64,000 nt of DNA from the NCBI RefSeq assembly GCF_028657945.1, contig NZ_CP059693.1:4588001-4652000 (forward strand). The letters are read 5' to 3'. Below, in pieces: positions 1-64,000 of this stretch; position 1 is the stretch's first letter; each line of letters starts with the position of its first letter. Under the pieces are notes generated by a model that searched no databases, was not told the DNA's origin, and saw nothing but the letters and a program-made list of their open reading frames with translations. Origin of the DNA: Thalassomonas haliotis (GTDB lineage Bacteria > Pseudomonadota > Gammaproteobacteria > Enterobacterales > Alteromonadaceae). Position numbers and translations under genes: made by a program.

Positions 1-3000
1 AAGAAACGTAATTTTCCCTGGCATCAGCAATTGTCATTATATCCCGGCCGGTCATTGTATTACCACCTGAATATTCATCAAAGCTGACCTGTCCGCTACA
101 GACTAAAATAGCGTCATTTACCAGCAGCTCGGCAAAGCGATCATAATCGTCCGGAAACAGGCGGACATCCATGCGCGCACTCTTATCGTCCAGGGTCACC
201 AGGGCCCAGCGCCGGCCGCGTTTATTCACCAATACCCGTACGCCTATCACTAAGCCAACCGCCACCGCCGACCTGTCTTTACCTGTGGGCTGCATAGTCA
301 CCAGGCGCCCGGAAGCATATTTCTTGATCTCCGCCAGGTAACGGTTGATGGGATGCCCGGTTAAATATAACCCTAAAGTTTCCTTTTCACCATCAAGCCA
401 GATTTCCTCCGGCCAGGGCGCGACCTCTTTAAATGCCTGGCGGGTATCGTCCGGCTCTTCGTTAATTAAACCAAAAAGGTCGTTTTGCCCCAGCGCCTGC
501 GCCTTGGCATGCTGCTCCGCCGCTTTAATCGCTTCCGGCAGGCTCGCCATCAGCGACGCCCGGTGCGGACCGAGATTATCCATGGCGCCGGCTTTAATTA
601 ACCGCTCCAATACCCGCTTATTGGTTTTTTTCAAATCCAAGCGGGCGCAAAAATCGAACAGGTCAACAAAAGGGCCACCGGTTTGGCGGGCGCTGATAAT
701 GGCTTCTATCGGCCCTTCACCTACCCCTTTGATGGCGCCGATACCGTAAACGATTTCATCGTTATCATTGACGGTAAACTTATACTGGCCGACATTCACA
801 TCCGGCGGCAGCAGAGCTATGCCCATATTGTCGCATTCATCCACCAGGGTGACGATTTTGTCGGTATTATCCATATCCGCCGACATTACCGCCGCCATAA
901 AGGGCGCCGGATAGTGGGCTTTCATCCACAAGGTTTGATAAGACACCAGGGCATAGGCGGCGGAGTGGGATTTGTTAAAACCGTAACCGGCAAACTTTTC
1001 CACCAAATCGAAGATTTTCATCGCCAGCTCGCCGTCAACCCCACGGTCGACGGCGCCTTTTTCAAAGCCGGCCCTTTGTTTGGCCATTTCCTCCGGCTTT
1101 TTCTTACCCATGGCCCGGCGCAGCATATCCGCGCCGCCTAAGGTATACCCCGCCAGGACCTGGGCAATCTGCATCACCTGCTCCTGGTAGAGTATGATGC
1201 CGTAGGTAGGCTCAAGAATAGGTTTTAAGTCGATATGCTGCCAGGTGGCATCCGGATAACTGATTTCCTCCCGGCCATGCTTACGCTCAATAAAGTTATC
1301 AACCATGCCCGATTGCAGCGGTCCCGGCCTGAACAGGGCCACCAGAGCGATAATATCTTCAAAGCAATCCGGTTTTAGTTTGGCGATCAGAGATTTCATA
1401 CCGCTGGATTCCAGCTGGAATACCGCGGTGGTTTCCGATTTTAATAACAGGTCAAAGCTCTTCTTATCCTCAAGATTGATACTGGCAATATCAATCGGCT
1501 CTTTGCCTTGCTTTAACAGTTTTTCATCCGCCATCTCTATTGCCCATTGCAATATCGTCAGCGTTCTTAAACCGAGAAAGTCAAATTTGACCAGACCGGC
1601 GTCTTCGACATCGTTTTTATCGAACTGGGTAACCGGGTTATTGCCTTCTTCATCGCAATATAAAGGGGCAAAGTCTGTAATGGTGGTGGGCGATATTACC
1701 ACCCCCCCGGCATGCTTACCGGCATTTCTTGTGGTGCCTTCAAGGATACGGCACATATCGATAAGATCTTTGACCTCACTGTCCTGTGCGTAAACCTCAG
1801 GTAATTTAGGCTCGACTTCAAAGGCTTTTGCCAGGGTCATACCGGGATCGCCGGGGATCAGTTTCGAGATCCTGTCGACAAAACCATAAGGATGCCCCAA
1901 TACCCGGCCAACATCCCTAATAACCGCTTTAGCCGCCATAGTACCAAAGGTAATGATCTGAGATACCGCGTCGCGGCCATAAAGCTCGGCGACATGATCA
2001 ATAACTTCGTCCCGCCGGTCCATGCAAAAGTCGATATCAAAATCCGGCATGGAAACCCGCTCTGGGTTTAGGAAACGTTCGAAAAGCAAGTCATATTCAA
2101 GCGGGTCAAGATCGGTGATTTTCTGGGCATAGGCAACTAACGAGCCTGCCCCCGACCCCCGTCCCGGCCCTACCGGAATATTATTATCCTTACTCCACTG
2201 GATGAACTCCATTACGATCAAGAAATAACCGGGGAACCCCATGTTATTGACAACTTCCAGTTCCACCGCCAAACGTTCATCATAAGGTTTGCGCTTTTCG
2301 GCAAAGTCAGGAGCATCTTTATCAAATAAAAACTCTAACCTTTCCTGTAGACCTTCTTCGGAAACTTTTACAAGATAATCTTCTATCGACAAACCTTCTG
2401 TTGGAAAGTCCGGCAGCACGTATTCGCCGAGGCGGACGGTAGTATTACACCTTTTGGCAATTTCTACCGAGTTCGCCAACGCTTCCGGGATATCGGCAAA
2501 AAGCTCGCACATCTCTTGTTCAGAGCGTAAATACTGCTCCGGACTGTAACGCTTGGGACGGCGTTTATCATCCAGAGTAAAACCGTCATGGATGGCAACG
2601 CGAATTTCATGGGCCTCGAAATCTTCAGGCGCCAAAAACATCACTTCATTGGTGGCCACCACAGGTAGCATGTGTTCGCCGGCCAGCCGCACCGCCTGAT
2701 GTAAATAATTCTCTTCATCGTCACGGCCGGTACGTATCAATTCCAGATAAAAATGATCGGCAAAATACTGCTGATAAAAAGCCAGCATCTCGGCGACCAT
2801 TTCATGATTACCTTTGAGCAGTGCTTTACCTATATCCCCTTCACGGCCACCGGAAAGTAAAATAAGTCCCTGGGCATGCTCAATCAGCCAGGCTTTGTCG
2901 AGCACCGCCCGCCCCTGGATATGACCGCGCAGGTACGCTTTGGAAATAAGCTCAGTCAGGTTTTTATAGCCGGTATTATCGGCGCTGAGGATCACCAGGC

Positions 3001-3277
3001 GTGATAACTCATCTTCGAGTTCGTCACTTTTTACCCAAAAATCGGCACCGATGATCGGTTTGATGCCGGCGCCGTGAGTCCCGTGATAAAATTTCACCAG
3101 GCCACATAAATTGGTTTGATCGGTCAGCGCCAGCGCCGGTAAGTTTAATTCTGCCGCTTTGGCAATAATGGGTTTGACCTTTTTCAGGCCATCACACATG
3201 GAAAAGTCGCTGTGGATGCGCAGATGGACAAATTTCGGCTCTGACGCAGCCAATTCTTCAGCTTGGAGGTCCGACAT
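1..3277 (-). CDS. dnaE: DNA polymerase III subunit alpha (partial, 3' end outside window)
   Basis: Catalytic subunit of the replicative polymerase. The frame stays open from an ATG at 3275-3277 to the left edge, giving 1092 codons. The family is about 1160 residues, so roughly the last 70 are missing. The N-terminus begins with a PHP-type domain (residues 8-14 read HLRIHSD). The palm motif PDFDIDF with its catalytic Asp pair is encoded near 2027-2047 (about residues 411-417). The start codon overlaps the rnhB stop by one base (TGATG), so translation is probably coupled. No stop or frameshift was seen in the parts read. The order rnhB-dnaE after lpxB is standard for gammaproteobacteria. Confidence 0.96.
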
Positions 3278-3927
3278 CAGCTGTTCGCCCCTTTAGTCTC
3301 GGCATTGGCGCTGGCCAGCACATTCGCCACAGGTTTGAAACTTTGCCGGTAGCAATCAAGCACACCGAATCTGACGATATTTTCCAGGTGGACCTTAGTC
3401 GGATAGCCTTTATGCTTGGCAAAGCCGTATTGCGGATGTAACTTATCCAGGGCGATCATTTCTTCATCACGGGCCACTTTTGCCAAAATAGAAGCGGCGC
3501 TGATTTCCGCCACCCTGGCATCCCCTTTAACCACAGCCTGGCTTTCGATGCCAAAATGAGGACAACGGTTACCGTCCACCAGCACATGATCCGGTTGTAC
3601 CTCCAGCGATTGCACCGCCCGCTGCATCGCCAGCATAGTGGCATGCAAAATATTTAAGGTATCGATTTCTTCCGGCGTAGCCCGGCCAATGGCCCAGGCT
3701 ATCGCATGGGTCTTGATTTGCTGTGCCAGCAGGCTGCGTTTTTTCTCCGACAGTTTTTTCGAGTCCATTAAACCTTCAACCGGGTTATCCGGGTCGAGGA
3801 TCACCGCAGCGGTTACCACATCCCCCACCAAAGGGCCCCGGCCGACTTCATCCACTCCGGCAATACAATAGGCCACGGGATATTCAAAATCAGGTAAGGG
3901 AGTCTTTTTTACTGCCGTTTTACTCAT
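3277..3927 (-). CDS. rnhB: Ribonuclease HII
   Basis: Cuts the RNA strand of RNA-DNA hybrids and removes single ribonucleotides misinserted in DNA. The 216-residue product has the RNase HII signature [13 protein letters not shown] at residues 23-35, which holds the first catalytic Asp-Glu pair, and a second acidic cluster around VLVDGN. It is slightly longer than the roughly 200-residue enteric enzyme because of N- and C-terminal tails. It lies between lpxB and dnaE and shares one base with the dnaE start. Confidence 0.95.
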
Positions 3928-4067
3928 GGTGTTATCTGTCCGGTTTTATCTTAACCGGCCTGGGGGAGACCGGCTTTACTTGAGAGTTACTTATTACAAA
4001 TTTAAGTCTGCCGTCGGGTCCTTTTATCCATCATGGCATCAGCCCGGCGTCAGCAAACTATAGTGTT

Positions 4068-5240
4068 TTACTTTTTAACTAAGGTCAATACGGCTTTTGC
4101 CGCTTGCGCACTGGCATCTTGTTTTAAGGTATGGTGAATCTCGGTAAAAGCCGCATTCAGCTGAGACTGATCCCGGTATAAACGTTCTTTCACCAGCGGC
4201 AGAATATTATCTGTCGTCACCTCTTGCTGCAGCAATTCCGGCACCAGCTCACGATTGGCCAATAAATTAGGCAAAGAGAACCATTTTAATTTCACCAGCC
4301 ATTTCCCCAACAAATATGTCAGGGCATTAAATTTATAGGTGATCACCATAGGTCGCTTGATCAACGCCGCTTCTAAGGTCACTGTGCCTGAGGCCATCAA
4401 GAGGCAGTCGCTGGCCGCCATTGCCTGCTGGGTTTTATTAACAATCAGGGTCAGGGGTAAATCCGGCGCATGCTGCTGTTGTAATTGTTTAAACTGCTCT
4501 GCCCTGTACTCGCTGATCATAGGTACAACAAAGGTCAATTCGGGATCTTGCGCCAGCAATAACCGGGCACTTTGCAGAAATACCGGCACCAGACGGGATA
4601 ACTCTCCTCCCCGGCTGCCGGGCATCAGGGCAAGGATTTTTCCTTCGGCTTTCAGGCCAAGCGCTTGCCTTGCCTGAGACTTGTCCGAGGTCAGGGGAAT
4701 ATCGTCCGCCAAAGAATGACCGACAAAGGTACAGGGCACCTGGTGCTTATCGTAGAAAGCTTTTTCAAAAGGCAGTAAGGCCAGCACCATATTGGTGGCC
4801 CGCTCGATTTTGAAAATGCGTTTTTCCCGCCAGGCCCAGACCGAAGGACTGACATAATGCACCGTTGGGATACCCTTTTGTTTTAGCTTTTCTTCCAGGC
4901 CAAGGTTAAAGTCCGGGGCATCGATACCGATAAAAACATCCGGCTTATGATCAGTAAAGTACTGGACCAGGCTTTTGCGCACATGTAATAAACGGCGCAA
5001 CCGCCCCAGTACTTCGACGATCCCCATTACCGCCAGCTCTTCCATGGAAAACAGGCTTTCAAAACCCAACGCCAACATTTTTGGACCGCCGATACCGACA
5101 AATTTAGCCTCGGGGTGGCTTTTTCTTAAGGCGGACATCAGACCGGCCCCTAAAGTATCGCCGGAGTGCTCACCGACCACCATGGCAAAAACCGGTGCCG
5201 GTGAAGCACCAGCTTCGGCCTGAGAAGTAGAAACATTCAT
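4068..5240 (-). CDS. lpxB: Lipid-A-disaccharide synthase
   Basis: Peripheral inner-membrane glycosyltransferase (GT19) that joins UDP-2,3-diacylglucosamine and lipid X into the lipid A disaccharide. The 390 residues match the family length. Family segments visible include [13 protein letters not shown] at 23-35, [10 protein letters not shown] and YVSPSVWAW in the N-terminal half, and [13 protein letters not shown] followed by [11 protein letters not shown] in the C-terminal half. It lies 28 bp downstream of lpxA in the same transcription unit. Confidence 0.96.
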
Positions 5241-5268
5241 ATTTTATTATTAATGCTCGGGATAAAGG

Positions 5269-6051
5269 TTAGCGAATAATGCCGCGGCTGGACTGGCGAA
5301 TAAAGTCGGCAAAATCCTTAACTGCTGCCGTAATCTCTGCCTGCTTATCAACTTCTGCCAGGGCTTGCTCTACCGTCAACCCTTTGCGGTAGACTTCTTT
5401 ATACGCCCGACGGATAGCTAAAATATCGCTTTTTTCAAAGCCCCTGCGTTTAAGGCCTTCAACATTTAAACCAAAGGGAGAAGCGCCGTGGCCGGAGGCC
5501 ATCACATAGGGGGGAACATCTTTTAACACCAGGGCATTGGCGGCAACAAAACTGTGGGCGCCGATATGGCAAAACTGGTGTACCCCTGACATGCCGCCTA
5601 ATATGGCATAATCGCCGACACGCACATGCCCGGCAATAGAGGCATTGTTTGCCATGATGCAGTTATTGCCGACCACACAGTCATGGGCAACATGGGTATA
5701 GGCCATAAACAAGTTATTACTGCCGATTTGCGTCAGGCTGTTATCTTGTATGGTCCCCCTGTGGATAGTACAGGATTCACGAAAAACATTATTATCACCT
5801 ATCACCAACTCTGTCGGCTCACCGGCATATTTTAAATCCTGGCAATCTTCACCGATACTGGCAAACTGGAAAATACGGTTGCCAGTACCCATACGGGTCG
5901 GCCCTTTAATGACAACATGCGAGCTGATCTCACAATCATCACCAATCACCACATCTTTGCCGATATAGGTCCAGGGGCCGATAGTCACATTTTTGCCTAT
6001 CCTGGCGCCCGGTTCGATAATCGCCTGTTCATGAATCATACTAGTAGTCAC
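5269..6051 (-). CDS. lpxA: Acyl-ACP--UDP-N-acetylglucosamine O-acyltransferase
   Basis: First lipid A enzyme, transferring a 3-hydroxyacyl chain to UDP-GlcNAc in the cytoplasm. The 260-residue product is a left-handed beta-helix protein with many hexapeptide repeats. The segment AYTHVAHDC carries the catalytic-His region, and IEGLKRRGF in the C-terminal helices is typical of LpxA. The chosen start is GTG at 6051, three bases after the fabZ stop. ATG at 6039 is possible, but alignment from memory with enteric LpxA favours the longer form. Translation is probably coupled to fabZ. Confidence 0.95.
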   Translation of the reverse strand: MTTSMIHEQAIIEPGARIGKNVTIGPWTYIGKDVVIGDDCEISSHVVIKGPTRMGTGNRIFQFASIGEDCQDLKYAGEPTELVIGDNNVFRESCTIHRGTIQDNSLTQIGSNNLFMAYTHVAHDCVVGNNCIMANNASIAGHVRVGDYAILGGMSGVHQFCHIGAHSFVAANALVLKDVPPYVMASGHGASPFGLNVEGLKRRGFEKSDILAIRRAYKEVYRKGLTVEQALAEVDKQAEITAAVKDFADFIRQSSRGIIR

Positions 6052-6054
6052 TAT

Positions 6055-6507
6055 CTATAACGCTCTTCTTGCACACATAAGATCGGCGGAGCACACGACT
6101 TTACCGTCTACTTTCGCTTCGCCATAAAATTTCCACATACCACGACGTTCTTTGATAAATTCAACATGCAAATGCATGGTATCCCCGGGCACCACAGGCT
6201 TTTTGAATTTGGCATTATCAATGGAAGCAAACAAATACATTTCCTTGTCTTCCCGCCCTTCGGTGGATTTAAAGCCTAAAATACCGGTTGCCTGGGCCAG
6301 GCTTTCCAGGATCATCACCCCGGGGAAAATGGCAAAATCGGGAAAATGCCCGGTAAAGACAGGTTCATTGATAGTGACATTTTTAATGGCGTGCAACCAC
6401 TTGCCCGGTTGGTAATCCAACACCCGGTCAACCAATAACATAGGGTAGCGATGCGGGATCAATGTCTGTATTTCTTCGACATCAATAACGTTTTTTTGGG
6501 ATTCCAA
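6055..6507 (-). CDS. fabZ: 3-hydroxyacyl-[ACP] dehydratase
   Basis: Dehydrates 3-hydroxyacyl-ACP in type II fatty-acid synthesis and competes with LpxA/LpxD for the same substrate pool. The frame is open up to 6582, but the start is set at TTG 6505-6507. A Shine-Dalgarno AAGAAGAG lies 8 bases upstream, and the 150-residue product fits the family length. Enteric fabZ also begins with TTG. The hot-dog fold signature [14 protein letters not shown] is near the N-terminus, and [16 protein letters not shown] holds the catalytic His and Glu region. It sits between lpxD and lpxA. Confidence 0.95.
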
Positions 6508-6580
6508 ATTATTTACTCTTCTTAAATTATCTACGGAATTTAATCGCGGGAAATGGCATAAAATGCCAGTGGGTAAAAAC

Positions 6581-6617
6581 AAACCCGGGGGCCAATAAAA
6601 TTTATTGGCGCTGCCGG
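6581..6617. other. Hairpin in the lpxD-fabZ gap
   Basis: A 9-bp inverted repeat GCCAATAAA/TTTATTGGC (6591-6599 and 6601-6609) is flanked by complementary CCCGG and CCGGG. There is no T-run on either side, so it looks more like an mRNA processing or stability element than a terminator. It is inside the lpx transcription unit, upstream of the corrected fabZ start. Confidence 0.5.
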
Positions 6618-6655
6618 GTATTACCTTCGCGCGTTAAAGCATGTTAAGTGTGTTG

Positions 6656-7681
6656 CTACTTTTTAATTTCAGCAAGTTCTTTTTCAAGCGTTTTAATACG
6701 CTGCGCCATTTGATCTAACTTTTTGATCCTGGCGTTGGTTTTATTCCACTCTTTATTGGGCATGCAAGGCATACCGGAAGAGTAAACCCCGGGTTCCTTG
6801 ATGGCTTTGGTTACCATAGCCCTGCCGGTAAAGACACAACCGTCGGCGATTTCCATATGACCGTTGATGGCCACCATACCGGCAATCGTACAATTTTTAC
6901 CGATCACGGCACTGCCGGCAATCACACTGCAACCGGCAACAGCAGTATTATCGCCGATAATGACATTATGGGCGATTTGTATCTGGTTATCTAAAATAAC
7001 CCCGTCACCTATCACGGTATTTTCCAAAGCACCGCGATCGATTGTGGTGCTGGCGCCAATTTCCACCCGGTCGCCGACAACAACTGTGCCCAGCTGGGGG
7101 ATTTTTAGCCATTGCCCCTTATTGGGGGCATAACCGAAACCGTCGGAGCCAATCACGCTGCCGGACTGCACCAGACAATCCTGTCCCATGCTCACTTTAT
7201 GATAAACACTGACATTAGCCCATAAGCGGGTATTTTTGCCAATAACGGCCTGTTCACCGATAAAACATCCTGCGCCGATACTGGCGCCATCGGCCAGGGT
7301 CACCCCGGCGCTGATAACGGCATTGGCGCCGATGGTGACATTTTCGCCGATGTTAGCGCTGGCATCCACCACAGCCGAGGCATGAATGGCCTGTGCCGGC
7401 ATTGGCGTGGTATCGAGTAGCTGCGCCACCAGGGCATAACCCATATAAGGGTTGGCCATCACCAGGGCATTAGTGGGACAATCCGCTAAACTATCCCGGG
7501 CCAGGATAACCGCACTGGCGTTTGTACCTGCCAGGGACTGGCGGTATTTGCTGTTGGCAAGAAAAGCTATCTGCCCCGCTCCAGCGCCTTCCAGGGTAGC
7601 CAGGCTACTTACGGTGATGTTTTCATCGCCGCTGACCTCAGCCCCAATTTTTTGCGCTAATTCAGCAAGTGTATAATTCAT
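6656..7681 (-). CDS. lpxD: UDP-3-O-acylglucosamine N-acyltransferase
   Basis: Third lipid A enzyme, adding the N-linked 3-hydroxyacyl chain. The 341 residues equal the enteric length. An N-terminal uridine-binding domain (about 1-100) is followed by a hexapeptide-repeat beta-helix (about 105-290) and a C-terminal helix ending in a charged coiled segment. The motif QIAHNVIIGDN carries the catalytic His region. It lies 9 bp downstream of ompH, so the two are co-transcribed. Confidence 0.96.
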   Translation of the reverse strand: MNYTLAELAQKIGAEVSGDENITVSSLATLEGAGAGQIAFLANSKYRQSLAGTNASAVILARDSLADCPTNALVMANPYMGYALVAQLLDTTPMPAQAIHASAVVDASANIGENVTIGANAVISAGVTLADGASIGAGCFIGEQAVIGKNTRLWANVSVYHKVSMGQDCLVQSGSVIGSDGFGYAPNKGQWLKIPQLGTVVVGDRVEIGASTTIDRGALENTVIGDGVILDNQIQIAHNVIIGDNTAVAGCSVIAGSAVIGKNCTIAGMVAINGHMEIADGCVFTGRAMVTKAIKEPGVYSSGMPCMPNKEWNKTNARIKKLDQMAQRIKTLEKELAEIKK

Positions 7682-7690
7682 CCGCGGTTA

Positions 7691-8209
7691 CTACTTCAGC
7701 TTGCTGACTTGCTCAACAACTTCTTTGGTAATGCTCGCATCCGGCTTTGAAAAAACCACAGCTTTTTGCTCGATGATCAGGTCATATTTACCTTTGGCGG
7801 CAATACCGTCAATGGCCTGGCGAACCAAGGCAATGATTTTATTGGTTTCTTCATTTTGACGTAAACCGGTTTTTTGCTGGAATGCCTTACCTTTGTTTTG
7901 GTATTCCTGATATAACTCGGCAATTTTCTTATCCAGCTCTTCCTGCTCTTTTTTGCTCATGATAGAGCTGTCGCGCTTTTTCTTTTCCTGGTTATATTTG
8001 ATATCAGACTCCAGCTGGGCCAATACCGCTTTTTCATCTTTAAATTCCGCTTCCAGGCTTTGCATTACTGCTGCTGTTTGTGGGATTTGGCTCATCACTT
8101 CCTGGAAGTTTACCACGGCAATTTTTTGATCTGCCGCCATTGCCGAGCTGGCCAATAACATTCCTGAAGCCGCCGCCGTCATGGCAATAGATTTAATAAA
8201 GTTTTTCAA
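7691..8209 (-). CDS. skp: Periplasmic chaperone Skp/OmpH
   Basis: Trimeric holdase that carries unfolded outer-membrane proteins across the periplasm to the BAM complex. The 172-residue product begins with a signal peptide (residues 1-25, ending SSAMA). The mature start DQKIAVVNFQEVM is characteristic of Skp. A long Lys/Glu-rich helical hairpin with coiled-coil character fills the middle. It lies directly between bamA and lpxD, the usual place. Confidence 0.95.
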   Translation of the reverse strand: MKNFIKSIAMTAAASGMLLASSAMAADQKIAVVNFQEVMSQIPQTAAVMQSLEAEFKDEKAVLAQLESDIKYNQEKKKRDSSIMSKKEQEELDKKIAELYQEYQNKGKAFQQKTGLRQNEETNKIIALVRQAIDGIAAKGKYDLIIEQKAVVFSKPDASITKEVVEQVSKLK

Positions 8210-8254
8210 CGTTTTCTCCTAATTAATTATTGTTACTGAATCCGGATCAGTTAT

Positions 8255-10717
8255 TTAAAAAGTTTTACCTATGTTAAAGCTAAAAAAGCTGGTGTCGTCA
8301 TCATCTTCTTTTTTCAGTGCTTTTGCAAAACTAAAGATCATCGGCCCCATAGGGGATAACCACTGGACCGACAGGCCGGCAGAGCTTCGATAACTGCCAG
8401 GATCCGAGAAATCCTTGATTTTAAGGAACTCATCCTCATCTAAATCTCGATAATCGTCAAGATCAAATTCTGTATCCCAGACATTACCGACATCAACAAA
8501 GAAACTGCTGCGCACACTGTTGGCCATGCCTTCGTCTAAAAACGGCGTAGGGACTATCAGCTCAACACCACCAATGGCCATGGCATTACCGCCCACTGAA
8601 CGGGGCGAGATGGTGATAAAGTCGCCATCCTTACTAAAACAGCAATTGACGCCGCCGGTCGGGTTACTAAATTCAGTCGCCCGGCGATAAACGGCGCGCG
8701 GGCCCACGATATTGGACTCAAAGCCCCTTAAGGTATCAGAGCCACCGGCGCGGAAGTTTTCCCAGAACGGCAGCAGCTGATCATGCTCGCCCACCGTGCT
8801 GTAGCCGTTACCATAACCCGCCTGGAACCTGGTTAACACGCTCCAGCGCTGATCCCGGCTTAACGGGAAATACCACTTGGTATCTAAATTAAATTTAAAA
8901 TAATTCACATCCGAGTTTGGCGTGGTGATCTTAGCGCTTAAGCTCTGTCTGGAACCTGCGGTCGGGAAGGTTCCCCTGTTCAGGGTTGAACGGGAAATAC
9001 TGGCCGAGAGATCAAAGGTTTCAAAGGTCAGCTTTTCATCCGGCTTGTCCGGGTTTGAGTAGATATCATAGAAACTCTGGATCTGCTCGTAAGACTGTAA
9101 GCGGGTAATACCGTTACTCTTATAGCCGATACCGAAATTCAGCCGTACATATTCATCTATCGGAAAACCCAGGTTAACCCCGATGCCATAGGTCTGGTTT
9201 TCATATTTTTCCAGGTTGGCGCTACCGGCATCAAATTCGTTGTAATAAATCTGGCCGCCGAGGGAAACCCCGTCCACGGTAAAATAGGGATCGGTATAAG
9301 AGACACTGATACTGCGGGAATAACTGACGGTATTGATATTAAAGGCTAACCGGTTACCCGTGCCCAGGAAGTTATTTTGCTGGATACCGGCATTTAAGCT
9401 CAGCTGGGTCTGGGAGCCGTAACCTATACCCGCGGTAAAGGAGCCGGAAGCCTGCTCCTTGACATCAAAATCGACATTGACCAGGTCGTCTTCACCCGGC
9501 AGCTGATTGGTTTCAAACTCTACCGTTTCCACATAAGGCAGACGGGCAATCCAGGCTTTGGAGCTTTCAACCTGGGAATTGGATAACCAGGCACCTTCCA
9601 TCTGACGCATTTCTCGGCGAATGACCCGGTCGGCGGTCACGTTATGACCCTTGATATTGATGCGGTTAACATAAATGCGCTTGCCGGGATCGACCGAGAT
9701 GGATAGTTTTACGGTTTTATCTTCATCATTGATTTCCGGGATGGTCACCACTTTAGGGTAAGCATAACCGTAACGGCCCAGGAACTTGCTGATCAATTCT
9801 TCGGTATAGGTTACCTCGGCGCCGTTATATAACTTGTCTTTGCTTAACGGGTTGATGGCGCGTATGGTATTGTCAAAACCGGCCAAATCGCCGATAAAGT
9901 CCACCTCACTTACCGTATATTGCTCACCTTCGGTAACGTTGAGGGCAATATAGACAGACTCTTTATCCGGCGTCATCGATACCTGGGTAGAGTCCATTTT
10001 AAAACGCAGATAACCGCGGTCTAAATAATAACTGCTGATGGTTTCCATGTCCCCTTGCAGGGTCTGCTTCTGATACCTGTCCTGGGCCATAAAATCCCAC
10101 CAGGGAGAATCAAATTTCAGCTCAATGCGCTCAAGCAACTCTTCATCGCTGAACACTTCATTGCCGACAATATTGATTTGCTGGATAGCCGCCGCATCAC
10201 CTTCGCTGAAGATAAACTTCAAGTTAACCCGGTTGCGGGGCAAATGGGTAATTTCGGCTTTAACATCGGCGTTGTATTTACCGACGCTGTGGTAAAAGTC
10301 TTCCAGGCCCTGCTCGATACCGGAAATCACGGTTTTATCCAGGGTTTCGCCCACCCGGATATCGCTGCCGTCCAGACTCTCAATCAATTGTTCGTCTTTT
10401 AAGTCGCTATTGCCATCGAAAATAATATCACTGATGGTCGCGCGCTCCTGCACCCGGTAAATGACCCGGTCGCCGTCACGGGAGACGCTGATATCACTAA
10501 AATGTCCCGAGCGGTAAAGGGCTTTAATGGACTGGGAAATACGGAACTCATTAAGGGTATCGCCGATATTGAAAGGAATATGGGTTAAAGCCGCGCCAAG
10601 GGCAACCCGCTGCAATCCCTTAACCTGAATATCTTCAACCTGAAAGTCTTCGGATGCTTGTACATTTGTTCCTAACGCGCCTAATAAAACGGCCAGGGCA
10701 ATTTTTTTAATTATCAT
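8255..10717 (-). CDS. bamA: Outer membrane protein assembly factor BamA
   Basis: Essential Omp85 core of the BAM machine that inserts beta-barrel proteins. The 820 residues start with a signal peptide (1-21, ending VQA). Five POTRA domains follow (roughly 22-425), then a 16-strand barrel. The lid-loop motif RGF (in DTLRGFESN) is present, and the protein ends in the aromatic Phe typical of outer-membrane barrels. An unusual CC pair (NCCFS) lies in an extracellular-loop region. It is flanked by rseP and skp. Confidence 0.97.
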   Translation of the reverse strand: MIIKKIALAVLLGALGTNVQASEDFQVEDIQVKGLQRVALGAALTHIPFNIGDTLNEFRISQSIKALYRSGHFSDISVSRDGDRVIYRVQERATISDIIFDGNSDLKDEQLIESLDGSDIRVGETLDKTVISGIEQGLEDFYHSVGKYNADVKAEITHLPRNRVNLKFIFSEGDAAAIQQINIVGNEVFSDEELLERIELKFDSPWWDFMAQDRYQKQTLQGDMETISSYYLDRGYLRFKMDSTQVSMTPDKESVYIALNVTEGEQYTVSEVDFIGDLAGFDNTIRAINPLSKDKLYNGAEVTYTEELISKFLGRYGYAYPKVVTIPEINDEDKTVKLSISVDPGKRIYVNRINIKGHNVTADRVIRREMRQMEGAWLSNSQVESSKAWIARLPYVETVEFETNQLPGEDDLVNVDFDVKEQASGSFTAGIGYGSQTQLSLNAGIQQNNFLGTGNRLAFNINTVSYSRSISVSYTDPYFTVDGVSLGGQIYYNEFDAGSANLEKYENQTYGIGVNLGFPIDEYVRLNFGIGYKSNGITRLQSYEQIQSFYDIYSNPDKPDEKLTFETFDLSASISRSTLNRGTFPTAGSRQSLSAKITTPNSDVNYFKFNLDTKWYFPLSRDQRWSVLTRFQAGYGNGYSTVGEHDQLLPFWENFRAGGSDTLRGFESNIVGPRAVYRRATEFSNPTGGVNCCFSKDGDFITISPRSVGGNAMAIGGVELIVPTPFLDEGMANSVRSSFFVDVGNVWDTEFDLDDYRDLDEDEFLKIKDFSDPGSYRSSAGLSVQWLSPMGPMIFSFAKALKKEDDDDTSFFSFNIGKTF

Positions 10718-10746
10718 AGAATGTTAACTTAATTTACTTCTTTTAG

Positions 10747-12102
10747 TTAAAGCCGCGATAGATCGTTAAATAACGCTATACTCATCAATCCCAGTAACGC
10801 TATGGCCCCAAATTTAAAACCCGCTTGCTGTACTTTTTCCGGAACCGGCTTGCCGGTTAAAAGCTCTATAAGATAATAGAGTAAGTGTCCGCCATCAAGT
10901 ACCGGTAAAGGCAAAAGGTTAATAATGCCTAAATTAATGCTGATCAAGGCCAAAAAGCCTAAAAAGTAGACAACACCGTAACCGGCACTGTTACCTGCTC
11001 CCTGGGCAATAGCAATCGGGCCACTTAAGTTTTTCACCGAAACATCGCCGGTAAATAACTTGCCTATCATATCAAAACTCAGTACCACCAGATCCCAGGT
11101 CCTGCTGACGCTCTCACCAAGAGCATCTATCGGACCATAGCGAATATGAATCTTATATTGCTCAGGCCAGGGTGCTGACTTGGGTGAGACACCTAAATAA
11201 CCGATTGGTTCCCCGCCGCGCTTACGCGCCCCCAGTAAAACATCGATTTGCTGCTCCCTGCCCTGACGGTTAATGGTCAGTTGCACTTGCTGGTTGGGAT
11301 ATAAGGCGATTTTTTTAGAAAAATCATACCAGTTATTATTCACGCTTTCGCCATTGATGGCGATAAGCATATCGCCGACCGCTAACCCGGCTTTTGCCGC
11401 CGGGCTGTCCTGGGCTACCACGGTCAGCTCGGTAGAAACATGCGGCCGATATGGTGTAATACCAAGGCTTGCCAGGGCGGAGGTTTTCTCCGGCGCAAAC
11501 TGCCAGTCTTGGGTTGCCAGCACATAAGTATCGGCTTTGACCCTGTCGCTTGCTTTGCTTTTGATCTCAATCGAGTCACTGCCGATTTCCGCCACCAGGG
11601 ATAAATTGACATCCTGCCAGTCCAGGGTTTCCCGCCCGGCAACGGCCACGATTTGCGAGTTAACCGGCAGATTTGCTTTTGCCGCGATAGACGCCTGTTC
11701 AATGTCACCGATAACGGGTTTAACGCTGGGCACACCGATTAAAAACATCAGGTAAAAGGCAAAAATAGCAAAAGCAAAGTTGGCAAAAGGCCCGGCGGCA
11801 ATAATGGCAATGCGCTGGTAAACGGATTTGTTGTTAAAGGCTTTATCTTTATCCTCTTGTGGCACATGGTCAACCCGCTCATCGAGCATTTTGACATAAC
11901 CCCCCAGGGGGATTAAGGCAACGACAAACTCGGTGCCGTGTTTGTCTGTGGTTTGCCACAGGGTTTTACCAAAGCCAACGGAAAAGCGCTCAACTTTTAC
12001 GCCGTTTTTACGGGCTACCCAAAAATGGCCATATTCATGTATGGTCACCAGGATCCCCAGGGCTACGATAAAAGAGCCTAAATTCCAGATAAAATCAGTC
12101 AT
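10747..12102 (-). CDS. rseP: Intramembrane site-2 zinc protease RseP
   Basis: Cleaves the anti-sigma factor RseA within the membrane during the sigma-E response, and remnant signal peptides. The 451-residue product has the zinc motif HEYGH at 22-26 in the first membrane helix. Two PDZ domains sit in the periplasmic loop (about 115-300), and the third metal ligand is in LPLPVLDGGHLL near residue 400. It starts 1 bp after the dxr stop, which suggests coupling. Its place beside bamA fits its envelope-stress role. Confidence 0.96.
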   Translation of the reverse strand: MTDFIWNLGSFIVALGILVTIHEYGHFWVARKNGVKVERFSVGFGKTLWQTTDKHGTEFVVALIPLGGYVKMLDERVDHVPQEDKDKAFNNKSVYQRIAIIAAGPFANFAFAIFAFYLMFLIGVPSVKPVIGDIEQASIAAKANLPVNSQIVAVAGRETLDWQDVNLSLVAEIGSDSIEIKSKASDRVKADTYVLATQDWQFAPEKTSALASLGITPYRPHVSTELTVVAQDSPAAKAGLAVGDMLIAINGESVNNNWYDFSKKIALYPNQQVQLTINRQGREQQIDVLLGARKRGGEPIGYLGVSPKSAPWPEQYKIHIRYGPIDALGESVSRTWDLVVLSFDMIGKLFTGDVSVKNLSGPIAIAQGAGNSAGYGVVYFLGFLALISINLGIINLLPLPVLDGGHLLYYLIELLTGKPVPEKVQQAGFKFGAIALLGLMSIALFNDLSRL

Positions 12103-12103
12103 G

Positions 12104-13330
12104 TCAGATATTTTTCCCTTCGGTAGGGGGTTTTATCGCCGTTAAGAGGCTAGTAGCATATTCTCTTACCCGGCGATCTAAAGCAATAACATCATTAATA
12201 TTGACTATTTCTTCTGAGACAAACTTACTCACAGAAGTTTCATTAATTGTGAAAATTTCGGTAAATTTCAGCTCACCGTTTAAAAATGCCTCCACCGCCA
12301 CTTCATTGGCGGCATTTAAGGCGGTACAGGCGCCCTGCCCCCAGCGGCAGGCATCGATGGCCAGCTTGAGGTTGGGGTATTTAACAAAGTCCACCGACTG
12401 GAACTCAAAAGCGGCCGCTGAAAAAAAGTCCAGATCAGCAACACCCGCTTCGATACGCTCAGGATAAGCCAGTGCATGGGCGATAGGGGTGCGCATATCC
12501 GGGTTGCCCATCTGGGCCAGTACCGAACCGTCTTTATACTGCACCATAGAATGTATGGTGCTTTGCGGATGCAAGACCACCTGGATATCGTCCGGGGTAA
12601 CATTAAACAGCCATCTGGCTTCAATAAACTCCAGGCCTTTATTCATCATGGTAGCCGAGTCAACCGAGATTTTACGGCCCATGTCCCAATTGGGATGGGC
12701 GCAGGCCTGATCCGGGGTCACACCGGCCAATAAATCCTTATCTAAAGTGCGAAAAGGTCCGCCTGAGCCGGTTAACAATATTTTCCGGATACCGCTGTCT
12801 GCCAGCTGACAGCTACCGGGGGCTTGCTGCACATTTTCTGGCAAACACTGGAAAATGGCATTATGCTCACTGTCTATCGGTAATAATTGTGCGCCTGAGG
12901 CTTTGACCGCATCCATAAAGATAGCGCCGGAAGTCACCAGGGCTTCCTTATTGGCCAGCAATACCCGCTTACCCGCTTTGACCGCCGCTAAAGTTGGCAT
13001 TAAACCCGAAGCGCCGACAATTGCCGCCATCACGGTATCTGTGCCAGTTGCCCCGGCGATATCAACTAACGCCTGTTGACCCGACAGCACCTGAATATCA
13101 TCCAGCCCAACCGAGGATAACTTTTGGGCAAGCAATGTAGCCGCGCCCTCGCAAACCATAACCGCCTGTTTGGGCCTAAATTCCCGGCATTGCTCAAACA
13201 TCTTATCGACACTGGCATTGGCGGATAATGAAAATACAGCAAATTTATCGCTGTGACGGCGCACCACATCCAGGGTACTTATGCCGATGGAGCCGGTTGA
13301 ACCCAGGATACATAATTGACGTTTCAACAC
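12104..13330 (-). CDS. dxr: 1-deoxy-D-xylulose 5-phosphate reductoisomerase
   Basis: NADPH-dependent enzyme of the MEP isoprenoid pathway, converting DXP to MEP. The 408 residues begin with the nucleotide-binding motif LGSTGSIG at 9-16. Metal- and substrate-binding regions [13 protein letters not shown] and the GSGGPFR loop are present, as is [12 protein letters not shown]. It is 4 bp from cdsA and 1 bp from rseP. It pairs with uppS and, elsewhere in the window, ispE as isoprenoid genes. Confidence 0.97.
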
Positions 13331-13334
13331 CCGA

Positions 13335-14201
13335 TCACCACCCTATCAAAGCGTAACAAAGGGCAAAGATCGGCGCCGTTGCCGTTAAGCTGTCGATACG
13401 ATCTAAAATACCGCCATGGCCCGGCAAAATAGTGCCGCTGTCTTTGATACCCGCCTGGCGCTTAAACATACTTTCGTTTAAGTCTCCCAGCACGGAAATG
13501 GTGGTGATAATCGCCGTCACCAGCAAGATAATAGCAAACTGCTTGGCATTCCAGTCCATGATATAACCGGCGCTTGACACTAAAATACAGGCGAACGCCA
13601 CGCCGCCGAAAAAGCCTTCCAGGGTTTTACCCGGGCTGACATTGGGCAGTAATTTATGTTTTCCCACCGCCTTGCCGACAAAATAGGCGCCGATATCGGC
13701 GCTCCATACCATCAAAAACAACACCATCAGCAGTTGCGCGCCATGGTAATGATCTAGCTGATATTCACTGGAGCGGATCACCATAAAGGCAAGCCAGGTA
13801 GGCACTAAGGTCAGCCAACCGAAAATGCCGCGTACCGAACGGTGGCTGGACCAGAAACCGCTATATTTGGGATACAAAAAGGTTAATATCGCCGATAGCG
13901 CCCACCAGGCCACCGCCAGCCAGAGTAACAACTGCACCGGCTCTTGCAGGGTATCTTTATCCAGCCACAATTGCTGTGGCGGCAGGAAATGCCAGATAGC
14001 ACTGATGAGTAACACGTTTGTCAGCACAAACAATAACCGGCGGACCTTTTGGTCGAAGCCCATTAACGGCCCCCATTCCCAGGCGCCGATTGACATGATA
14101 AGCAGCAGCAGACCGGCAAATAAATTCAACGGCAGATAAAATATCGCCGCAATAGCCGATGGCGCCAGCACTAATGCAGTTAAGACTCTTTGCTTTAACA
14201 A
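13335..14201 (-). CDS. cdsA: Phosphatidate cytidylyltransferase
   Basis: Integral inner-membrane enzyme making CDP-diacylglycerol, the branch point of phospholipid synthesis. The 288-residue product is very hydrophobic with about seven to eight membrane spans. The CdsA signature is near the C-terminus, with [13 protein letters not shown] followed by [12 protein letters not shown]. It lies 12 bp downstream of uppS and 4 bp upstream of dxr. Confidence 0.96.
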
Positions 14202-14213
14202 GCTATGATCCTT

Positions 14214-14984
14214 TTATTTATTTTGTTGTTTAACCTGTTGGCCCGTCTGGCCATATCGCCGTTCCCGATCCTTGAATGCGCTCAACGCCGACTCAAATTC
14301 CTGCTCATTAAAATCAGGCCACAGGATATCGGTAAAATAAAACTCGGCGTAGGCCGCCTGCCACAGTAAAAAATTACTGATGCGGTAATCACCGCCGGTG
14401 CGGATCAATAAGTCCAGTTCAGGTTGTTGATAGAGACTGGTATGGGCATCCAGGCTGGCCTCGGTAATATCTTCAAGAGCCATTTCCTGGTTGGCCACCT
14501 TGGCGGCAAGCTGTTTTGCCGCCTGGGCGATATCCCAGCGTCCGCCATAATTGGCGGCAACAGACAGCACCAGTCCGGTATTGTCTTGGGTCAGAGCCTC
14601 GGCCGAATGTATTTTTTCTTGTAATTTTTCGGAAAAGCGGCTGACATCGCCGATAACTTTAAAGCGAATATCGTGCTTATGTAAGCGTTTAACCTCGCGG
14701 GTTAACACAAACATAAATAAGTCCATCAGTACACTGACTTCTTTTTCCGGCCGCTGCCAGTTTTCGCTGCTAAAGGCAAATAAGGTTAACGCCTTAACGC
14801 CCAGTTTTCTTGCCGTAGAGACGGCGGCCCGAACCGACTCGACCCCGGCTTTATGACCGGCGACACGAGTTTTTCCGCGTTGTTCTGCCCAGCGCCCGTT
14901 ACCATCCATAATAATGGCAACATGCTTGGGGACACATGTATTGTGATTAGCTAAATCGTTCAAACTACTCACTCTTCTTAGCAA
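14214..14984 (-). CDS. uppS: Undecaprenyl diphosphate synthase
   Basis: Cis-prenyltransferase extending farnesyl diphosphate to the C55 carrier used for peptidoglycan and LPS. In 256 residues the signature IMDGNGRWA (about 25-33) contains the catalytic Asp, followed by GHKAG. The C-terminal region V region reads [16 protein letters not shown]. It is separated from frr by a terminator-like hairpin, so it may head its own transcript. Confidence 0.96.
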
Positions 14985-15000
14985 AATAAAAGTCCGTAAT

Positions 15001-15035
15001 ACAAAAAGACGCCGTAGTGATTATCTACGGCGTCT
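15001..15035 (-). terminator. Intrinsic terminator after frr
   Basis: An 11-bp perfect stem AGACGCCGTAG/CTACGGCGTCT (15007-15017, 15025-15035) has a 7-nt loop and is followed on the minus strand by TTTTTG. It lies about 20 bp after the frr stop. It would end the pyrH-frr transcript, or reduce read-through into uppS. Confidence 0.75.
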
Positions 15036-15055
15036 GTCAATAAGCAATGGAAACC

Positions 15056-15613
15056 TTATATTTCCATTAATTCTTTTTCTTTATCGGCTAATACGTCATC
15101 AACTTGCTTAATAAATGAGTCGGTGATCTTCTGGATCTCATCTTCCGCCTGACGATGTTCATCTTCACTGATTTCTTTGTCTTTTAACAAGGCTTTAAAA
15201 TCAGAGTTGGCATCACGGCGGATATTGCGGATAGCAATTTTGCCGTTTTCGGCTTCCCCTTTAACCACTTTTACCAGGTCTTTACGACGCTCTTCGGTCA
15301 GCGGCGGCAATGGGATACGGATCAAAGTACCGTTAGAAGCAGGGTTCAGACCTAAGTCTGATTTTAAGATGGCTTTCTCAACCGCCCCGATCATGCCCTT
15401 GTCAAACACTGTGATTGCCAGGGTACGGGCATCAGGAATAGAGATGTTGCCCACCTGGTTCAGGGGAGTCGCCATACCGTAATAATCAACAGAAATATTA
15501 TCCAGCAGAGACGCGTGTGCCCGGCCGGTTCTCACTTTATTTAAATTATTTTTTAATGCTTCGATGCTCTTAGCCATACGCTCTTTAGCATCTTGTTGAA
15601 TTTCATCTATCAC
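15056..15613 (-). CDS. frr: Ribosome recycling factor
   Basis: With EF-G, splits the post-termination ribosome. The open frame reaches 15634, but the start is placed at GTG 15611-15613. AGGA lies 8 bases upstream, and the 185-residue product equals the enteric length. Conserved segments are [42 protein letters not shown] and VRGEAE-like VKGEAE. It follows pyrH by 24 bp. Confidence 0.96.
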
Positions 15614-15637
15614 TTTAATATTCCTTAAAACCAATAA

Positions 15638-16378
15638 TTAGCCTAAATTTTCAGCATGATCGATTGTTGTGCCTTCATCATTGCCCATGATCACGGCTTT
15701 TAATGCCCCCGGCTTATTCATATTGAAAACACGGATCGGCATATTATGGTCACGCGCCAGGGTAAAAGCGGCTAAATCCATCACTTGCAATTCTTTTTCT
15801 AACACTTCCTGATAGGTCAGGTGGTTATATAGCTCGGCATCGGGATTTTTCATCGGATCATCTGAATAGATGCCGTCAACTTTTGTGGCTTTAAGTACCG
15901 CATCGGCTTCTATTTCAATACCGCGCAAACAGGCGGCAGAGTCCGTGGTAAAAAACGGGTTGCCGGTACCGGCACTGAAAATGACCACCCGGCCGGATTT
16001 TAACAAACTGATGGCGCTGGCCCAGTTATAAGTGTCACAGACACCGGCTAAATCGATAGCCGACATCAAGCGGGTATTGACAAATGCCCGGTGCAAGGCA
16101 TCGCGCATCGCCAGACCGTTCATCACAGTTGCCAGCATGCCCATTTGATCACCAACAACCCTGTTCATACCGGCATCGGCCAAGCCCTTGCCCCGGAATA
16201 AATTACCACCACCGATCACGAGTCCGACCTGGATGCCCATTTCGATTAATTCTTTGATTTCCTGAGCCATGCGGTCAAGAATTTTAGGATCGATACCGAA
16301 TCCTTCTTCACCCATCAGGGCTTCACCACTGAGTTTTAACAGAATACGACGATAACTTGGTTTGGGGTTGATGCTCAT
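15638..16378 (-). CDS. pyrH: Uridylate kinase
   Basis: Hexameric UMP kinase supplying UDP for nucleotide and UDP-sugar synthesis. The 246-residue product opens with the amino-acid-kinase P-loop-like motif [11 protein letters not shown]. It has GGGNLFRG at about 57-64, [13 protein letters not shown], and [11 protein letters not shown] near 170. It is downstream of a strong terminator behind tsf, so it is probably transcribed separately from rpsB-tsf. Confidence 0.97.
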
Positions 16379-16396
16379 AAAATAAACATTCCTGTA

Positions 16397-16437
16397 GATA
16401 AAAAATAGCCGCGGTCGAAATTGACCGCGGCTATTTT
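16397..16437. terminator. Bidirectional-looking terminator between tsf and pyrH
   Basis: A perfect 15-bp stem (16402-16416 with 16423-16437, core TAGCCGCGGTC) has a 6-nt loop. On the minus strand the stem runs into TTTTTT. It lies about 80 bp after the tsf stop and should end the rpsB-tsf transcript. Confidence 0.9.
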
Positions 16438-16518
16438 AATACGTTTGGCTGACTATCGAAAGTCTTATAGCTATTTAATTAATTATTCTTGAAATTAATC
16501 GCTTAGCTAACCGAGATT

Positions 16519-17367
16519 TTACTGCTTGGCGGCAGCGATTTGCGCTTCAACTTCAGCAGCGAAATCTTCGTCTTTCTTCTCGATACCTTCACCAACTTCT
16601 AAACGAACAAAGCCGGAAACCGTTACGCCTTTCTCTTTTAACACGTCACCTACCGTACGCTTAGGTTCCATGATGAAAGCCTGACCGGTTAAAGAAACTT
16701 CGCCGGTGAATTTCTTCATACGGCCAGTAACCATTTTCTCAGCGATTTCCTGAGGTTTGCCTTCGTTCATCGCAATATCGATTTGGATGGCTTTTTCTTT
16801 TTCAACAACATCGGCAGGTACATCTTCAGGGTTGATGTACTCAGGCTTGCTGGCAGCAACGTGCATGGCAAGGTGCTTCAGAGATTCTGCATCGCCTTCA
16901 CCGGCAACTACAACACCGATAGTGGCGCCGTGACGGTAAGAAGCTAAAGCAGTACCTTCGATGTATTGAACGCGACGTACATTGATGTTTTCACCAATTT
17001 TAGTCACTAGCGCAATACGCTTTTCTTCGAACTGGGCTTGCAGCTCTTCAACACTTGCTTTTGAAGTAATAGCCGCTTGTGCAACTTCTTCAGCAAAGGC
17101 TAAGAAGCTGGCGTCTTTTGCTACGAAGTCAGTTTGACAGTTAACTTCAACCAAGGCCGCAACACCGTCAGCATCTTTAATTAAAATAGTACCTTCGGCA
17201 GCGATATTACCGGCTTTCTTAGCCGCTTTTGCCTGACCGGACTTACGCATATTTTCAATCGCAAGTTCCATATCGCCGTCAGCTTCTTGTAAAGCTTTTT
17301 TACAATCCATCATGCCCGCAGCTGTGCGTTCACGTAATTCTTTAACCATTGCAGCAGTAATTGCCAT
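16519..17367 (-). CDS. tsf: Elongation factor Ts
   Basis: Nucleotide exchange factor for EF-Tu. At 282 residues it is within one residue of the enteric protein. The N-terminal UBA-like domain contains [16 protein letters not shown], and the core TDFVAKD motif at about 80-86 contacts EF-Tu. Codon use is biased, as in highly expressed genes. It is co-transcribed with rpsB across a 98-bp gap that contains a hairpin. Confidence 0.97.
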
Positions 17368-17404
17368 GAGTTAATCCTCAAATTTTCAGATAATGTATAA
17401 AGTC

Positions 17405-17437
17405 TTTGCTACAGAAGCCATTGACTCCTGTAGCAAA
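17405..17437. other. Hairpin between rpsB and tsf
   Basis: A 10-bp inverted repeat TTTGCTACAG/CTGTAGCAAA (17405-17414, 17428-17437) sits in the rpsB-tsf gap. There is no T-run after it on the minus strand. It may be an attenuator or processing stem that sets the S2:EF-Ts ratio; this role is inferred. Confidence 0.5.
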
Positions 17438-17465
17438 TGCAACAAAACGTCAGTGTTTAGCGAGA

Positions 17466-18194
17466 TTACTCGGCTTCAACAAAACCGTCTTTTTCAGCTT
17501 GTACTACGATATTTTGCTCACGACCTTCTAATACTGCATTAGCAGCAGAATCCAGGTATAAAGTTACCGCACGGATCGCATCATCATTACCAGGAACGAT
17601 GTAATCAACACCATCTGGGTTTGAGTTAGTATCAACAACAGAAATTACTGGGATACCTAGGTTGTTAGCTTCTTTAATCGCAATGTGCTCATGATCGGCA
17701 TCGATGATGAATAAAGCATCAGGTAAACCACCCATGTTTTTAATACCACCAAGGCTTTTCTCAAGTTTTTCCATTTCACGGGTACGCATCAAGGCTTCTT
17801 TTTTAGTAAGCGCGTCGAAAGTACCGTCTGAACTTTGAGCTTCAAGATCTTTTAAACGCTTGATAGATTGACGAACGGTTTTCCAGTTAGTCAACATACC
17901 ACCTAACCAGCGGTGGTTCACGTAGAATTGATCACATTTAATTGCAGCATCTTTTACTGCATCGCTTGCTGCGCGTTTAGTACCTACGAATAATACTTTA
18001 CCTTTCTTCGATGAAACACCGTTTAAGAAGGCTAAAGCTTCGTTGAACATAGGAACAGTTTGCTCAAGGTTGATGATATGCACCTTGTCACGGGCACCGA
18101 AAATGTAAGATTTCATTTTCGGGTTCCAGTAACGGGTCTTGTGACCGAAGTGAACACCTGCTTTAAGCATATCGCGCATAGAAACGTTTGGCAT
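17466..18194 (-). CDS. rpsB: 30S ribosomal protein S2
   Basis: Late-assembling small-subunit protein of the platform/body junction that also helps bind S1. The 242 residues start [20 protein letters not shown], the standard S2 N-terminus. [20 protein letters not shown] and the C-terminal [11 protein letters not shown]-like segment are also present. It is preceded by a long leader of about 195 nt, consistent with the known S2 autoregulation of rpsB-tsf mRNA in gammaproteobacteria. Confidence 0.98.
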
Positions 18195-18388
18195 GTTTTT
18201 TCCTTTATGGGGTTAAGCGTTCATACATCCAATATACACGACCACTAGCCTGCAAGCTTTAAGCGAAACAAGCCGGGCACCCCGGTATACCTTTGCTAGA
18301 TGTATGTGAGTTTAAGTTTAAATACTGCATTTTTGCAGCACGGTTTAGTCGCGAAATTCAGAGCCAGTACCGGCACCGGAATTTCAGC

Positions 18389-18424
18389 GCGGCATTTTAT
18401 ACCATATTCGCACCCGACTGACCA
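18389..18424 (-). promoter_or_regulatory. Putative rpsB promoter
   Basis: On the minus strand a TATAAA -10 element (18396-18401) follows a 17-bp spacer from TGGTCA (18419-18424). A GC-rich discriminator GCCGCGC follows, as in stringently controlled ribosomal promoters. The inferred start near 18389 gives a leader of about 195 nt before the rpsB ATG. Confidence 0.55.
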
Positions 18425-18469
18425 GTATTTTTCCTGTTCGCTGCTGCTTTTATCAGCACAGGCCAAAGG

Positions 18470-18508
18470 AGCTGCCCGGGCTTGGGAGAAAACTAAGCCC
18501 GGGCAGCT
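18470..18508. repeat. 14-bp perfect inverted repeat upstream of rpsB
   Basis: Arms AGCTGCCCGGGCTT and AAGCCCGGGCAGCT (18470-18483, 18495-18508) are separated by 11 bp. There is no T-run on either strand, and no gene ends here because the flanking genes are divergent. It could be a protein site or a mobile palindromic repeat. The rest of the 18195-18624 gap holds the rpsB leader and promoter. Confidence 0.6.
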
Positions 18509-18624
18509 GATGAACGCGGGCAATTAACACGATTAATGGCCATTATTAGCGATTAGCGCTAGGCGAATGCCGCCACTCACGTTAAAATTTATTCATTTAT
18601 TTTTATCAAAGACGAACCAAGAGA

Positions 18625-19230
18625 ATGGCAACAGAATTATTTTTTATTTACGATACCCATTGCCCCTGGAGTTATGCCACCACCGCCTTAGTTAATGAAA
18701 TCACGCAGGCCCTGCCAAAAGTCAAGGTGCATTTATTCCATATCGCCCATTATGAAGGTGATAGTCATGTCACTAAAGATATACTGGAAGCGGTAACGGC
18801 CGACAGTAAGCTGACCTTTGGCGAGGCTTACCAGCAAAGATTATCCCATGCCAAAGACTCAGGTGTTGCCGCTAACTTAATGGCCTGGACCCAAAACAAA
18901 GCTCCGCATGCCGCTCTGGCATTACTGAACAGCCTGCAGCAGGCCCATTTCCAGCAAGGCAACGAACTGCAAAGCTTAGATGATGTTGAAGATATTATTA
19001 AGACGCATAAACTGTCTCCGCCGGCAAAAGTCTTCAACCGGGACAAGTTTATCAAGGAAGCCGAACTTGGCCTGCATGATATTGAAGAGTTGCAGGAGAT
19101 CATCGGCACCAGTGCTTTTCCGGCGTTATTGCTGGCAAACGACGATAATTTAGTGCTGCTCAACCACAATTTATACTTAACCAAGCCTAAGGCTATTGTT
19201 GAAGCGATTGAATTAGAGCTGGGTAAATAA
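18625..19230 (+). CDS. Thioredoxin-fold protein, DsbA/FrnE-like
   Basis: The 201-residue product has no signal peptide, so it is probably cytoplasmic. The N-terminal strand-turn ELFFIYDTHCPWSYA matches the DsbA/2-hydroxychromene-2-carboxylate isomerase superfamily. The active-site position is CPWS with only one cysteine, so a classic CxxC disulfide exchange is not possible. A helical insert follows, and the cis-Pro loop appears as GTSAFPALLL near residue 160. It is inserted between rpsB and map, which are direct neighbours in many relatives. Its substrate is unknown. Confidence 0.7.
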   Translation: MATELFFIYDTHCPWSYATTALVNEITQALPKVKVHLFHIAHYEGDSHVTKDILEAVTADSKLTFGEAYQQRLSHAKDSGVAANLMAWTQNKAPHAALALLNSLQQAHFQQGNELQSLDDVEDIIKTHKLSPPAKVFNRDKFIKEAELGLHDIEELQEIIGTSAFPALLLANDDNLVLLNHNLYLTKPKAIVEAIELELGK

Positions 19231-19417
19231 CCCCTTTTTAAAGCCGCTCGCCCGATAAGTACAGGCTGTAAGAAGAAAATTAGTAACTTAAGCACGAACA
19301 TAGCATAATAGCTGCCATTGACTGAATTAAGCTGCGCTCAACTGGCAGTGAAACAGCGCTATCCAGGCTAGAAACAAAGCGTCCAGCGTTAAAAAACCAA
19401 GATAAATTGAGGTATCA

Positions 19418-20206
19418 ATGAGTATTACAATAAAGACTCAAGAAGAAATTGAAAAAATGCGTATCGCCGGCAAACTTGCCGCCGATGTGCTTGAAATGAT
19501 CGCCCCCCATGTAAAGGCCGGCGTGACCACAGAGCAACTGGACGAGATTTGCGCCAAATATACCGAAGAAGTTCAGGACGCGATTTCCGCGCCGCTGAAT
19601 TACCACGGCTTCCCAAAATCCATTTGTACTTCGGTTAACCATGTGGTTTGTCACGGTATCCCGGATAATACCGAATTAAAAGACGGCGATATTGTTAACA
19701 TCGATATTACCGTGATCAAAGACGGCTACCACGGCGATACCAGTAAAATGTTCCTGATCGGCGATGTTTCCCCGGAAGACGCCCGCTTATGCCGTATCAC
19801 CCAGGAAGCCCTGTACACTGGCATCAAAAAAGTGAAGCCCGGGGTGGCTTTTGGTGAAATCGGCGCCGCCATTCAAAAGTTCATCAAGAAATCCGGCCGT
19901 TTCTCTATCGTCAAGGATTATTGCGGGCATGGCATCGGCCAGGAATTCCACGAAGAGCCGCAAATTGTCCATTACAAAAATAATGACACCACAAAAATGC
20001 AGGCCGGTATGTGCTTTACCATAGAGCCGATGATCAACCTTGGCCGCGGCAAAACCCTGCTTGATAAAGACGATAAATGGACTGTTTACACCATAGACGG
20101 CAAAAAGTCCGCCCAGTGGGAGCATACCCTGCTGGTAACGAAAACCGGTTGTGAGATCTTAACCCTGCGCAAAGACGACACTATCCCCCATATTTTACAT
20201 AATTAG
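19418..20206 (+). CDS. map: Type I methionine aminopeptidase
   Basis: Removes the initiator Met from nascent proteins. The 262-residue product contains all five metal ligands. The Asp pair is in NIDITVIKDGYHGDTSKMF, the His is in GHGIGQEFHEEP, and the Glu residues are in CFTIEPMI and WEHTLLVT. The substrate-binding region NYHGFPKSICTSVNHVVCHGIP is typical. It is divergent from rpsB and upstream of glnD, as in E. coli. A 9-bp hairpin (20215-20241) lies just after its stop. Confidence 0.97.
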   Translation: MSITIKTQEEIEKMRIAGKLAADVLEMIAPHVKAGVTTEQLDEICAKYTEEVQDAISAPLNYHGFPKSICTSVNHVVCHGIPDNTELKDGDIVNIDITVIKDGYHGDTSKMFLIGDVSPEDARLCRITQEALYTGIKKVKPGVAFGEIGAAIQKFIKKSGRFSIVKDYCGHGIGQEFHEEPQIVHYKNNDTTKMQAGMCFTIEPMINLGRGKTLLDKDDKWTVYTIDGKKSAQWEHTLLVTKTGCEILTLRKDDTIPHILHN

Positions 20207-20214
20207 GGAATTTT

Positions 20215-20241
20215 TTGCCCGGCAAGCACTTAGCCGGGCAA
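20215..20241. other. Hairpin between map and glnD
   Basis: A 9-bp stem TTGCCCGGC/GCCGGGCAA (20215-20223, 20233-20241) has a 9-nt loop. A T-run precedes it, but none follows on either transcript strand, so it is not a canonical terminator. Confidence 0.45.
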
Positions 20242-20329
20242 GAGCCGATTACCTATCTGCGCCGGGGGCTGGTTAAGCTTAGCCTTTTAACCTGAATAGT
20301 TTCTACCTTAGTAAAGTGAAGAGCACAAT

Positions 20330-22957
20330 TTGAATACTCAGATGTTAGTACCGACCGAATATACAGATAAACTCGCCATCACAGCAGCCCAACTGAGCAG
20401 CAGCGATATTTGCCAGCTAAGCGAGACCTTTAGTCACTGGTTAAAACAGGCCTTTGAAGTTGAAGACATTACCTTTTTGCTTTCGGCCCGGGCCCAGTTT
20501 GTCGATAAGGTACTGACAAAACTCTGGTGCCAGCACCAGTTGGATGAATATCAGATCAGTTTAATTGCCGTCGGCGGATATGGCCGTAATGAGCTGCATC
20601 CCCATTCCGATATTGATATCCTGCTGCTCACTCAGGAGCAAAGGGATACAGCCCTGGAAGAGCGCATTTCTGCCTTTATTACCCAGCTTTGGGATGTCAA
20701 ACTTGATATCGGCCACAGCGTGCGCAGCGTTAAAGAATGCCTGAAACAGGCGGTCAAGGATGTCACCGTAGCCACCAATTTGATGGAAATGCGCCTGATC
20801 TGCGGCAACAGCGCCTTATCCCAGCAACTGCAACCTTTGCTGAAAGAAGATGTTTTCTGGAGCTCACAACAGTTTTTTGTTGCCAAACGCCAAGAGCAAC
20901 AGAAACGCCATCAGCAATATCACGGCGCCGCCTACACCCTGGAGCCGAATTTAAAATCCAATCCCGGGGGGCTCAGGGACATACAAACCATAGGCTGGGT
21001 AGCCAAACGCCACTTTGTCGCCGATTCCCTCGATGAGCTGGTGGCCCATGAATACCTGACCCGTAATGAATATTATGAACTGCTAGAGTGTCAGGACTAT
21101 TTATGGCGCATGCGTTTTGCCCTGCATTTTGTCGCCGGGCGCAATGAAAACCGCTTATTGTTTGATTACCAGGCAGATGTCGCCAAGCTGCTCGGTTTTG
21201 GCGATGAAGGCAAAGCCGTGGTTGAGCGCATGATGAAACGCTTTTTCCGGGTGATCGCCCGCGTCGCCGAGCTCAATAATATGTTGCTGCAACATTTCCA
21301 GCAGGTGATCTTACATCAGGACAAGCCGCTGGCAAGCACAACCATCAACCGGGACTTTGACCTGATCGACGGTTTGATTTATGCCAGCAACGACCGGGTA
21401 TTTACCCGCCCGGAAAAGCTGATGGAAATGTTCCTGCTTATCGCCCAGGAGCCGAAAATAAAAGGCATACATTCCCATACCTTAAGGCTGATGCGTAATG
21501 CCAGGCGTCGCCTGATCTCAGTACTGAGTGACTATGCCAAAAGCCGGCGGCTCTTTATGGCCATAATCCGCCATCCCAGGGGACTGGGCCTGCCCTTAAC
21601 CTTAATGCACAAACACAGCATTTTAGGGGCCTATTTGCCGGAATGGCGCAATATCGCCGGGCAGATGCAGTTTGACCTGTTCCACGCCTATTCGGTTGAC
21701 GAGCACAGCTACCGCTTGATCAAAAACCTTTACCGTTTCAGCCAGGGAGAGCATAACCATGAATTTCCCCTGTGCAGTAAAATTGTGCAGCGCATCCGCA
21801 AACCCGAAGTCTTGTATCTTGCCGGAATTTTTCATGATATTGCCAAAGGGCGCGGCGGCGATCATGCCAAACTCGGAGCGGTTGATGCGCTGAATTTCAG
21901 TAAAATGCACCAGCTCAATAATCATGACGGCAAAATGATTTCCTGGCTGGTCAAACATCACTTGCTGATGTCGGTGACGGCGCAGCGCCGTGATATCTCA
22001 GATCCCGATGTTATCCGCCAGTTCGGGGAAATTGTCCGCGATGAAGCCCATCTCGACTATTTATACTGTCTCACCGTCGCCGATATGCGCGCCACCAATG
22101 AAAGCTTATGGAACAGCTGGAAGGCCAACCTGCTGGAGGAATTATACTTCAACACCAAGCGCGCCTTCAGGCGTGGACTGGAAAAACCTGTGGATCTGCG
22201 GGCAAAAATCCGTGAAAACCAGGATATGGCCATGACCTTGCTTGCTGAGCAGCATTTGGACAACGAAATACTGCAAAAGCTGTGGCGGGAATTTAAGGCG
22301 GATTATTTCCTGCGTTATTCCCCGGCGCAAATTGCCTGGCACAGCCGTAATATTATCGGCCACGATAAAAGAAAACCTTTGGTACTGATCAGCACGACCC
22401 CTTATCGCGGCGGCACTGAAGTCTTTATTTATACCAAAGGGCGCAGCGGTATTTTTGCCACCACAGTCGCCCTGCTCAGCGGTAAAAAACTGTCCATTCA
22501 TGATGCCAAGATCATCACCAGTAAAACCGGTTACACCCTTAATACCTTTGTCGTACTCGACAGCCACGGCAAGGCCATCAACGACTCTTACCGGGCACAG
22601 GAAACCGCCGCGGCCCTTGCCAGAAAACTGAGCCAGCAGTCGTTAAGTGATGTAACGCTGCAACCGATATCAAAACGTTTAAAGCAATTTAAATTGCCGA
22701 CCCAGGTCAGCTTTATTGACAACAATACTAAAAGAACCACTTTGGTTGAAATTGTCGCCCTGGACAGACCCGGTCTACTCGCCAGTATCGCCCAGGTCTT
22801 TCAGGATTGTAAAATCAAAATTCACTCCGCTAAAATCACCACCTTCGGCGAAAAAGCAGAAGATGTCTTCACCGTATCCAACAGTGACAATATCGCCCTG
22901 ACAGAAGCGGAGCAGGCGGAGCTGACCTCCAGGTTATGTGACGATATCAGCGGTTAA
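20330..22957 (+). CDS. glnD: Bifunctional uridylyltransferase/uridylyl-removing enzyme
   Basis: Senses glutamine and modifies the PII proteins that control nitrogen assimilation. The 875 residues contain the nucleotidyltransferase motif [20 protein letters not shown] near residue 80-100. A GlnD helical domain follows, then an HD domain for deuridylylation ([13 protein letters not shown], about 505-517). Two C-terminal ACT domains (about 685-780 and 795-870) complete it. The start chosen is TTG at 20330, 6 bases after AAGAG. ATG at 20342 is the alternative and would remove four residues. It is followed by dapD. Confidence 0.95.
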
Positions 22958-23011
22958 CCCGACTTAACTTAAAAACTGAATAAGAATTAAAAATTTACAT
23001 AGGAAAAACAC

Positions 23012-23842
23012 ATGAACGCCACACAAAAGATTATCGAACAGGCCTTTGAAAACCGGGCCAATATCACCCCGAAAACCGTCAGTGATGAAGTCAAACAAGC
23101 TGTGCTTGACACCCTGGCATTACTTAATACCGGTCAGGCCCGCGTAGCGGAAAAAATTGCCGGTGAATGGGTGGTACACCAGTGGCTGAAAAAGGCGGTA
23201 TTACTGTCTTTTCGTATCTGGGATAACCAGGTAATTGACGGCGCTGAAAGCAAATATTTTGATAAGGTGCCGCTGAAATACGAAAATTATCAGCAAAGCG
23301 ACTTTGAAGCCGACGGCGTGCGCATAGTGCCTCCCGCCACGGTACGCACCGGCAGCTATGTCGGTAAGGATGTCGTGGTCATGCCCAGCTATGTCAATAT
23401 CGGCGCTTATGTCGATGAAGGCACTATGGTCGATACCTGGGCCACCGTTGGCTCCTGTGCCCAGATAGGTAAAAATGTTCATTTATCCGGCGGTGTCGGC
23501 ATAGGCGGCGTATTAGAACCGCTGCAGGCGGGTCCGACCATCATCGAAGATAACTGCTTTATCGGCGCCCGCTCCGAAATCGTTGAAGGGGTAGTGGTAG
23601 AAGAAGGCGCGGTGATCTCTATGGGGGTTTATATCGGCCAAAGCACACGTATTTATGACCGGGAAAGCGGTGAAACCCATTACGGCCGCGTACCGGCAGG
23701 CTCGGTTGTGGTACCGGGTAACTTGCCGTCAAAATGCGGCAGTTACAGCTTATATGCCGCGATTATCGTGAAAAAAGTCGATGCCAAAACCCGGGCGAAG
23801 GTTGGCGTAAACGCCCTGTTGCGCTCCATCAGCGAAGACTAG
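23012..23842 (+). CDS. dapD: 2,3,4,5-tetrahydropyridine-2,6-dicarboxylate N-succinyltransferase
   Basis: Succinyl-CoA-dependent step of lysine and meso-DAP synthesis. The 276-residue product has an N-terminal helical domain, then a left-handed beta-helix of hexapeptide repeats (about 105-240) with [19 protein letters not shown]. The C-terminal segment [20 protein letters not shown] is characteristic. It is 54 bp downstream of glnD and ends at a strong terminator. Confidence 0.97.
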
Positions 23843-23866
23843 GCCGCCGCTATTTTACCGGATAAA

Positions 23867-23896
23867 ACAAAGGGCCTGCCGGCCCTTTGTTATTTT
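23867..23896. terminator. Bidirectional terminator between dapD and truC
   Basis: A 10-bp perfect stem ACAAAGGGCC/GGCCCTTTGT (23867-23876, 23881-23890) has a 4-nt loop and is followed by TATTTTAT on the plus strand. The minus strand reads TTTGTTTTATC. It serves the convergent dapD and truC genes. Confidence 0.85.
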
Positions 23897-23929
23897 ATAT
23901 TAAGACCTTTTCCTACATACAGCGGCATA

Positions 23930-24706
23930 TTAAGCAAAGTCCTTTTCTTGCCAGCCCAGCCGTTCAAAAACCGATAGCCATTGTCTGTCAAAGCCGGTTT
24001 CAATGCTCAGCGCTTCACCGGTCACCGGATGAGCAAATTCAAGCTTTTTCGCCATCAGCATCAAACGCTTAAAACCAAAGTATTGGAGAAAAAACGGGTT
24101 TTGCTTATTATCGCCATAGTTGATATCGCCGATAATAGGATAACGCAGGTGGGCAAGGTGGCGGCGGATCTGATGACGCCTGCCGGTCGCCGGCAACAGC
24201 TTGACCAGGGAGTAGCGCACGCTGTCATATTTCCCCAAAGGCACAGCTAAACTGGCAGTGGCAAGACTCTGGTAAGAGGTTTGCGCCTCCTGCGCCGGCT
24301 TATCCGCCCGGCTGAATTTATCACCGATTTTATCCAGTTTCTCTTTTAACGGATAATCTATCATCGCCTCCCCCAACAGGTGACCGCGGGTCAGGGCATA
24401 GTAAGTTTTCCGTATGGTTTTATCGGTAAAAGCCGCTCCCATCTGCCGGGCTACGTCCCGGGTTAATGCAAAAAGCAAAACCCCCGACGTCGGCCGGTCC
24501 AGGCGGTGCAGCGGGTAAACATAACGGCCGATTTGATCCCGCACCAGTTGCAGGGCAAAAAACTGCTCATCTTTATCCATAAAGCTACGATGTACGAACA
24601 ACCCCGAAGGTTTATCCACCGCCACCAGGTATTCATCCTGATATAAAACCTTAAGTACCGGCTTTTCTGCTATTTCCTCGCCCGGGATTTGCTGGTCTTC
24701 ACTCAT
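23930..24706 (-). CDS. truC: tRNA pseudouridine(65) synthase
   Basis: RluA-family pseudouridine synthase that modifies U65 in some tRNAs. The 258-residue product has the catalytic motif HRLDRPTSGVLLFAL at about 67-81 with the active Asp, and RRHQIRRHLAHL further on. Length and partner agree with E. coli TruC. It overlaps the yqcC stop by ATGA, so the pair is translationally coupled. Confidence 0.93.
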   Translation of the reverse strand: MSEDQQIPGEEIAEKPVLKVLYQDEYLVAVDKPSGLFVHRSFMDKDEQFFALQLVRDQIGRYVYPLHRLDRPTSGVLLFALTRDVARQMGAAFTDKTIRKTYYALTRGHLLGEAMIDYPLKEKLDKIGDKFSRADKPAQEAQTSYQSLATASLAVPLGKYDSVRYSLVKLLPATGRRHQIRRHLAHLRYPIIGDINYGDNKQNPFFLQYFGFKRLMLMAKKLEFAHPVTGEALSIETGFDRQWLSVFERLGWQEKDFA

Positions 24707-25062
24707 GGCGTGCTCACAAACATGGTTTGTGCCCGCTTGCCGCTGAGTAGCTCATCAAGCTCGCCGATAATGTTGATCAGCTTCGCCACTGCCTGTCCCC
24801 GGCTTTTGAAAGCTTCTTCCGCCATGGGGCACAGCGCCATATTCGTCGGCAGGGGCAATTCCTCTTTCACCATCTGGCCAAGCTTGGCAATAAAGACAAA
24901 TTGCAGCCATTGTTCAAAGGTTAAAGTATCGCAGCAAAAAGGCTGGCGACTTTGCAGTGCCGATTCAGGCACAGGGTCGAACTGCCACAGCTGCTGTTGT
25001 TGCAATTCGGCTGCTAACAGCGACAGCAAAGTTGATGTCTCTTGGTGTATCGTTTTTTTCAT
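24703..25062 (-). CDS. yqcC: YqcC family protein (DUF446)
   Basis: Small protein of unknown function always found with truC in this group. The frame is open to 25245, but the start is set at ATG 25060-25062, giving 119 residues (the enteric protein has 109). A TATAAT-like -10 element on the minus strand at 25106-25111 lies inside the longer frame and supports the short start. The conserved core TFEQWLQFVFIAKLGQMV and an acidic N-terminus (LLAAELQQQQLW) are recognisable. Confidence 0.85.
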   Translation of the reverse strand: MKKTIHQETSTLLSLLAAELQQQQLWQFDPVPESALQSRQPFCCDTLTFEQWLQFVFIAKLGQMVKEELPLPTNMALCPMAEEAFKSRGQAVAKLINIIGELDELLSGKRAQTMFVSTP

Positions 25063-25105
25063 ATCGGGGAAGTTACCGTTTAAAAACTGCCGGGTAATAA
25101 GCGCT

Positions 25106-25111
25106 ATTATA
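25106..25111 (-). promoter_or_regulatory. -10 element for yqcC-truC
   Basis: A perfect TATAAT on the minus strand lies 44 bp upstream of the short yqcC start. The -35 region is weak (TTGCAA with a 19-bp spacer). It decides the yqcC start in favour of 25062. Confidence 0.5.
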
Positions 25112-25300
25112 CCTTTGCCTGGTGGGGACATTGCAATCATTTCTCCCCAAGCGACTCTGTTTGCCGTTTTACCCGGGGGCGGGCAAAGCCGGTTCCCTGC
25201 CCGGTGAGCTCTGCCTGCCTTGAGCAGTGCCTCCTTATTAGCCATTGTTATCTGCCCGGCTTTTAGCAGGGCATGAGTTTTAATCTCCCACCAGCCCCGC

Positions 25301-25306
25301 TATAAT
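25301..25306 (+). promoter_or_regulatory. -10 element for the DUF3549 gene
   Basis: A perfect TATAAT lies 29 bp upstream of the ATG at 25336, with a weak -35 (TTTAAT) at 17-bp spacing. It would drive DUF3549-DUF3301 divergently from yqcC. Confidence 0.5.
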
Positions 25307-25335
25307 AGCGCCAACATTATTCAGCCAGTGTCATT

Positions 25336-26361
25336 ATGTCCGCTATTTCCACCATTTCAGAACTTTTTACCTTATCCGACTCTCAATACCGTATTTACGA
25401 TGTCGGCCGTAAAATAGATAAAATCTCTAAAGAGCAGTTTAAAAAAATTGAATTAAACCAGCAGCCCTACCCTTATCCCAGCCAGGGGCATGCCTTTATC
25501 GCCGCCGCTTTCTGGCAAAAAGGCTCCAGTGCGCCGTACTTGTGGTTTGTCAAAATTCCCCTCGATGAGCGAGGTCTGCTGAATCAAGGCGCACGCAATC
25601 ACTTTATTGCCATTATCATCGAAGCCTTAGGCTCAGATCTGTCTGCAGATCCAACCCAGCAGCAAGAAGCCTTGCTAAAAAATAATCCCTACCACTTTAC
25701 CCCGGCGCAATATAAATTGGCCGCGTTAAACAGCATCATAGGATTGGAATTAAAACAACCTGCCAGCGGCTATTACCGGGACTGTTATGCTTACCTGAGC
25801 GGAGAAACAGCTTGGGATCAGTGGCAAAACTTAGGAGTACAGGGGATCAGTGACTTTATCGCCCGTATCGATGATAAAGAGCACCAGCAAATATTGAGCA
25901 AGGCCCTGCCTCAGCTGCCAGCCCAGGTACTGGCTCCCTTGTGCTCGGCCCTGGAAAACAAGCAATATCCGGTTGATGTTATCCGCAGCCTGCTGGCGCG
26001 TTTAAAATCAGCAATTGATAACCAAGAAGCTGAACTTGGGCAGGTATTATTAAGAGCACTGGCATCAAATTGTGAACATATCGATGTCACTGCTTTTGCC
26101 GATACACATTTGCTGGTACCCGGTATCAGCAGCGAGCAGCTGATCACTCTTTCCGGACGGTGCTGGGCACTGCTGCAAACACCTGCGCGCATGAGCCATT
26201 ACCTGGAGTTATTAATTGCCAAACAGGATAACGAGCTCTTTACCGCGATTTTTAAAGATTTGGTTGCAATCCCATTAATACGCCCAATATTATTTCAATG
26301 TATGCGGGCACCGGATCGCAGCCCTGCCCTGGCAAAGGCCATAGGACAGTTATTTAACTAA
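25336..26361 (+). CDS. DUF3549 family protein
   Basis: The 341-residue protein begins STISELFTLSDSQYRIYDVGRKI and contains QPYPYPSQGHAFIAAAFW, recognised as the DUF3549 family of Shewanella, Vibrio and relatives. It is soluble with no signal peptide, and its C-terminal half is alpha-helical with HEAT-like character. No catalytic motif is evident. It lies divergently from yqcC-truC and upstream of a DUF3301 gene, a neighbourhood shared with other Alteromonadales. Function unknown. Confidence 0.8.
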   Translation: MSAISTISELFTLSDSQYRIYDVGRKIDKISKEQFKKIELNQQPYPYPSQGHAFIAAAFWQKGSSAPYLWFVKIPLDERGLLNQGARNHFIAIIIEALGSDLSADPTQQQEALLKNNPYHFTPAQYKLAALNSIIGLELKQPASGYYRDCYAYLSGETAWDQWQNLGVQGISDFIARIDDKEHQQILSKALPQLPAQVLAPLCSALENKQYPVDVIRSLLARLKSAIDNQEAELGQVLLRALASNCEHIDVTAFADTHLLVPGISSEQLITLSGRCWALLQTPARMSHYLELLIAKQDNELFTAIFKDLVAIPLIRPILFQCMRAPDRSPALAKAIGQLFN

Positions 26362-26401
26362 GCTGGCGTTAACCGCTGAATTTAAAGGTGATGTGTTAAT
26401 T

Positions 26402-26701
26402 ATGGAAAATATTTATTATTTATTGGCGGCGTTTATGGTGTGCTGGTATTTTATCTACCTGAGAAAAATATCTGAGTCCGCCAGAAGACACGCCGCCCGG
26501 TATTGCGAGCAAAGCGGTTTGCAATATATTGCCATCGCCCGGAAATTCAGCAGACCAAAATTTGACAAACAGCACGGGTTATATTTTTTCAGTGTCTTTG
26601 AATTTGAGTTTAGCGGTGACGGCGAGTCGAGCAATAGCGGCGAGTTAAGCTTACGAGGATTAAAGTTAAACCAGGTGGATTTACCCGCCTATAGAATTTA
26701 A
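26402..26701 (+). CDS. DUF3301 family membrane-anchored protein
   Basis: A small protein of 99 residues. One N-terminal membrane helix (about 4-20, YYLLAAFMVCWYFIYL) is followed by a cytoplasmic Arg-rich region and a beta-rich domain ending FEFEFSGDGES. The start ATG at 26402 follows AAGGTGA by 11 bases; a GTG at 26393 is also in frame. It lies 40 bp after DUF3549 and is probably co-transcribed. A terminator follows at 26799. Function unknown. Confidence 0.8.
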   Translation: MENIYYLLAAFMVCWYFIYLRKISESARRHAARYCEQSGLQYIAIARKFSRPKFDKQHGLYFFSVFEFEFSGDGESSNSGELSLRGLKLNQVDLPAYRI

Positions 26702-26791
26702 CCCTATTAAGGGGGATTGTCGGCTAAAAGACTTATCACAGTTTCCCTGCGGATATTAAAAACCTGACAAACCTCAACTAAACAAAAAAAC

Positions 26792-26830
26792 AAAAAAACA
26801 AAAGCGGCCAATATGCCGCTTTTGTTTTTT
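26792..26830. terminator. Bidirectional terminator: DUF3301 (+) and csrB-like RNA 1 (-)
   Basis: A 10-bp stem CAAAAGCGGC/GCCGCTTTTG (26799-26808, 26815-26824) is followed by TTTTTT on the plus strand. On the minus strand it is followed by TTTTTTTGTTTTTTTG. Both directions therefore look like strong intrinsic terminators. Confidence 0.9.
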
Positions 26831-27060
26831 AGCCAACATCCTGTAGCTGGTGGCGGTCGCCATCCCGGTGACCTCTTCCCTGAAACATTAACTTCCCTGT
26901 TAACTCCTGATGCCTTCCTGGCAAACTTTAAACTAAAAGTTAACTTCCTTATTATCTTAGCCGTCCTTATGCTGATTTCCTGTCTGGCCCAACAGTCCCT
27001 GTTGAGTGATTCATCACTGAATGCTTAACGAGTTTTTCCTTAGCTCGTGTCGTCCTGACA
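26792..27060 (-). ncRNA. csrB: CsrB-family regulatory RNA, copy 1
   Basis: A predicted RNA of about 269 nt that binds and sequesters CsrA. Read on the minus strand it carries 12 GGA motifs and many small hairpins that present GGA in the loop. Examples are TGTC-AGGAC-GACA, CAACAG-GGA-CTGTTG, TGCC-AGGAA-GGCA and TTAAC-AGGGAA-GTTAA. It starts just after a TAATAT -10 box and ends at an intrinsic terminator. A GacA/UvrY-type palindrome lies 176 bp upstream. It sits beside truC-yqcC with syd nearby, as csrB does in enteric bacteria. The first 14 nt are identical to copy 2. Identity is inferred from structure and context; no covariance search was run. Confidence 0.88.
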
Positions 27061-27066
27061 TGCTTA

Positions 27067-27072
27067 ATATTA
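27067..27072 (-). promoter_or_regulatory. -10 box of csrB-like RNA 1
   Basis: TAATAT on the minus strand lies 6-7 bp upstream of the inferred RNA start near 27060. The bases that follow (TAAGC, then ATGTCAGG) align with TAATC, then ATGTCAGG at copy 2. Confidence 0.6.
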
Positions 27073-27227
27073 CCAGCTGGACTGCCCCGAGCCAGCAGCA
27101 GAAAATAAATAAATGTCACAGCTTATGGCCCGGATATAAGCAAAAAGTGAAAAAACAGTAAAAAACAAAACACTAGGACAGGCATCTGCTTTTGCGCCCT
27201 GAAAAGGCTTAACTATTCTTACACCAT

Positions 27228-27245
27228 TGTGAGAAATTTCTTACA
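27228..27245. promoter_or_regulatory. GacA/UvrY box upstream of csrB-like RNA 1
   Basis: The 18-bp palindrome TGTGAGAAATTTCTTACA matches the GacA upstream activating consensus TGTAAG-N6-CTTACA with one difference. Its centre is about 176 bp upstream of the inferred start of RNA 1. A distance near -180 is usual for GacA-controlled rsmY/rsmZ/csrB promoters. Confidence 0.82.
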
Positions 27246-27411
27246 ATCAGTTTGTGCTTCTTCACCCTGCCCTGCCTTTCTGTTGTTCATTGTTTAACCA
27301 AGACAGGAATAAAATAATTTTTCTTTTGATTCTCTCCCGGTTTTTGCCAGATTCACGCAGACACAGGTGCAAAAATTAGTTAATCTTGCGTTAATTTATT
27401 TTGGAGGTCTT

Positions 27412-28533
27412 GTGCAGCTATTAAAGTCGATTTTTTGTTTATCAGGATTTGATAATCGTCAGCGTTATGGCGCCATCTGCGGCATCAGCTATTTAAGTTT
27501 TATCCTGATGAGCGCCATGCTCACCGGTTATATGATAAGTTCAGCCATTATTTTATTTATCGCCGTTATTGTTTGTGTGCTCTCCACCAAACGCCGTTTA
27601 CAGGATGCCCAGCTCAATAAAAACTGGAGCGTCGGTCCCGGTGTAATTTTTGCCCTGACAGGTTTAGTGGTAGTCACCGTAAATCACGCAGGTGCCTACT
27701 GGCTGTTGCTTATTCCAATGGCACTTTCGGCCTTGTTATTAACGTATCCCGGCAAACCCGAAAAAGATTACCAGTTAGGTTATAACGGCCCCGTTGATTT
27801 ACATGGCTTTGGCCAAAGTCATGTCCGTACCAGCCATGCCTCCGGCCGGATAGAGCCAACGCTGGCTCCTTCAGCGGACGCAGAGCAACCCCTTGCCATT
27901 GACAGCCCCGAGCAGGCATTTAGCGCTTCCACAGAACAAACTCATGCCAGCGGCGGGGGCTTTTCCAGCGGTTCAGCACAGCAAGACCCCGGTGAACAAA
28001 TTCGCCTGTTGCTGCTGAATAAGAAAAATGCCCTTTACGCCGGTGGCGTTATACTCGCTTTTATCATCACAGGCATAGTACTTTCCCTGCTATTTTCCGC
28101 TAGCGACAACACACAAGCCATGCCGGACAATACAGCACCGGCACAGCGGCAAAGCCCACAGGATGAAAAACTGCATAAAATAGATCTTCCCGATAACTTT
28201 TCTTTACTGCTCAACCAATACCAGGGAGTGATCATTAGCTGGCAATCGGATAAAAGCGAACAAACGCAAATCTGGTCTTTAAAAACCGCCCGGGGAGATA
28301 ACAGCTGCGAGAAAATTACCTTTAATAACGGTGAATCTTTTCGCACATATAGTGTTACCACTGAGATGGGGGAGCACTATTTCGCCAGCTTCTCGCCATT
28401 AGACACTAAAGGCCTGCTGCAGGCGATAGCATTTCGCGGCAATTTCCGCCTGTGCGGTTATAAGTTTTCATTGAAAGGCAGCCAGGCGGCATTAGGGAAA
28501 AACAATCATTACGCCGAATTTATCGACTATTAG
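27412..28533 (+). CDS. DUF805-like membrane protein with C-terminal extracytoplasmic domain
   Basis: The frame opens at GTG 27367; the start chosen is GTG 27412, 4 bases after GGAGG, giving 373 residues. The N-terminal part has about four membrane helices (20-57 and 75-112), and SGFDNRQRYGAIC plus STKRRLQDA...LLTYPGKPEKDYQLGYNGP recall a diverged DUF805 domain. A Ser/Pro/Gln-rich linker (125-195) is followed by one membrane helix (205-225) and a soluble C-terminal domain of about 110 residues with two cysteines. It lies between the two csrB-like RNAs on the opposite strand. No function is assigned. Confidence 0.7.
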   Translation: MQLLKSIFCLSGFDNRQRYGAICGISYLSFILMSAMLTGYMISSAIILFIAVIVCVLSTKRRLQDAQLNKNWSVGPGVIFALTGLVVVTVNHAGAYWLLLIPMALSALLLTYPGKPEKDYQLGYNGPVDLHGFGQSHVRTSHASGRIEPTLAPSADAEQPLAIDSPEQAFSASTEQTHASGGGFSSGSAQQDPGEQIRLLLLNKKNALYAGGVILAFIITGIVLSLLFSASDNTQAMPDNTAPAQRQSPQDEKLHKIDLPDNFSLLLNQYQGVIISWQSDKSEQTQIWSLKTARGDNSCEKITFNNGESFRTYSVTTEMGEHYFASFSPLDTKGLLQAIAFRGNFRLCGYKFSLKGSQAALGKNNHYAEFIDY

Positions 28534-28572
28534 CTCAGCCATAGTCCAGAGTAGCTCAGCCATAGTCCAGAA
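28531..28572 (+). repeat. Tandem 21-bp repeat at the stop codon
   Basis: TAGCTCAGCCATAGTCCAG plus AG/AA occurs twice in a row (28531-28551, 28552-28572), differing only in the last base. The first unit begins with the TAG stop codon of the preceding gene. It looks like a recent slippage duplication. Confidence 0.8.
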
Positions 28573-28628
28573 GCTTGCCAGGCCTGTAAAAGCTCAGGCA
28601 TAAAGGCGCAGCATAAACTTTCCGGCAT

Positions 28629-28657
28629 AAAAAAATGCGGCTCATAGAGCCGCATTT
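28629..28657 (-). terminator. Terminator of csrB-like RNA 2
   Basis: An 11-bp stem AAATGCGGCTC/GAGCCGCATTT (28633-28643, 28647-28657) has a 3-nt loop. On the minus strand the stem runs straight into a run of seven T. It may also stop plus-strand transcripts of the gene ending at 28533. Confidence 0.9.
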
Positions 28658-28963
28658 ATTTAACTAGCTTAGTGCTTCCTGCACATATTTAGTGTTCCCA
28701 CACTTTATATCCCTAAAATATCTATCCCTAGTATATTTTGATGAATCCTTTCATCCTCCTTAAGCCGTCCCGGGCAATATATCTTCCTGATATATTCACA
28801 TTACTGTGTGTTCCCTGTGCTGTCCATTTGCATCATCCTGATGTTAACCATCCTTGATCAACTCACTTCCCTGTTATATCTTCCTTTTGTGAATATCCCA
28901 TCCACAAGACATCATCCTTAATGCCTCCCTTAACAGAGTATCCTTCTCTGTGTCGTCCTGACA
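28629..28963 (-). ncRNA. CsrB-family regulatory RNA, copy 2
   Basis: A predicted CsrA-sequestering RNA of about 335 nt. The minus strand holds about 21 GGA motifs, close to the number in E. coli CsrB. Many are in hairpin loops: TGTC-AGGAC-GACA, ACAGAG-AAGGATA-CTCTGT, CATCA-GGA-TGATG, and ATATATC-AGGA-AGATATAT. It begins with the same 14 nt as copy 1 and ends in a strong terminator. The -10 box is TATTAT (28970-28975), and a GacA-type box lies 177 bp upstream. Apart from the 5' end, sequence identity with copy 1 is low, as is usual for paralogous Csr RNAs. Assigned from structure and context. Confidence 0.88.
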
Positions 28964-28969
28964 TGATTA

Positions 28970-28975
28970 ATAATA
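28970..28975 (-). promoter_or_regulatory. -10 box of csrB-like RNA 2
   Basis: TATTAT on the minus strand has the same spacing to the conserved ATGTCAGGACGACAC start as at copy 1. The inferred start is 28963-28964. Confidence 0.6.
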
Positions 28976-29131
28976 CGTGATTTTCACAATTAACTTAGTA
29001 GGGCAAAAAATATAATAATCTGCAACTTTATTGCAACAAAAGCCAGTCAGGATTTACTCAATATTTTTCAATATGTTACAAAATAATACAGAGAATAATG
29101 TGACATCATTAACCAAGATATCTTACGCTTA

Positions 29132-29149
29132 TGTAGGAAATGTCGCACA
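29132..29149. promoter_or_regulatory. Degenerate GacA/UvrY box upstream of csrB-like RNA 2
   Basis: TGTAGGAAATGTCGCACA keeps the outer TGT...ACA and the G-N6-C core of the GacA consensus (TGTnnG-N6-CnnACA). Its centre is 177 bp upstream of the RNA 2 start, practically the same distance as at copy 1. It is a weaker match than the copy 1 box. The rest of the gap to 29380 shows nothing further. Confidence 0.65.
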
Positions 29150-29380
29150 GCAAGAGGTAAAATTAAGGCAAAGCTGCCCGCAGGCCAATACCGGCAAATA
29201 TTTTCATTTAATCCATTAAGGCAGAAAATAATTAAACAGGCAGTCAAAAAGCAACAATCAGAGCGCTTTCAGAACCTGAATTTTGGATTATAGACGGTCG
29301 AAAAGCAGAGATAAAAGCAAGTCGCGACAACCTGCTTTAAACAAGTGAACTTTAGTAGTAGTTTGGCATGTCAGGTGAAC

Positions 29381-30037
29381 TTAACCTTGGCTGTTTTTCT
29401 GTTCCCGGTAATGAACCATCAAGGCGCCGCTAACATTACCGACATTGATTTCACGAATAAACTGATAATCAACATCTTTGAAAAATTCCCGGTATTTTTC
29501 CGAGGTGGCATAAACGGCGACTCCTTCACTGTCCGGATGTTCTTCCAGCACAGTCGACACCGCCGCCATAAGATAATGGCCAAAACCATAATGCTGGTGT
29601 AAAGGGTGGATGGCAATAAAAGACAACATGTGAAATTTTTTCAACGGCACCGCAGATAAAATGACCTCTTCCTTTTCGATCATTTGTTTGGTGCTAAAAT
29701 AACCGGCGCTTAACAGCATTTTCAAGCGCCAGTGCCAGAAGCGCTCGGAACCAAAACCGTCATCCGGACCGTTTAAGCAGGCAACCCCTACCATGGCTTC
29801 ACCAAGATACAGGCCAACCATGGGCTGCCTTGCATGCCAAAATGCCCCCAGCTCTTCCCGGATAGAAGCACGCAACCTTTGTTCATAGTCTTCCTTTTCA
29901 CCATTAAAGATCTCTAAAAATACCGGATCATCGTGATATGCCTGGTATAATAAAGATGCGGCCAATTTAAGGTCTTCAGCAGCAAGATATGTTGCTCTTA
30001 CTTTTGCCTTTGTCGGCGCAGTTGCCACATTTGTCAT
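29381..30037 (-). CDS. GNAT family N-acetyltransferase
   Basis: The 218-residue product has an acetyl-CoA binding region near 145-165 (FIAIHPLHQHYGFGHYLMAAV), where the usual RxxGxG/A motif appears as HQHYGFGHY. The typical C-terminal beta strands follow (GVAVYATSEKYREFFKDVDYQ). The start has a strong site GGGGGAG 4 bases upstream. It is a single gene with no operon partner. The acceptor substrate cannot be told; the missing Arg of the pyrophosphate loop is unusual. Confidence 0.8.
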   Translation of the reverse strand: MTNVATAPTKAKVRATYLAAEDLKLAASLLYQAYHDDPVFLEIFNGEKEDYEQRLRASIREELGAFWHARQPMVGLYLGEAMVGVACLNGPDDGFGSERFWHWRLKMLLSAGYFSTKQMIEKEEVILSAVPLKKFHMLSFIAIHPLHQHYGFGHYLMAAVSTVLEEHPDSEGVAVYATSEKYREFFKDVDYQFIREINVGNVSGALMVHYREQKNSQG

Positions 30038-30367
30038 CTAACTCCCCCATCACATTTTGCTTTGATTAAATGCTGATTTATTTTTATTTTACTTCTTTAA
30101 CAACTCCAACTTACCATAACAGGATTTTTCAAATTAGGTCAAATAGTATTCACTTAGGGAGAAATCCGGGTCTGTTTCTCTTTGCAGGGATTTATGTTTT
30201 AAGCGCTTTTTCTTAGTTCAAGGCAGGAAGGCCCGGCAGTTGTTGTTCTACATGACATTTCCTAACGCTGCTTGAGGAGAAAATAGCCAAAAAGATCATT
30301 CACAACCAAAGATAAACAGGCTCTAAGCAACTATAATTAAAAAAGTTCAACTTGAAGGGGAAAATTA
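30038..30367. promoter_or_regulatory. Divergent promoter region, GNAT / DUF2789
   Basis: A 330-bp AT-rich gap between divergent genes. A perfect TATAAT at 30332-30337 with a weak -35 would serve the DUF2789 gene, whose ribosome site AGGGG lies 7 bases before its ATG. No other structure stands out. Confidence 0.45.
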
Positions 30368-30598
30368 ATGGATCGTTCTAATCATACCCTGGCTTGTTTG
30401 TTTGCTCAGCTGGGTTTAGATAACAAAGATACCTACATCAACGACTTTATAAATAAAAATAAGGGGATACCCGCCGATGTACATTTAGCCAATGCAGCCA
30501 TCTGGAATCCGGCACAAGCCGACTTTTTAACCCAGGCAATACTAGAAGATTCTGACTGGGCAGAAGTCGTCGACAGCCTGGATAATTTGTTGCGTTAA
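30368..30598 (+). CDS. DUF2789 family small protein
   Basis: The 76-residue soluble protein begins MDRSNHTLACLFAQLGLDN and ends DWAEVVDSLDNLLR. The spacing of these blocks, with IPADVHLANAAIWNPAQADFL between them, matches the DUF2789 family of gammaproteobacteria. It is acidic and helical with no known function. It has a single-gene layout with its own promoter. Confidence 0.82.
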   Translation: MDRSNHTLACLFAQLGLDNKDTYINDFINKNKGIPADVHLANAAIWNPAQADFLTQAILEDSDWAEVVDSLDNLLR

Positions 30599-30700
30599 AA
30601 GCAAGTTTGCCCGAAACAAAACAGCAGAAAGTTCAGGCAAAATCCTTTTCACCTTGTTATTTCATCAAACAATAAAGCACGAAATTAGCGCGCGGCGCAG

Positions 30701-31087
30701 TTAATGTCCCAGGTTACGGGAAAACTCGCCGCCGTTACCCGTTTCTTTAAGCAAGCCATCAACAAAGTATAAATAGGTACACTCGTCTTTCGTGGTCATG
30801 CCGTCTTCTTTAGTGCGGTGGGTACGGTAATACAGTACCTGAACTTTTTTCTCATTATCCATATAGGTTTCATTAAAATCAGCAACCCCGAGTGTATTAA
30901 GGGTATTGGTAAAACTTGCACCTAAGGCCAAGCCTGAAATGGCCTGACGGTTGTTATATTCACGATCTTCATAATCACTGCTGATATGGTAGCCTTCATC
31001 CCTGTCCCCGCCAACGGAAACAACACAGCCGGATAAACCCAGTAATAAAGGCGCAGCGAATAATAGTGAGAGACTTGTTTTTTTCAT
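30701..31087 (-). CDS. DUF3192 lipoprotein
   Basis: The 128-residue precursor has a lipoprotein signal (1-21) with lipobox LSGC, so the mature protein begins at Cys21. After a polar stretch it carries the DUF3192 core from about residue 50, including VLYYRTHRTKEDGMTTKDECTYL. It is probably attached to the outer membrane, since the residue after Cys is Val rather than Asp. A paralogue with the same core lies at 37368. Function unknown. Confidence 0.82.
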   Translation of the reverse strand: MKKTSLSLLFAAPLLLGLSGCVVSVGGDRDEGYHISSDYEDREYNNRQAISGLALGASFTNTLNTLGVADFNETYMDNEKKVQVLYYRTHRTKEDGMTTKDECTYLYFVDGLLKETGNGGEFSRNLGH

Positions 31088-31214
31088 ATTGTAATACTCA
31101 TAGTTGACAATCAGTGTAAGTTAATCAACTAAGAGCAAAATCCAAACCAAAACAACAACCAACTGATTTTAAAGGAATTAATTTTTTTCGGCTATTTTAA
31201 CAAAGACATATTTG

Positions 31215-31245
31215 GTGATATTCGCTAAAATATAGCAAATATCAC
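31215..31245. promoter_or_regulatory. Operator-like palindrome before the KfrA-like gene
   Basis: Arms GTGATATTCGCTA (31215-31227) and TAGCAAATATCAC (31233-31245) pair at 12 of 13 positions around a 5-bp spacer. It covers a likely -10 (TAAAAT at 31226-31231, with AAGACA 17 bp upstream) and ends 15 bp before the ATG at 31261. The position suggests autorepression by the encoded protein. Confidence 0.7.
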
Positions 31246-31260
31246 TGTAAGAATAACAAA

Positions 31261-31596
31261 ATGACTATTCGTGAAGAAATTTTAACCATAGCCAACCAGC
31301 TCGCCAACCAGGGGAAAAGCCCCAGCGTCGCCTTGATCAAAACAAAACTTTCATCGCCGGCCCCTTTACCTGTGATCATCTCCACCCTGAAAAGCTGGCA
31401 ACATGATCCGGACTACACTTCAGTGAAAAAGTCCGGTAAAAAGCCAGCCGGGCAGCCAGAGGACAAAGCAGCACTGGATAGGAGAATTCAACAGGCGGTA
31501 GAACAAGCGGTGCAACAGCAACTAACACCGCTTCGCCGCGAGCTCGCAGAAATGAAAGCCTTATTGCTCACCTTAACCGGAAAAAACGAGCAATAA
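31261..31596 (+). CDS. KfrA_N-like small DNA-binding protein
   Basis: A protein of 111 residues. The N-terminal half (IREEILTIANQLANQGKSPSV...LPVIISTLKSWQHD) resembles the helix-turn-helix of the KfrA N-terminal domain. The C-terminal third (ALDRRIQQAVEQAVQQQLTPLRRELAEMKALL) is a predicted coiled coil for oligomerisation. KfrA proteins are DNA-binding and commonly autoregulated, and the palindrome directly upstream agrees with that. It lies between a DUF3192 gene and syd. Family assignment is by pattern only. Confidence 0.65.
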   Translation: MTIREEILTIANQLANQGKSPSVALIKTKLSSPAPLPVIISTLKSWQHDPDYTSVKKSGKKPAGQPEDKAALDRRIQQAVEQAVQQQLTPLRRELAEMKALLLTLTGKNEQ

Positions 31597-31639
31597 ACCA
31601 GCATAACCGCCAACTCCCGATGGATGATAACGGCTTTGG

Positions 31640-32245
31640 TTATGCCTGAATATGCGGGGTTAGGCCGGCGATAAATTCCGCCATCGAATCCGCCAGTTTT
31701 TTATGAGGCTCACGGCCGACTCGTTCCACCCAAATGGCGCCGGTTTCATTATCTAATGACAAAATAAGATCTTCTTCATCTGTGATGGCAAAAAAAATGC
31801 TGATGCGCTGTTTTAACCTTCGTTTCATTAAAACATGGCCGATGATATTTTCCTGTAAACGCTCAAAGTCAGCTTCATTCCATGAAAACAACAGCGACAG
31901 CTTGCCTTCTGAACATACGGCATCAAGGGGGTCCGAATGAAAGGCGGTAAAATAACTTTTTATATCCGGGTGCAGCTCCATCTCAAGTGCGGACTCTATA
32001 TTGTTAAAACATAAATCCCCGTCAGCCGGCACCGGTTGCCAGAGCATTTGCGGCCCCTGCCCGGTGCTGTTGTCTTGTCCGGTATTTTCTTGAGCAGTAA
32101 AAATCCCCTGCTGGCAAGCCGACGGCCAGTCTTCGTCCAGCTCAGCCACGGGCAAGTGGCCATGGGCATGCTGGTAATTTTCAATATAACATCTGGCAAA
32201 ATGCCAAAGATTGTCGGTTAAGTCGTTATTTGTTGATTTCATCAA
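31640..32245 (-). CDS. syd: SecY-interacting protein Syd
   Basis: Soluble protein that binds SecY at the inner membrane and is thought to check translocon integrity. The 201-residue product is slightly longer than E. coli Syd (181) because of a Gln/Thr-rich insert near residues 50-65. Shared segments are LSLLFSWNEADFERLQENIIGHVLMKRRLK and the C-terminal ADSMAEFIAGLTPHI. It is divergent from queF, as in E. coli, where csrB and yqcC are also neighbours. Confidence 0.92.
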   Translation of the reverse strand: MMKSTNNDLTDNLWHFARCYIENYQHAHGHLPVAELDEDWPSACQQGIFTAQENTGQDNSTGQGPQMLWQPVPADGDLCFNNIESALEMELHPDIKSYFTAFHSDPLDAVCSEGKLSLLFSWNEADFERLQENIIGHVLMKRRLKQRISIFFAITDEEDLILSLDNETGAIWVERVGREPHKKLADSMAEFIAGLTPHIQA

Positions 32246-32295
32246 AGGTAAAGATCCTTTAAAATATATGTAGTTTTCAAGAGATGAGTTATTTT

Positions 32296-33150
32296 ATGGC
32301 GAATTACCAAAACAGCGACGCCCTGAGCAAGTTAACCCTGGGTAAAACCACCCCCTATGTCGCTCAATATACCCCAGATTTATTGCAAGGGGTACCAAGA
32401 AGTCTTAACCGCAACGATCTGGCGCTGGATCAAAATAACTTACCTTTTAAGGGGGAAGACCTATGGTACGGCTATGAATTATCCTGGTTAAACAGCAAAG
32501 GCAAACCTGTGGTTGCCGTAGCCGAGTTTCGCTTCCCCTGCAGCAGCGAAAATATCATAGAGTCGAAATCATTCAAGTTATACCTGAACAGTTTTAACCA
32601 AACCCGGTTTGATCGCCGCGAAAACGTACACCAAGCTTTAAGCCAGGACCTGTCGCGGGTTGCCGGGGGCGATGTCGATGTCGCGCTTTTTAACGTGGAT
32701 GACTGTCCGCCACTGGCCATAGCGCCGATAAACGCGGTTTGCATCGACGATGAAGATATTAGCGTAGATCATTATGACTTTGACCCTAAATTGCTGAAAC
32801 AGGCCCAAGAGCACGGCAGCGAAGAGGTCAAAGAACAGGCTTTAGTCAGTCATTTGCTAAAGTCCAACTGCCTTATTACCAACCAGCCGGACTGGGCCAG
32901 TATTTTTATTGAATATAAAGGCCGGGAAATCTCCCACAGTGCGTTACTGCGTTACCTGATCTCTTTCAGGCAACATAATGAGTTTCACGAACAATGCGTT
33001 GAACGCATCTTTTGCGATCTCAAACAATATTGTCGGCTCGAAGCCCTGACAGTGTATGCCCGTTATACCCGCCGTGGCGGGTTGGACATCAATCCATACC
33101 GCAGCACGGGCGAGAAAAGCGCACCAAAAATCAGAACATTACGTCAGTAA
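32296..33150 (+). CDS. queF: NADPH-dependent 7-cyano-7-deazaguanine reductase
   Basis: Reduces preQ0 to preQ1 in queuosine synthesis. This is the long, two-domain (unimodular) form of about 284 residues. The N-terminal block reads LTLGKTTPY...LLQGVPRSLNR, followed by the family motif ESKSFKLYLNSFNQ. The second half contains the catalytic Cys region (HLLKSNCLITNQPDWASIFIEYKG) and ERIFCDL. The start is set at ATG 32296 by similarity to enteric QueF; ATG 32284 is in frame and would add four residues. Confidence 0.94.
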   Translation: MANYQNSDALSKLTLGKTTPYVAQYTPDLLQGVPRSLNRNDLALDQNNLPFKGEDLWYGYELSWLNSKGKPVVAVAEFRFPCSSENIIESKSFKLYLNSFNQTRFDRRENVHQALSQDLSRVAGGDVDVALFNVDDCPPLAIAPINAVCIDDEDISVDHYDFDPKLLKQAQEHGSEEVKEQALVSHLLKSNCLITNQPDWASIFIEYKGREISHSALLRYLISFRQHNEFHEQCVERIFCDLKQYCRLEALTVYARYTRRGGLDINPYRSTGEKSAPKIRTLRQ

Positions 33151-33192
33151 TTACCTTAAAATAAACTGAAAATAGCTTAAAAATTTAAGCAG

Positions 33193-33243
33193 GCATTGTT
33201 TTTACTCAATAAGCACCTAAAAAGGTAACAATAAAAACAATGC
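33193..33243. repeat. 12-bp inverted repeat downstream of queF
   Basis: Arms GCATTGTTTTTA and TAAAAACAATGC (33193-33204, 33232-33243) enclose an inner ACCT/AGGT pair. The stem could act as a terminator for queF, although T-runs lie inside the arms. An 11-bp part of the arm recurs in the rplY leader (53592-53602). Confidence 0.5.
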
Positions 33244-33388
33244 TAGCTGACAAGGCCATAGCTTCTGTTGTAAATTAACTTATAATAAGCATATTAATTT
33301 CTGTGAAGGCTGCCCGCTATTTGTGCCGTAAAAAATAGCCCGATATTCAGCCTGTAAATTTTCTAATTATCCGAAATAAGAATATTCT

Positions 33389-34993
33389 ATGAATGAGAAG
33401 TCTGTTGCTGTTGAACAAATCAACGTGCTGAAAAAAAAACTCGACGCAGCAATTAAATCCCGGGCAGCCGTAGATTCAGATTTGAAAGCCCAGTCATCTC
33501 TCCTGGTTCAGTTTATCACCCGGTTAACCAAGCTTTGCAAGGGCATAGATAAAGAATTGGACAGCAGGCTGAGCAAGCTGAAAAAGCTGCTGGCCAAAGG
33601 TGCGCCGATCACCGATTTAGAGCAACAAATCGCCTTTATTGCTAAAATCATCCAAAACTATGATCTGAAGACAGCAAAAGAAATCAGCCAGCTTAACCGG
33701 CAATGTAACGATACCGCCAAAGTCCTGCTGAAAATAAATACCTTACCCGGCGCAGAAAAACGCGAGCTGCGCAATATCGTAAAGGAATGTGAGCAGAGCA
33801 AAGAAACCCTGGTGCAATATATTCCTTTACTGAGCCAGCTGATAAATGCCTATGATACCGCGTTGAAGCTATCCCCCGCCCTGCCGAAAAAAGGTCTGCT
33901 TGACGCATTAAACAACGGCATAGCGGCCGAGGGCAGAACAGTCGATGAAAGTAAGGAAGTGAATCAGGTGGTCATAGCCAAATTGAGCTATGTAATCGAC
34001 CACCTGGTGCTGCCGGAGAAACACACCAGTGAATTATTAAAAATAAAAGAGCAACTCAGCCATAATATCTCCAACGATAAGTTGATGGTGAGCCTGCTCG
34101 ACTTATTTGATGTGATTATTTCGGATCTGCAGCAGGAAAGAGCCACCGCAGAAAGTTTTCTCTCCGGCTTAAGCGAGACCTTGTCTGATGTGCAAAAAGC
34201 CATCAACAAAACCCTGTTCAGCAACAAAGCATCCCAAAGTGCCAGCAATGAACTCAACGCAAAACTGCACCAACAGGTCGATGAAATGTCTACTGTGGTA
34301 GACAGTGCCAAGTCGGTTACCGATTTGAAACAAAAAATTAATAAAAACTTACAAAATATCGTCCAAACCCTCGAAGACAAGTCCAGCACAGAAAGCAAGC
34401 ATAACCGGCAAATAGAAAACCAGCTTAATGACATGACCGCCCGGGTGAGAGAACTGGAAAAACAAAGCCAGTTTTTTGAAGAGCAGTTAAAGCAGCAAAA
34501 AATAAAAAGCATGCAGGATGCCTTAACCAAGCTTAATAACCGCGCCGCTTTTGATGATTACTTTTCTAAGCAATTGCTTGATTTTCAACAACAAAGACAT
34601 GACTTGGCATTAGTGATATTAGATCTTGATGACTTTAAACGCATCAATGATACCTATGGCCACACCGCAGGTGATAAAACCTTGCAGGTCATGGCCATGA
34701 CCTTAACAAAAAAAGTATCTCCCGACGCCTTTATCGCCCGTTATGGCGGAGAAGAATTCGTTTTGGTTTATTCAGGCGTAAGCCAGGACAAACTATTACA
34801 GTATCTCAATGACTTAAGAAAGCATATTGCCCGGTTGCCCTTTAAGTTCAAAAATAATAAGGTCAGTATTACCACGTCCATAGGGGTCACGCACATTAAG
34901 GAACAAGACAATATCCATAGCGCATTTGAACGAGCAGACAAGGCCTTATATCAAGCCAAAGATCAGGGAAAAAACAGGGTAGTTTACCTGTAA
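33389..34993 (+). CDS. Diguanylate cyclase with long coiled-coil N-terminus
   Basis: Makes the second messenger c-di-GMP. The product has 534 residues. The first 365 are soluble and largely helical, with heptad-like Lys/Leu/Glu patterns and no membrane helix. A GGDEF domain follows from about 374 (DALTKLNNRAAFD), with the active-site motif RYGGEEF near 450-456. The residues at the inhibitory I-site (normally RxxD, 9 to 6 before GGEEF) read SPDA, so product inhibition is probably absent. It lies between queF and ppnN with its own promoter region. The input signal is unknown. Confidence 0.93.
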   Translation: MNEKSVAVEQINVLKKKLDAAIKSRAAVDSDLKAQSSLLVQFITRLTKLCKGIDKELDSRLSKLKKLLAKGAPITDLEQQIAFIAKIIQNYDLKTAKEISQLNRQCNDTAKVLLKINTLPGAEKRELRNIVKECEQSKETLVQYIPLLSQLINAYDTALKLSPALPKKGLLDALNNGIAAEGRTVDESKEVNQVVIAKLSYVIDHLVLPEKHTSELLKIKEQLSHNISNDKLMVSLLDLFDVIISDLQQERATAESFLSGLSETLSDVQKAINKTLFSNKASQSASNELNAKLHQQVDEMSTVVDSAKSVTDLKQKINKNLQNIVQTLEDKSSTESKHNRQIENQLNDMTARVRELEKQSQFFEEQLKQQKIKSMQDALTKLNNRAAFDDYFSKQLLDFQQQRHDLALVILDLDDFKRINDTYGHTAGDKTLQVMAMTLTKKVSPDAFIARYGGEEFVLVYSGVSQDKLLQYLNDLRKHIARLPFKFKNNKVSITTSIGVTHIKEQDNIHSAFERADKALYQAKDQGKNRVVYL

Positions 34994-35058
34994 CGACCTT
35001 TCCCCATAAGTACGTTTACCGATAACCGCGTCTACCACGTTCGCATAAGGAGTCTATC

Positions 35059-36417
35059 ATGCATACACAGCTCAACCCCGTAGGTAATATGAGCCTGCTT
35101 TCCCAAATAGAGGTTGACCAGCTGCAAAAATCCGCCAGCAGCGAATTATATAACCTGTACCGAAATTGTTCCCTGGCGGTATTAAATGCCGGCAGCCATA
35201 CCGATGACGCCGAAGCCATCTATCAGAAGTACCAGGATTTTGACATTCAGGTGTTGAGACGGGAGCGCGGCGCTAAACTTGACCTGATTAATCCCCCGGT
35301 TGATGCCTTTGTCGACGGGAAAATTATCCGCGGCATCCGCGAACACCTGTCAGCGGTTTTACGGGACATCTTGTTTATCAGCAAAAGTTATAAAGATATT
35401 GATATTAACGCCACTACCGGTCAGGTTACCCATGTGGTCTTTGATATCCTCAGAAATGCCAATGCCATTTTACCGGAAACCGACGCCAGTTTAATTACCT
35501 GTTGGGGCGGCCATTCCATCAACCAGATAGAATACAAGTATACCAAGGAAGTCGGCTACCAGCTGGGATTGCGCGGTTTTAATATCTGTACCGGCTGCGG
35601 CCCCGGCGCCATGAAGGGACCAATGAAAGGCGGTACCATAGGCCATGCCAAACAACGCAATACCCAAGGCCGTTATATCGGTTTGACCGAGCCCAGCATC
35701 ATCGCCGCCGAGCCCCCTAACCCGATCGTCAATGAACTGGTGATCATGCCGGATATTGAAAAACGCCTGGAAGCTTTTGTGCGCCTGTCCCACGGCATCA
35801 TCATCTTTCCCGGCGGTGCCGGTACGGCAGAAGAGCTGCTTTATATCCTGGGTATTATGCTCAACGAAAAAAACCAGGCGCAAAAGCTGCCGATCATTCT
35901 CACAGGCCCGACGGAAAGTGCCGACTACTTTGCCGAAATCGATACCTTTATCGGCGCCACCTTAGGCAAAAGAGCCCAGGACTTATACCAGATCATCATA
36001 GATGACGCACAAAGCGTTGCCAAAGAAATGAAAAAAGGCCTGGCAGAGGTAATAGACTACCGCCGGGAAACCGGCGACAGCTATCATTTCAACTGGTCAC
36101 TGGAGATAGAGTCCCAGTTCCAGCATCCCTTTGAACCGACCCATGAAAACATGGCGGCGCTGAACATCAACAGCGACATGGAAACTGCCCAGCTGGCCGC
36201 CAGCCTGCGCCGGGTATTTTCCGGCATAGTCGCCGGCAATGTTAAATCTCCCGGCATCAAGGCAATCAGGGAAAACGGACCTTTTATCATTTCCGGCGAA
36301 TCCCAAATGATGTCGTTAATGGATAACTTACTGGCTTCCTTTGTCGAACAGCAAAGAATGAAATTACCCGGCAGTGCCTATATCCCCTGTTATGAAATCG
36401 CGCAGGAAACAAGTTAA
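35059..36417 (+). CDS. ppnN: Pyrimidine/purine nucleotide 5'-monophosphate nucleosidase
   Basis: Cleaves nucleoside monophosphates to base and ribose 5-phosphate, in E. coli a (p)ppGpp-regulated enzyme. The 452-residue product matches the E. coli length (454). The LOG-family motif [10 protein letters not shown] is at about 254-263, with a Gly-rich [16 protein letters not shown] loop upstream. The N- and C-terminal extensions are those of the PpnN/YgdH type. The stop overlaps the xni start (TAATG), so the pair is an operon. Confidence 0.95.
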
Positions 36418-37232
36418 TGCCGCTACACCTTATCCTGATAGACGCCTTAAACTTAATAAGGCGTATATACGCAGTACAGGAACGCCCTTTCCTTTTAAAT
36501 AATGAATTGGCAGACAATACCAAAAAGCAGGTATTGTTCAACACCCAACAGGGCTGCGTTTCAGCCCTTGGCAAAATTTTGGAACAGCACCAGCCAAGCC
36601 ATGCACTGGCGGTTTTTGACAGTATCGCCCCGTGCTGGCGCTACCAGTTGTTTCCGGATTACAAAAAAGGCCGGAAAAAAATGCCGGAGCACCTTGCCGG
36701 CAAACTGTCTGATATACAAGATGAATTTATGACCTTCTCGGTAGACTCCCTGGTCTCTGAAGAAGATGAAGCCGATGATCTTATTGCCACCCTGGCGGTT
36801 AAGGTTGCCTTGCGCGGCCAAAATGTCACCATAGTGTCCACAGATAAGAGTTTCCTTTCATTGCTGGGGCCAAATATCCAGGTCTATGATTATTTTAACC
36901 GCCGCTACCTGGATGAAAGCTATGTCAGTGAAAAGTTTAAGGTAAAACCCGAGCAGCTGGTGGACTTCTGGACCCTGACCGGGGACAGCACCAATAAAAT
37001 TCCCGGCGTTGCCGGCATAGGGCAAATCACCGCTTCGGCGTTGTTAAGCCAGTATGACTCCCTGGCAGCCCTGCTCAATGCCAAAGATTTAAAACAAAGT
37101 GTGATGACAAAATTACATGAGGATGTTGATCAACTGAAACTTTACCGGCAACTGTTGACCCTGAAGCAGGATATCCCGCTGGGATTCAACCTTAAAGATC
37201 TCAGGCTGCCCCTTGCCAGCGAGTCGGGATAG
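36417..37232 (+). CDS. xni: Flap endonuclease Xni
   Basis: 5' nuclease related to the polymerase I N-terminal domain. The 271-residue product has ILIDALNLIRRIYAV at the N-terminus, the acidic cluster EEDEADDLIATLA and the H3TH segment KIPGVAGIGQITASALL. It is about 20 residues longer than E. coli Xni. The start overlaps the ppnN stop by one base. Confidence 0.93.
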   Translation: MPLHLILIDALNLIRRIYAVQERPFLLNNELADNTKKQVLFNTQQGCVSALGKILEQHQPSHALAVFDSIAPCWRYQLFPDYKKGRKKMPEHLAGKLSDIQDEFMTFSVDSLVSEEDEADDLIATLAVKVALRGQNVTIVSTDKSFLSLLGPNIQVYDYFNRRYLDESYVSEKFKVKPEQLVDFWTLTGDSTNKIPGVAGIGQITASALLSQYDSLAALLNAKDLKQSVMTKLHEDVDQLKLYRQLLTLKQDIPLGFNLKDLRLPLASESG

Positions 37233-37367
37233 TCACGTAAATGAGCATATAAGGCAGACACTTACACCACTTTACATAAAGTGAAACAATTCTCTGCTGT
37301 TAATCTTGCTATATTCATGAATAATGTCTTCTCAATAACTATCAGATAAGCTGGTCTTAGGTAAAAA

Positions 37368-37760
37368 ATGAATAAAAAGTATGTCTTACTTGCTTTAGCC
37401 CTGTACGGCCTGCTTGTCTTTTTAGTCATCAATTTTTATGAAGTCACTACCAGCAGCATGACCTGGGAAGACAGGGAAGAATTTAACCGTCAATATATCG
37501 CCAAACTTGTGCCGGGACAATTCACCCTGGAGCAGATATTAACCGACCTCGGCACCCCGGACTCCACCGAAGCAATACGCAAAAACAACAACTATTACCA
37601 GGTCACCTTTTACCGCACCCAGCATGTCAAATCCGACGGCATTACCACCCAGGAAGAATGTACCTACCTGCTTTTTATCAATGATATCTTAACAGGCAGC
37701 GGCCAGGGCATCGGCTATCCGGATAACTGGCAAGTCATCGATAACCACACTAAAAAGTAA
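37368..37760 (+). CDS. DUF3192 family membrane-anchored protein
   Basis: The 130-residue paralogue of the lipoprotein at 30701. It has an uncleaved N-terminal membrane helix (about 6-25) instead of a lipobox. The shared core reads VTFYRTQHVKSDGITTQEECTYLLFINDIL, beside VLYYRTHRTKEDGMTTKDECTYLYFVDGLL in the other copy. The two copies therefore differ in anchoring. It has its own promoter region after xni. Function unknown. Confidence 0.8.
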   Translation: MNKKYVLLALALYGLLVFLVINFYEVTTSSMTWEDREEFNRQYIAKLVPGQFTLEQILTDLGTPDSTEAIRKNNNYYQVTFYRTQHVKSDGITTQEECTYLLFINDILTGSGQGIGYPDNWQVIDNHTKK

Positions 37761-38000
37761 GACTTTGCCGTCAAACAGTTAAAAAACGGCTAAATCTGCA
37801 TTTTATCCCGACTTTGGATATATACTGATATTTGTCTATTGTTTAAGGTCAATATAAAAGGTTTTAAGCTGGCTTACATCCCCGTGACATGATATAAAGC
37901 AGCGCAATTACTTAAGTGGTTTGATCTGTTACTGCAAACGTAATAAATAAGTGACCAAGACTCAATGAGGATAAGGATTCAAATTCAAGGCGCGTGATTG

Positions 38001-38029
38001 ATCCCAGCATGGATATTGGCTACTGGGAT
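38001..38029 (+). other. Hairpin in the icd leader; rest of gap unassigned
   Basis: The 385-bp gap 37761-38145 contains a 7-bp stem ATCCCAG/CTGGGAT (38001-38007, 38023-38029), extendable to about 10 bp with G-T pairs. It lies about 117 bp before the icd start. No T-run follows. A possible -10 TATAAA lies near 37893. No gene was found in the gap. Confidence 0.35.
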
Positions 38030-38145
38030 TGAGTGCAACAAAGAAGTTGAATATTTAGAGCATTGAAGGAGATTAATTATTTCGTTTGCTATTCTTCCCC
38101 TCAGGTAAAAAATTATTAAGAAGTTTATTTTAAAAGGTATATTTA

Positions 38146-39153
38146 ATGGCTAAACAAACCATAACTGTTATTCCCGGCGACGGCATCGGCCCGAGTATTA
38201 TTGACGCAACCATAAAAGTACTGGATAAAGCAGGCTGTGAGTTTGACTATGAGTATGCAGATGCCGGTCTTACCGCGTTAGAAAAGCACGGCGAACTGGT
38301 TCCGGAAGAAACGCTGGCATTAATCGAGAAAAACAAAATCACCTTAAAGGGCCCGTTAACGACCCCGGTAGGCGAAGGTTTTACCTCTATTAACGTCACC
38401 TTACGTAAGCATTTCAAGCTTTATGCCAATGTCCGCCCGGTATTATCTTTCAAAGGCACCAAAGCCCGTTACGAAGATATCGACATTATCACCATCCGTG
38501 AAAATACCCAGGGCATGTACTCAGGTTTAGGCCAGACGGTATCAGAAGATGGCGCAACTGCCGAAGCTATGAGCCAGATCACCCGTGAAGGTGCAGAAAA
38601 AATCGTCACTTTTGCCTACGAAACTGCCCGCAAGGAAGGTCGTAAAAAGGTAACGGCGGTACATAAAGCCAACATCTTAAAGTCAACTTCGGGTTTATTC
38701 CTGAAAGTGGCCCGTGAAGTAGGTGAGCGTTACCCGGATATCGAATCTGCAGAAATGATCGTTGATAACTGCTGCATGCAGCTGGTAATGAACCCGGCGC
38801 AATTTGACGTTATCGTTACCACCAACTTATTCGGTGATATCCTGTCCGACTTATGTGCCGGTTTAGTGGGCGGTTTAGGCATGGCCCCGGGTGCAAACAT
38901 CGGCAGCGGTTGCGCTATCTTTGAAGCGGTTCACGGCTCAGCCCCCGACATTGCCGGTAAAAACCTGGCAAACCCGACTTCTGTTATTCTTGCTGCTATT
39001 CAAATGCTGGAATACCTGGATATGGGTGACAAGGCCGAGAAGATCAGGGCTGCAATTAAAGACGTTATCGAAAGCGGTGACCGCACCACAGGCGATTTAG
39101 GCGGCAGTCACGGTACTACCGACTTTACCGATGCGGTATTAGAGCGTTTATAA
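38146..39153 (+). CDS. icd: NAD-dependent isocitrate dehydrogenase
   Basis: Oxidative decarboxylation of isocitrate in the TCA cycle. The 335-residue form is short compared with the 416-residue NADP enzyme of E. coli. GDGIGP at 11-16 and TIRENTQGMYSG bind substrate. In HGSAPDIAGKNLANP the Asp268-Ile269 pair replaces the Lys-Tyr that binds the NADP 2'-phosphate in E. coli, so NAD is the expected cofactor. It is monocistronic with a terminator. Confidence 0.92.
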   Translation: MAKQTITVIPGDGIGPSIIDATIKVLDKAGCEFDYEYADAGLTALEKHGELVPEETLALIEKNKITLKGPLTTPVGEGFTSINVTLRKHFKLYANVRPVLSFKGTKARYEDIDIITIRENTQGMYSGLGQTVSEDGATAEAMSQITREGAEKIVTFAYETARKEGRKKVTAVHKANILKSTSGLFLKVAREVGERYPDIESAEMIVDNCCMQLVMNPAQFDVIVTTNLFGDILSDLCAGLVGGLGMAPGANIGSGCAIFEAVHGSAPDIAGKNLANPTSVILAAIQMLEYLDMGDKAEKIRAAIKDVIESGDRTTGDLGGSHGTTDFTDAVLERL

Positions 39154-39180
39154 GCTGCTCTGGATAAGTTATCGATAATT

Positions 39181-39208
39181 AAAAACCGGCTTAGTTGCCG
39201 GTTTTTTT
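39181..39208. terminator. Bidirectional terminator between icd and rlmM
   Basis: A stem AAAACCGGC/GCCGGTTTT with a 6-nt loop (39182-39190, 39197-39205) is followed by a T-run on the plus strand. On the minus strand it is followed by TTTTTAATT. It serves the convergent genes. Confidence 0.88.
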
Positions 39209-39303
39209 ATGTCAGGATGAACGCATGCTGTGATGACAGGAACGTCAGAGAACAGCAGTGCTCAAGATGAAAAAGAACCAGCCTGCTCATCTCTTAAAGC
39301 AGA

Positions 39304-40389
39304 CTACTGCTGAGGCACAGGCGACAACAAGCGCGCATGTACCGTGACTTCTTCGCGATCATAATAAAGGTGCTTGGCATAAAGCTCATATTTGACATTA
39401 TTTTCCGCAAAGAGATCTTTAATGCTCTGCAGGTTTTTGGTGATTTCCTGGTAACGGCCTTTCATCGGCAGTTTCAGGTTGAACATGGCTTCTTTACAAT
39501 ACCCCTTTAACAGCCATTGCGCCATCAACCAGGCTACCCTTTGGGGTTTTTCCACCATGTCGCACACCAGCCAGTAAACATTTTGTTTGGCGGGAACAAA
39601 CTTAAAGCCATCCATCATGCGGTGCTTCACCTGCCCGGTTTCCATAATGGAGTCTGCCATAGGGCCATTGTCAACCGCCGTAACCATCATACCGCGGCGC
39701 ACCAGCTGATAGGTCCAGCCGCCGGGAGCCGAGCCCAAGTCAACCGCATTCATGCCTGAGGTTAAGCGGGTCTCCCACTCATCTTTTGGAATAAAGTACA
39801 AAAAGGCTTCATCGAGCTTCAAGGTTGAACGACTTGGCGACTGGTTCGGGAATTTTAATCTTGGAATACCCATGACATGGGGCGAAGTATTATGCCCCAG
39901 GGAATAACCCAAGATCACTTCTTTGCCGCTTAAAAATAACGCATGTAAGACAGCGCCGTCTTTATCATTCTTTTCCGTCAGGGTTTTACTTTTCCTTAAC
40001 GCCTGGCGCAATGGTACCGCCAGTTTACGGCAAAACTTAGATAATTCCTTACCGTCATTGGTATCCGGAGTTTCCATGCGTAAATCCGCATATTGCCACT
40101 CGCTGCCCAGGGCCTCGGTGATCGCCTCTACCCGGTTATAATCCGGCAAGTCGATTTTTTCGGTTACCGTAAGAAACCACTGGCGGGCGAAAATCAACCG
40201 TTTAAGCGGCATACGCTCTATCAGGCCGGCCCCTTCATCGCCATTGTTTAAATGAAAATAAACCAGCCCCTGGTTTTTGGTTAATTCCAGATAGCCGTAC
40301 ACTTCATTCCAGGCGGCTTTTTCCTGGATTTCGGCGCCACATTCTTTTTCAAAGCCCGGGCGGCAATATAATACAATCGAAGTCTTCAT
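39304..40389 (-). CDS. rlmM: 23S rRNA (cytidine-2498-2'-O)-methyltransferase
   Basis: SAM-dependent 2'-O-methylation of C2498 in 23S rRNA. The 361-residue product has an N-terminal THUMP-like domain (VLYCRPGFEKECGAEI) and a Rossmann fold. The SAM motif is AVDLGSAPGGWTYQLV near 220-235, followed by VTAVDNGPM and LVCDMVEKP. The start overlaps the ygdD stop (ATGA). The set rlmM-ygdD-gcvA is conserved with E. coli. Confidence 0.95.
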   Translation of the reverse strand: MKTSIVLYCRPGFEKECGAEIQEKAAWNEVYGYLELTKNQGLVYFHLNNGDEGAGLIERMPLKRLIFARQWFLTVTEKIDLPDYNRVEAITEALGSEWQYADLRMETPDTNDGKELSKFCRKLAVPLRQALRKSKTLTEKNDKDGAVLHALFLSGKEVILGYSLGHNTSPHVMGIPRLKFPNQSPSRSTLKLDEAFLYFIPKDEWETRLTSGMNAVDLGSAPGGWTYQLVRRGMMVTAVDNGPMADSIMETGQVKHRMMDGFKFVPAKQNVYWLVCDMVEKPQRVAWLMAQWLLKGYCKEAMFNLKLPMKGRYQEITKNLQSIKDLFAENNVKYELYAKHLYYDREEVTVHARLLSPVPQQ

Positions 40390-40769
40390 TTAGTTTTACC
40401 TGCAAACGCCAACAGCAACCAGCCTGACGCTAATAATATCCCGCCCATTGGAGCGAGTTTGCCTACAGCGGCAAGATCAAAAAAGGTTTTAACGTATAAA
40501 CTACCGCTAAAACACAAAATACCGAGCACAAAACAAATACCCGCCGCCAGCAAACGTCGGGAGGGCAACCTGCTATACCAAACCATAGCAGCCAATAAGG
40601 CGAGGGTATGAATAAACTGATATTGCAGCGCATTTGCCAGGCGACTTTGGATATCAAGTGGCAGATGTTGTCCGCCATGCGCTAACCAAGCGCCGAATAA
40701 TACTGAAAAACAGCCGCTGATACCAATAAAAATCCGCCAGGGAGTGAGGAAATCAAACATTTTCATCAA
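40386..40769 (-). CDS. ygdD: DUF423 family inner membrane protein
   Basis: The 127-residue protein has four predicted membrane helices and the family segments FGAWLAHGGQHL, LANALQYQFIHTLALL and a Gly-rich final loop. It overlaps rlmM by 4 bp and the hydrolase by 17 bp, so all three are one operon. Function unknown in any species. Confidence 0.88.
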   Translation of the reverse strand: MMKMFDFLTPWRIFIGISGCFSVLFGAWLAHGGQHLPLDIQSRLANALQYQFIHTLALLAAMVWYSRLPSRRLLAAGICFVLGILCFSGSLYVKTFFDLAAVGKLAPMGGILLASGWLLLAFAGKTK

Positions 40770-41388
40770 TAAACCTTACTATTTCATCCACAGCGCTTTG
40801 CATATGCTGCTCATGGCTAAAACCTGACTTGACCCTAGGTTTAAGATCATGATCGCCATCGGCCAGGAAAACCAGCTGGCATAACTCAGATAAATCATAA
40901 CCGGCAATTTCATCCTTCGACCCCAGGGCATCGCGCTCTCCCTGCAGTATCAGGGTTGGTAACAAGGTCTGCTGTAGCGGCTCAAGCCGTAATTTTTGCG
41001 GTTTTTTTTGCGGATGGAAAGGATAACCTAAACAGATCACCCCTTTTACCAGCTTATCCTCAGCTAAGATCTCCCCGGCCAGGGTTGCCCCTACCCGGCT
41101 GCCCATAGACTTACCGGCAAGAAAAAGCGGCAAAGAGCCTGCTTGCAGCTTTAGAACCTCGCTGTAACAGTCAAGCAACTTAGGCATACGATCCGGCGGA
41201 TAACGCTTACCGTCAACACGGCGTTTATCCATATAGGGAAAATTAAAGCGCAAGACATTTATCTGCCTGCTGTTTAATAAGGCGGTGAGCTTTTCCATAA
41301 AGCCGTGATCCATATCGGCGCCGGCGCCATGGGCCAAAATCACCAGGGCCTTAGGATTGTCAGCCGCATCAAGTTTTGTCGTCGTCAT
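40753..41388 (-). CDS. Alpha/beta hydrolase, KANL3/Tex30-like
   Basis: The 211-residue cytoplasmic protein has HGAGADMDHGFM near the N-terminus (oxyanion region) and the nucleophile elbow GKSMGSRVG around 95-103. The His near the C-terminus is in GDHDLKPR. This combination is that of the KANSL3/Tex30 dienelactone-hydrolase-like group. It overlaps ygdD by 17 bp and is an extra gene between ygdD and gcvA relative to E. coli. Substrate unknown. Confidence 0.8.
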   Translation of the reverse strand: MTTTKLDAADNPKALVILAHGAGADMDHGFMEKLTALLNSRQINVLRFNFPYMDKRRVDGKRYPPDRMPKLLDCYSEVLKLQAGSLPLFLAGKSMGSRVGATLAGEILAEDKLVKGVICLGYPFHPQKKPQKLRLEPLQQTLLPTLILQGERDALGSKDEIAGYDLSELCQLVFLADGDHDLKPRVKSGFSHEQHMQSAVDEIVRFIDENV

Positions 41389-41497
41389 CGTTATTGTTTC
41401 TTCACTCGTTCTTTATTGGCTCTTTATTAGCTCTCTATTATTCGTTATGCCAGGATACCTATCAGCTTACAGGGCCTTTATAAGCTTTTATCACTTT

Positions 41498-42406
41498 TTA
41501 TAAGTTAAGGCCGTCATCCTGCTCTTCTGCCACCGTATCAAGCACCCAGTCACGAAAGGCAGCAATCTTACCGATATCAAGCTGATGCTCGCGACAAACG
41601 ATGTAGTAGGCATTCTTACTGATCAGTACATCATTAAAAGGCTGCACCAGGCGGCCGGAGTCGATATCAGGCTTTGCCAGTACGCTATGGGCCAGTGCCA
41701 CCCCCTGTCCGTGGATCGCCGCCTGCAATACCATGGAAGAGTGACTGAAAATAGGTCCGTGGTTAACATTCATGCCTTTTACGCCAACCTCTTTAAACCA
41801 GCGTTTCCAGTCCCGGCGGGAGGTATCGTGTAATAAAGTATGCTGAGCCAGATCATTTACGGTATAAAGCGGCTTTTTACCGCTGAGCAGCAAAGGGGAA
41901 CAAACCGGCACCAGGTATTCGGTATGCAATTGATCGGCATGCACATTAGGCCAGCGGCCGCGGCCATTATAAATGGCGACATCAACATCTTCGGTTAAAG
42001 AGTTATCCGGCTGATCAACCGCCTTGATCCTGACATCAATGTCCGGATGCAAAACATTAAACGCCGTCAAACGCGGCACCAGCCACTGTATAGCAAAGCT
42101 TGGCTGCAAGCTTACCGTGATCGCCCCTTTCGCCCCCCGGGCCAGTAAACGCTCGGTAGCATCATTGATAGCGGTAAAAATATCTTTTATGTCGAGAAAA
42201 TAAGCCTGCCCTTCTTCCGTGAGCAGCAAAGCACGATTTTTTCGCATAAATAACTTAATACCCAAATGCTCTTCCAATGATTTGATCTGGTGGCTTATTG
42301 CCGCCTGGGTCACAAATAATTCTTCGGCAGCCCGGGTAAAACTTAATTGCCTTGCAGATGCTTCAAAAGCACGTAAGGCATTGAGAGGTGGGAGTCTATT
42401 AGCCAA
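41498..42406 (-). CDS. gcvA: LysR-family regulator GcvA
   Basis: Glycine cleavage system regulator. The 302-residue product has an N-terminal HTH (LPPLNALRAFEASARQLSFTRAAEELFVTQAAISHQIKSLEEHLG) of the GcvA/AmpR subgroup and a periplasmic-binding-like effector domain. The order gcvA-ygdD-rlmM is as in E. coli. A palindrome containing CTAAT, the sequence reported in GcvA sites, lies 95 bp upstream and suggests autoregulation. Other GcvA-like paralogues exist in many genomes, so the exact target set is not certain. Confidence 0.85.
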   Translation of the reverse strand: MANRLPPLNALRAFEASARQLSFTRAAEELFVTQAAISHQIKSLEEHLGIKLFMRKNRALLLTEEGQAYFLDIKDIFTAINDATERLLARGAKGAITVSLQPSFAIQWLVPRLTAFNVLHPDIDVRIKAVDQPDNSLTEDVDVAIYNGRGRWPNVHADQLHTEYLVPVCSPLLLSGKKPLYTVNDLAQHTLLHDTSRRDWKRWFKEVGVKGMNVNHGPIFSHSSMVLQAAIHGQGVALAHSVLAKPDIDSGRLVQPFNDVLISKNAYYIVCREHQLDIGKIAAFRDWVLDTVAEEQDDGLNL

Positions 42407-42500
42407 AATTGTCCTATGTGTTATATATGATTATTCACGTTTATCTGATGTTTATTCATGTCGATCTTATGAAAGTTTTTAACTTTGCCTTCAATTGACC

Positions 42501-42523
42501 ATTCATTAGTTTTTCTAATGAAT
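42501..42523. promoter_or_regulatory. CTAAT palindrome, probable GcvA site
   Basis: A perfect 9-bp inverted repeat ATTCATTAG/CTAATGAAT (42501-42509, 42515-42523) with a 5-bp spacer lies in the divergent region between gcvA and the small secreted protein gene. It is AT-rich with LysR-type dyad symmetry. The rest of the 42407-42716 gap shows no clear gene and lacks the GU-rich region expected of GcvB. Confidence 0.6.
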
Positions 42524-42716
42524 AACATTATAAATAGTCATTTTTCATTTGGCTACAACTAGATTATTATTTGCACCGTAGATGAAGGACTTCATCACTA
42601 ACCCATTATCCATGGGCAATAGTCAGAAGGTGTTTCCCAACCCACTTTCTGCAGAGCTAGTTACAGGTCCTCAAACATCTATAAGGATCATTGACGTTAT
42701 ATATACAGGTACCATT

Positions 42717-42986
42717 ATGAAATTAGCACAAAAAATCTCTGTTTTAGCAATCGCTTTCTTTAGCATTACCTCAGTTCAGGCACTGGAGCTGGTAAAAGCC
42801 GACACTATCAACCACAACGAAGTGATGAATCAAATCAAGGTGAACCTTGCCGATTCAATCAAACTGACCCCGGTAAGCTTTGTCAGCGCCCAGCAAACGG
42901 CCCAGGCTTTATTAGCCAAGCAAGAACACGTTAATGTTAGAAACAATAGCGCTAACCTTGCCAAAAGTGAGATGATTTCTGAATAA
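42717..42986 (+). CDS. Small secreted protein of unknown function
   Basis: The frame opens at 42582, but ATG 42717 starts a clear signal peptide (residues 1-22, ISVLAIAFFSITSVQA), so the 89-residue form is chosen. The mature part of about 67 residues is polar and helical with no cysteine. It is divergent from gcvA across a LysR-type palindrome and ends at a strong terminator. No family was recognised. Confidence 0.65.
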   Translation: MKLAQKISVLAIAFFSITSVQALELVKADTINHNEVMNQIKVNLADSIKLTPVSFVSAQQTAQALLAKQEHVNVRNNSANLAKSEMISE

Positions 42987-43023
42987 CTTCCAGAATATCA
43001 CCCGCAGGCAAAAATACGAAATA

Positions 43024-43049
43024 AAAGGTGTCGGTGACACCTTTTTTTA
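43024..43049 (+). terminator. Terminator of the small secreted protein gene
   Basis: A 9-bp stem AAAGGTGTC/GACACCTTT (43024-43032, 43036-43044) with a 3-nt loop is followed by T residues. The 43050-43254 gap before kdsA shows nothing else. Confidence 0.88.
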
Positions 43050-43254
43050 TGTTCAGGAACAAAGGTATGCTGCGGTTAACTGGCTACAAGACGCAGCGAT
43101 GCCTGAAAGTGACCTTAAAGCAAGGTTTCAGGTAAGCAATCCAGCCTGAAAAGGCCTAGCAAGCAAAATAAGGCGGTTTTTCGCTAAAGAAAGGAAAAAG
43201 CAGGAGCGAGCCAGAAGCCCGCTCCTGTGGTTGTCAGTGAGTGGTTGTCAGAGA

Positions 43255-44109
<855 letters not shown>

Positions 44110-44159
44110 TTATTGATATAAAGAAAAACTTTGCTTTATCTTGTGCCTTAGCATAAAGC

Positions 44160-44195
44160 AAAAGTGCTTATTTATAAGCATAAATAAGCACTTTT
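44160..44195. terminator. 16-bp perfect hairpin after the DUF819 gene
   Basis: Arms of 16 bp (44160-44175, 44180-44195, core AAGTGCTTATTTAT) enclose a 4-nt loop. On the minus strand the stem ends in TTTT GCTTTATG. It lies 29 bp after the DUF819 stop and should separate this gene from kdsA. Confidence 0.75.
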
Positions 44196-44224
44196 GACGG
44201 ATATTTTAAAAGGTAAAACCTAAA

Positions 44225-45496
44225 CTAGCTGATGGCTTGTAATATCTGTCCGCACAACCAGGCCATATAAGTCCCCACGGTATAACCAAGCACCGCCAGC
44301 AGAACACCAACCGGCGCAAGAGACGGGTGGAAGGTTGAAGCAACCACAGGGGCCGAAGCCGCACCGCCGACGTTTGCCTGGCTGCCTACTGCCATATAAA
44401 ACAGCGGCGCCTTAATCAGCTTGGCCACCACTAACATCAAGCTGGCATGGATCAGCATCCAGATAATACCGATAACAAAATAAATCGGCGCATCGGCGAT
44501 CATGGTCACATCCATCTTCATGCCGATAGTGGCGATAAGCACATAAAGGAAAGCAGAGCCTACTTTTGAAGCCCCCGCTCCTTCAAGCTCCCTTACCCGG
44601 GTGAAGGATAAAATAATCCCAACGGTAGTGGCGAAAATAATCATCCAGAAGAATTTACTGTGGAAACTGAAGTTCTTTAAGTCCGGATGGTTTTCAACAA
44701 AATACGGAGTCACAGTATCGGCAAACAAATGGGCAAAACCGGTAACACCTAAACCGATAGCTAAAATGATCATCAAATCAGGTAAAGTAGCGATACGCGA
44801 ATGCTGCTGATGAAAATTTTCAACCTTTTCTTTTAATGCGGTAATAGCGCTGACATCGGCGCCGGTTTTCGCATCAATGGTTTTCGCCTTGGCCGCCATA
44901 ATCAGCAAAATAGCCATCCACAGGTTAGCCACGATAACGTCTACCGTCACCATAGCCGAAAAGATCTGATCGCCTGCGCCATAAATCTCTTTCATCGCCG
45001 CCTGGTTGGCACTGCCGCCAATCCAGCTGCCCGCAACGGTAGTCATACCGCGCCATACCGCCTCCGGGCCTTGTACGCCAAGCAGCTCAGGACTGATAGC
45101 AGAAACCACCAATATCGCAATAGGTCCGCCGATAACGATACCTATGGTCCCGGTAAAGAATAAAATAATTGCTTTACTGCCCAGGCCGAGGATCGCTTTT
45201 AAGTCGACACTTAAGGTCAGCAATACCAGACAGGCAGGCAATAAATAACGGGAGGCAACATAATATAATTTTGATTCTTCGCCGTTAACCACACCAAAGG
45301 TATTTAACAGCGAGGGTAAAAAGTAACACACGAGTACCGCAGGTACTACGCTATAAAATTTCTTCCAAAAACTATTGGTGCTGTGGGCGGTGTAAAACAC
45401 TAAACCCAGCATGATCGCCAGAAAACCCATGATAGTCGCATCATTGGTGATCATCGGGGCGTGGTGAACAGCTTCAGTCAAATTTGCTGCAGACAT
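44225..45496 (-). CDS. DUF819 family membrane protein
   Basis: The 423-residue integral membrane protein has about 10-12 helices. Recognised by GMTTVAGSWIGGSANQAAMKEIYG and the C-terminal QANVGGAASAPVVASTFHPSLAPVGVLLAVLGYTVGTY with small-residue-rich re-entrant-like segments. DUF819 proteins resemble secondary transporters, but the substrate is unknown. It is inserted between sirB1 and kdsA, which are adjacent in E. coli. It may be co-transcribed with sirB1 (22-bp gap). Confidence 0.85.
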   Translation of the reverse strand: MSAANLTEAVHHAPMITNDATIMGFLAIMLGLVFYTAHSTNSFWKKFYSVVPAVLVCYFLPSLLNTFGVVNGEESKLYYVASRYLLPACLVLLTLSVDLKAILGLGSKAIILFFTGTIGIVIGGPIAILVVSAISPELLGVQGPEAVWRGMTTVAGSWIGGSANQAAMKEIYGAGDQIFSAMVTVDVIVANLWMAILLIMAAKAKTIDAKTGADVSAITALKEKVENFHQQHSRIATLPDLMIILAIGLGVTGFAHLFADTVTPYFVENHPDLKNFSFHSKFFWMIIFATTVGIILSFTRVRELEGAGASKVGSAFLYVLIATIGMKMDVTMIADAPIYFVIGIIWMLIHASLMLVVAKLIKAPLFYMAVGSQANVGGAASAPVVASTFHPSLAPVGVLLAVLGYTVGTYMAWLCGQILQAIS

Positions 45497-45518
45497 AATT
45501 TCTCCGTCGTTCTTATTA

Positions 45519-46319
45519 TTAATGTATTACGGTATCGGCAATACGTATGTTATCTAGTTGTAATTTCAGCAGCTGGGCCGCCGGGTCCTTCGGGCATTGC
45601 TCAACAAAAAACCGGTAGTCGTCGTAAGCCACTTTAAAACAATCGAGCTGGTGCAACAAAAAGCCGCGATCTCTGCGCTCAAACGGGTCATCCGGACGCA
45701 TCGCCAGCAAAACATCGACACATTTAAGCGCCAGATCAAATACTTGCTCGCGGATAAGGGCATTTTTGATTGAAGTGACATGATCCAGCAACAAGCTCTT
45801 ATGGGTAATGGGCAAGAGCTCCTGCTGGCTCGGATCCCCTTCGATGTCGTCCATACGTTTATCCAGCTCATGCCAGTTTAACGACTCACCGGTTACCGGG
45901 TCGAAAATAATGGCATAGATATCGTCACAAACCACACGGAGCATATTCTTCTCCGGCACATAAATAATATCGACGTCAAAGCCGCATTCGGTGATGATAT
46001 GGTGGATAAGGATCACTTTTAAGCTCGGCGCCAGGGCACGGTAGTTAATACCCGACTCTAAGCGATGTCCGGCCAACGGCCAGAAATCCCGGTATTCATC
46101 CAGAAACAGATGGCGGACAAACAATTCATTGATCAATTGCTCTACCTGCTCCAGCGGCTCATCTATTTCTTCAATGGCCGCCAGGCACTCTTTTATCAGC
46201 TTATCCAGGCTGTCGGCAAAAATACCGGAGGAAGCAAAGATATGCTCTTCGAGTAATACCACAGACTGGATTAAGTCTTTTTCATCCGATTTTATCTCGG
46301 ACAACAACAATTCATTCAT
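45519..46319 (-). CDS. sirB1: SirB1 family transglutaminase-like/TPR protein
   Basis: The 266-residue soluble protein has a transglutaminase-like N-terminal region (INELFVRHLFLDEYRDFW...LAPSLKVILIHHIITECGFDVDIIYVPEKNMLRV) and a C-terminal TPR-like helical part. It matches the SirB1 family of the hemA-prfA-prmC-sirB-kdsA cluster. The catalytic triad of active transglutaminases is not obvious. Function unknown. Confidence 0.88.
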   Translation of the reverse strand: MNELLLSEIKSDEKDLIQSVVLLEEHIFASSGIFADSLDKLIKECLAAIEEIDEPLEQVEQLINELFVRHLFLDEYRDFWPLAGHRLESGINYRALAPSLKVILIHHIITECGFDVDIIYVPEKNMLRVVCDDIYAIIFDPVTGESLNWHELDKRMDDIEGDPSQQELLPITHKSLLLDHVTSIKNALIREQVFDLALKCVDVLLAMRPDDPFERRDRGFLLHQLDCFKVAYDDYRFFVEQCPKDPAAQLLKLQLDNIRIADTVIH

Positions 46320-46461
46320 TTAATTTAATTAATTACCATTAAAAGTCGGCCAAAAAACAGCTGGCTCGAATTAATCCTCTTCTATGGGGATTAATTGGCA
46401 TTTTTAAAGTCAAAATGCCTTTAATGTCGGCTTTTTCTCAGCAGGGCCTATTTAACCGGGC

Positions 46462-46830
46462 CTACAAAAACATGGTTTCTTTGCTCATAGCGACGCGAAC
46501 CACCAGCATCACCCAGCCCATGGCGCCCAGGTAACCGATAATCTGCATCATGCGGTTTCTGGCCAGCTTCAGGGTATAGTAGCCGGTAAAAATGTAAGCA
46601 ACGACCGCCAGCAACTTTTCCCCCAGCCATAACTGCTCCAGCGGATTAATCGCCAGTTTCACCGCCATGGCTACACCCAAAGCCAGCAATAAGGTATCAA
46701 TAACATGCGGGGTTATTTTAACCGCTTTTTTCGTTAACCAGGCCGACTCGGTCAAAGTCCAGACAAAACGCAAGGTAAACAAGGCAATACTAAGCACCGC
46801 AAGTGTCATATGAAGATGTTTGAACATCAT
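46462..46830 (-). CDS. sirB2: SirB2 family inner membrane protein
   Basis: The 122-residue protein has four membrane helices. The start MMFKHLHMTLAVLSIALFTLRFVW and the ALGVAMAVKLAINPLEQLWLGEKL segment are typical of SirB2. It lies 10 bp downstream of prmC, in the same operon. Function unknown. Confidence 0.9.
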   Translation of the reverse strand: MMFKHLHMTLAVLSIALFTLRFVWTLTESAWLTKKAVKITPHVIDTLLLALGVAMAVKLAINPLEQLWLGEKLLAVVAYIFTGYYTLKLARNRMMQIIGYLGAMGWVMLVVRVAMSKETMFL

Positions 46831-46840
46831 AATAATTCCT

Positions 46841-47752
46841 TTAATTTTCCAGTTGATTAATTATCCAGTTTGCCTGGGTGATCCTGTCATTACCGGCAAA
46901 GTCTTTTGTGGTTTTGGCGTCGCTATAACCTAAACGGGTTAAAATGCTGCGTACCTGCCCGCCCTGCTCAAAACCGTGTTCAAAATAGATACTGCCGCCG
47001 TCAGTCAAGTACTCTTTGGCCCCGCTGGCTATGGTGATAATATCCGCCAGGCCATTTTCAAGAGCAACTAACGCCGATTCAGGTTCAAAGCGGACATCTC
47101 CCTGCCCCAAGTGCTTATCTTCACCATCGATATAAGGCGGGTTTGAAACGATAACCTCAAACCTTTTATCCGCCGGCACCTGCTTAAACCAGTCACTTTG
47201 ATAAATATTGACCCGCAGTTTTAAACTGCGGGCATTATCCCGGGCAAGCATAACGGCTTCAACATTAAAGTCCACCGCATCTATCTGCCAGGCAGGCTGC
47301 TCAGAGGCCAGTGCCAGGGCGATAGCCCCTGTGCCGGTACCGAGATCCAGGCAGCTTAACTTATTTTGCTGATGACACGCCAATACCTGCTCTACCAATA
47401 CTTCAGTGTCGGGTCTTGGGATCAAGGTGGCAGGTGATACTTTTAACGGCAAAGACCAAAACTCTTTGATGCCGGTAATATACGCCACCGGCTCCCCGGC
47501 CAGCCTGCGCTCAAGCAGCCGGGTAAAGTGCAAAAAGGCTTCATCGGCAATGACTTTTTCCGGCCAGGTATGCAAATAGCTGAGATCTTTATCCAGCACA
47601 TGACACAGCAGTACCTGGGTATCGAGTTTGCCGCTGTCGGAGGCTTCAAGCAATAAAGCCGCCCCCTGCTCGACTAAACGGGCAAGGGGCGCATTTTTAA
47701 GGGAGGTCTGCAAGGGGCTCTCACTCACTAAGGCACTCATTGAAACATTCAC
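46841..47752 (-). CDS. prmC: Peptide chain release factor N5-glutamine methyltransferase
   Basis: Methylates the Gln of the GGQ motif in RF1 and RF2. The 303-residue product has the SAM motif CLDLGTGTGAIALALA (about 138-153) and the catalytic VSNPPYIDGEDKHL. The N-terminal helical domain is about 25 residues longer than in E. coli. The start at 47752 is therefore uncertain; ATG at 47740 is an alternative. It lies directly downstream of its substrate gene prfA. Confidence 0.95.
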   Translation of the reverse strand: MNVSMSALVSESPLQTSLKNAPLARLVEQGAALLLEASDSGKLDTQVLLCHVLDKDLSYLHTWPEKVIADEAFLHFTRLLERRLAGEPVAYITGIKEFWSLPLKVSPATLIPRPDTEVLVEQVLACHQQNKLSCLDLGTGTGAIALALASEQPAWQIDAVDFNVEAVMLARDNARSLKLRVNIYQSDWFKQVPADKRFEVIVSNPPYIDGEDKHLGQGDVRFEPESALVALENGLADIITIASGAKEYLTDGGSIYFEHGFEQGGQVRSILTRLGYSDAKTTKDFAGNDRITQANWIINQLEN

Positions 47753-47787
47753 TGAAGCTAAGGGCGACGATTAACGGCATTAGCCGG

Positions 47788-48879
47788 TTAATCGTTTTGA
47801 TCCGCTAATGCAGCCAGCAGATCTGCCTGATTTTCCTGCAAAATAGGCTCCATTACCAGCTGCAGGTTACCTTCAATCACTTCATTTAACCGGTACAAGG
47901 TTAAATTGATGCGGTGATCTGTCATCCGCCCCTGGGGATAGTTATAGGTACGGATGCGCTCGGAGCGATCGCCACTGGCTACCAGGCTGCGGCGGGAAGA
48001 CTCTTCTTCGCTGCGGCGCTTATCGTCTTCTGCCTGTTGTAATCTTGCCTGCAATACCGACATCGCCTGCGCCCGGTTTTTATGCTGGGAGCGCTGATCC
48101 TGACATTCCACCACAACACCGGTTGGAATATGGGTAATACGAATCGCGGAGTCGGTTTTGTTAACATGCTGTCCACCGGCGCCCGATGCCCTGAAAGTAT
48201 CTACCTTCAAGTCGGCCTTGTTGATTTCTATGGCATCCGACTCGGGAATTTCCGGCATGACAACCACAGTACAGGCTGAGGTATGTACCCGGCCCTGAGA
48301 TTCGGTTTCCGGTACCCTTTGTACCCTGTGGCCACCAGACTCAAATTTCATCTGGCCGTAAACCCCTTCGCCGACGATCTTGGCGATAATTTCTTTAAAA
48401 CCGCCCTGCTCGCTTTCATTGGCATTCATCAATTCAATGCGCCAGCCCTGCTTTTCGGCATAACGGCTGTACATGCGAAAGATATCACCGGCAAAAATCG
48501 CCGCCTCATCACCGCCGGCACCGGCACGGATCTCAACGAAACAGTTATTGTCGTCATTGGGATCTTTAGGCAATAGCAGAATTTGTAAATCGCTTTCCAG
48601 GTTTTCCAGCGCCTCTTTCGCCGCCTTAAACTCTTCCTGCGCCATATCCCGCATATCGGGATCGTCGTCTTTGAGCATTTCTTCGGCAGTGGCGAAATCG
48701 TCTTCCGCCTCTTTATAGGCGGTGAAAACCGAGGTCACTTCTTCAAGCTGGGAGAATTCTTTGGACAAGGCTTTAAATTTATCCTGATCCGCTATGGTTT
48801 CGGGATCCGATAATAAAGCCTGTACTTCCTCAAAGCGTTCCATTAACACTTCAAGCTTATGGTAAACTGACTTTTTCAT
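47788..48879 (-). CDS. prfA: Peptide chain release factor 1
   Basis: Decodes UAA and UAG. The 363-residue product has the GGQ catalytic loop in [17 protein letters not shown] (about 234-250) and the codon-recognition PxT tripeptide, here PET, in [14 protein letters not shown]. It shows no sign of the internal frameshift used by RF2. It lies between hemA and prmC, the conserved order. Confidence 0.97.
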
Positions 48880-49025
48880 TAAATAATACTTTTAAATTCG
48901 ATAATATGTGCTAGCAATGCACCTAGTATATTCTAGTCGGGGGGTAAGTCGCAGCTATTTCCTTGGTTATTTCTTAAATAATTAGCTTTTGACGGAGAAA
49001 TCAGGGGAAATACCGGCCATCACTG

Positions 49026-49058
49026 CCGTTTGTTTATGCAAATGATGCAAACAAACGG
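49026..49058. other. Hairpin between hemA and prfA
   Basis: A 10-bp perfect stem CCGTTTGTTT/AAACAAACGG (49026-49035, 49049-49058) with a 13-nt loop lies 31 bp after the hemA stop. There is no T-run on the minus strand, so read-through to prfA is likely. Confidence 0.5.
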
Positions 49059-49088
49059 GCAAACCGGTAAATTTAGCCAGGCAAAGGC

Positions 49089-50354
49089 TTACTTTTGATC
49101 CAGATTGAAAATATCCCTAAGGTAAATCAGCTTATCCAAATCACCGCCCTGAGCCGCCGATTGCAAGGCACTGGTTGGCGCATGCATCAACTTATTGGTG
49201 AGCTTAGTTGCCAGCTCGGCCACCACGGCTTCAGGATTTTTATTGCCTTTTAGCTGCACCAGAGCCTTTTCAATTAAAACATCGCGATGTTCCTGACATT
49301 GGTTACGGTAACTGAGCACCGCATCCTGGGTATTTAATCCCCTTAGCCAGGACATAAAACTGTCGGTTTGGGTATTGACCATGCCTTCTGCCTGTACCGC
49401 GGCTTTGCGGCGATTGGCAATATTTTTGGCGATAATGCCCTGCAGATCATCCACTGTGTATAAGAACACGTCTTCAAGTTCCGATACCTGCTCTTCGATA
49501 TCCCGCGGCACCGCCAAATCCACCATAAAAATAGGCTGGTGCTTGCGCTGATCCAGCGCATGTTCCACCATGCCTTTGCCTATAATAGGTAAGGTCGAAC
49601 CGGTAGAGCTGATAACGATATCGGCATTACTGATCTGCTCGGGGATTTGCGCCAGGGTGATAACATCCGCGCCGACCTGCTCCGCCATGGCTTCTGCCCG
49701 GGCCAGGGTACGGTTGGCAACGGTAATATTACCGACGTTATTCTCATATAAATGTTTCGCCACCAATTCTATGGTTTCACCGGCGCCGACCAGCAATACC
49801 CGGACCTTTTTCAGGTTGGCAAAAATATGTTTGGCTAAATTCACGGCGGCAAAGGCGACAGAGACGGCACTGGCGCCGATTTCGGTTTCTGTCCTGACCT
49901 GTTTTGCCACGCCGAAGGTACGCTGGAACAAACGGTCCATAACCAACGCCATAGAATCTGCGGCTTTTGCCTGGCTGTAGGCCTGCTTCATTTGTCCGAG
50001 AATTTGCGGCTCACCCAGTACCAGGGAATCTAAACCACAGGCCACCCGCATCATATGATTAACTGCGGCTTTGTCCTGGTGCCAATATAAACTCGGGGAA
50101 ATGGTCGCCCCCGGCACCTGGTGGTAGTTCTCCAGCCAGCGGACAATGCGCTCCTGGGTCTGGGCCATATCGCCATCCTGTACCAGATATAACTCAGTGC
50201 GGTTACAGGTAGATAAAATAGCAGCTTCGCGACATTGCACAGAAGCAAGCATTTCCTGCAGGGCTTGAGTTAAGTGATCAGGGCTAAAAGAAATCTTTTC
50301 CCTGACCGCAACAGGTGCAGTTTTATGATTAATACCAACAGCTACTATGGACAT
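49089..50354 (-). CDS. hemA: Glutamyl-tRNA reductase
   Basis: First committed step of C5-pathway haem synthesis, reducing Glu-tRNA to glutamate-1-semialdehyde. The 421 residues contain the catalytic Cys in ILSTCNRTELYL (about residue 50), the NADPH fold VRVLLVGAGETIELVAKHL (about 184-202) and a C-terminal dimerisation helix. It is divergent from lolB, as in E. coli. Confidence 0.97.
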   Translation of the reverse strand: MSIVAVGINHKTAPVAVREKISFSPDHLTQALQEMLASVQCREAAILSTCNRTELYLVQDGDMAQTQERIVRWLENYHQVPGATISPSLYWHQDKAAVNHMMRVACGLDSLVLGEPQILGQMKQAYSQAKAADSMALVMDRLFQRTFGVAKQVRTETEIGASAVSVAFAAVNLAKHIFANLKKVRVLLVGAGETIELVAKHLYENNVGNITVANRTLARAEAMAEQVGADVITLAQIPEQISNADIVISSTGSTLPIIGKGMVEHALDQRKHQPIFMVDLAVPRDIEEQVSELEDVFLYTVDDLQGIIAKNIANRRKAAVQAEGMVNTQTDSFMSWLRGLNTQDAVLSYRNQCQEHRDVLIEKALVQLKGNKNPEAVVAELATKLTNKLMHAPTSALQSAAQGGDLDKLIYLRDIFNLDQK

Positions 50355-50648
50355 AATGCTAAATATTCAGCCTCAGTTAAAATATGGCAAAGGCGCTATC
50401 TTCAGATTACCGGCTTTACCACAATATCATTTTCAGTCTTTTGGCACGGCCAAAGCCGCACCAGGACATTTATCATTTGCTTAAAAAGAAACCAGATAAA
50501 TATCATCACCGCGATTATCCGTCACTTTTGTATCCGATACTTTAATCTGAAACAAATAACGCGGTAATTTTACGAAATATCCGTCGTGATTGAAAGCACC
50601 TCTTGTTCTGTGTTCAAATAGTCATTCACACCATTACGACAAGAGCAC

Positions 50649-51278
50649 ATGATCATCCGCCTGCAACGCCTATTACCCGTTACCCTACTGCTTTTATGGC
50701 TCAGTGGCTGTGCGGTGCAACCACCTGTCCCCTCTGATACTAGCCTAACGCAGGAAATCAGTGAAAGAAATCAACAACTTTCTGCTTTAAATAAGTGGAA
50801 AATATTGGGCAGAATCGCCTTTATCCAGGCAAATAAACGTGAAAGCGCCTCGCTGAACTGGCTTTATGAGCAAGATCTTCAGGACAATATCAGCCAGCGC
50901 CTGGACCTGACCGCACCGCTGGGCATCAATGTCTTGCATTTAGAATCCGACAATAACCGCCACATATTGGAAGTGGACGGCGAGGAATATCACAGTGACG
51001 ACCTTGACGGCCTGATCTATTCCCTTACCGGACTGACCCTGCCGACCCGGGCATTAAGCTACTGGCTCAAAGGCCTGGCCTATCTGCCGCAGGATAAACT
51101 CAGTTATGACAAGGTTACCCGTTTACCGACCAGGTTAACCAGCTTATACGATAACCGCTTATGGTCGGTAGAGTACCAAAACTACCAACTGGTCAACCAA
51201 CACCGCCTGGCAACCAAGTTCTCCATCACCCAGGCAGAGCTTAATATCAAAATTCTCGTGAAAAAGTGGACCCTGTAA
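50649..51278 (+). CDS. lolB: Outer-membrane lipoprotein receptor LolB
   Basis: Receives lipoproteins from LolA and inserts them in the outer membrane. The 209-residue precursor has a lipobox LSGC with the lipidated Cys at residue 21. The mature domain contains LNKWKILGRIAFIQANKRESASLNW and DGLIYSLTGLTLPTRALSYWLKGL. The 294-bp hemA-lolB gap is the shared divergent promoter region. It lies 3 bp upstream of ispE. Confidence 0.94.
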   Translation: MIIRLQRLLPVTLLLLWLSGCAVQPPVPSDTSLTQEISERNQQLSALNKWKILGRIAFIQANKRESASLNWLYEQDLQDNISQRLDLTAPLGINVLHLESDNNRHILEVDGEEYHSDDLDGLIYSLTGLTLPTRALSYWLKGLAYLPQDKLSYDKVTRLPTRLTSLYDNRLWSVEYQNYQLVNQHRLATKFSITQAELNIKILVKKWTL

Positions 51279-51281
51279 ACC

Positions 51282-52208
51282 ATGGCTTTACCTCTAACCA
51301 ACTCTTTAGACAGCTTACCTTTAGACAACTTACCTTTAGAGAGTAAGTTTCATCAATTTCCGTCCCCGGCCAAACTCAATCTGTTTTTACATGTCGTCGG
51401 CCGCCGCAGCGACGGCTACCATGAACTGCAAACCCTGTTTCAGTTTCTTGACTATGGCGATACCCTGGAAATAAAAGTCACCGACTCGGGTGAGATCAAC
51501 TTATTAACCCCGATTGCCGGCGTAGCCGCAGAAGATAACCTGATAGTCAAAGCCGCCAAGATGCTGCAACAAGCCGCTAAAGCTCAGGGGCAGAGCCATG
51601 TACCCGGGGCTGAAATTAACATCAATAAAGTCCTGCCCATGGGCGGCGGACTCGGCGGCGGCTCCTCCAATGCCGCAACCGTACTGCTGGCACTGAATGT
51701 TTTATGGCAGCTGAACCTGAGCACAGAAAAACTCGCCGTTTTAGGTTTGGCCTTAGGAGCCGATGTGCCTGTTTTTATTCATGGTTTTGCCGCCTACGCC
51801 GAGGGCGTCGGAGAGAAACTCACCCCGAGAAATCCCGAAGAATACTGGTATCTCGTCAGTAAACCCGACTGCAGCATCTCAACCGTCAGCGTATTTACTT
51901 CCGACGACCTGCCACGCAATACCGACCGGCAATTAGCCCAAAGCGCAGACATAGATGCCTGCCACAACGATTGCCAGATAATGGTGATAAAACACTATCC
52001 CGAGGTTGCCAAATTACTGTCTTGGTTGCTAGAATACGCGCCGTCTCAAATGACGGGAACGGGCGCTTGTATCTTCTCGCGCTTCGACTCAAAAGCTGAG
52101 GCTTGCGACATTCAGGCTCAACTCCCTGAAGGGATTGAATCTTTTGTAGCAAAAGGTATCAATCAATCGCCGTTAATACCGGCTATTGCAGCATTGAGCC
52201 GCTCTTGA
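51282..52208 (+). CDS. ispE: 4-diphosphocytidyl-2-C-methyl-D-erythritol kinase
   Basis: GHMP kinase of the MEP isoprenoid pathway. The 308-residue product has PSPAKLNLFLHVVGRRSDGYHELQTLFQ near the N-terminus, the ATP loop PMGGGLGGGSSNAATVL (about 112-128) and a C-terminal GTGACIFSRF. The first 25 residues contain a short Leu/Asp-rich repeat (DSLPLDNLPLE), so an internal start is conceivable. It is co-transcribed with lolB. Confidence 0.95.
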   Translation: MALPLTNSLDSLPLDNLPLESKFHQFPSPAKLNLFLHVVGRRSDGYHELQTLFQFLDYGDTLEIKVTDSGEINLLTPIAGVAAEDNLIVKAAKMLQQAAKAQGQSHVPGAEININKVLPMGGGLGGGSSNAATVLLALNVLWQLNLSTEKLAVLGLALGADVPVFIHGFAAYAEGVGEKLTPRNPEEYWYLVSKPDCSISTVSVFTSDDLPRNTDRQLAQSADIDACHNDCQIMVIKHYPEVAKLLSWLLEYAPSQMTGTGACIFSRFDSKAEACDIQAQLPEGIESFVAKGINQSPLIPAIAALSRS

Positions 52209-52340
52209 GTGAACAAAAACTCAAACAAATACCACTTATGTTGGTAAAATGAACACTGGATAAATGTTATTAATTTGCTAGCAGTACTAACCTACTATTA
52301 GCGTCATATTTTAATGTCAAAAGTTTCTGAGGAACTGACA

Positions 52341-53288
52341 GTGCCTGACATGAAGATTTTTGCGGGTAACGCCACCCCTGAACTGGCCGAACAAGTTGCT
52401 AATCGCCTTTACATTACCTTAGGCGATGCCAAGGTCGGGAGTTTTAGTGATGGTGAGATTAGTGTCGAAATCAATGAAAATGTCCGCGGAGCGGATGTCT
52501 TTATTGTTCAATCAACTTGCGCACCAACCAACAATAACCTAATGGAGCTTATTGTTATGGTTGATGCCTTACGAAGAGCTTCAGCCGGACGTATCACAGC
52601 AGTAATGCCCTATTTTGGTTATGCGCGCCAGGATAGACGCGTACGCAGTGCCCGCGTTCCAATTACAGCAAAAGTCGTTGCCGACTTCCTTTCCAGCGTA
52701 GGTGTTGACCGGGTCTTAACCGTTGATCTGCACGCGGAGCAAATCCAGGGCTTCTTTGATGTGCCGGTAGACAATGTCTTTGGTACCCCTATCTTGTTGG
52801 AAGACATGCTGGAAAGACAAATTGAACGTCCTGTAGTGGTTTCTCCGGATATCGGCGGTGTCGTACGTGCCCGTGCGGTAGCCAAGTTATTAGAAGATGC
52901 CGACCTGGCCATTATCGATAAACGTCGTCCCAAGGCCAATGTTGCCCAGGTGATGCACATCATCGGTGATGTTAAAGACCGCGACTGTTTTATCGTTGAC
53001 GATATGATAGATACCGGCGGCACTTTAGCCAAGGCAGCGGAAGCACTGAAAGAACACGGCGCCAAGCGGGTATTTGCCTATGCCACTCACCCGGTATTCT
53101 CCGGTAATGCCGCAGAAAACCTCAAAGCCTCTGTGATTGATGAAGTTGTCGTTACCGATTCCATCCCGTTAAGTGCTGAAATCAAAGCCTTAGGCACGGT
53201 ACGCCAGCTGACGTTAAGCGGCATGTTATCCGAAGCCATCCGCCGGGTGAGCAACGAAGAGTCTATCTCTGCCATGTTTGACGGCTAA
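52341..53288 (+). CDS. prs: Ribose-phosphate pyrophosphokinase
   Basis: Makes PRPP for nucleotide, His, Trp and NAD synthesis. The frame is open from ATG 52314, but GTG 52341 is chosen. It follows GAGGAA by 6 bases and gives exactly the enteric length of 315 residues beginning [15 protein letters not shown]. Signatures are [24 protein letters not shown] and the PRPP loop [11 protein letters not shown]. In E. coli it also follows lolB-ispE. Confidence 0.97.
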
Positions 53289-53421
53289 TTCAGTTTCTTT
53301 GCTCTGGCATCGCTGTTCCGTACTTTTTTAGCAAAGTCCAGGTGATCACAGCATTGCTTACATGGAGGCAGCTACTTAGCTTCCGTCAGGAACAAGAAAG
53401 CTGACCCTTTATCCTGAACAT

Positions 53422-53446
53422 AAAGCACCTTAGGGTGCTTTTTTAA
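53422..53446 (+). terminator. Terminator after prs
   Basis: A stem AAGCACC/GGGTGCTT with a short loop (53423-53429, 53433-53440) is followed by TTTT. The stem lies 134 bp after the prs stop. Confidence 0.85.
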
Positions 53447-53591
53447 TGCCCGGACACTACTTGTTCGGCATTTAACAACAATTACTCGCAAGATTAATAG
53501 CTATTAGCCGGGGTAAATGTTATCATGCCGCGCCTTTTTTAACCGGTAAGCCTTTATTGCGAATAGAAGCTATCGCTAAAAACAGGCAATA

Positions 53592-53619
53592 GCATTGTTT
53601 TTGGTCGCAAAAAACAATG
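53592..53619 (+). other. Hairpin in the rplY leader
   Basis: A 10-bp stem CATTGTTTTT/AAAAACAATG (53593-53602, 53610-53619) has a 7-nt loop and lies 31 bp before the rplY start. It could act in translational control of L25, by inference from its place only. The remainder of the 53289-53649 gap holds the prs terminator and no gene. Confidence 0.45.
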
Positions 53620-53649
53620 AAACTTAATTTTATATAAAGAGTATTAATA

Positions 53650-54273
53650 ATGACTGATTTATTCACTTTAGATGCTGAAACACGTACTGACCTGGGGAAA
53701 GGTGCGAGCCGCCGCCTACGTCACGCTAACAAAGTTCCAGCCATCATCTACGGTTTAGGCCAAGAGCCGGTTTCTATCACTTTAGCGCACAACAAAGTAT
53801 GGCGTGCACAGCAGGAAGAAGCTTTTTACTCTCACGTTTTAAACATAAACGTTGACGGTAAAGCTGTTGAAGTTCTGATCAAGGACATGCAACGTCACCC
53901 GCACAAAGAATTAGTAATGCACATGGACTTCTTGCGCGTAGACAAGAACAAAGCTGTTCACACTAACGTACCTGTTCACTTCATCAACGAAGAGAATGCA
54001 AGCAAAGCCGGTGCTACCCTTGCTCACCACGTAACTGAAATCGCTATTTCTTGTTTGCCAGCCAACTTACCTGAGTTCATCGAAGTTGACTTGGCCGACA
54101 TCCAAGTAGGTCAAACGCTTCACTTATCAGACGTTAAATTCCCGGAAGGCGTGACTTCTGACGAATTAGCCAAAGGTGAAAGCCACGACCAAGCCGTTGT
54201 TACTGCTAATGCCCCTAAAGGCAAAGCTGACGACGAAGAAGGCGAAGCCGAAGCTGAAGAAGCTGCTGAATAA
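53650..54273 (+). CDS. rplY: 50S ribosomal protein L25/general stress protein Ctc
   Basis: Binds 5S rRNA in the large subunit. This is the long Ctc-type form of 207 residues, with an L25 domain (about 1-95, [24 protein letters not shown]) and a beta C-terminal domain (100-190). It ends in an acidic Glu/Ala tail. E. coli has only the 94-residue short form. Codon use is that of a highly expressed gene. It lies upstream of pth-ychF. Confidence 0.95.
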
Positions 54274-54292
54274 TAGTTAACGAGATAAACTC

Positions 54293-54883
54293 TTGGAAAC
54301 TAATATTCAATTAGTTGTGGGCCTGGGTAATCCAGGCCCCGAATACAGCAAAACCCGCCATAACGCTGGTGTCTGGTTCGTTGAAGAACTCAGCAAGCGT
54401 TACAATATCTCTCTCCGCCCGGAAAAAAAATACTTCGGACTCTATGGTAAAGGCCAAATCGGCGATACCTTAGTGCACCTGCTGATCCCCACGACCTTTA
54501 TGAACCGTAGCGGTCAGGCAGTCGCCCCCCTTGCCAACTTTTTCCGTATCCCGGTAGAGAATATGCTCGTTGCCCATGATGAACTCGACATGGACCCGGG
54601 CATTTGTAAAATTAAAAAAGGTGGCGGTCACGGCGGACATAACGGTCTGCGTGATATTATTAGCCGTATGGCAAATAACAAAGAATTTTATCGGTTGCGG
54701 ATCGGCATAGGTCATCCCGGCCACCGCGATCGGGTAACCGGACATGTATTGGGTAAAGCGCCCGCCAGTGAACAGGGGCTAATCGAACAGGCAATTGATG
54801 AAGCCGGCCGCTGTTTCGAAATTTGGCAAAAAGACGATCTCAAGAAAGCGCAAAATCGTCTGCACTCTTTTAAAGCGCAATAA
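54293..54883 (+). CDS. pth: Peptidyl-tRNA hydrolase
   Basis: Recycles peptidyl-tRNA released from stalled ribosomes. The 196-residue product starts with TTG at 54293 and reads [25 protein letters not shown], which includes the catalytic His. [15 protein letters not shown] and [15 protein letters not shown] follow in order. It lies 19 bp after rplY and 70 bp before ychF. Confidence 0.96.
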
Positions 54884-54953
54884 CTCCAAAACAGAACTTC
54901 AGATCAACATTCGCGCGATTATTAAAAAGCGCTGAAAACTATAGGTAAACATC

Positions 54954-56045
54954 ATGGGATTTAAATGTGGTATTGTTGGCTTACCCAACGTAGGTAAATC
55001 AACCCTTTTCAACGCACTCACCAAAGCGGGTATTGAAGCCGCAAACTTTCCATTCTGTACCATTGAGCCCAATACCGGTGTGGTACCCGTGCCCGATCCG
55101 CGTTTAGACAAGTTAGCCAAAATTGTTAACCCCGAACGTGTATTGCCTACTACCATGGAATTTGTTGATATCGCAGGCCTGGTTGCCGGTGCTTCCAAAG
55201 GGGAAGGTTTAGGCAACAAATTCCTGGCCAATATCCGTGAAACCGACGCTATCGGTCACGTGGTACGCTGTTTTGAAAACGAGAATATCGTGCATGTTGC
55301 CGGCAACGTTAACCCGGGCGAAGATATCGATGTTATCAACACCGAACTGGCATTAGCCGATATGGACACCGCTGAGCGTGCCATCGTCCGTCAAGCCAAA
55401 CGCGCCAAAGGCGGCGACAAAGACGCCAAATTTGAAGTGCCGGTACTGGAAAAAATCCTTAAGCATGTTGAAGAAGGCCACATGGTACGTTCTTTAGAGT
55501 TATCTAAAGAAGAAATTGCTGCCGTTAAATACCTTAACTTCCTGACCTTAAAACCAACCATGTATATTGCCAATGTCAATGACGACGGTTTTGAAGACAA
55601 CCCTTATTTGGATCAGGTACGCGCCATCGCCGAAAAAGAAGGTGCGGTGGTAGTGCCGGTTTGTGCAGAAATTGAAAGTGAGATTGCCGAACTTGACGAC
55701 GAAGAGCGCGACGAGTTTATGGCAGACCTTGGCATTGAAGAGCCCGGCCTGAACCGGGTGATCTATTCCGGTTACTCCCTGCTGCATTTACAAACCTACT
55801 TTACCGCCGGTGTTAAAGAAGTACGCGCCTGGACGGTAAAAGTCAATGCCACCGCCCCGCAAGCTGCCGGTGTCATCCATACCGACTTTGAAAAAGGCTT
55901 TATCCGCGCCGAAGTAATTTCGTACGACGACTTTATCGAATTTAACGGTGAAGCCGGTGCCAAAGAAGCCGGTAAATGGCGTCTTGAAGGTAAAGAATAC
56001 CCGGTTAAAGACGGCGACGTGGTTCATTTCCGCTTTAACGTTTAA
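54954..56045 (+). CDS. ychF: Redox-regulated ribosome-binding ATPase YchF
   Basis: Obg-family P-loop protein that prefers ATP. The 363-residue product has the Walker A segment [15 protein letters not shown] at 7-21, [17 protein letters not shown] (switch II) and a C-terminal TGS domain ending [10 protein letters not shown]. The usual GTP-specificity NKxD motif is absent, in line with ATP use. pth-ychF is a common pair. Confidence 0.97.
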
Positions 56046-56055
56046 AGCAAAACAC

Positions 56056-56085
56056 AAGATCAGGGTAAATATTTACCCTGATCTT
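56056..56085 (+). terminator. Palindromic hairpin after ychF
   Basis: A perfect palindrome with 15-bp arms (56056-56070, 56071-56085, core GATCAGGGTAAAT) begins 11 bp after the ychF stop. No T-run follows, so termination may rely on Rho or the stem may protect the 3' end. The rest of the gap to 56369 is AT-rich with no gene. Confidence 0.55.
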
Positions 56086-56369
56086 CCCGGAGACTCCTCA
56101 GCTTCCCACTTCCCCTTCCCCTGCGCTGTTCTTCATAAATAACCAAACTTTTTTTGAAAATTTTCATATTTAGCAACATACTTAACTTTCAAATGCTTAG
56201 CCCGAAAGGAAACAAAATTTTACAAACTAATAACATAAAATTACAGCAAAAAACGTACGATGTTTAACCGATTGGTTTCAAAGTAAAAAATCCACTGCAC
56301 GACCAGCAAACTTCTATGTTAGACTCGAATGGCATTAATGCAAAAACTAACTAAAACTATGGTGAACAA

Positions 56370-56720
56370 ATGAAAAATATTTTATTAGTGACGAGCCTAT
56401 TAGCCGCAGCTGTTTCTTTCGCCCCGCAAGCCAGTGCGGATGACAGTTTTTCATTGCGCGTGTGTGAATATGTCTCTGTTAATGATAAAAGACGTTTAAG
56501 ATCTTTCTTAAAAGATCGCAAACTGAAAATTCGTTCCATATTTGACGGATTGAAGTGTAACGGCCAAAACCTTTTGGAATTTGCAGCCTCATCCAATGCA
56601 CTCGACACTGGGGAGTTAATTATCAATAAATTACCCGTTAAAGTAGTCGCCGCCAACCTGGATGTCATTAAAAAGCATTCTGCTCACCTTGGCGGTGTAG
56701 CAGAAAAACGCGTTAACTAA
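56370..56720 (+). CDS. DUF3718 family secreted protein
   Basis: The 116-residue protein has a signal peptide (1-23, ending PQASA). The mature part begins DDSFSLRVCEYVSVNDKRRLRSFLKDRKLKIRSIFDGLKCNG, resembling the DUF3718 proteins of Shewanella and Colwellia. Two cysteines (in RVCEY and LKCNG) could form a disulfide in the periplasm. Monocistronic; function unknown. Confidence 0.65.
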   Translation: MKNILLVTSLLAAAVSFAPQASADDSFSLRVCEYVSVNDKRRLRSFLKDRKLKIRSIFDGLKCNGQNLLEFAASSNALDTGELIINKLPVKVVAANLDVIKKHSAHLGGVAEKRVN

Positions 56721-56902
56721 TTTAGTTTTACTTTTCGGGTGGCAGGCAGCACTAAAGACAACGCCGGGCTGCCGCCCAGTTAAACCTCCCCACTATCCCC
56801 CGTATAAAACCAATCAAAAACCTCAGTTTTGCCTAGTTCTGCAGCAAATCGAACAGAGTTTCGCCGAACAAATAAAAAGTGGGAATATTTATAAAAAAAC
56901 GG

Positions 56903-56931
56903 TTGACGTAGGTCAGTGAGATTTGCATAAT
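56903..56931 (+). promoter_or_regulatory. Promoter of the tRNA cluster
   Basis: TTGACG (56903-56908) and CATAAT (56926-56931) are separated by exactly 17 bp, followed by a GC-rich discriminator ACGCGCC. This is the form of a strong, stringently controlled stable-RNA promoter. The inferred start is near 56938, 26 bp before the first tRNA. Confidence 0.85.
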
Positions 56932-56963
56932 ACGCGCCACTTGCTGAGAGGCAAGATTGGAAA

Positions 56964-57040
56964 GGCTACATAGCTCAGCTGGTTAGAGCACATCACTCAT
57001 AATGATGGGGTCCCAGGTTCAAATCCCGGTGTAGCCACCA
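56964..57040 (+). tRNA. tRNA-Met (CAT), elongator, copy 1
   Basis: 77 nt with encoded CCA. The acceptor GGCTACA pairs with TGTAGCC, and the anticodon loop reads CTCATAA. It resembles enteric elongator metT, not the initiator. Confidence 0.97.
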
Positions 57041-57068
57041 TTCTTTTCTCAGTAAAAACATATAGTAC

Positions 57069-57153
<85 letters not shown>

Positions 57154-57194
57154 TTGCTATATGGCAACTGATGTTGCGAACTGAATTACATTGT

Positions 57195-57269
57195 TGGGGT
57201 ATAGCCAAGCGGTAAGGCAGCGGGTTTTGATCCCGTCATTCCAAGGTTCAAATCCTTGTACCCCAGCCA
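57195..57269 (+). tRNA. tRNA-Gln (TTG), copy 1
   Basis: 75 nt, acceptor TGGGGTA/TACCCCA, anticodon TTG in TTTTGAT, T-arm GGTTCAAATCC, encoded CCA after the discriminator G. Confidence 0.97.
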
Positions 57270-57348
57270 CTTTCTTCTTTTAACAGAAGACAGAAAGAAC
57301 AATGTAATAACTACCAGATTGTTTCATTTTTATGAAATCAATCAAAAT

Positions 57349-57433
<85 letters not shown>

Positions 57434-57465
57434 TTTATCAAGTTGGTTGATAAATGAAATGCTGT

Positions 57466-57540
57466 TGGGGTATAGCCAAGCGGTAAGGCAGCGGGTTTTG
57501 ATCCCGTCATTCCAAGGTTCAAATCCTTGTACCCCAGCCA
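57466..57540 (+). tRNA. tRNA-Gln (TTG), copy 2
   Basis: 75 nt, identical to copy 1. It is followed 33 bp later by a terminator-like hairpin. Confidence 0.97.
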
Positions 57541-57573
57541 CTTTCTCAAACATATTTGATATGCATGAGAATG

Positions 57574-57600
57574 AATCGACTGAATCGGTCGATTTTTTTT
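57574..57600 (+). terminator. Internal terminator in the tRNA cluster
   Basis: A 7-bp stem AATCGAC/GTCGATT (57574-57580, 57588-57594) is followed by TTTTTT. It divides the cluster into Met-Leu-Gln-Leu-Gln and Met-Leu-Gln-Gln. No convincing promoter is seen before the second part, so partial read-through is likely. Confidence 0.75.
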
Positions 57601-57639
57601 GTCCAAATCCTTGATGTTTTTTATCAGGGTACTTGTTAA

Positions 57640-57716
57640 GGCTACATAGCTCAGCTGGTTAGAGCACATCACTCATAATGATGGGGTCCCAGGTTCAAAT
57701 CCCGGTGTAGCCACCA
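57640..57716 (+). tRNA. tRNA-Met (CAT), elongator, copy 2
   Basis: 77 nt, identical to copy 1 as far as read, with encoded CCA. Confidence 0.97.
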
Positions 57717-57751
57717 TTCTTCTTAGCATTTAATGTGTAAGTTGTAGAAAT

Positions 57752-57836
<85 letters not shown>

Positions 57837-57885
57837 TTTCAATCACGGCCAATGACATTAAGCAAGAAAACAAGTTTTACATTAT

Positions 57886-57960
57886 TGGGGTATAGCCAAG
57901 CGGTAAGGCAGCGGGTTTTGATCCCGTCATTCCAAGGTTCAAATCCTTGTACCCCAGCCA
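57886..57960 (+). tRNA. tRNA-Gln (TTG), copy 3
   Basis: 75 nt, identical to the other Gln copies. Confidence 0.97.
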
Positions 57961-58034
57961 CTTTTCTGCAGGCTCCTATTAGCAGCCCTTGTTAAGAAAA
58001 GTGTCATGTAAAGACAAACGAAGAATACCACGAT

Positions 58035-58109
58035 TGGGGTATAGCCAAGCGGTAAGGCAGCGGGTTTTGATCCCGTCATTCCAAGGTTCAAATCCTTGTA
58101 CCCCAGCCA
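58035..58109 (+). tRNA. tRNA-Gln (TTG), copy 4
   Basis: 75 nt, identical to the other Gln copies. It is the last gene of the cluster. Confidence 0.97.
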
Positions 58110-58168
58110 CCTTCATTTTTCCTTAATGAAAACTTCCCGAAAATAAAATAGCCAAGCAAGCACCCGAT

Positions 58169-58191
58169 ATCGACTTCACGTCGATTTTTTC
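58169..58191 (+). terminator. Terminator at the end of the tRNA cluster
   Basis: A stem ATCGAC/GTCGAT (58169-58174, 58180-58185) is followed by TTTTT. The stem matches that of the internal terminator, so the two probably share origin by segmental duplication. The remainder of the 58110-58500 gap holds no convincing gene. Confidence 0.78.
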
Positions 58192-58500
58192 GTTTATGGC
58201 AATCAAACTCCCGTTACCTTGCATCCGCTGCTTGCTGCTAAAATCAGGGCACAGCTTCAACCGGCCGGTTATTTATCAATATCGACCAACAGCCTTTACA
58301 AGACAACAAAGCTCAAACAACGGCTCAAACAACAGAGCAAAGTTGCCCGGCGGCCGGTGGATAAATTCAGCTTAAAAAATCCCTCATTCACCTCAAAGCC
58401 ATTCGTTTAAAGCAAATGCTTTGTTATAAAAAAAGCAGCTCATCAATACGCTCTAACTTGATGATTTAAAAATTAACCAAAAAAATCATAGGACGTCATA

Positions 58501-59439
58501 TTGAAAACCTTTAAAAAGCTCCTTCTCCCCCTGATGGGGTTGATGGCCCACAGCACATGGGCAGCGAATACCGATCTAGATTTTTCCGTAACTCCAGTTG
58601 CCGAAAATGTCTATAGCATTATTTCACCATCATTTGGCCTGCCCAGCGCACAAAACAAAGGCTGGAACTCCAACAGCCACTTTGTGGTCACCGACAAAGG
58701 GGTGCTGGTGTTTGATACCGGCTCCTCTGAATTAATTGGTCAAGCAATTAAAAAAGCCATTAGCTCAGTCACCGATAAACCGGTACTTTGGGTAGTCAAC
58801 TCCCATAGCCATGCCGATCACTGGTTGGGCAATGCCGCATTTACCGGCAGCGGCGCTGAAATTATTGCAAGCGGCCAAGCGGCGGCAACCATGAAAAAGT
58901 ACGGGCAGGAAGATGTTGCCGCTTTTTCCCGCATGACCAAAGGGGCCACCGGCACTACCGAGATAGCCTATCCGGCTTCTTTATTGGCTCAAGGGGAAAA
59001 GCGCCGCCTGGGAGGCGTGGATATTGAACTCATCTTCTCCAATGACGGCCATTCTCCGGGAGATGTTTTGATGTGGCTGCCGAAACAGAAAATCATTTTT
59101 GGCGGCGATGTGCTAAATTCTGACTGGATGCCGATTATGACACCGGATATCAATGTCGCGAACTTGATTGACACCCTTTATGCGGTGGCAAATTTAAAGC
59201 CCGCGATTGTCTTAACCGGACACGGTAAAACCACTACGGTAAAGTCGGTAATACGGGATGCTGATTTATTAGCGGCGGTCAAAAAGCTGGTACAGGATGG
59301 CTATAAAAACGATAAAAAGCCTGATGAAATCACGGTACAGGCCAGCACTAAGCTGGGGCCAAAATACCGGCCCTTATATAAAAATTTCGATGCGCAAATC
59401 AAGGAGCATGTTAAGCAGCTCTATAAAGAGCAGGCCTAG
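58501..59439 (+). CDS. Secreted metallo-beta-lactamase-fold hydrolase
   Basis: The 312-residue protein starts with TTG at 58501, 7 bases after AGGA, and has a signal peptide (1-22, ending TWAA). The zinc ligands are visible: HSHADH (His102, His104, Asp106, His107), His184 in NDGHSPGD, Asp203 in FGGDVL and His241 in LTGHGK. The set fits the broad MBL family, including subclass B-like and quorum-quenching or other hydrolases, so the substrate is open. A 13-bp hairpin (59471-59496) follows the gene. Confidence 0.85.
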   Translation: MKTFKKLLLPLMGLMAHSTWAANTDLDFSVTPVAENVYSIISPSFGLPSAQNKGWNSNSHFVVTDKGVLVFDTGSSELIGQAIKKAISSVTDKPVLWVVNSHSHADHWLGNAAFTGSGAEIIASGQAAATMKKYGQEDVAAFSRMTKGATGTTEIAYPASLLAQGEKRRLGGVDIELIFSNDGHSPGDVLMWLPKQKIIFGGDVLNSDWMPIMTPDINVANLIDTLYAVANLKPAIVLTGHGKTTTVKSVIRDADLLAAVKKLVQDGYKNDKKPDEITVQASTKLGPKYRPLYKNFDAQIKEHVKQLYKEQA

Positions 59440-59470
59440 CCGGTTTTAGCGCAAGGATTCCTGGTTAGGG

Positions 59471-59496
59471 GCCAAGGTCTGCCGGCAGGCCTTGGC
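59471..59496. terminator. Hairpin between the MBL gene and ubiF
   Basis: Arms GCCAAGGTCTGCC and GGCAGGCCTTGGC pair with one G-T wobble. There is no clear T-run. It probably protects or ends the convergent transcripts. Confidence 0.45.
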
Positions 59497-59581
59497 ATCA
59501 TTCTCTGCTCTGGTATTTTTGACTCCCCCGGCATTTGTTATAAACATGCTCAAAAGTCAGCGGTTACCAATAAGCAAGTTG

Positions 59582-60748
59582 CTAAAGTCCGCAAGCATAA
59601 GCCAGCGCCTTGTTTTTCAAAACCGGCGCCCTGTTGGCGATAAATAACCCGGCATTGCGCAAGCCCTTCATCAACAGGGAAGGATGGCTAAAAGAGGCAT
59701 ACAGGGCGTCCATGGCCGACATCATCAGCAGGTTGTCATTACGCCTGAGTTTTTCATAACGCGCCAGCACTGCCAAATCATGCCAGCATTCGCCATTGCC
59801 TATCGCTTCGGCAATCACTTTTTGCAGTGCTTTCACATCCTTAAAGCCCAGGTTCACCCCCTGCCCCGCCATAGGATTAATACTGTGGGCGGCATCCCCC
59901 ATTAGCAGCACCCTTTGCTTTTGGTACTGGTTGGCATGGCGGCGGGTTAAATCAAACGAAGCCCGGTCGACGACCTCTACCGCGCCTAAACGTTTTGGGA
60001 AGTGGGCCATCACCGCCTGCTCCAGCTGTTTCAGGCTCAGATTTTTTAAACGCTTTATTTCATCCCTGTGGTGATACCATACCAGGGAGGCATGCCTGCC
60101 CGGCATAGGCAACATAGCCACAGGCCCGGTCGGGAAAAACTGCTGCCAGGTAATATTCTGCTGCGCCAGTTCGGTTTCAACATTGATCAGCATGGCCGAC
60201 TGCTGATAATCCCAGCCGGTAGTGCCTATGCCTGCCAGTTGCCGTACCCGGGAGTTGGCGCCATCGGCGGCGATCAGCAGTTTAGCCTTGACCGTTTCCC
60301 GGGTCAGCTCAATATCAACACCCTGTTCATGCTGAACAAAGCCGGTCAGGGAATCGGGACAATATAGGCAAATGTTGTCATGGTTATCGATCTGCTCTAA
60401 TAACGCCAGCTGGATCAGCCGGTTTTCAATGATGGCCCCCAGCTGGGATTGGTGAATATCATCGCTGTTAAACTCGGCATAGGAAATCTCCTGCTCCCAT
60501 ACCCCCAAACGTTTATAGGGACACAAGCGCCACTGGCTGATTTGCTGCCAGGCGCCGACCTGCTCCAGCAAATATTGGGAAGACAATGAAATTGCCGATA
60601 CCCGCAGATCAAAGGCCTGTTCGGGGTCAAAAGCCTGGGGAAGTGCCCGCTCAACCACGGCCACTGTTAATCCCAGCTCAGCCAATGACAGCGCCGAAGC
60701 CGCCCCGACCATACCGCCACCCACTATTACGCAATCATAACTCTTCAT
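59582..60748 (-). CDS. ubiF: 3-demethoxyubiquinol 3-hydroxylase (UbiF type)
   Basis: FAD monooxygenase of the UbiH/UbiF/UbiI family in ubiquinone synthesis. The product has 388 residues from ATG 60748 (TTG 60757 also possible). The dinucleotide motif is VIVGGGMVGAASALSLAELG, the middle motif is AADGANSRVRQLAGIG, and the second FAD motif is LMGDAAHSINPMAGQGVNLGFKD. Similarity to E. coli UbiF through the C-terminus (LKNKALAYACGL versus its LKRQALKYALGL) picks UbiF among the paralogues. In E. coli ubiF also borders a Met-Leu-Gln tRNA cluster. Confidence 0.85.
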   Translation of the reverse strand: MKSYDCVIVGGGMVGAASALSLAELGLTVAVVERALPQAFDPEQAFDLRVSAISLSSQYLLEQVGAWQQISQWRLCPYKRLGVWEQEISYAEFNSDDIHQSQLGAIIENRLIQLALLEQIDNHDNICLYCPDSLTGFVQHEQGVDIELTRETVKAKLLIAADGANSRVRQLAGIGTTGWDYQQSAMLINVETELAQQNITWQQFFPTGPVAMLPMPGRHASLVWYHHRDEIKRLKNLSLKQLEQAVMAHFPKRLGAVEVVDRASFDLTRRHANQYQKQRVLLMGDAAHSINPMAGQGVNLGFKDVKALQKVIAEAIGNGECWHDLAVLARYEKLRRNDNLLMMSAMDALYASFSHPSLLMKGLRNAGLFIANRAPVLKNKALAYACGL

Positions 60749-61005
60749 AACAAGCAATTATCTCTGATATTCAAACCATTATTATATCCCGGACAGATCA
60801 CCGCCAAAACGGTGAAAACAAGTTACCGCCATAGCCGCCACAGGATAAGCATGCCGGGTATTTTAACCAACCACGGCAGCTAATTCGATGTTTATATGAC
60901 ACTTTATCGCCCAGATTCATTCACTAAGCTGAATCAACAACACTTAAGTAAAACCAATACGGCTTCCGGATGAAAGCCGTTAAAAACCAGCGAGGCTGAA
61001 ATGCC

Positions 61006-61734
61006 CTACCACTGGTTAATATGTTTTTTTTGCGCCTCAATACCGGCACCGAGTAAATTGGGCCAGATATTAATGCCCGCCCTTTGTTCAATGGCGGAGG
61101 TGGAAGTGACAAAGCGAGAGGGCTGGACATTAACAGCTTTGTTTTCAAATTCAAAGGCCCACATTTCCAGCCGCCCCGATTTCCACTCCACCAGCACACA
61201 TTTGAAAAAATGCGTGGGAATAGGAATTTTAATGCCGTTATTGTCTCTCTGGCCGATAAATTCGGTCTGAAACTCAAAATCAAACACAGGCCCGGCCATG
61301 ACATAGGTTTCATGAATATCCGGCTGCTCATTTTTAGTGCGGATTTCCCCTTCCAGCACTTTCCAGATCCCCCGGTTGAACTGCGGCGCCTGAGGGGACA
61401 TATTGGACAGCAAATAAGTTTCCGAGTTTTGCAAAGCGCTTTGATCCTGGTTGGCGCTGGCAACTAAATGCCCCCGGTCAAACCCCGATCCCCGGTAATC
61501 GGACAAGTCTCCCCGAAAGCGCTGGGGTAACCTGAAGTCAGGACGAAAATTATTCTGCCGGGTCACGTCATCGTCAACATCATTGATATGTTTGCCCGGC
61601 TCAACAATTTCCAGGGTCCATTTAGCCTGCCGGAAGTAATAGGAATAACCCACGGTATAAAACCGGTTGAAGAGAATTTGATCCGCTGCGGGACAGCCGT
61701 AGCGAAGTTCAGGTTTTGGTATATCAAACGCCAT
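61006..61734 (-). CDS. DNA/RNA non-specific endonuclease (NUC1 family)
   Basis: The 242-residue protein carries the beta-beta-alpha metal motif DRGHL at 86-90, with His89 the general base. NMSPQAPQFNRGIW (111-124) includes the metal-binding Asn120. This is the EndoG/Serratia nuclease family. No signal peptide precedes the domain; the start MAFDIPKPELRYGCP is not hydrophobic. It may be cytoplasmic, or secreted by another route. No immunity gene of the small-nuclease-inhibitor type was recognised next to it. Confidence 0.88.
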   Translation of the reverse strand: MAFDIPKPELRYGCPAADQILFNRFYTVGYSYYFRQAKWTLEIVEPGKHINDVDDDVTRQNNFRPDFRLPQRFRGDLSDYRGSGFDRGHLVASANQDQSALQNSETYLLSNMSPQAPQFNRGIWKVLEGEIRTKNEQPDIHETYVMAGPVFDFEFQTEFIGQRDNNGIKIPIPTHFFKCVLVEWKSGRLEMWAFEFENKAVNVQPSRFVTSTSAIEQRAGINIWPNLLGAGIEAQKKHINQW

Positions 61735-62506
61735 TATTTAGACTCCACTTTATTTAAAATGTCAGCACAAGCAAACTGCGTCATGCATCCCTGTTTAAAG
61801 TTTAGGTTACTCTTTTGCTGGCAAACATTAAATGCTATAACAGTCTCGTTTATTGCCACAACAGACAAAACGGATCCGCTTTAGCGATCGCATTCTCCAG
61901 CTAAAGAGCAATTCTGCCGTAAAATAACGTCACAACCTTTCCCCAACCTTTCACAACTTTTTCACATCAAAATAAAATCACATATAAAACAATCAGCTAC
62001 AGCACAAAACAAGCAACAGTAAAATCACAACACTTTCCCAACTTGTTCATGAAAACAACGCTTGTTACCTTGAGCGCCGCTAAGAAAGTGACCTTGCTTA
62101 TCAAGCTTGTCGTCTTCTTTGGCAGACTGGACTGATAAAAAACAAAGTACAAATATCAGCTTTACAGGAAAACGGGCTTGGCAAGAGTTTAATCATTTAC
62201 TTCTCGCCTCATTAAGCCAGGCAGTTTTACAGGCGATCACGGGAAAGCTGCTCTTTGCGGAAAATAGCTCAACATCTTGAGATATTGCTTGCCCCTGGCA
62301 AGCGACACAGGCAGTTACTGCCTTATTCATTTTATAACAGCTTTATGAGGTGTAATCACATGTAATTAACATCATGTTTTCATTAATGTTAGGCTGCACG
62401 CCGTAAAACTGCACACTCAAGCTATTAGGGACGATGGCAACAATGCGATTGCACAGGCAATACATGCGCTTTATCCCTGATTTTACTCACGACTTCTAGG
62501 ATAACT
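61735..62506. other. Long intergenic region with a degenerate repeat
   Basis: A 770-bp AT-rich gap between divergent genes. Two related segments begin CACAAC and contain CTTTCCC(C)AAC followed by TTC/TTGTTC (61931-61963 and 62026-62049). No open reading frame with a plausible start was found. The ribosome site for the next gene (AGGA, 5 bases before ATG 62507) is at its end. Confidence 0.4.
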
Positions 62507-64000
62507 ATGCGTCATCAACTATTTATAAAAATATTGCTGGGTTATTTATGCTTTCAGACAGGCACTTTAGCCGCACAGGAACCGTTCAACTGGCAAGAAC
62601 AAGATTATCAACCCCACCATGTCGATATTAACGGCGACGGCCTTTGGGATTTGCTGCTGCAGCCGCTTGCTGACAACCAGCCGGGCCTTTATTTCCCGGG
62701 AACGAAAAACTCGGGGCTAAGTGACGAGCCAACACCGGTTCCTGCCCGCTTACCCGAATTAATCAACCAGCAATCCTGGTTTGTTGGACAGACACAATTT
62801 GTCCCGGCAGATTTTAACGGCGATAGCCATGACGATGTTTTGCTGGTATTGCCCGAGCAACAGCAAATATGGGTGTACTCAGGCACGGACCAGGGCATCG
62901 ACTTCTCCCGAGAGCCGTCATTGCGTTATACCGCAAACGAACTCTCCTGGCTGGCAAAAGAGCAGGACTTTGACTTTTATGCCGGGGATTTCAATGGCGA
63001 TGGAAAATCGGATTTATTGGCCCTGTCGCAGGATAAACACCAGCATTACCTGATGCACAGTAACGACAGCGACCGCCTGGCTGTCGTCCAGGAACTCCCA
63101 AAAAATGTCAAATGGGGAAAAAAACGCACCGAAGAACTCATTATCCGTGATTACAACAATGACGGTAAAGACGATATCTTTGCCCTGGCGAAAAAAAAGC
63201 AACAATCCCACTACCTGGTGCTGGCGGATGAGGCCGGGCAATTACAGCAAAGCAGTAAAATAAATTCACAGCTGCTGGGAAAAGACTGGAACAGTGATGA
63301 TTTTAACGTCTGGCTCGGCGATGCCAACAATGACAATACTTTAGACATCATCCGCTTGAATAATATGCCCGGCGGGGTAGATGAAGAGGGAAATACTCAT
63401 CTGTCTGCGGCCGTCGAAGACAGCGACGATATCAACAACCTCTGCGACCAGCTTTATTTTTCTGCCGATGGCGAGCAGGGAACAACCTGCGCCCCCTGGC
63501 ACAATGCGGACGCCACTAAAGACGGCGTCCATACCACGACCACTCTTAAGCATGGGCTTCAAAGGTTTACCGAACCCGAAGTTCCCTGCGGCGTAGATCC
63601 GACCCAGGGCCAGTGCCACCCACCGACAACCCCCACCAGTGCGCCTGCCGTCAGTGGGGGGTATTGGCCGGTCGGCAGCAAAATCACCGTTACCTTTCCC
63701 ACTTTGTATAACGGCCATTATTACCGGGTATATACCAGTAACGATAACCGCAATTACAACTTTGCCGGTGCCGTTTTCTCCGGGCGGACAAAACAAATTA
63801 CCCTAAGAAGCACGCACGGTTATCAATATATCAAATACGATGCCTGTAACGAAATGGATGCTTGCAGCGGGTTAAGTCCGTGGAAAAGAGTACATGCTTA
63901 TTCTTCACCTTACCGGGCCAGCCCGTCTGCCTCACCGAGTGTGATAGACAGGGGGAAAACCGCCACTATTTCCTGGCCGACAACAAGTCGTATTATCTGG
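62507..64000 (+). CDS. Secreted FG-GAP/VCBS repeat protein (partial, 3' end outside window)
   Basis: The frame is open from ATG 62507 to the right edge (498 codons). A signal peptide (1-23, ending GTLAA) is followed by five calcium-binding blade motifs of the DxNxDxxxD type. These are DINGDGLWDLLL, DFNGDSHDDVLLV, DFNGDGKSDLLAL, DYNNDGKDDIFAL and DANNDNTLDIIRL, in about residues 40-290. A Thr/Pro-rich linker and a beta-rich segment (about 380-430, GGYWPVGSKITVTFPTLYNGHYYRVY) come next, then another Ig-like start (ATISWPTTS). The architecture recalls the N-termini of large RHS/SpvB-type surface proteins, but no RHS repeat lies inside the window. Confidence 0.85.
   Translation, partial: MRHQLFIKILLGYLCFQTGTLAAQEPFNWQEQDYQPHHVDINGDGLWDLLLQPLADNQPGLYFPGTKNSGLSDEPTPVPARLPELINQQSWFVGQTQFVPADFNGDSHDDVLLVLPEQQQIWVYSGTDQGIDFSREPSLRYTANELSWLAKEQDFDFYAGDFNGDGKSDLLALSQDKHQHYLMHSNDSDRLAVVQELPKNVKWGKKRTEELIIRDYNNDGKDDIFALAKKKQQSHYLVLADEAGQLQQSSKINSQLLGKDWNSDDFNVWLGDANNDNTLDIIRLNNMPGGVDEEGNTHLSAAVEDSDDINNLCDQLYFSADGEQGTTCAPWHNADATKDGVHTTTTLKHGLQRFTEPEVPCGVDPTQGQCHPPTTPTSAPAVSGGYWPVGSKITVTFPTLYNGHYYRVYTSNDNRNYNFAGAVFSGRTKQITLRSTHGYQYIKYDACNEMDACSGLSPWKRVHAYSSPYRASPSASPSVIDRGKTATISWPTTSRIIW

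What the first reader, a model, noticed from the sequence alone, without database searches (positions are those of the whole stretch)
28629..28963. Second CsrB-type RNA in the same locus
A second minus-strand element of about 335 nt has about 21 GGA motifs, GGA-loop hairpins and its own terminator. Its first 14 nt are identical to copy 1, while the rest is strongly diverged. Two csr RNA genes within 2 kb, in the same orientation and separated by one opposed protein gene, look like an old tandem duplication. Redundant Csr RNAs are known in Vibrio and Pseudomonas, but this arrangement is worth recording.
Basis: partly seen in the sequence, partly recalled or inferred. Interest (0 to 1): 0.72.

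Follow-up and report, generated by a model that had tools for sequence, protein, structure and literature searches.

The report
Tandem CsrB-type regulatory RNA, second copy
This stretch looks like the gene of a small RNA with 21 copies of the motif that soaks up the regulatory protein CsrA; it is one of a side-by-side pair that a number of related marine bacteria also carry, a known kind of regulator in an arrangement already reported in Shewanella.

Summary
Window 28629-28963 (minus strand) is a 335-nt intergenic element with 21 GGA motifs (0 of 2000 dinucleotide shuffles reach 21), a -10-like hexamer, its own terminator, and an imperfect UvrY/GacA-type box 177 nt upstream. Of nine segments of the locus compared with three congeners it is the best conserved (96-98%). 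Its helices covary, and it matches Rfam CsrB at E 3.4e-8, below the gathering score. The truC-yqcC-[csr]-syd-queF-ppnN neighbourhood is that of E. coli csrB, so this is very probably a csrB orthologue acting as a CsrA sponge.

"Old duplication" is right in age: copy-1 and copy-2 lineages stand on either side of the same unnamed gene in 12 of 44 related loci. Tandem origin is inferred. Three points change the reading: (1) copy 2 is the conservative, probably ancestral-like member, copy 1 the diverged one; (2) the closest relative of copy 2 found in this genome is a dispersed csr RNA 220 kb away, not copy 1; (3) the arrangement has a published precedent, csrB1/csrB2 of Shewanella, adjacent or separated by one gene. 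No transcript evidence exists here. New member of a known kind; modest interest.

The parts
28629..28963 (-). copy 2 csr RNA (CsrB-type), 335 nt, 21 GGA; start estimated from the -10-like hexamer
   Evidence: GGA count and shuffles; RF00018 37.7 bits, E 3.4e-8, below gathering 71; profile from 24 copy-2-type RNAs of other genera E 6.7e-42; covariation
28629..28657 (-). intrinsic terminator of copy 2
   Evidence: 2 of 13 stem pairs show changes on both sides (helix 8)
28659..28682 (-). last GGA hairpin and the conserved AAGCTAG linker before the terminator
   Evidence: AAGCTAG invariant in 17 of 17 aligned RNAs; coordinates
28970..28975 (-). -10-like hexamer TATTAT of copy 2; no matching -35 reported
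   Evidence: similar hexamers open most of the RNAs listed; the promoter scan did not report it
29132..29149 (-). UvrY/GacA-type 18-bp box of copy 2 (TGTGCG-N6-CCTACA), 10 of 12, centre -177
27367..28533 (+). opposed protein gene between the copies, 388 aa, no family; start codon not tested
   Evidence: no Pfam family at E 0.001; no NCBIfam match above cut-off; tblastn match in 32 of 44 related loci
26793..27061 (-). copy 1 csr RNA, about 269 nt, 12 GGA
   Evidence: CsrC RF00084 21.9 bits, E 7e-4, below gathering
26793..26830 (-). terminator of copy 1
27228..27245 (-). UvrY/GacA-type box of copy 1 (TGTAAG-N6-CTCACA), 12 of 12 of the pattern used, centre -176
31640..32245 (-). syd, marker of the E. 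coli csrB neighbourhood
   Evidence: PF07348 E 6e-56; E. coli order
24703..25245 (-). yqcC homologue, marker of the E. coli csrB neighbourhood
   Evidence: PF04287 E 1e-31; E. coli order

Best explanation
Copy 2 is a CsrB-type small RNA, the positional orthologue of E. coli csrB. It is transcribed on the minus strand from a promoter activated by phosphorylated UvrY bound about 177 nt upstream, ends at an intrinsic terminator, and presents many GGA motifs in hairpin loops and single strands that bind several CsrA dimers, keeping CsrA off its mRNA targets. It and copy 1 descend from an old duplication in the lineage leading to Colwelliaceae, after which copy 1 diverged and shortened, and the copy-2 lineage gave rise to further dispersed copies. 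Shown here: sequence, structure conservation, synteny, lineages and box position. Inferred from known Csr systems: transcription, UvrY control, CsrA binding and sequestration, and that the duplication was tandem.
For: GGA excess and loop placement. RF00018 E 3.4e-8 in the 2801-nt region and 37.7 bits, E 1.8e-8, genome-wide. A profile of 24 copy-2-type RNAs of other genera finds window 28629-28975 at E 6.7e-42. Covariation on 17 RNAs: 19 of 41 pairs with a change on both sides; 0 of 500 shuffles reach any of the five measures. Of nine segments compared with three congeners, copy 2 is the best conserved: 95.9-97.6%, against 75-81% for the opposed gene, 85-90% for the start of the GNAT-like gene and 31-39% for the gap after its terminator. 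GGA columns are better kept than others, 0.74 against 0.57, in 13 more distant rows. E. coli MG1655 order truC-yqcC-csrB-syd-queF-ppnN matches the window. UvrY-type box scoring at least 10 of 12 at -175 to -179 in 44 of 52 RNAs examined: 27 of 27 copy-2 type, 7 of 7 dispersed, 10 of 18 copy-1 type. The genome has a csrA gene and a uvrY homologue next to uvrC. Copy-1 and copy-2 types fall into separate lineages.
Against: No Rfam family reaches its gathering score at either copy; but 0 of 116 genomes of the family had a CsrB hit above it. No transcript or CsrA-binding data. The window's copy-2 box is imperfect (10 of 12 of a pattern looser than the published one; 4.8% of 2080 mononucleotide-shuffled upstream regions reach 10 somewhere), and the promoter scan found nothing beyond chance. 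The uvrY homologue in this assembly is frame-broken before its DNA-binding end, so UvrY control in this very strain is uncertain unless the break is an assembly error. 16 of 44 related loci show no csr RNA in the held stretch.
Confidence: 0.92

Rival explanations
1. Copy 2 did not arise by tandem duplication at this locus. A csr unit (box, promoter, RNA, terminator) relocated into the syd locus from elsewhere, as the dispersed copies show such units can move.
For: Copy 2 is closer to dispersed copies D1 and D2 than to copy 1 (grouped at 95/90). Csr copies sit at other places in relatives. Vibrio copies are described as duplicated and relocated (PMC6262261, passages).
Against: 23 of 44 related loci carry a csr RNA after the opposed gene, whereas the D1/D2 group of the tree holds Thalassomonas rows only (the DNA search for them covered 4 Thalassomonas-genus genomes), so D from copy 2 is the simpler direction. 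The single csr RNA of Bowmanella at this locus matches the copy-2 profile weakly (E 6e-4 and 9e-4 for two loci, 0.05 for a third, a fourth not listed) and the copy-1 profile not at all at E 1.
Confidence: 0.2
2. The pair is older than Colwelliaceae and shared with Shewanella and Ferrimonas. The ancestor had two adjacent csr genes, and the opposed gene was inserted between them later.
For: Ferrimonas L101 and L105 carry two GGA-rich elements in a row between the DUF3301 and GNAT-like genes, without the opposed gene. Shewanella csrB1 and csrB2 share one locus (PMC3171408, passages).
Against: Bowmanella (4 loci) and Vibrio (3 loci) have a single element there (two short peaks overlapping syd in L120 and L121 were dropped). 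Ferrimonas elements match neither the copy-1 nor the copy-2 profile at E 1, so descent cannot be traced and independent duplication is possible. The Shewanella locus itself was not fetched.
Confidence: 0.3
3. GGA-rich but untranscribed DNA, or part of a coding gene.
For: No transcript evidence is available with these tools.
Against: Covariation with 0 of 500 shuffles reaching any measure; conserved -10-like hexamer, box and terminator; the longest stop-free stretch inside the element is 58 codons.
Confidence: 0.02

Closest known systems
E. coli CsrB (RF00018)
   Same: Same gene neighbourhood and orientation, GGA-loop hairpins, terminator, far-upstream UvrY box; full-length match to the model.
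   Different: Bit score 37.7, below the gathering score of 71; further genes (DUF3549, DUF3301, the opposed gene, a GNAT-like gene, DUF3192) lie between yqcC and syd; a second copy lies beside it.
Shewanella csrB1/csrB2 (PMC3171408, passages; predicted by Kulkarni et al. 2006, not held)
   Same: Two csr RNA genes in one locus, adjacent in S. putrefaciens CN-32, separated by one gene in S. oneidensis MR-1; a UvrY box upstream of each; in S. oneidensis both expressed and UvrY-dependent.
   Different: The separating gene there is a transposase; here it is a gene without a family that recurs in relatives. Whether the pairs share one origin is unresolved.
Vibrio tasmaniensis csrB1-csrB4 (PMC6262261) and Pseudoalteromonas fuliginea Pf1-Pf3 (PMC11882849), passages of both
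   Same: Several csr RNAs per genome; in Vibrio by duplication, with partly separate regulation.
   Different: The Vibrio copies fall into separate synteny groups, and Pf2 and Pf3 into different intergenic regions; no pair in one locus was seen in the passages read.
E. coli CsrC (RF00084)
   Same: Best csr match of copy 1 in Rfam (21.9 bits, E 7e-4).
   Different: Below the gathering score of 61; copy 1 lies in the csrB locus, so I take the CsrC match as composition and terminator.

Membership tests
CsrB/RsmB RNA family (Rfam RF00018) | score at or above the curated gathering score (71 bits) | tested here: not met
   37.7 bits for copy 2; copy 1 has no RF00018 row. 0 of 116 family genomes pass (stricter filters), while E. 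coli does.
CsrB-type CsrA-sequestering sRNAs (functional class) | many GGA motifs, largely unpaired or in hairpin loops | tested here: met
   21 GGA, 11 wholly in hairpin loops, 0 of 2000 shuffles as many
CsrB-type CsrA-sequestering sRNAs (functional class) | independent intergenic transcription unit with terminator | tested here: inconclusive
   at sequence level a -10-like hexamer, a terminator and no long open frame; transcription not tested
CsrB-type CsrA-sequestering sRNAs (functional class) | far-upstream 18-bp UvrY/GacA box (TGTAAGN6CTTACA) | tested here: met
   imperfect, 10 of 12 of TGTRAGN6CTYACA, at -177; 12 of 12 for copy 1. Published consensus seen in PMC4682653 (passages)
CsrB-type CsrA-sequestering sRNAs (functional class) | conserved secondary structure | tested here: met
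   19 of 41 pairs with changes on both sides; 0 of 500 shuffles
CsrB-type CsrA-sequestering sRNAs (functional class) | binds and antagonises CsrA | not testable with these tools
   needs gel shift or co-precipitation; csrA is present
csrB orthologue | truC-yqcC-csrB-syd-queF-ppnN neighbourhood | tested here: met

The most novel reading that the evidence does not exclude
The two lineages have divided labour. In Thalassomonas the structurally conserved, GGA-rich copy 2 is drifting from UvrY control (box 10 of 12 in 3 of 4 species, 11 in the fourth), while the small, fast-evolving copy 1 keeps a full box (12 of 12 in 4 of 4). In five Cognaticolwellia/Colwellia loci (L073, L079, L081, L083, L085) the reverse holds: copy 1 scores 8-9 and copy 2 11-12. 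If so, the pair gives a steady sponge plus a signal-driven one, with roles swapped between genera.
Probability: 0.2. Interest if true: 0.5.

Novelty: new member of a known kind. Interest (0 to 1): 0.33.

Why it matters
It anchors RNAs that Rfam's curated cut-off missed in all 116 genomes searched: the csrB locus of Colwelliaceae carries an old pair of csr RNAs. Because both lineages recur side by side in several genera, with different rates of change and different wear of their UvrY boxes, the pair is a natural series for asking why bacteria keep several CsrA sponges.

Tried and rejected
Rfam at gathering score gave only tRNAs; the permissive search was needed. Its sraL, L20_leader and other weak rows at the terminators were taken as chance hairpin matches. 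The third own-genome RF00018 row (353132-353387, E 0.62) was not followed and is taken as chance; so was a weak row in a congener (G061:C14, 22.7 bits). The wide RF00018 search used stricter filters and missed copy 2 of this very genome, so its counts are lower bounds. The promoter scan found no more sigma-70-like sites than shuffles (5 against 5.1) and is not used as support. A GGA peak on the plus strand of L093 is a tandem repeat by its sequence, not a csr RNA.

Rows dropped: 50 of the extracted candidates seeded the first profile, short ones and two peaks overlapping syd in L120 and L121 left out. 67 RNAs were extracted; 7 (3 Vibrio, 4 Ferrimonas) were dropped as too divergent, leaving 60 in the tree. 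The box scan used 52 RNAs (18 copy-1, 27 copy-2, 7 dispersed) and left out L087_C2, L095_C1, L143, L151, L153 and the outgroups; its controls were mononucleotide shuffles. The covariation alignment used 17 RNAs (4 Thalassomonas copy 2, 7 dispersed, 6 other copy 2), chosen for alignability; its structure came from the same alignment, which favours it over the slid controls. That copy-1 rows form one clade was tested with 19 rows (p-AU 0.245, not rejected), but only 18 sit together (83/85, below the programme's starred level); L095, which lacks the opposed gene, falls among copy-2 types. Census: 44 of the 79 named loci, those nearest by the DUF3549 protein plus L131. No structure prediction of the opposed gene was made, and the Shewanella locus was not fetched.

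Full report
What is there. On the minus strand, 28963-28629 is a 335-nt intergenic element with 21 GGA motifs; 2000 dinucleotide shuffles average 12.3 and none reaches 21. It begins 7 nt past a -10-like hexamer (28975-28970), opens with a TGTC-AGGAC-GACA hairpin, and ends in a terminator with a U-tract at 28657-28629. Copy 1 (27061-26793) shares 16 nt at its start and little else (48.7% aligned identity against 41-46% for 8 shuffled controls). Between them, on the plus strand, is a 388-aa open frame (27367-28533) without a Pfam match at E 0.001 and without an NCBIfam match above cut-off.

What it is. Rfam at gathering scores reports only tRNAs in the window. The permissive search of 26600-29400 gives CsrB for copy 2 (37.7 bits, E 3.4e-8, full model length) and CsrC weakly for copy 1 (21.9 bits, E 7e-4); both are below gathering. 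That shortfall is general: 35 of 116 family genomes have a CsrB match at E 0.001 or better and 0 of 116 pass the gathering score, while E. coli does (stricter filters, which also missed copy 2 of this genome). The window lies in the E. coli csrB neighbourhood. MG1655 has truC, yqcC, csrB and syd on one strand, then queF and ppnN on the other. The window has truC(-), yqcC(-), DUF3549(+), DUF3301(+), copy 1(-), the opposed gene(+), copy 2(-), a GNAT-like gene(-, Pfam hit below its cut-off), DUF3192(-), syd(-), queF(+), a GGDEF-like gene(+, label recalled from the motif in the translation), ppnN(+).

Selection on the RNA. In nine segments compared with three congeners, copy 2 is 95.9-97.6% identical, the start of the GNAT-like gene 85-90%, the opposed gene 75-81%, copy 1 85-90%, and the gap after copy 2's terminator 31-39%. 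On 17 related RNAs, 19 of 41 predicted pairs show a change on both sides, 95.2% of cells pair, and 0 of 500 shuffles reach any of the five measures; the structure was derived from the same alignment, so the slid controls flatter it. In 13 more distant rows GGA columns keep 0.74 identity against 0.57 for the rest.

Regulation. An 18-bp box of the UvrY type (published TGTAAGN6CTTACA, PMC4682653, passages) was sought with the looser TGTRAGN6CTYACA. 44 of 52 RNAs score at least 10 of 12, all 44 with the centre at -175 to -179: 27 of 27 copy-2 type, 7 of 7 dispersed, 10 of 18 copy-1 type. Four more copy-1 rows score 8-9 near that place, and four have nothing there. In the window copy 1 scores 12 and copy 2 only 10. 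Mononucleotide-shuffled upstream regions reach 10 in 4.8% of 2080 trials, so the constant position carries the weight. One csrA gene was found. The uvrY homologue beside uvrC is frame-broken in a G run before its DNA-binding end, whereas three congeners have longer open frames (224-230 against 187 codons). Whether this is real or an assembly error is unknown.

Copies and history. Three csr RNAs were found in this genome: copies 1 and 2 and one at 4396 kb (65.4 bits). Each of three congeners shows one more. Copy 2 aligns at 76.2% with the dispersed copy and at 48.7% with copy 1, and in the 60-RNA tree it groups with the 7 dispersed Thalassomonas RNAs at 95/90. Copy-1 rows group together in 18 of 19 cases (83/85). 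In 44 of the 79 named loci (L054-L096, L131): 12 have csr RNAs on both sides of the opposed gene; 11 only after it (L064 and L096 apparently two); 1 near the GNAT-like gene with no opposed gene found (L092); 1 only before it (L082); 3 next to DUF3301 with no opposed gene found (L056, L088, L095); 16 none in the held stretch, of which L068, L074 and L084 hold under 4.5 kb downstream. The opposed gene is found in 32 of these 44 loci and in 0 of 26 outgroup loci (L097-L121, L132). Of those 26, 9 show a csr element at this place: Bowmanella and Vibrio loci one each, two Ferrimonas loci two in a row. A profile of 24 copy-2 types without Thalassomonas finds window copy 2 at E 6.7e-42. The corresponding copy-1 profile of 14 rows finds copy 1 at only E 6e-7, barely better than the copy-2 profile does (23.5 against 20.4 bits). 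Bowmanella loci match the copy-2 profile weakly (E 6e-4, 9e-4, 0.05; one of four not listed) and the copy-1 profile not at E 1. So copy 2 is probably the ancestral-like and copy 1 the derived member; tandem origin is plausible but not shown.

Literature. Shewanella csrB1 and csrB2 share one locus, adjacent in S. putrefaciens CN-32 and separated by a transposase gene in S. oneidensis; in the latter both are transcribed and UvrY-dependent, csrB2 about tenfold higher (PMC3171408, passages). Vibrio tasmaniensis has four csrB genes, one by recent duplication (PMC6262261, passages), and Pseudoalteromonas fuliginea three Csr RNAs (PMC11882849, passages; PMC9927453, passages). Passages of PMC7652899 and PMC6550530 gave background. 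Kulkarni et al. 2006 was not held. Searches for CsrB with Colwellia (2 papers), sRNA with Thalassomonas (4 papers) and CsrB with Alteromonadales, Thalassotalea, Colwelliaceae or Ferrimonas (10 of 138 papers listed, none of the ten holding csrB) showed no paper on these RNAs in the listings; the rest of the 138 were not seen.

Verdict. Very probably a CsrB-type RNA, a CsrA sponge and a csrB orthologue, in an old pair of a kind already reported. Mechanism: UvrY-activated transcription, multivalent CsrA binding, release of CsrA targets; every functional step is inferred from known Csr systems.

Noticed in passing
L186:740-1400 (genome 2939988-2940515 and on): The uvrY homologue upstream of uvrC is frame-broken in a run of G, leaving its DNA-binding end in another frame; three congeners have longer open frames. 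Assembly error or real loss is open.
   Followed up: partly
L001:1509-1832 (genome 4395981-4396314, +): A third, dispersed csr RNA with a full UvrY-type box (12 of 12 of the pattern used); three congeners have yet another (L170, L171, L135).
   Followed up: yes
window 28659-28682 (-): An AAGCTAG heptamer between the last GGA hairpin and the terminator is invariant in 17 of 17 aligned copy-2 type and dispersed RNAs; it may be a processing or decay site.
   Followed up: no
window 27367-28533 (+): A 388-aa protein without a family, found in 32 of 44 related loci and in 0 of 26 outgroup loci.
   Followed up: partly
L101 and L105, 1.6-2.6 kb after the start of DUF3549: Ferrimonas has two GGA-rich elements in a row at the same locus, without the opposed gene.
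   Followed up: partly
L064:12538-13420: A Colwellia locus with two csr RNAs directly in a row after the opposed gene, both among copy-2 types in the tree.
   Followed up: partly
L095 and L088, just after DUF3301: Pseudocolwellia loci lack the opposed gene and have a csr RNA there; that of L095 groups with copy-2 types although it sits in copy 1's place, as a deletion between the copies would leave.
   Followed up: partly
window 56964-58106 (+): An array of nine tRNA genes of repeated types.
   Followed up: no
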